From Deltaproteobacteria bacterium (lineage in GTDB: Bacteria; Myxococcota; Polyangia; Haliangiales; Haliangiaceae), in the NCBI GenBank assembly GCA_018262455.1, contig JAGSPR010000161.1:1-13101 (forward strand): a stretch of DNA of 13,101 nucleotides, given 5' to 3'. Position 1 is the stretch's first letter; each line of letters starts with the position of its first letter. Below, in pieces: positions 1-13,101 of the stretch. The translations under genes were made by a program, and so were the position numbers. The notes under the pieces were generated by a model that saw only the letters and a list, made by a program, of their open reading frames with translations, was not told where the DNA came from and did no database searches.

Positions 1-187
1 CGTTGATCGCGGCGACGAGGCGATCGTTCGCTGGCTCGAAGCTGCAGTTGCCGGTCCCGTCGGCGGCGTAGAACGTCGCCTCGCCCGTGGACCAGCCGAG
101 GGGAGGCAGACACGACGGCGCTCGGGGCTGGTCGTCGGTCGATCGGCTACACGCAGCGACCAAGGCGAGGGCGGCAACCAGGCGCAC
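1..187 (-). CDS. Expansin-like (EXLX1-type) lipoprotein, 5' part only
   Basis: Only the N-terminal 62 residues are in the window; the gene runs off the left edge. The reading starts MRLVAALALVAAC, a short hydrophobic signal with a V-A-A-C lipobox, so export and lipid anchoring are likely. After a short polar linker comes GWSTGEATFYAADGTG, then NCSFEPANDRLVAAIN. This matches the start of the six-stranded double-psi beta-barrel domain of bacterial expansins, where a G-x-A-T-x-Y stretch, a Cys in N-C-S-F and an A-x-N stretch recur. Known family members loosen cell-wall polysaccharides without hydrolysis; the catalytic-like Asp and the carbohydrate-binding domain would lie outside the window. GTG at 187 was chosen as start. 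An in-frame TTG at 223 would give a longer signal peptide with an RRGR n-region. Neither start has a good ribosome site. RlpA-like or Barwin-like proteins are the alternatives. Confidence 0.72.
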   Translation of the reverse strand, partial: MRLVAALALVAACSRSTDDQPRAPSCLPPLGWSTGEATFYAADGTGNCSFEPANDRLVAAIN

Positions 188-326
188 GATCGCCAGGATC
201 GTCGGCGGCCGTCCCCGGCGCAAGCTGGCCCGGCGTCGCGAACTCCCTTTTGCGCACGATCGCGATGGCCTCCGCGCAGGCCGTTCAGCCACTCCGCGGC
301 CTCGATTCGCGAGGTATCATCGATCC

Positions 327-584
327 ATGAGACGGCTCGTGGTCGCGTTCGCGCTGACACAGCTCGCCGGCTGCGTGACCGGGGCCTCGATCGTGCGGCC
401 CAACCGGGTCTCGCTGCCGGTCCTGATCGGTGCCGCCGCCGCCGACTTCGTCGTGACGAGCCTCGCCGCATCGGCGATCGAGGACTACTCGACCGGCGGC
501 TCGCTCGCGACCGGCGCAGCAGTGATGGCAGCCGATGTTGCCGTGGGCTGCCTCCTCGGCGGATGCTCGTCGCTTCGCCCGTGA
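327..584 (+). CDS. Small putative lipoprotein, 85 aa, unknown function
   Basis: The function is not recognised. The protein starts MRRLVVAFALTQLAGC, a positively charged and hydrophobic signal with lipobox L-A-G-C (Cys16). The rest is mostly small hydrophobic residues in two stretches, about 30-50 and 62-80, separated by the polar IEDYSTGG. It could be a lipid-anchored protein with one or two membrane hairpins, and it resembles short glycine/alanine-rich membrane peptides. The ATG at 327 is preceded by GAGGT 11 nt upstream. The same frame is open further upstream to 87, but that part is Arg-rich and lacks a signal, so the internal ATG is preferred. The next gene starts 7 nt after its stop, suggesting co-transcription. 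Confidence 0.6.
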   Translation: MRRLVVAFALTQLAGCVTGASIVRPNRVSLPVLIGAAAADFVVTSLAASAIEDYSTGGSLATGAAVMAADVAVGCLLGGCSSLRP

Positions 585-591
585 GCCAACC

Positions 592-840
592 ATGATCAAC
601 GACCCGCGCATGACGACCCGCGGTCGGACCTGGGCCATCGTGTTTGGGCTCGTCATCGTGCTCGCGTTGCCCAAGCACGTCGAGTGCGGACAGCCCGGCA
701 GCACCGAGTGCGCGCACCGGGGTTCGTTTCGTCGCACCTGCACGAGCTACGAGGTCGAGCCGTTCGGGTTCTACCTGATCGAGCTCGCGGTCCGGACCGA
801 TGTCGGCTTCGCGTACTCGTCCGGCGAAGACTGCCGCTGA
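592..840 (+). CDS. Small exported or membrane-anchored protein with four Cys, 82 aa
   Basis: The function is not recognised. The N-terminus is MINDPRMTTRGRTWAIVF followed by a hydrophobic stretch (about residues 13-27), which could be a signal peptide or signal anchor. The mature part carries cysteines at 32, 40, 50 and 81, enough for two disulfides in an exported domain. No family motif is evident. An in-frame ATG at 610 would give a tighter n-region (MTTRGR) and is an equally good start. Neither has a clear Shine-Dalgarno sequence, which fits coupling to the gene ending at 584. The stop is TGA at 838-840, and the minus-strand gene ends 8 nt further on. Confidence 0.5.
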   Translation: MINDPRMTTRGRTWAIVFGLVIVLALPKHVECGQPGSTECAHRGSFRRTCTSYEVEPFGFYLIELAVRTDVGFAYSSGEDCR

Positions 841-848
841 GCGGTGCG

Positions 849-1418
849 CTACGGCAGGGCCGGTGAGGCGGGCGGTGGGTCCGCACCTGGTTCGGGCGTG
901 GTGGCCGGCTCGCTCGACACCGGGACGCCGTGGTCCTCGAGCAGCCGGCGCGCCACGGACGTCTGATCGGGATCGAGGATCGCGAATGCCTGCGTGAGGG
1001 CCTCGCGATTGTTCGACGTGCGCTCGTCCTGGAGCTGCTGAGGATTCCGGATCAGGTCGCGCGCTCCCGGGGGCGGCGGCGGCACCATCCGCCCCTTCGC
1101 GCTGCCGCCCATGCCGCTCTGGTGACGTCGAGGACCTCTCGGTGCCGCAGGATGCTCGCCGTCGCGCACCTCACCATCGATCCGATCGTTGCGAACGACG
1201 AGCGCCGCATCGATCGCGCGGAGCTGGTCGAGCTGGTCATCGCGCAGGTGGAGCGTCGTCGCCTCGTCGACGAGGATCCCGATCACGGTGCCAGAGGAGG
1301 GCGGGAGCGCGGGCCCGCTGGTGACATGCGCCGGAGCGGTGCTCGTGCTCGAGTGGCAGGCCGCGACCGCGCACACGACACAGACGGCGAGGGTCACCGC
1401 CAAGCGATCGACGATCAT
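849..1418 (-). CDS. Putative Spy/CpxP-like periplasmic lipoprotein, 189 aa
   Basis: The start at 1418 gives MIVDRLAVTLAVCVVCAVAAC, a signal with lipobox V-A-A-C (Cys21). AAGG lies about 9 nt upstream in the mRNA. The frame is open to 1487, but the extra residues have no signal character. The mature protein has two helical, charge-rich segments: about 57-85, with LRDDQLDQLRAID, and about 138-164, with REALTQAFAILDPDQ. They are separated by a Pro/Gly/Arg/His-rich linker with a run of five prolines. Repeated helix segments containing L-x-x-x-Q resemble the LTxxQ helices of periplasmic Spy/CpxP stress chaperones and metal-sensor partners. That match is only by pattern, so the function is tentative. 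The C-terminus (about 165-189) is a Pro/Ala-rich tail. Confidence 0.6.
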   Translation of the reverse strand: MIVDRLAVTLAVCVVCAVAACHSSTSTAPAHVTSGPALPPSSGTVIGILVDEATTLHLRDDQLDQLRAIDAALVVRNDRIDGEVRDGEHPAAPRGPRRHQSGMGGSAKGRMVPPPPPGARDLIRNPQQLQDERTSNNREALTQAFAILDPDQTSVARRLLEDHGVPVSSEPATTPEPGADPPPASPALP

Positions 1419-1506
1419 CCGGGGGACCTTACCAGCGAACACGACGATTGCCCCGAGCGGGCCTCGCGAGCCTTCCCGACGGATCACTTAGGGCGGCGCG
1501 CGGTGA

Positions 1507-1527
1507 CGAAGCGACCGGTTCGCTTCG
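1507..1527 (-). terminator. Possible terminator hairpin behind the greA-like remnant
   Basis: CGAAGCGA at 1507-1514 and TCGCTTCG at 1520-1527 form a perfect 8-bp stem with a 5-nt loop. On the minus strand the hairpin begins 6 nt after the stop codon of the GreA/GreB-like remnant, the right place for a factor-independent terminator. There is no T-tract after it, so it may instead be a processing or stability hairpin. It also lies between the remnant and the Spy-like gene and could insulate them. Confidence 0.35.
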
Positions 1528-1533
1528 CGCTCC

Positions 1534-1645
1534 TCATTCGTAGGCGATCGCGATGACCTCGACGTCGCCGCGCGGCAGCGTGACGCTGTCACCGACCCTG
1601 GGCGTCCTGCAGGGCCTGCGCGATCGGGGTCGGCCTCTCGAAGAC
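1534..1645 (-). pseudogene. Remnant of a GreA/GreB-family elongation factor, C-terminal end
   Basis: Read on the minus strand, the last 20 codons give VGDSVTLPRGDVEVIAIAYE and a TGA stop at 1534-1536. This fits the conserved C-terminal end of GreA/GreB, where GD-x-V, a P-x-G turn and a final I-x-Y recur. Immediately upstream, in a frame shifted by one base, the sequence reads TPIAQALQDAQ, corresponding to the SPxxxAL segment that normally precedes GD. So the C-terminal domain is recognisable but broken by a one-base frameshift. It is cut off at 1645, where the 24-bp repeat begins. The coiled-coil half of the protein, which reaches into the RNA polymerase secondary channel, is absent. A divergent Rnk-type protein is the alternative. 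Confidence 0.6.
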
Positions 1646-1917
1646 AGGACGCTCTACACTCTCACCACTTTGTCCCCGGACCGCCACTGCAAGTTCTCGA
1701 CAACAATCAGACTTCGCTCAGGACGCTCTACACTCTCACCACTCTCGCGAGGCCTAAGACCAGACCAACACGTGGCCGACCCATCGCGCGCGTCAGAGCC
1801 GAGGCCTTCCTCTGAGAGAGTGGTGAGAGTGTAGAGCGTCCTCTGCGGAAGGTTGGCAGTTTCATGAGGTTGCATCCGAAGCGCTCGGACCAGAGTGGTG
1901 AGAGTGTAGAGCGTCCT
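1646..1917. repeat. Nested inverted-repeat element with four identical 24-bp copies
   Basis: A 24-bp sequence that begins AGGACGCTCTAC and ends TCTCACCACT occurs four times without mismatch. Copies at 1646-1669 and 1720-1743 are in plus orientation; copies at 1819-1842 and 1894-1917 are inverted. The outer and inner pairs share nearly the same centre (about 1781), making a 272-bp near-palindrome. Spacers inside the arms are 50 and 51 nt and weakly alike (both carry TGCAA 17-18 nt in). The inner copies share three more bases (CTC), and AGGCCT recurs at 1750 and 1802. The ends behave like 24-bp terminal inverted repeats, as in a MITE, but no target duplication is visible. In the inverted orientation the repeat reads as three loosely related 7-mers (AGTGGTG, AGAGTGT, AGAGCGT), so protein-binding sites are another possibility. 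No credible protein is encoded inside. Confidence 0.9.
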
Positions 1918-2797
1918 AGGGAAACGAGAGGTCCGCGACGTAGCGCTGCCAGCGGCGCTCGAAGCCCTTCATGTCGCGTTCACCGAGGGCGTTGACCAGC
2001 GTCGCGTAGCCGGTGGGATCGTGGTCGCGCGCGGCCCGAAAGGCCCGGTAGAAGTCACGCAGCAGGCCGTGCTCCTGGAGGTAGTAGAGGAGGTAGCGGG
2101 ACTGCGCGTAATTCGTGCCGGTGTCGTCGCCGTAGAACGCCGTGCTGGTGAGCGCCGTGAGCGCGCGGAAGCTCTGCAAGCGACCGCTGGTGACGGTCTG
2201 CTGGAGCCCACCGAGCCGCCAGTTCGTGAGGCCCACGATGTGGCCGGTGCGCTCGGCGCTCTGCTCGAACAACGAGCCGAGGCCCTCGTTGAGCCAGGCC
2301 GGTGCAGCGGGGAAGTCGGCCTCGACGTAGGGGTGCACGATCTCGTGGACGAGCGTGCCTCCGCCGGTGGCGATGTTCATGAACAACGCGGCCTGGCTCG
2401 GGGAGTAGAAGCCGTAGGGTGTCGTCGGCGACTCGCCGGTCAACGTCTTGACGCCGCGCTCGTAGCTGGCCGCCGTGGTGAACAGATAGATGTCGAGGAT
2501 CTTGGACGGGCGCCTGGAGAAGAAGTCCTGCTCGAGCAGGTCAGCGGCCCACCGCACGGTCATCGAGCTGCGCTCGAGTGCGCCGGGCGAGCCATCCCCG
2601 ATCACCACGAATGGATCTTCGATCCGGATGCGGAGGTCGGAGAGCCGTTTCGCGTCGAGCCGCGCCCGCAGCATGGCGATGTGCTCGGCGTACTCGGGCT
2701 TCGAGAACGAGCCCTGGCGCGCGGAGGGATCGGAGTGGGCGGCGGGCGAACAGCTGGCGAGCCCGGCGAGCACGGCGACAACGAGTGACCTCCCCAT
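1916..2797 (-). CDS. Lipoprotein zinc metallopeptidase, gluzincin MA-like, 293 aa
   Basis: The N-terminus MGRSLVVAVLAGLASC carries a lipobox (Cys16), so the protein is probably lipid-anchored in the envelope. HEIVH at residues 151-155 provides two His zinc ligands and the catalytic Glu. WLNEGL at 168-173 supplies the third ligand (Glu171). This HExxH plus NEGxx arrangement is typical of peptidase-MA-like gluzincins. The preceding YGFYSPSQAALFMN strand fits the edge strand of that fold, and the C-terminal half is helical (YAQSRYLLYYLQEHG). Substrate is unknown. The stop TAG (1916-1918) shares two bases with the outer 24-bp repeat. The start has no clear ribosome site. The patatin-like gene lies 54 nt upstream on the same strand and may be co-transcribed. 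Confidence 0.85.
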   Translation of the reverse strand: MGRSLVVAVLAGLASCSPAAHSDPSARQGSFSKPEYAEHIAMLRARLDAKRLSDLRIRIEDPFVVIGDGSPGALERSSMTVRWAADLLEQDFFSRRPSKILDIYLFTTAASYERGVKTLTGESPTTPYGFYSPSQAALFMNIATGGGTLVHEIVHPYVEADFPAAPAWLNEGLGSLFEQSAERTGHIVGLTNWRLGGLQQTVTSGRLQSFRALTALTSTAFYGDDTGTNYAQSRYLLYYLQEHGLLRDFYRAFRAARDHDPTGYATLVNALGERDMKGFERRWQRYVADLSFP

Positions 2798-2851
2798 GCC
2801 GAACCAGACTACCGAACGTCGGCGAGGTTGCAGGTAAGGGTTACGTCAGGG

Positions 2852-3598
2852 TCACGATCGGACGACCCCGTCGTCGATCCGCCGATCGAGGGCGCGCTCG
2901 GTCGCGGTACGGGCCTCCACGAGCGCGCGGCGGCCGGCCTCGAGCCGGAACGGGCCCGAGCGCGGGAGTCCGTCGAGCACGAGCGAGACGAGGTCGGCGC
3001 GCCGCGGCAGGCGCAGCACCGGCGAGCTGGCCCGTCGCCATGGTGACCGCGAGCTGATGTGGTGAAACAGCAGCCGCCCCGCTGGCACGCCGGCGAGGCC
3101 CGGTCGATCGAGGATGCCGCCATCCCAGTACGGGCGACGGCCGATCCACACCGGGTGGAACATGCCGGGCACGGCGCAGGACGCGCGGATCGCGGTCGCG
3201 AGGTCGCCTCGCTCGATGACCTCGGTGCGGCGGCCGAGGATGTCAAACGCGCTGATCCGGACCGGCACGCGGCAGGCCGCGAACGAGCTCACCGGCAGCA
3301 TCCGGCGGAGCAGCGCATCGAACCTGCGGCCCGCGAGCACGCCCGCACCCGGCGCCGGATCCCAGAAGTCGGCGCGCTCGAGCCGGCCGAGCACCTCCGC
3401 GAGCTCGTCGGGCGGCAGGCCCGCGCCCCACGCACCCGCGACCAGCGCGCCCGCGCTCGAGCCCGCGACGTGTGCCGGCGCGAGCCCGCGTGCGGTCAGC
3501 GCCGACAGCATGCCGGTGTGCGCGAAGAACGCGAAGAACCCGCTCGACATCGCGAGCCCAAACGGCTCGCGCGCCAGCCAGTCAGCGAGCGTGGTCAT
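2852..3598 (-). CDS. Patatin-like phospholipase family protein, 248 aa
   Basis: The chosen start (ATG 3598) gives MTTLADWLAREPFGLAMSSG. The frame stays open to 3634, but the extra residues look non-native. The patatin Ser-Asp dyad is visible: G-S-S-A-G with Ser48 as nucleophile and D-G-G with Asp159. Downstream of the first strand the sequence is SSGFFAFFAHTGML, which occupies the oxyanion-hole position. There the usual G-G-G-x-x-G is replaced by S-S-G-F-F. The family hydrolyses acyl chains from lipids; no signal peptide is seen, so the protein may be cytoplasmic or membrane-associated. The C-terminus is Arg-rich. It is divergent from the transporter gene, with 87 nt between start codons. Confidence 0.82.
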   Translation of the reverse strand: MTTLADWLAREPFGLAMSSGFFAFFAHTGMLSALTARGLAPAHVAGSSAGALVAGAWGAGLPPDELAEVLGRLERADFWDPAPGAGVLAGRRFDALLRRMLPVSSFAACRVPVRISAFDILGRRTEVIERGDLATAIRASCAVPGMFHPVWIGRRPYWDGGILDRPGLAGVPAGRLLFHHISSRSPWRRASSPVLRLPRRADLVSLVLDGLPRSGPFRLEAGRRALVEARTATERALDRRIDDGVVRS

Positions 3599-3685
3599 CG
3601 CGCCATCGTACGCTGGCGGCCACGGCAACCGCACGCGGCGCGCTCGGTGATTGGCCGCGGGCGCGGCGTGGTATCACCGGGCGGC

Positions 3686-5362
3686 ATGACCACGCAGGGG
3701 CCCGATCCGGATCGATCCAAGCCGGTCCGCGCGGAGCAAGGATCGACTTCACACCGCGGAGAGGGTCCCCCGCCACCCGCGAAGATGCCGAGCCAGATCC
3801 CGTTCATCATCGGGAACGAAGGGTGCGAGCGCTTCAGCTTTTACGGGATGCGCAACATCCTGACGAAGTTCTTCATCTCGACGTTGCTGCTCAAGTACGT
3901 CCCCGACGAGGAGGCGCGCAAGCTCGCGGCGAAGGACGTGTTCCACACGTTCGTGATGGGCGTCTACTTCTTCCCGCTGCTCGGGGGCTGGCTCGCCGAC
4001 CGGTTCTTCGGCAAGTACAACACGATCCTGTGGTTCAGCCTGATCTACTGCGCCGGTCAGGGCTGCCTCGCGCTGTTCGTCGACGATCGGGATGGGTTCT
4101 ACGCCGGGCTGTTCCTGATCGCGCTCGGATCGGGCGGCATCAAGCCGCTGGTCGCCTCGTTCGTCGGGGATCAGTTCGACCACCGGACCAAGCACCTCGC
4201 GAAGGTCGTGTTCGACGCGTTCTACTGGAGCATCAACTTCGGCTCGTTCTTCGCGTCGCTGCTGATGCCGATCTTCCTCCGCGAGTACGGCCCGCGGGTC
4301 GCGTTCGGCATCCCCGGCGTGCTGATGCTGGTCGCCACGATCGTGTTCTTCATCGGCCGCGGCCGCTACACCATCGTGCCGCCGTCGCCGCCGAACCCGC
4401 ACTCGTTCCTGCGCGTCTCGTTCACCGCCCTGCGGACGCGGGGTCCGACAGGCCAGCGCCCCGGGATGATCGTCGCGATCGCGGGCGCCATGCTCGCCGC
4501 GGCTTCCTTCGCGCTGTTCTTGATGCTCGATCCGGTACCGGTGCTGTGCATCGTGCTCGTCGTGGTGATCGCGATGTTCGGCATCGGCGTGTCGCTGCAA
4601 CTCGAGCACGCGCGCGGCAAGCATCCCGATGCCGCGGTCGACGGGGTGCGCGCGGTGCTGCGGATCCTGATCGTGTTCGCGCTGATCACCCCGTTCTGGT
4701 CGCTGTTCGATCAGAAGGCCTCGACGTGGGTGCTGCAGGGCGACCAGATGGCGCAACCGTCGTGGTTCGAGTCATCGCAGATGCAGCTCGTGAACCCCGC
4801 GCTCGTGATGATCCTGATCCCGCTCAACAACCTCGTGATCTTTCCGTGGCTGCGCCGGCGCGGCTACCCGCTCACCGCGCTCGGCAAGATGACCGTCGGG
4901 ATGGCGCTGGCCGGCGCGGCCTGGATCGTCGCCGCGATCCTCCAGCTCGTGATCGACAGCGGCGCCGAGGTCTGGATCTACTGGCAGGTCATCCCGTACA
5001 TCCTGCTGACGCTCGCCGAGGTCCTGGTCTCCGCGACCGGACTCGAGTTCGCCTATAGCCAGGCACCGCTCGCGATGAAGGGCGTCATCATGAGCTTCTT
5101 CAACCTCACCGTGACGGTCGGCGGGCTGTGGGTGCTACTCGCCAACGCGAGCGTCAAGAACGAAGCCGTGACCGACGCGATCGCCGACACCGGCATCGGC
5201 GTCACCGCGTTCCTGATGCTGTTCTTCGCGGTGTTCGCGTTCGTCGCCGCGTTCGCGTTTCGCGCCTACGCCAAGCGCTACAAGCCGGTCGACAACTACC
5301 ATGACAGCTCACCCGCGCCGGCGGGCCCCGCCATCCCCAAGGCCACCGCGCGCGAGCGCTAG
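3686..5362 (+). CDS. POT/PTR2-family proton-coupled oligopeptide transporter, 558 aa
   Basis: Major-facilitator membrane protein with the hallmarks of the proton-dependent oligopeptide transporter family. ExxER is at 45-49 inside NEGCERFSFYG in TM1, where it couples protons. GGWLADRFFGKY (100-111) lies in the TM2-3 loop. GSGGIKPLVASFVGDQF (148-164) and FYWSINFGS (179-187) match the two PTR2 signatures. Later, FWSLFDQ and a TLAEVLVSATGLEFAYSQAP helix carry the conserved TM10 Glu. These features support di- or tripeptide uptake with protons across the inner membrane, but related members move other substrates. The first 34 residues are a polar Pro-rich cytoplasmic extension. The frame is open upstream to 3059, but that part is antisense to the patatin gene; ATG 3686 is the first one after it. 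Confidence 0.93.
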   Translation: MTTQGPDPDRSKPVRAEQGSTSHRGEGPPPPAKMPSQIPFIIGNEGCERFSFYGMRNILTKFFISTLLLKYVPDEEARKLAAKDVFHTFVMGVYFFPLLGGWLADRFFGKYNTILWFSLIYCAGQGCLALFVDDRDGFYAGLFLIALGSGGIKPLVASFVGDQFDHRTKHLAKVVFDAFYWSINFGSFFASLLMPIFLREYGPRVAFGIPGVLMLVATIVFFIGRGRYTIVPPSPPNPHSFLRVSFTALRTRGPTGQRPGMIVAIAGAMLAAASFALFLMLDPVPVLCIVLVVVIAMFGIGVSLQLEHARGKHPDAAVDGVRAVLRILIVFALITPFWSLFDQKASTWVLQGDQMAQPSWFESSQMQLVNPALVMILIPLNNLVIFPWLRRRGYPLTALGKMTVGMALAGAAWIVAAILQLVIDSGAEVWIYWQVIPYILLTLAEVLVSATGLEFAYSQAPLAMKGVIMSFFNLTVTVGGLWVLLANASVKNEAVTDAIADTGIGVTAFLMLFFAVFAFVAAFAFRAYAKRYKPVDNYHDSSPAPAGPAIPKATARER

Positions 5363-5402
5363 AGAAGCGACCACGTGGCGATCTGATAGGTTGCGGTGAT
5401 CC

Positions 5403-6005
5403 ATGACGGCTTCTGAAAGTAGCGCGAACGGGCGGTGTCGGATCGTGCTCACCGGCGGCCCCGGTGGCGGCAAGACCACGGCGGCCGATCTGTTCCGCCG
5501 TGAGATCGGCGAGCGCGTGGTCGTGGTGCCCGAGGCCGCCACGTTGCTGTTCTCCGGGGGCTTTCCGCGGTCCACCGAGCTTCATGCCAAGAAGTCCGCG
5601 CAGTGCGCGATCTACCACGTCCAGAGCAACCTCGAGGACGTGCAGTCGGCGCGGTTTCCGGACCGCGTCCTGCTGTGCGACCGCGGCACCGTCGATGGAG
5701 GCGCGTACTGGCCGGATGGGCCGGATGGCTTCTTCGAGGCCGTGGGCAGCACCGCGGATCGCGAGCGGGCTCGCTATGATGCCGTCATCTTCTTCGAGAC
5801 CGCTGCCGTGGGCGGGATCTCCATCGAGGGCGGCAACCCGATCCGCATCGAGTCGAATGCCCAGGCGCTCGAGCTCGATGGCAAGCTCCGCGCGCTGTGG
5901 GCGGCGCACCCGCGGTTCGTCGTGGTCCCGCACGACCCATCGTTCGTGAAGAAGATCATGTTCGGGCTCGGCGTGCTCGAGAACATCGTCGCGGAGCTGA
6001 CGTAG
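5403..6005 (+). CDS. P-loop NTPase/kinase-like protein (AAA_28-type), 200 aa
   Basis: A compact NTPase with Walker A GGPGGGKT at residues 18-25 (Lys24), after the strand RCRIVLT. VVVPEAATLLFSGGFPR (40-56) and VLLCDRGTVDGGAYWP (89-104) follow; the latter has Asp93 in the Walker B position, as in small-molecule kinase-like folds. IESNAQALELDGKLRALWAAHPR fits the lid and closing helix. The layout resembles the NadR/Ttd14-like AAA_28 family, whose substrates are mostly unknown. No signal peptide or membrane segment is present, so it should be cytosolic. The stop TAG at 6003-6005 is followed after 2 nt by the start of the RNase gene, indicating an operon. It begins 40 nt after the transporter stop, so it may also be co-transcribed with that gene. 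Confidence 0.78.
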   Translation: MTASESSANGRCRIVLTGGPGGGKTTAADLFRREIGERVVVVPEAATLLFSGGFPRSTELHAKKSAQCAIYHVQSNLEDVQSARFPDRVLLCDRGTVDGGAYWPDGPDGFFEAVGSTADRERARYDAVIFFETAAVGGISIEGGNPIRIESNAQALELDGKLRALWAAHPRFVVVPHDPSFVKKIMFGLGVLENIVAELT

Positions 6006-6007
6006 CG

Positions 6008-7405
6008 ATGCGGCTGACGTTCCTCGGAGCGGCCGAGGAGGTGACCGGGTCGATGTTCCTGCTCGAGCTGGAATCGGGCACGATCCTGATCGACTGCGGC
6101 ATGTTCCAGGGACGGCGCGCGGAGTCCCGCCAGCGCAATCGCGAGCTGCCGGCCGAGGCCGTCGCGGCCGATGCGATGATCCTCACCCATTCGCACATCG
6201 ACCACTCGGGGAACCTGCCCACGCTGGTCAAGGCCGGCTTCGCAGGTTCCATCCACACGACGATGGCGACCTACGATCTCTGCGCGTACATGCTGCGCGA
6301 CTCGGCCCGGATCCAGGAAGCCGACGCCAAGTACCTCAATCGCAAGTTCGCCGACGATCCGGACTTCGACCCTGTCGTGCCGTTGTACGACGACGCGGAC
6401 GCCGTCCGAGCGCTCGAGCGCTTCGTCGCGGTGCCGTACCATCGGTCGTTCACGCCGATCCCGAACGTGACCGCGACCCTGCTCAACGCCGGCCACATCC
6501 TCGGCTCGGCCGAAGTCGTGCTCGACGTCAACGAGCATGGACAGCACCGGCGACTGGTGTTCTCCGGCGACCTCGGCCGTGCGGGGCTGCCGATCATTCG
6601 CGATCCCGAGTACCCGCCAGGCCCGGTGGACTACGTGGTCATGGAGTGCACCTACGGGAACCGCGTCCACGGCTCGGTCCTGGAGATGCACGACGATCTC
6701 GAGCGGATCGTCCGCGACACGGTGGCCCGTGGCGGCAAGGTCATCGTGCCCGCGTTCGCCGTCGGCCGAACCCAGGAGCTCCTCTACGTGCTCCACGAGC
6801 TGATCCTGGCCAAGCGACTGCCGCCGATCCCGATCTACATCGATTCGCCGCTCGCGACCAACGCCACCGAGGTGTTCCGCATGCACCCGGAGGTGTTCGA
6901 CACCGAGACCCGGAAGTTCCTCGACGAGCACGGCGACGTGTTCGCGTTCGAAGGGGTCCACTTCGTGCGCGACACCGAGGCGTCGATCGCGCTCAACGGG
7001 CTCGACGGCCCGGCGATCATCATCTCCGCGTCAGGCATGTGCGAAGCCGGCCGGATCCTGCACCACCTCCGCCACCACGTCGAAGACGACCGCGACACGA
7101 TCGTCATCGTCGGGTTCATGGCCCAGCACACGCTCGGCCGACGGCTCGCCGAGCGGCGTCCGCGGGTCAAGATCTGGGGCGTCGAGCGCGATCTCCGCGC
7201 GCGCGTCGAGGTCCTCGACTCGTTCAGCGCCCACGCCGATCAGCACGACCTCCTGGCATTCGCCGACGCGTGCGGTCCCGCCACCCGACGGTTCTTTCTC
7301 GTCCACGGCGAGCCGGCGGAGCAGGCCGCGCTGCGCGACGCGATGACGGCACGTGGGATGACCGTGCACGTTCCGCATCGCCACGAGACGGTCGTCCTCG
7401 ACTAA
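6008..7405 (+). CDS. Beta-CASP metallo-beta-lactamase RNase-like protein, 465 aa
   Basis: The protein starts MRLTFLGAAEEVTGSMFLLE, the usual first strands of an RNA-processing MBL enzyme. Metal-site motifs are complete: HSHIDH at 61-66, NAGHILGS with His163, SGDLG with Asp188. The beta-CASP part has ECTYGNRVH (Glu213) and a SASGMCEAGRI segment. The C-terminal motifs are GFMAQHTLGRRL, SFSAHADQHDL (motif B His) and VHGE (motif C). This is the domain order of the COG1236 group, related to bacterial and archaeal mRNA-processing nucleases and CPSF73-like enzymes. Activity on RNA is therefore expected, as endonuclease and/or 5' exonuclease; the exact substrate is not readable. The Shine-Dalgarno CGGAG lies inside the upstream kinase-like gene, so translation is probably coupled. 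The frame is open upstream to 5897, but that overlaps the kinase. Confidence 0.92.
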   Translation: MRLTFLGAAEEVTGSMFLLELESGTILIDCGMFQGRRAESRQRNRELPAEAVAADAMILTHSHIDHSGNLPTLVKAGFAGSIHTTMATYDLCAYMLRDSARIQEADAKYLNRKFADDPDFDPVVPLYDDADAVRALERFVAVPYHRSFTPIPNVTATLLNAGHILGSAEVVLDVNEHGQHRRLVFSGDLGRAGLPIIRDPEYPPGPVDYVVMECTYGNRVHGSVLEMHDDLERIVRDTVARGGKVIVPAFAVGRTQELLYVLHELILAKRLPPIPIYIDSPLATNATEVFRMHPEVFDTETRKFLDEHGDVFAFEGVHFVRDTEASIALNGLDGPAIIISASGMCEAGRILHHLRHHVEDDRDTIVIVGFMAQHTLGRRLAERRPRVKIWGVERDLRARVEVLDSFSAHADQHDLLAFADACGPATRRFFLVHGEPAEQAALRDAMTARGMTVHVPHRHETVVLD

Positions 7406-7448
7406 CGTTGACCTGGGCGGACAGCGTTGACGCGCAACGGAACAACCC

Positions 7449-7497
7449 GAGCGCGGGGCACGGGGCACGGAGCGCGGAGCGCGGAGCGCGGGGCGCG
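7449..7497. repeat. Seven-unit 7-bp tandem repeat, consensus GRGCRCG
   Basis: From 7449 the sequence splits into seven consecutive 7-mers with no gap: GAGCGCG, GGGCACG, GGGCACG, then three GAGCGCG, then GGGCGCG. Two positions vary and only between purines. Such GC-rich heptads arise by slippage and may vary in copy number between strains. The array is close to the RNase gene stop, so it would sit in the 3' untranslated part of that mRNA. Confidence 0.85.
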
Positions 7498-7520
7498 GAC
7501 GTTGGTGGAGAACGCGGACC

Positions 7521-7659
7521 CCGCGGCTGCCTCGCCTGCGGCCCCCCTCGCCGTGCTCAGACAGTCCTCGCGGGTGTGGACCGGCGCTCGCTCGACGACC
7601 CGACGTGCCCGCTGCGGAACTGCGCGCGGCGAGGGGGGCCTCCGGCGGGCGCGCCGCGG
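7521..7659. repeat. 33-bp imperfect inverted repeat with a 73-nt loop
   Basis: The left arm (7521-7553) and the right arm (7627-7659) are reverse complements at 27 of 33 positions. They begin and end with perfect blocks: CCGCGG at one end and a 14-bp block containing CCCCCCTCGCCG at the other. The loop, 7554-7626, contains no recognisable gene. Transcribed, the arms would make a strong stem; as DNA they could be the ends of a decayed small mobile element. Flanking target duplications were looked for and not seen. Confidence 0.75.
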
Positions 7660-7696
7660 GTGGCGAGGTCACAGACGCTGCGCGCGCCAACGGCCC

Positions 7697-7940
7697 GGCT
7701 TTCGAGGCCGGACTCACGACGGCTGGCTTTGCAGGCCGGCCGAGCTCACGACGGCTGGCTTGCGGCCCGGCTTTGCAGGCCGAACTCACGACGGCTGACT
7801 TGCGGCCCGGCTTTGCAGGCCCACGACGGCCCGGCTTTGCAGGCCGGGCTCACGACGGCTGGCTTTGCAGGCCGGCCGGGCTCACACGACGGCTGGCTTT
7901 GCAGGCCGGCCGGGCTCACACGACGGCTGGCTTTGCAGGC
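7697..7940. repeat. Irregular tandem array, eight units based on GGCTTTGCAGGC
   Basis: Units start at 7697 (a variant with TTCGAGG), 7725, 7769, 7809, 7833, 7861, 7895 and 7929. Steps are 28, 44, 40, 24, 28, 34 and 34 nt. Each unit has the core GGCTTTGCAGGC, usually followed by CGG and by CTCACGACGGCT or CTCACACGACGGCT. The two last full units are nearly identical, while earlier ones differ by small insertions, so new units appear to be added at the right end, towards the pirin gene. The array ends with CGGCTCGTCGTGCAG, which partly reverses the CACGACG block. It lies 36 nt beyond the pirin stop codon. Confidence 0.85.
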
Positions 7941-7975
7941 CGGCTCGTCGTGCAGGGGTGAGACGCGCGGGCGGG

Positions 7976-9031
7976 CTAGGGCGTTCTCTCGGTGCCGGTG
8001 ATTTCCGGTGGCGATGTGACGCGCTCCACTCGGCCGTCGGCGTGACGCGCGAACCGGCCCTCCTCACGGGGGTGGACGGGCGCCTCGGTGGGCCACGGCC
8101 AGCCCCCAAACTGGGTTCGCTGGTAGTCGGCGAACGCCTGCTGGATCTCGGTGCGCGTGTTCATCACGAACGGTCCGTGCTGGACGACCGGCTCACCGAT
8201 CGGGCGCCCCTGCAGCAGGAGCGCGTCGACCGGCTCGGCGCCGGCGACGAGCGCGACCGCCTGGTCGGGTGCGAGCTTGACGCCGGTGCCGCTCGAGATC
8301 GCGCGATCGCCGACCCGGACGGATCCGCCAAACACGTAGAGCGTGCGGTTGGTGCCCACGCGTGCCGGCGGCAGCGTCCACGCCGCGCTCGGCTGCATCC
8401 TGATCGTCCAGATCGCGACATCGGACTCGGGACGGGCGGCCCACGAGCTCGGCGGAGGCGCGAGCGGGGCGAGCTCCCCGAGCGCGCCGGCGACCACGGT
8501 CACCTCGGTCTCGCGGCCCTGGGCGTCGCGGGTGCGATGCACCGGGATCTGGTCCGCCCACATCATGGAGAAGTACGGATCGACCAGCTTGTCGGCCTTG
8601 GGCAGGTTGAGCCAGATCTGGAACAGCTCGAGCGGATTGGGCCCGCGTTGATCGAGCAGCGGGAACATCTCGGAGTGGACGATGCCGCGGCCCGCGGTGA
8701 GCCACTGGACGTCCCCGCCCCCGAACCGCGCGGCCGCACCGAGCGAGTCCGAGTGATCGATCAAGCCTCGGCGCACGATCGTCACGGTCTCGAAGCCGCG
8801 GTGCGGATGTCCAGGAAACCCGGGGACGCGCTGGCCGTGGTACATGCGCCAGCCATCCTTGCCAGCGAAGTCCATCCCGAGCTCGCGACCCGCGAGGGAG
8901 GCGGCCGGTCCCAGCTCGGCGTTCCCGGCGGGGTAGGCATCATCGTGGTGGACGCAGAACAGGAAGGGATCCGCGGTCTCCCACGGGAAGCCGAGGCGAA
9001 AGGTTCCGAGGACGTCGTTCACGGGAGGCAT
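7976..9031 (-). CDS. Pirin family protein, 351 aa
   Basis: Bicupin of the pirin family. In the N-terminal cupin, GHPHRGFET gives His75 and His77, and the later TAGRGIVHSEMF gives His119 and Glu121: the four metal ligands known from pirins. The length exceeds the roughly 280-300 residues of many family members, because of an extension at the C-terminus (about 285-351) ending in a Pro/Arg-rich tail. Some pirins have quercetin 2,3-dioxygenase activity, others act as metal- or redox-sensing regulators; the role here is open. ATG 9031 gives a native-looking MPPVNDVLGTFRLGF start, although the frame is open further. The efflux pump gene starts divergently, leaving 61 nt of shared regulatory DNA. 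Confidence 0.9.
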   Translation of the reverse strand: MPPVNDVLGTFRLGFPWETADPFLFCVHHDDAYPAGNAELGPAASLAGRELGMDFAGKDGWRMYHGQRVPGFPGHPHRGFETVTIVRRGLIDHSDSLGAAARFGGGDVQWLTAGRGIVHSEMFPLLDQRGPNPLELFQIWLNLPKADKLVDPYFSMMWADQIPVHRTRDAQGRETEVTVVAGALGELAPLAPPPSSWAARPESDVAIWTIRMQPSAAWTLPPARVGTNRTLYVFGGSVRVGDRAISSGTGVKLAPDQAVALVAGAEPVDALLLQGRPIGEPVVQHGPFVMNTRTEIQQAFADYQRTQFGGWPWPTEAPVHPREEGRFARHADGRVERVTSPPEITGTERTP

Positions 9032-9092
9032 TGTAAGTCGCGCTGCGCTCGCGCGCTCGCAACACACCGTCTCACCAGGAGGATTGTCGCGG

Positions 9093-10358
9093 GTGTGGGG
9101 GCCTGACCGCGTGACGCTCGCACCGCGCGCTGCCATGATGCCGCGAATGCCGCCGCGCTTCGCGACCGTCGTCGGCTCGATGCGCTGGATCATCAGCCTC
9201 GCCGGGCTGACCGCGGTGGTCGCGCTGTCGATCGACATGAGCTTGCCGGCACAGCCGACGCTCGCGCGCACGTTCGGCGTCAGCTCGGAGACGGCGCAGC
9301 TCACGCTGTCGTTGTTCCTGATCGGCTTCGCGCTGGCGCAGCTCGTGGTGGGCTACCTGTCCGACGCATGGGGACGGAGGCGCGTGATCCTCGGAGGGCT
9401 TGCGATGTTCTCGGTCGCGAGCATCGCGTGCGCCGCGAGCCCGAGCATCGAGGTCTTGCTCGCGTGCCGTGTGCTGCAAGGCGTCGGGGCCGCCGCCGCG
9501 CCGGTGGTGGCCCGCGCGATGGTGCGGGATACCCAGCCGGCCGCGCAGGCCGCGCGCCTGCTCTCGACAATGCTCGCCGCGCTCGCGATCGCACCGATGA
9601 TCGCGCCGGTGTTCGGCGGCTGGCTGCTGCACATCGCGGGCTGGCGCTCGATCTTCGCCGCGCTCGCGGTGACCGGCACGATCATGTTCGCGCTCGCGCA
9701 CCTCACGCTGGTCGAGACGCTCGCGGTCGAGCGGCGCCAGCCGGCGTCGCCGCGCGGGCTGGTTCGGAGTTACGCGCGGTTCTTCACGACCCGCGGCACG
9801 CGGCTGCCCATGCTCGTCAGCTGCGCGGTGTTTGCCGGTCAGTTCGCGTACATCGCCGACTCGCCCTTCGTGCTGATGGGCGGCTACGGCGTGTCGCCGG
9901 ACAGCTTCGGGTTCTACTTCGCGATGACCGCGCTCGCGCTGATGCTCGGCTCGCTCGCGGGCGGGCGGATGCTGCGTGCCGGCCGCTCGCCGGGGGCGAT
10001 GCTGGTCCTCGGGGCCTGGCTGCTCGTGACGGGCGGCGTCCTCGTCGTGATCGGCACGCGGACCGAGGCGCTGGGGATCGCCGGGTTCTTGATCCCGATG
10101 ATCATCTACTTCTTCGGAGCCGGGCTCACCAGCCCGAGCGCGACCGCGCTGGCGCTCGAGCCAGTGCCGCAGATCGCCGGCACCGCGTCTGCGGTGATGG
10201 GCTGTGCGACGGTGATCTCGGGCGCGCTGGCGGGCTACGAGACGACGCGGATCGGAGGCAGCTCGCCGACGACGTTCGCGGCCGTGGTCCTGGTAATGGC
10301 CGTGCTCGTGCTCGGGTTCGCGAGCGCCGCGGCCGTCTTGCGGCGACGCGCGGCGTGA
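9093..10358 (+). CDS. Bcr/CflA-type MFS drug efflux transporter, 421 aa
   Basis: A 12-helix major-facilitator protein. TM1 contains ALSIDMSLPAQPTL, the acidic, Pro-rich TM1 end typical of the Bcr/CflA drug-proton antiporters. GYLSDAWGRRR (about 87-97) is MFS motif A between TM2 and TM3, and RVLQGVGAAAAPVVARAMVRD is the TM4 segment with the conserved Arg. A long cytoplasmic loop (about 218-240) separates the two halves. The predicted role is proton-driven export of hydrophobic drugs or a similar small molecule across the inner membrane; the substrate is unknown. GTG 9093 was chosen because AGGAGG ends 10 nt before it. ATG at 9135, 9138 or 9147 would remove up to 18 non-conserved residues. The stop lies 6 nt before the stop of the converging zinc-ribbon gene. 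Confidence 0.88.
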   Translation: MWGPDRVTLAPRAAMMPRMPPRFATVVGSMRWIISLAGLTAVVALSIDMSLPAQPTLARTFGVSSETAQLTLSLFLIGFALAQLVVGYLSDAWGRRRVILGGLAMFSVASIACAASPSIEVLLACRVLQGVGAAAAPVVARAMVRDTQPAAQAARLLSTMLAALAIAPMIAPVFGGWLLHIAGWRSIFAALAVTGTIMFALAHLTLVETLAVERRQPASPRGLVRSYARFFTTRGTRLPMLVSCAVFAGQFAYIADSPFVLMGGYGVSPDSFGFYFAMTALALMLGSLAGGRMLRAGRSPGAMLVLGAWLLVTGGVLVVIGTRTEALGIAGFLIPMIIYFFGAGLTSPSATALALEPVPQIAGTASAVMGCATVISGALAGYETTRIGGSSPTTFAAVVLVMAVLVLGFASAAAVLRRRAA

Positions 10359-10364
10359 CCGCAC

Positions 10365-10625
10365 TCAGAAGCAGCAGGAATCGCGATAGCCACAGGTGAG
10401 GCAGCGATAGTGCGCGTGCTCGGGCTGCATCATCGTGCCGCAGTTCGGGCAGGTCGACGCCAGATCGCAATCCTCGCGCGGCGGCTGCGCCGGCACGTCC
10501 GGCACGGCCAACGTGGTGAGGGGCCGCGCTCCCTTGTTGCCAGGGGAGGAGCGGACGATCGCGGCGAACGCAGACGGCGGCAATGTGCCGCGCGGAAATC
10601 GTTCCATGATCGATTTCCATATCAT
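10365..10625 (-). CDS. Small zinc-ribbon protein, 86 aa
   Basis: The C-terminal third has C59-x2-C62 and C75-x2-C78 in CPNCG and CLTCG, the four-Cys pattern of a zinc ribbon, and ends RDSCCF with two more Cys. The middle EHAHYRC is a common feature of short uncharacterised bacterial zinc-ribbon proteins. The N-terminal 50 residues are low in structure and rich in Pro, Arg and Ala. No enzyme motif is visible, so a nucleic-acid or protein-binding role is only a guess. ATG 10625 is used; an in-frame ATG at 10607 has a better spaced GGA. A purine-rich GAGGGG sits immediately before the first ATG, slightly too close. It converges with the efflux pump gene. Confidence 0.68.
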   Translation of the reverse strand: MIWKSIMERFPRGTLPPSAFAAIVRSSPGNKGARPLTTLAVPDVPAQPPREDCDLASTCPNCGTMMQPEHAHYRCLTCGYRDSCCF

Positions 10626-10647
10626 GCCCCTCTGTCAGTGGTTCCGG

Positions 10648-11130
10648 TCAGCGTCGGCGCCGGACCTCGAAGCCCGAGCAAGCAGGGCTATCGATCGTGC
10701 CCCGCAAAACGTGGCGCTCCGCGTCGGTCACCGCCGTGACCCCGACCATGACGTAGCCCGCCGGCTGATCGAGCCACTGGTCGGGCGAAAGCTTGGCCTC
10801 GAACCCGCCATCGACGGTGCGCTGGAGCCGGCCCCGCAGCTGATAGGCGCCGCTCGGGACACCGGGATTCTCCGGTAGCGCGCCGAACTCGAACGTCGCG
10901 ATCGCCTCGCCGGTGGAGTGCGCATCGATCACGAGCCGCACGCCGGTGAAGCCCTGGCCGCACTTGTAGCGACCCGCCCACTCGCTGTGAAGCGGGAACA
11001 CCTCGGGCTCCGGGGCCGGAGCCGGTTGCTCCTCCACCGTGGCCGCCGGCGACGCCGGCTGCTGGACGGGCGGTGGAGGCGGAGCAGCAGCCAGGCAACC
11101 TGGCAAGACGAGCAGGATCGCGCAGCGCAT
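10648..11130 (-). CDS. Putative lipoprotein with a two-Cys beta-rich domain, 160 aa
   Basis: The signal MRCAILLVLPGC ends in a lipobox (L-P-G-C, Cys12). A Pro/Ala/Glu-rich linker follows (about 15-45), as in a tether. The folded part (about 50-156) starts WAGRYKCGQGFTGVRLVIDA and ends DSPACSGFEV. The two Cys (57 and 151) could close a disulfide across a small beta-sandwich or barrel. Internal segments are PSGAYQLRGRL, PDQWLDQPAGYVMVGV and HVLRGTI. The pattern W-x-G-x-Y-x-C, then P-x-G-Y, then C near the end is seen in uncharacterised bacterial exported proteins, so the function is unknown. Its end is 22 nt from the zinc-ribbon start. The upstream EF-hand gene is 45 nt away on the same strand, and the two may form an operon. 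Confidence 0.72.
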   Translation of the reverse strand: MRCAILLVLPGCLAAAPPPPPVQQPASPAATVEEQPAPAPEPEVFPLHSEWAGRYKCGQGFTGVRLVIDAHSTGEAIATFEFGALPENPGVPSGAYQLRGRLQRTVDGGFEAKLSPDQWLDQPAGYVMVGVTAVTDAERHVLRGTIDSPACSGFEVRRRR

Positions 11131-11175
11131 CCTGTCATCGTACGCGATCGATCACGAGCCGACCGGATCCGACGA

Positions 11176-11694
11176 TCATCGCGGGCCGACGTCGGGTGCA
11201 GCCGACCCACTCGATCCGCGCGCCTCGAGCACGTGCACGAGCTCCTCGACGGTGATCACGCCATCCTTGTTGGTGTCGGCGCGGCTCAGATCGATCCGCC
11301 GGATCGGCGAGGCCGCGAGCTCGGCAGCGGTCACCTTGCCGTCTCCGTCGGCATCGAGCCGTGCGTACATGGTCTCCGCGCGCTGCTGGCGGATGGTCGC
11401 GCGCTCTTCTGCGCTGATCGAGCCATCCCCGTCCTTGTCGAGCGCGGCCATCCGCTCCTTGCGCCTCGCCGCCAGGGCTTCCTGGCTCGGCAGCTCGGCG
11501 GCCCGCGCATCGTCGGGCGGCAGGCTCGGCCGCGGCGTGGCGACACCGAGATCGATCTTGCCGGAGCGGCCCGGATGACCTGCCTCGGTCGGCGAACCAG
11601 GCTCCGTCGCGCTCCCCACGGCCGGCACCGGCGCATCGGCCTTGCAGCTGATGGCCAGGACGATCGGGCACGTGATGGCGAGCAGCTTCCACAT
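11176..11694 (-). CDS. Lipoprotein with three EF-hand calcium-binding loops, 172 aa
   Basis: The N-terminus MWKLLAITCPIVLAISC has a signal with lipobox A-I-S-C (Cys17), so lipid anchoring is likely. A variable Pro/Gly-rich linker spans about 22-70. Three canonical EF-hand loops follow: D86-E97 (DKDGDGSISAEE), D114-E125 (DADGDGKVTAAE) and D140-E151 (DTNKDGVITVEE). All the oxygen ligands at positions 1, 3, 5 and 12 are intact. The helices between them are amphipathic (ALAARRKERMAAL, RQQRAETMYARL). A calcium-binding envelope protein is expected; three loops, rather than two or four, leave one hand unpaired. The tail after 160 is Ser/Gly-rich. The start has no strong ribosome site. It is followed by the two-Cys lipoprotein gene. 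Confidence 0.85.
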   Translation of the reverse strand: MWKLLAITCPIVLAISCKADAPVPAVGSATEPGSPTEAGHPGRSGKIDLGVATPRPSLPPDDARAAELPSQEALAARRKERMAALDKDGDGSISAEERATIRQQRAETMYARLDADGDGKVTAAELAASPIRRIDLSRADTNKDGVITVEELVHVLEARGSSGSAAPDVGPR

Positions 11695-11748
11695 CCGGGC
11701 GATCGTTACATCAAGCGCAGCGCCGGCGCCTCAGGATCCGTGGCCTGG

Positions 11749-12372
11749 CTAGAACTCACGCGCGAGCCACAGCGAGCGGCCCGCCACCGCGACCGTCCAG
11801 GTCGCGCGACGCTCGGTCCAGGCGTGCAAGCTGCCTCGCGGCTCGGTCCAGGCCTGGATCGCCACGATCGGCATCGCGGTCAAGAACGACAGCGCGCCGG
11901 TCGTGAAGTCGCGGCGGTGCCAGAGCAGCAACCCGCCGGCTGCGTTGAGCGCCGTGCCGCCGAGGACGGTGAGCCAGAAGGTGCGCCGCTCGTCGCGCGC
12001 CGCGGTCGCGAGCACGCCGCGCAGGGCCGTCACGTCGGCACAAGCATCGGCGATCGCGCCCGGCACCCGTACGCGTACCGGCAGCACGAGGTTGGACGCC
12101 ATCCCGATCGTCGCCGTCGCCGCACCAACGTACATCGACTCCTCGTAGTTGCGATCGAACGTGCCCAGCGGCTTGGTCTCGGTGAGCGCGAGCGTGAGCT
12201 GACCTGTGGCCGCGACGCCGAAGCCGACCGCCCACGCCGTGTTCCACACGCGCAGCCGGTGCGCCTCGTGGGTCAGGTGGGCGCGCAACGATGCAGCTTC
12301 CTCGACGCAGTCCGCCGTCGCGAGCCGGTGTTGCGCCAGGATCGTGACCGCGACGACAACCAGCTTGTTCAC
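11749..12372 (-). CDS. Small polytopic membrane protein, 207 aa, unknown function
   Basis: The function is not recognised. GTG 12372 gives MNKLVVVAVTILAQHRLATADC, a plausible cleavable signal (A-T-A before Asp21). Four hydrophobic stretches follow at about 44-64, 80-98, 132-152 and 158-175, with positively charged loops between. Cys22 and Cys111 could form a disulfide if both lie outside. The C-terminal 25 residues are rich in Trp and Arg. A longer open frame to 12681 crosses the Pro-rich antisense of the next gene and is rejected. The lipoprotein gene starts divergently 49 nt away, so both probably share a promoter region. Confidence 0.6.
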   Translation of the reverse strand: MNKLVVVAVTILAQHRLATADCVEEAASLRAHLTHEAHRLRVWNTAWAVGFGVAATGQLTLALTETKPLGTFDRNYEESMYVGAATATIGMASNLVLPVRVRVPGAIADACADVTALRGVLATAARDERRTFWLTVLGGTALNAAGGLLLWHRRDFTTGALSFLTAMPIVAIQAWTEPRGSLHAWTERRATWTVAVAGRSLWLAREF

Positions 12373-12421
12373 GCGCCACAATCTACGCCAACGCCGCCCC
12401 GTGGTCTTGTATGGTCGGCCG

Positions 12422-13101
12422 ATGTCCAGGATCTCGACCCTCCTTGTGGTTTCGCTCGCGGCGTGTGGCGGTGGCGGCGGTGGCGGCGGTGGTGGTGGTG
12501 GAGTCGACGCTCCCAGCGTCGTCGACGCACCGATGGCTGCGCAGATGATCACGATCTCCGGTACCGCCGTGGAGATCCAGGCTCTTGCCACCGCACCCGT
12601 CGAGGGGGTGAAGGTCGAGGCGTTTGCCAGCAGCGACGAGGTCACCGCGGTGGCGACCGCGACCACCGACGCCTCGGGCAACTACTCGCTCGTCATCTCG
12701 ACAAGCGGGGTCGCGCTCGATGGGTTCTTGAAGGCGACGAAGACCGGCCTCGTCGATACCTACCTGTATCCGCCAGAGATCCTCGTGCAGGATTTTGCCG
12801 GCGCGTCGATCAACATGGTCTCGCCGACGACGTTCGGGCTGCTGTCCGACACGCTGTGCCGAGCAAACCAGGATGCCGCCCAGGGGACGATCGCCCTCCT
12901 CGTCGAGGATGCGACCCCGGCGGCGGTCGCAGGCGCGGTCATCGCGAGCACGCCCGCGGCGCCGACCTACTGCTACAACAGCACCAGCGGGCTGCCGGCT
13001 TTCGACGCCACCGAGACCCAGCCCGATGGCGTGGGCTACATGTTCAACGTCACGGGCGAGGTCTCGGTCACCGCGACGAAGGCGGGGACGACGTTCAAGT
13101 C
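12422..13101 (+). CDS. Lipoprotein with poly-Gly linker and carboxypeptidase-regulatory-like domain, 5' part
   Basis: The gene runs off the right edge; 226 codons are present with no stop. MSRISTLLVVSLAAC is a lipoprotein signal with Cys15, directly followed by twelve Gly (16-27) and then VDAPSVVDAP, a flexible tether. From about residue 42 the sequence ITISGTAVEIQALATAPVEG and TTDASGNYSLVIS match a carboxypeptidase regulatory-like (beta-sandwich) domain. In that fold a variable strand precedes the G-x-Y-x-L/F turn. The later part holds the Cys pair C145/C181 (TLCRA, TYCYN). Probably an anchored surface protein; the ligand is unknown. The poly-Gly block is a GGC/GGT repeat in the DNA and is prone to length change. 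It is absent from simple closed-frame listings because it lacks a stop. Confidence 0.72.
   Translation, partial: MSRISTLLVVSLAACGGGGGGGGGGGGVDAPSVVDAPMAAQMITISGTAVEIQALATAPVEGVKVEAFASSDEVTAVATATTDASGNYSLVISTSGVALDGFLKATKTGLVDTYLYPPEILVQDFAGASINMVSPTTFGLLSDTLCRANQDAAQGTIALLVEDATPAAVAGAVIASTPAAPTYCYNSTSGLPAFDATETQPDGVGYMFNVTGEVSVTATKAGTTFK

Follow-up and report, generated by a model that had tools for sequence, protein, structure and literature searches.

The doubled inverted repeats at 1646–1917

The window, by which we mean the whole stretch of 13,101 nucleotides analyzed here, comes from an uncultured myxobacterium-like organism and carries at positions 1646–1917 four exact copies of the 24-mer AGGACGCTCTACACTCTCACCACT, two per strand, in a mirror-symmetric + + − − order. 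An outer repeat at the left end (R1, 1646–1669, + strand) is followed by a 50-nt spacer (1670–1719, pitch 74), an inner repeat (R2, 1720–1743, +), a centre of 75 nt (1744–1818), the inner repeat of the right arm (1819–1842, −), a spacer of 51 nt (1843–1893, pitch 75), and the outer repeat of the right end (1894–1917, −). Each spacer contains GCAA, 31 nt ahead of the inner repeat, and the place of the centre is taken in the relatives described below by a variable sequence of 49–94 nt or by a transposase gene. An earlier note, made from the sequence alone, had reported four identical repeats, two per strand, arms of repeat-spacer-repeat with spacers of 50 and 51 nt, and symmetry about one centre; all four copies proved exact, the arms were confirmed, and the symmetry holds to 1 nt. 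The note had also set the perfect copies against DNA between them that does not match, and this second part needs correction, as the left spacer and the reverse-complemented right spacer are weakly alike and align slightly better than shuffled sequences (71 of 2000 shuffles reach the score).

Four identical 24-mers within 13 kb are far beyond chance. When 55 other loci (671 kb) were scanned for 13-mers present in at least three copies in both orientations within 600 bp, with places holding at least three such words listed, a single comparable place was found (L043, 10064–10124, 4 words). The GC content of the element is 58.8%, compared to 69.5% for the whole window. Two mechanically called ORFs, 93 and 73 aa long, overlap the element, but a codon-bias gene call kept neither, and a search with 10 window proteins gave no match to a transposase family.

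To the right, the element touches a gene for a peptidase of 293 aa (1916–2797, − strand; DUF1570 above and Peptidase_MA_2 below the respective cut-off), whose TAG stop (1916–1918, −) shares its last two bases with the first two of the outer repeat. The peptidase C-terminus ends like those of nearly all of the 60 homologues printed, so that the protein is not visibly truncated by the element. Organism names were shown for eight of the 120 homologues listed, seven of them Kofleriaceae and one another myxobacterial MAG, so that the peptidase points to Kofleriaceae. To the left, positions 1537–1653 (−) encode a short peptide resembling the C-terminus of GreA/GreB; Pfam gave no support for such a remnant, and the candidate was dropped.

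Diverged relatives at the ends of Y1 transposase genes

The exact 21-mer core of the repeat had no match in genome contigs or viral contigs, window positions 1600–1960 had none in plasmids or phages by blastn, and the 24-mer with up to three mismatches was absent from 30 genomes of a Kofleriaceae-type family (that of G005, the Kofleriaceae bacterium genome of locus L005). Among the first 45 loci, the best match to the 24-mer was 17/24, reached twice. The whole 272 bp gave matches at E ≤ 1 in 14 of 15 genomes, mostly in the centre and with a best E of 0.038; these were taken as chance and rejected as homologues. A trimmed 22-mer, allowed up to three mismatches in 317 genomes of the class, matched 10 sites in 9 genomes, and its reversed control did the same (10 in 9), which puts the count at chance level. 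The two of these 10 sites that were read lie in G024, a genome of the same Kofleriaceae-type family in which the same 22-mer variant occurs twice, and both have a second copy of a related repeat ~60 nt away. Since the reversed control was as frequent as the 22-mer, this lead rests on what was read afterwards. The earlier note had proposed a BLASTN search for the 24-mer and thought a dedicated element unlikely if it occurred nowhere else in the genome or in relatives and only as scattered single copies; the exact repeat was indeed found nowhere else searched, and the idea was rescued by diverged homologues, reached first through the 22-mer at three mismatches.

In G024, doubled inverted ends bracket a gene for a 324-aa Y1 transposase (L134, the same gene as L156; PF01797, 25.8 bits against a cut-off of 23; NCBIfam REP_Tyr_transpos, 37.4 bits, below the cut-off of 80). 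The protein had no match in the PDB by sequence; a PDB search with an alignment of the transposases gave two weak matches. Matches at E ≤ 1e-10 were present in 13 of the 30 family genomes. Among the 11 best (from 9 genomes, query included), eight carry inverted ends that are doubled at a matched pitch (61/60, 61/61, 60/60, 61/61, 65/65, 66/66, 66/65, and 56/56), one has irregular multiple copies, and two have a single inverted repeat. The right inner copy of L158 is degenerate and was picked up by the profile described below, and the transposase of L164 contains an in-frame stop. The motifs SNH-x-H and YIH-x-NPV are invariant in nine aligned transposases (L161 and L164 left out), eight of which match Y1_Tnp, and HTH-type Pfam models match part of the nine members (E ≤ 0.5; HTH_3 in four, best 8.1e-5; Bac_DnaA_C in two, best 2.5e-3). 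Of 120 database homologues listed, 16 are labelled by their source as RayT or REP-associated transposase.

A search of the phylum, in which five candidates per genome were scored, found matches at E ≤ 1e-30 in 29 of 377 genomes, three of them from the family. Outside the family, doubled or tripled arms were found in at least 4 of 26 loci (L180 on one side only, L181, L183, and L187), most others having single inverted repeats or nothing clear; this set comprises 26 of the 27 loci L180–L206 (L191 left out), several of them truncated and 20 with an assumed gene position. Doubled ends are thus common among the close family members and sporadic elsewhere. In 20 transposase loci picked by Pfam score (L096–L115), the tests applied detected no doubled layout; GGGGACAG inverted repeats occur in two (L098 and L112), and L102 has a different one of 68 bp. 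The remote or partial homologues in L165–L168, L170–L172, and L174 had no such ends.

Two of these loci show other arrangements. In L098 (G001), a 66-bp imperfect inverted repeat (GGGGACAGGATCCACC..., 1079–1144 and 1852–1917) surrounds another Y1 transposase gene, and GGACGG in its inner part is possibly a degenerate second repeat. In L167 (G031), a remote Y1 homologue lies between tandem arrays of a GGAGTTAAG-type repeat with pitches of 54–116 nt, a different end architecture.

To link the window to these transposase ends, a profile was built from 40 repeats at the ends of 11 transposase loci, with the window excluded. It ranks the four window sites 1–4, each at 16.35 bits, the next best position in the window scoring 7.37. 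In a control, 1 of 1,279,834 positions (45 loci) reaches 16.35 bits. In 100 block-shuffled windows the mean maximum was 9.4 bits and at least one window reached 22.4, which means that a single high score is not proof; few trials are involved here, as the window repeat had been singled out beforehand. We regard the link suggested by the profile as strong rather than conclusive. The window differs from its family relatives in pitch (74/75) and in the first base of the repeat (A for G).

In all 9 loci checked, the transposase frame stops no more than 45 nt from the head of the inner repeat, and in 7 of them no more than 20 nt from it. Read likewise, one of the three frames of the window repeat would give a protein ending in VVRV. 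This C-terminus, one of several motifs tried, occurs in 1 of the 120 listed transposase homologues (P0142; 0.016 expected for that motif). The HUH motif is present in P0142, whose alignment extends over the HTH region, and these sequence features are suggestive of a candidate partner transposase for the window element. No viral contig encoding a relative of P0142 was found.

Gene-less copies and their position at gene ends

In two Kofleriaceae-type genomes, G024 and G002, the repeat GGGACGSTNTCCACT occurs in the same + + − − layout as in the window. The pattern GGGACRSTSTCCACT has 37 sites in G002, 27 in G024, and 2 in G023, that is, in 3 of the 30 family genomes, while the reversed pattern has none; a wider pattern gives 54 sites in G024. 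The 40 loci fetched, which cover all GGGACRSTSTCCACT sites, contain 41 site clusters: the + + − − layout is seen in 8, one-armed pairs (+ + or − −) make up 15, of which two form the ends of the L134 element that bears the transposase gene, and the others comprise 4 of the + − type, 10 single sites, and 4 of other kinds. Both arms have a pitch of 61 nt in 7 of the 8 complete tetrads. Same-strand neighbours 30–100 nt apart (n = 36) are at 61 nt in 33 cases, at 60 in two, and at 45 in one. Between arms, R1 identity is 93–95% and spacer identity 44–51% (random 26%), which together with the fixed pitch indicates that the length of the spacer is held more tightly than its sequence.

Seven full copies measure 211–256 bp, and each is lower in GC than its flanks. 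Among the dispersed arms, 18 of 35 have GYAA 25–33 nt ahead of the inner repeat (7.5% in shuffles), compared to 3 of 14 transposase arms. Judged by eye, the outer repeat of the paired arms in G024 is preceded by A in 24 of 24 cases and by YA in 19 of 24, and G002 is unlike G024 in this respect. If the repeat is taken to begin at GG, the ends of the window element read CA before GG and TA before GG. No target-site duplication is shared by the window flanks GAAGAC and AGGGAA (by eye); Y1 enzymes are not known to make one.

The single close transposase match of G002 (L159, G002:C385) has GGGGACGGTGTCAACC ends, which differ from the 37 dispersed GGGACGGTCTCCACT sites of that genome, and an enzyme matching the dispersed family was not found in G002. 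Such an enzyme may have been lost, the assembly may lack it, or both end types may be served by a single enzyme. G024 also has tandem duplications, with two same-orientation arms 106 nt apart in L139 and a distance of 149 nt between two inner-type repeats in L150, which looks like recombination or multiplication of arms.

Many outer ends lie at stop codons. When only the stops of long, codon-bias-supported frames are counted, and ends less than 215 nt from a locus start are left out, a stop codon falls within −6 to +3 nt at 20 of 54 outer ends (9 of 29 in G024 and 11 of 25 in G002), compared to 17 of 2146 control positions, which were taken 15–400 nt away and lie in many cases inside genes. 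TAG accounts for 16 of the 20 abutting stops, against 33 of 74 other stops in the same loci. In the window, the right end abuts a stop codon (the peptidase TAG) and the left end does not. The abutment suggests how such elements could spread in gene-dense genomes without breaking genes.

A probable miniature element with two transposase sites per end

Taken together, the 272 bp of the window are very probably a non-autonomous (miniature) transposable element carrying at each end, twice and at a fixed pitch, the recognition repeat of a transposase. A non-autonomous mobile element with doubled terminal repeats was the first of three readings offered in the earlier note, and it is supported by the doubled ends that bracket Y1 transposase genes in relatives and by the gene-less + + − − copies dispersed in G024 and G002. 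We infer both the mobility of the window element and a transposase in its own organism.

The element is best read as derived, in non-autonomous form, from a TIRtron-type element (TIRYT), a membership that rests on its relatives and not on its own genome. TIRtrons (Di Nocera et al. 2013, PMC3733652), like the relatives described here, have an HUH/tyrosine Y1 transposase with a C-terminal HTH lying between inverted repeats whose head is of the GGGGAC type; gene-less repeat copies occur, and the repeats may overlap the transposase gene. The difference is that here the repeat stands twice at each end at a fixed and matched pitch, and that gene-less copies keep the four-repeat layout. The motif GGGGWSAS, common to some but not all published TIRs and hence not defining, is not matched letter for letter (GGGGACGS or GGGACGS in the relatives, AGGACGCT in the window). 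Dimers and clusters of TIRs are mentioned in the published account, as are double palindromic TIRs and the double inverted repeats belonging to two Pseudomonas genes. We found no doubled ends at a fixed pitch in the text of the TIRYT/TIRtron accounts PMC3733652 and PMC6006769, and a literature search found no paper on doubled Y1 transposase ends, as far as the listings show. The note's remark that it knew of no named family with this layout has to be narrowed: a named neighbour exists, and it is the doubled arms of fixed pitch that we did not find in the text of these accounts.

From their length, HTH, and inverted-repeat ends, the transposases found here probably belong to Y1 subclass 2.1, which has been matched to RAYT group 1 (PMC6006769). 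In that 2018 survey of Y1 HUH proteins, subclass 2.1 is the second largest, no REP-like sequences were found near its genes, and the target of the C-terminal HTH domains is left open. The window element shares with REPINs and BIMEs (REP doublets with RAYT; PMC3116915, PMC8266576) gene-less inverted repeats, a long hairpin, predicted in our case, and the tie to a Y1 transposase. Unlike theirs as described in those papers, the window repeat is not palindromic and has no GTAG foot, and there are four repeats instead of two. Like bacterial MITEs as described in the text of PMC3733652 (70–300 bp), it lacks coding capacity and has terminal inverted repeats, but its ends belong to an HUH/Y1 enzyme and no target duplication is seen. 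It would work like the REPIN or MITE of a TIRtron, and the missing GTAG foot and palindrome mean that it is not a REP by definition. Against the published texts, what is new is the doubled equal-pitch ends on both gene-bearing and gene-less copies together with the stop-codon abutment, while the TIRtron-type kind is known, if little studied.

Full-length relatives are organized as R1-spacer-R2-[Y1 transposase gene]-r2-spacer-r1. A transposase of the same family, acting in trans, could recognize the doubled repeats of a gene-less copy and cut beside the outer repeat with its HUH/tyrosine site, with single-strand processing assumed by analogy with other Y1/HUH enzymes. With arms of equal pitch, one strand could fold on itself, R1 pairing with r1 and R2 with r2, to give two stacked 24-bp stems; the HTH domain might recognize the repeats in duplex form. 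An end placed beside a TAG stop leaves the gene whole. That all of this amounts to a distinct architecture, with a pair of sites at each end whose matched pitch is enforced, duplex repeats read by the HTH, a strand folded into two stacked stems cut by the HUH site, and a miniature partner family inserting at stop codons, is a tentative proposal that we consider possible rather than probable. The doubled equal-pitch ends and the gene-less tetrads offer a concrete, testable substrate for subclass 2.1 (probably TIRYTs), and if the architecture of two sites per end is true, it would give subclass 2.1/TIRYT enzymes a defined substrate.

The other two readings of the note, an RNA with a long stem and a double-headed array of protein-binding sites, have to be weighed against the miniature element. 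The window element is predicted to form a very stable hairpin on both strands (−155.8 and −164.9 kcal/mol, z −11.9 and −10.7), with a large folding energy as DNA too, and together with its place directly at the 3′ end of a gene, shared by many relatives, this could indicate a functional RNA or a bidirectional terminator or mRNA-end hairpin, in which two 24-bp stems would cap the peptidase transcript. When the spacers were shuffled and the repeats kept, however, 23 and 38 of 100 sequences folded equally well, so the stability comes from the repeats; the long stem is there in the prediction, but it is owed to them. Pairing between the spacers was rejected as an RNA feature. With no Rfam match at gathering thresholds, no terminator-like site in 1400–2100, and homologous repeats that bracket a transposase gene in relatives, such a role is very unlikely as the explanation of the element, although a mobile element might have such an effect secondarily. 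Four identical sites at a fixed pitch, with spacers free to change and, in many repeats of the profile training set, a head followed by two CAAC/CACT-like subsites 9–10 nt apart (by eye), would also suit an operator at which regulatory selection keeps four sites for a host DNA-binding protein. Yet the relatives have different pitches (56, 60, 61, 65, 66, and 68 nt, 74/75 in the window), not all of which correspond to whole helical turns, many copies sit at gene 3′ ends, the repeats flank a transposase, and 1400–2100 contains no promoter-like site, which makes an operator highly improbable.

The absence of the exact repeat from the collections searched could point to an adapter or a chimera, an assembly or library artefact; this is extremely improbable given that homologous repeats are arranged alike in independent genomes and that the window repeat fits the family profile. 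A further variant lies inside the miniature-element reading, and its probability is part of that reading's own: the window element might be a dead relic, the internal deletion of one autonomous TIRtron and not a member of a propagating miniature family. The single copy in the window and the transposase-bearing relatives with the same kind of ends agree with this, whereas gene-less repeat sites far outnumber the single close transposase match in G024 and G002 and all four window repeats are still identical, and we consider a relic rather unlikely.

Elsewhere in the window, positions 7690–7945, between the genes for a beta-CASP metallo-hydrolase and a pirin, hold imperfect tandem repeats of ~34 nt and 40 nt (GGCTTTGCAGGCCGGCC...CACGACGGCT).
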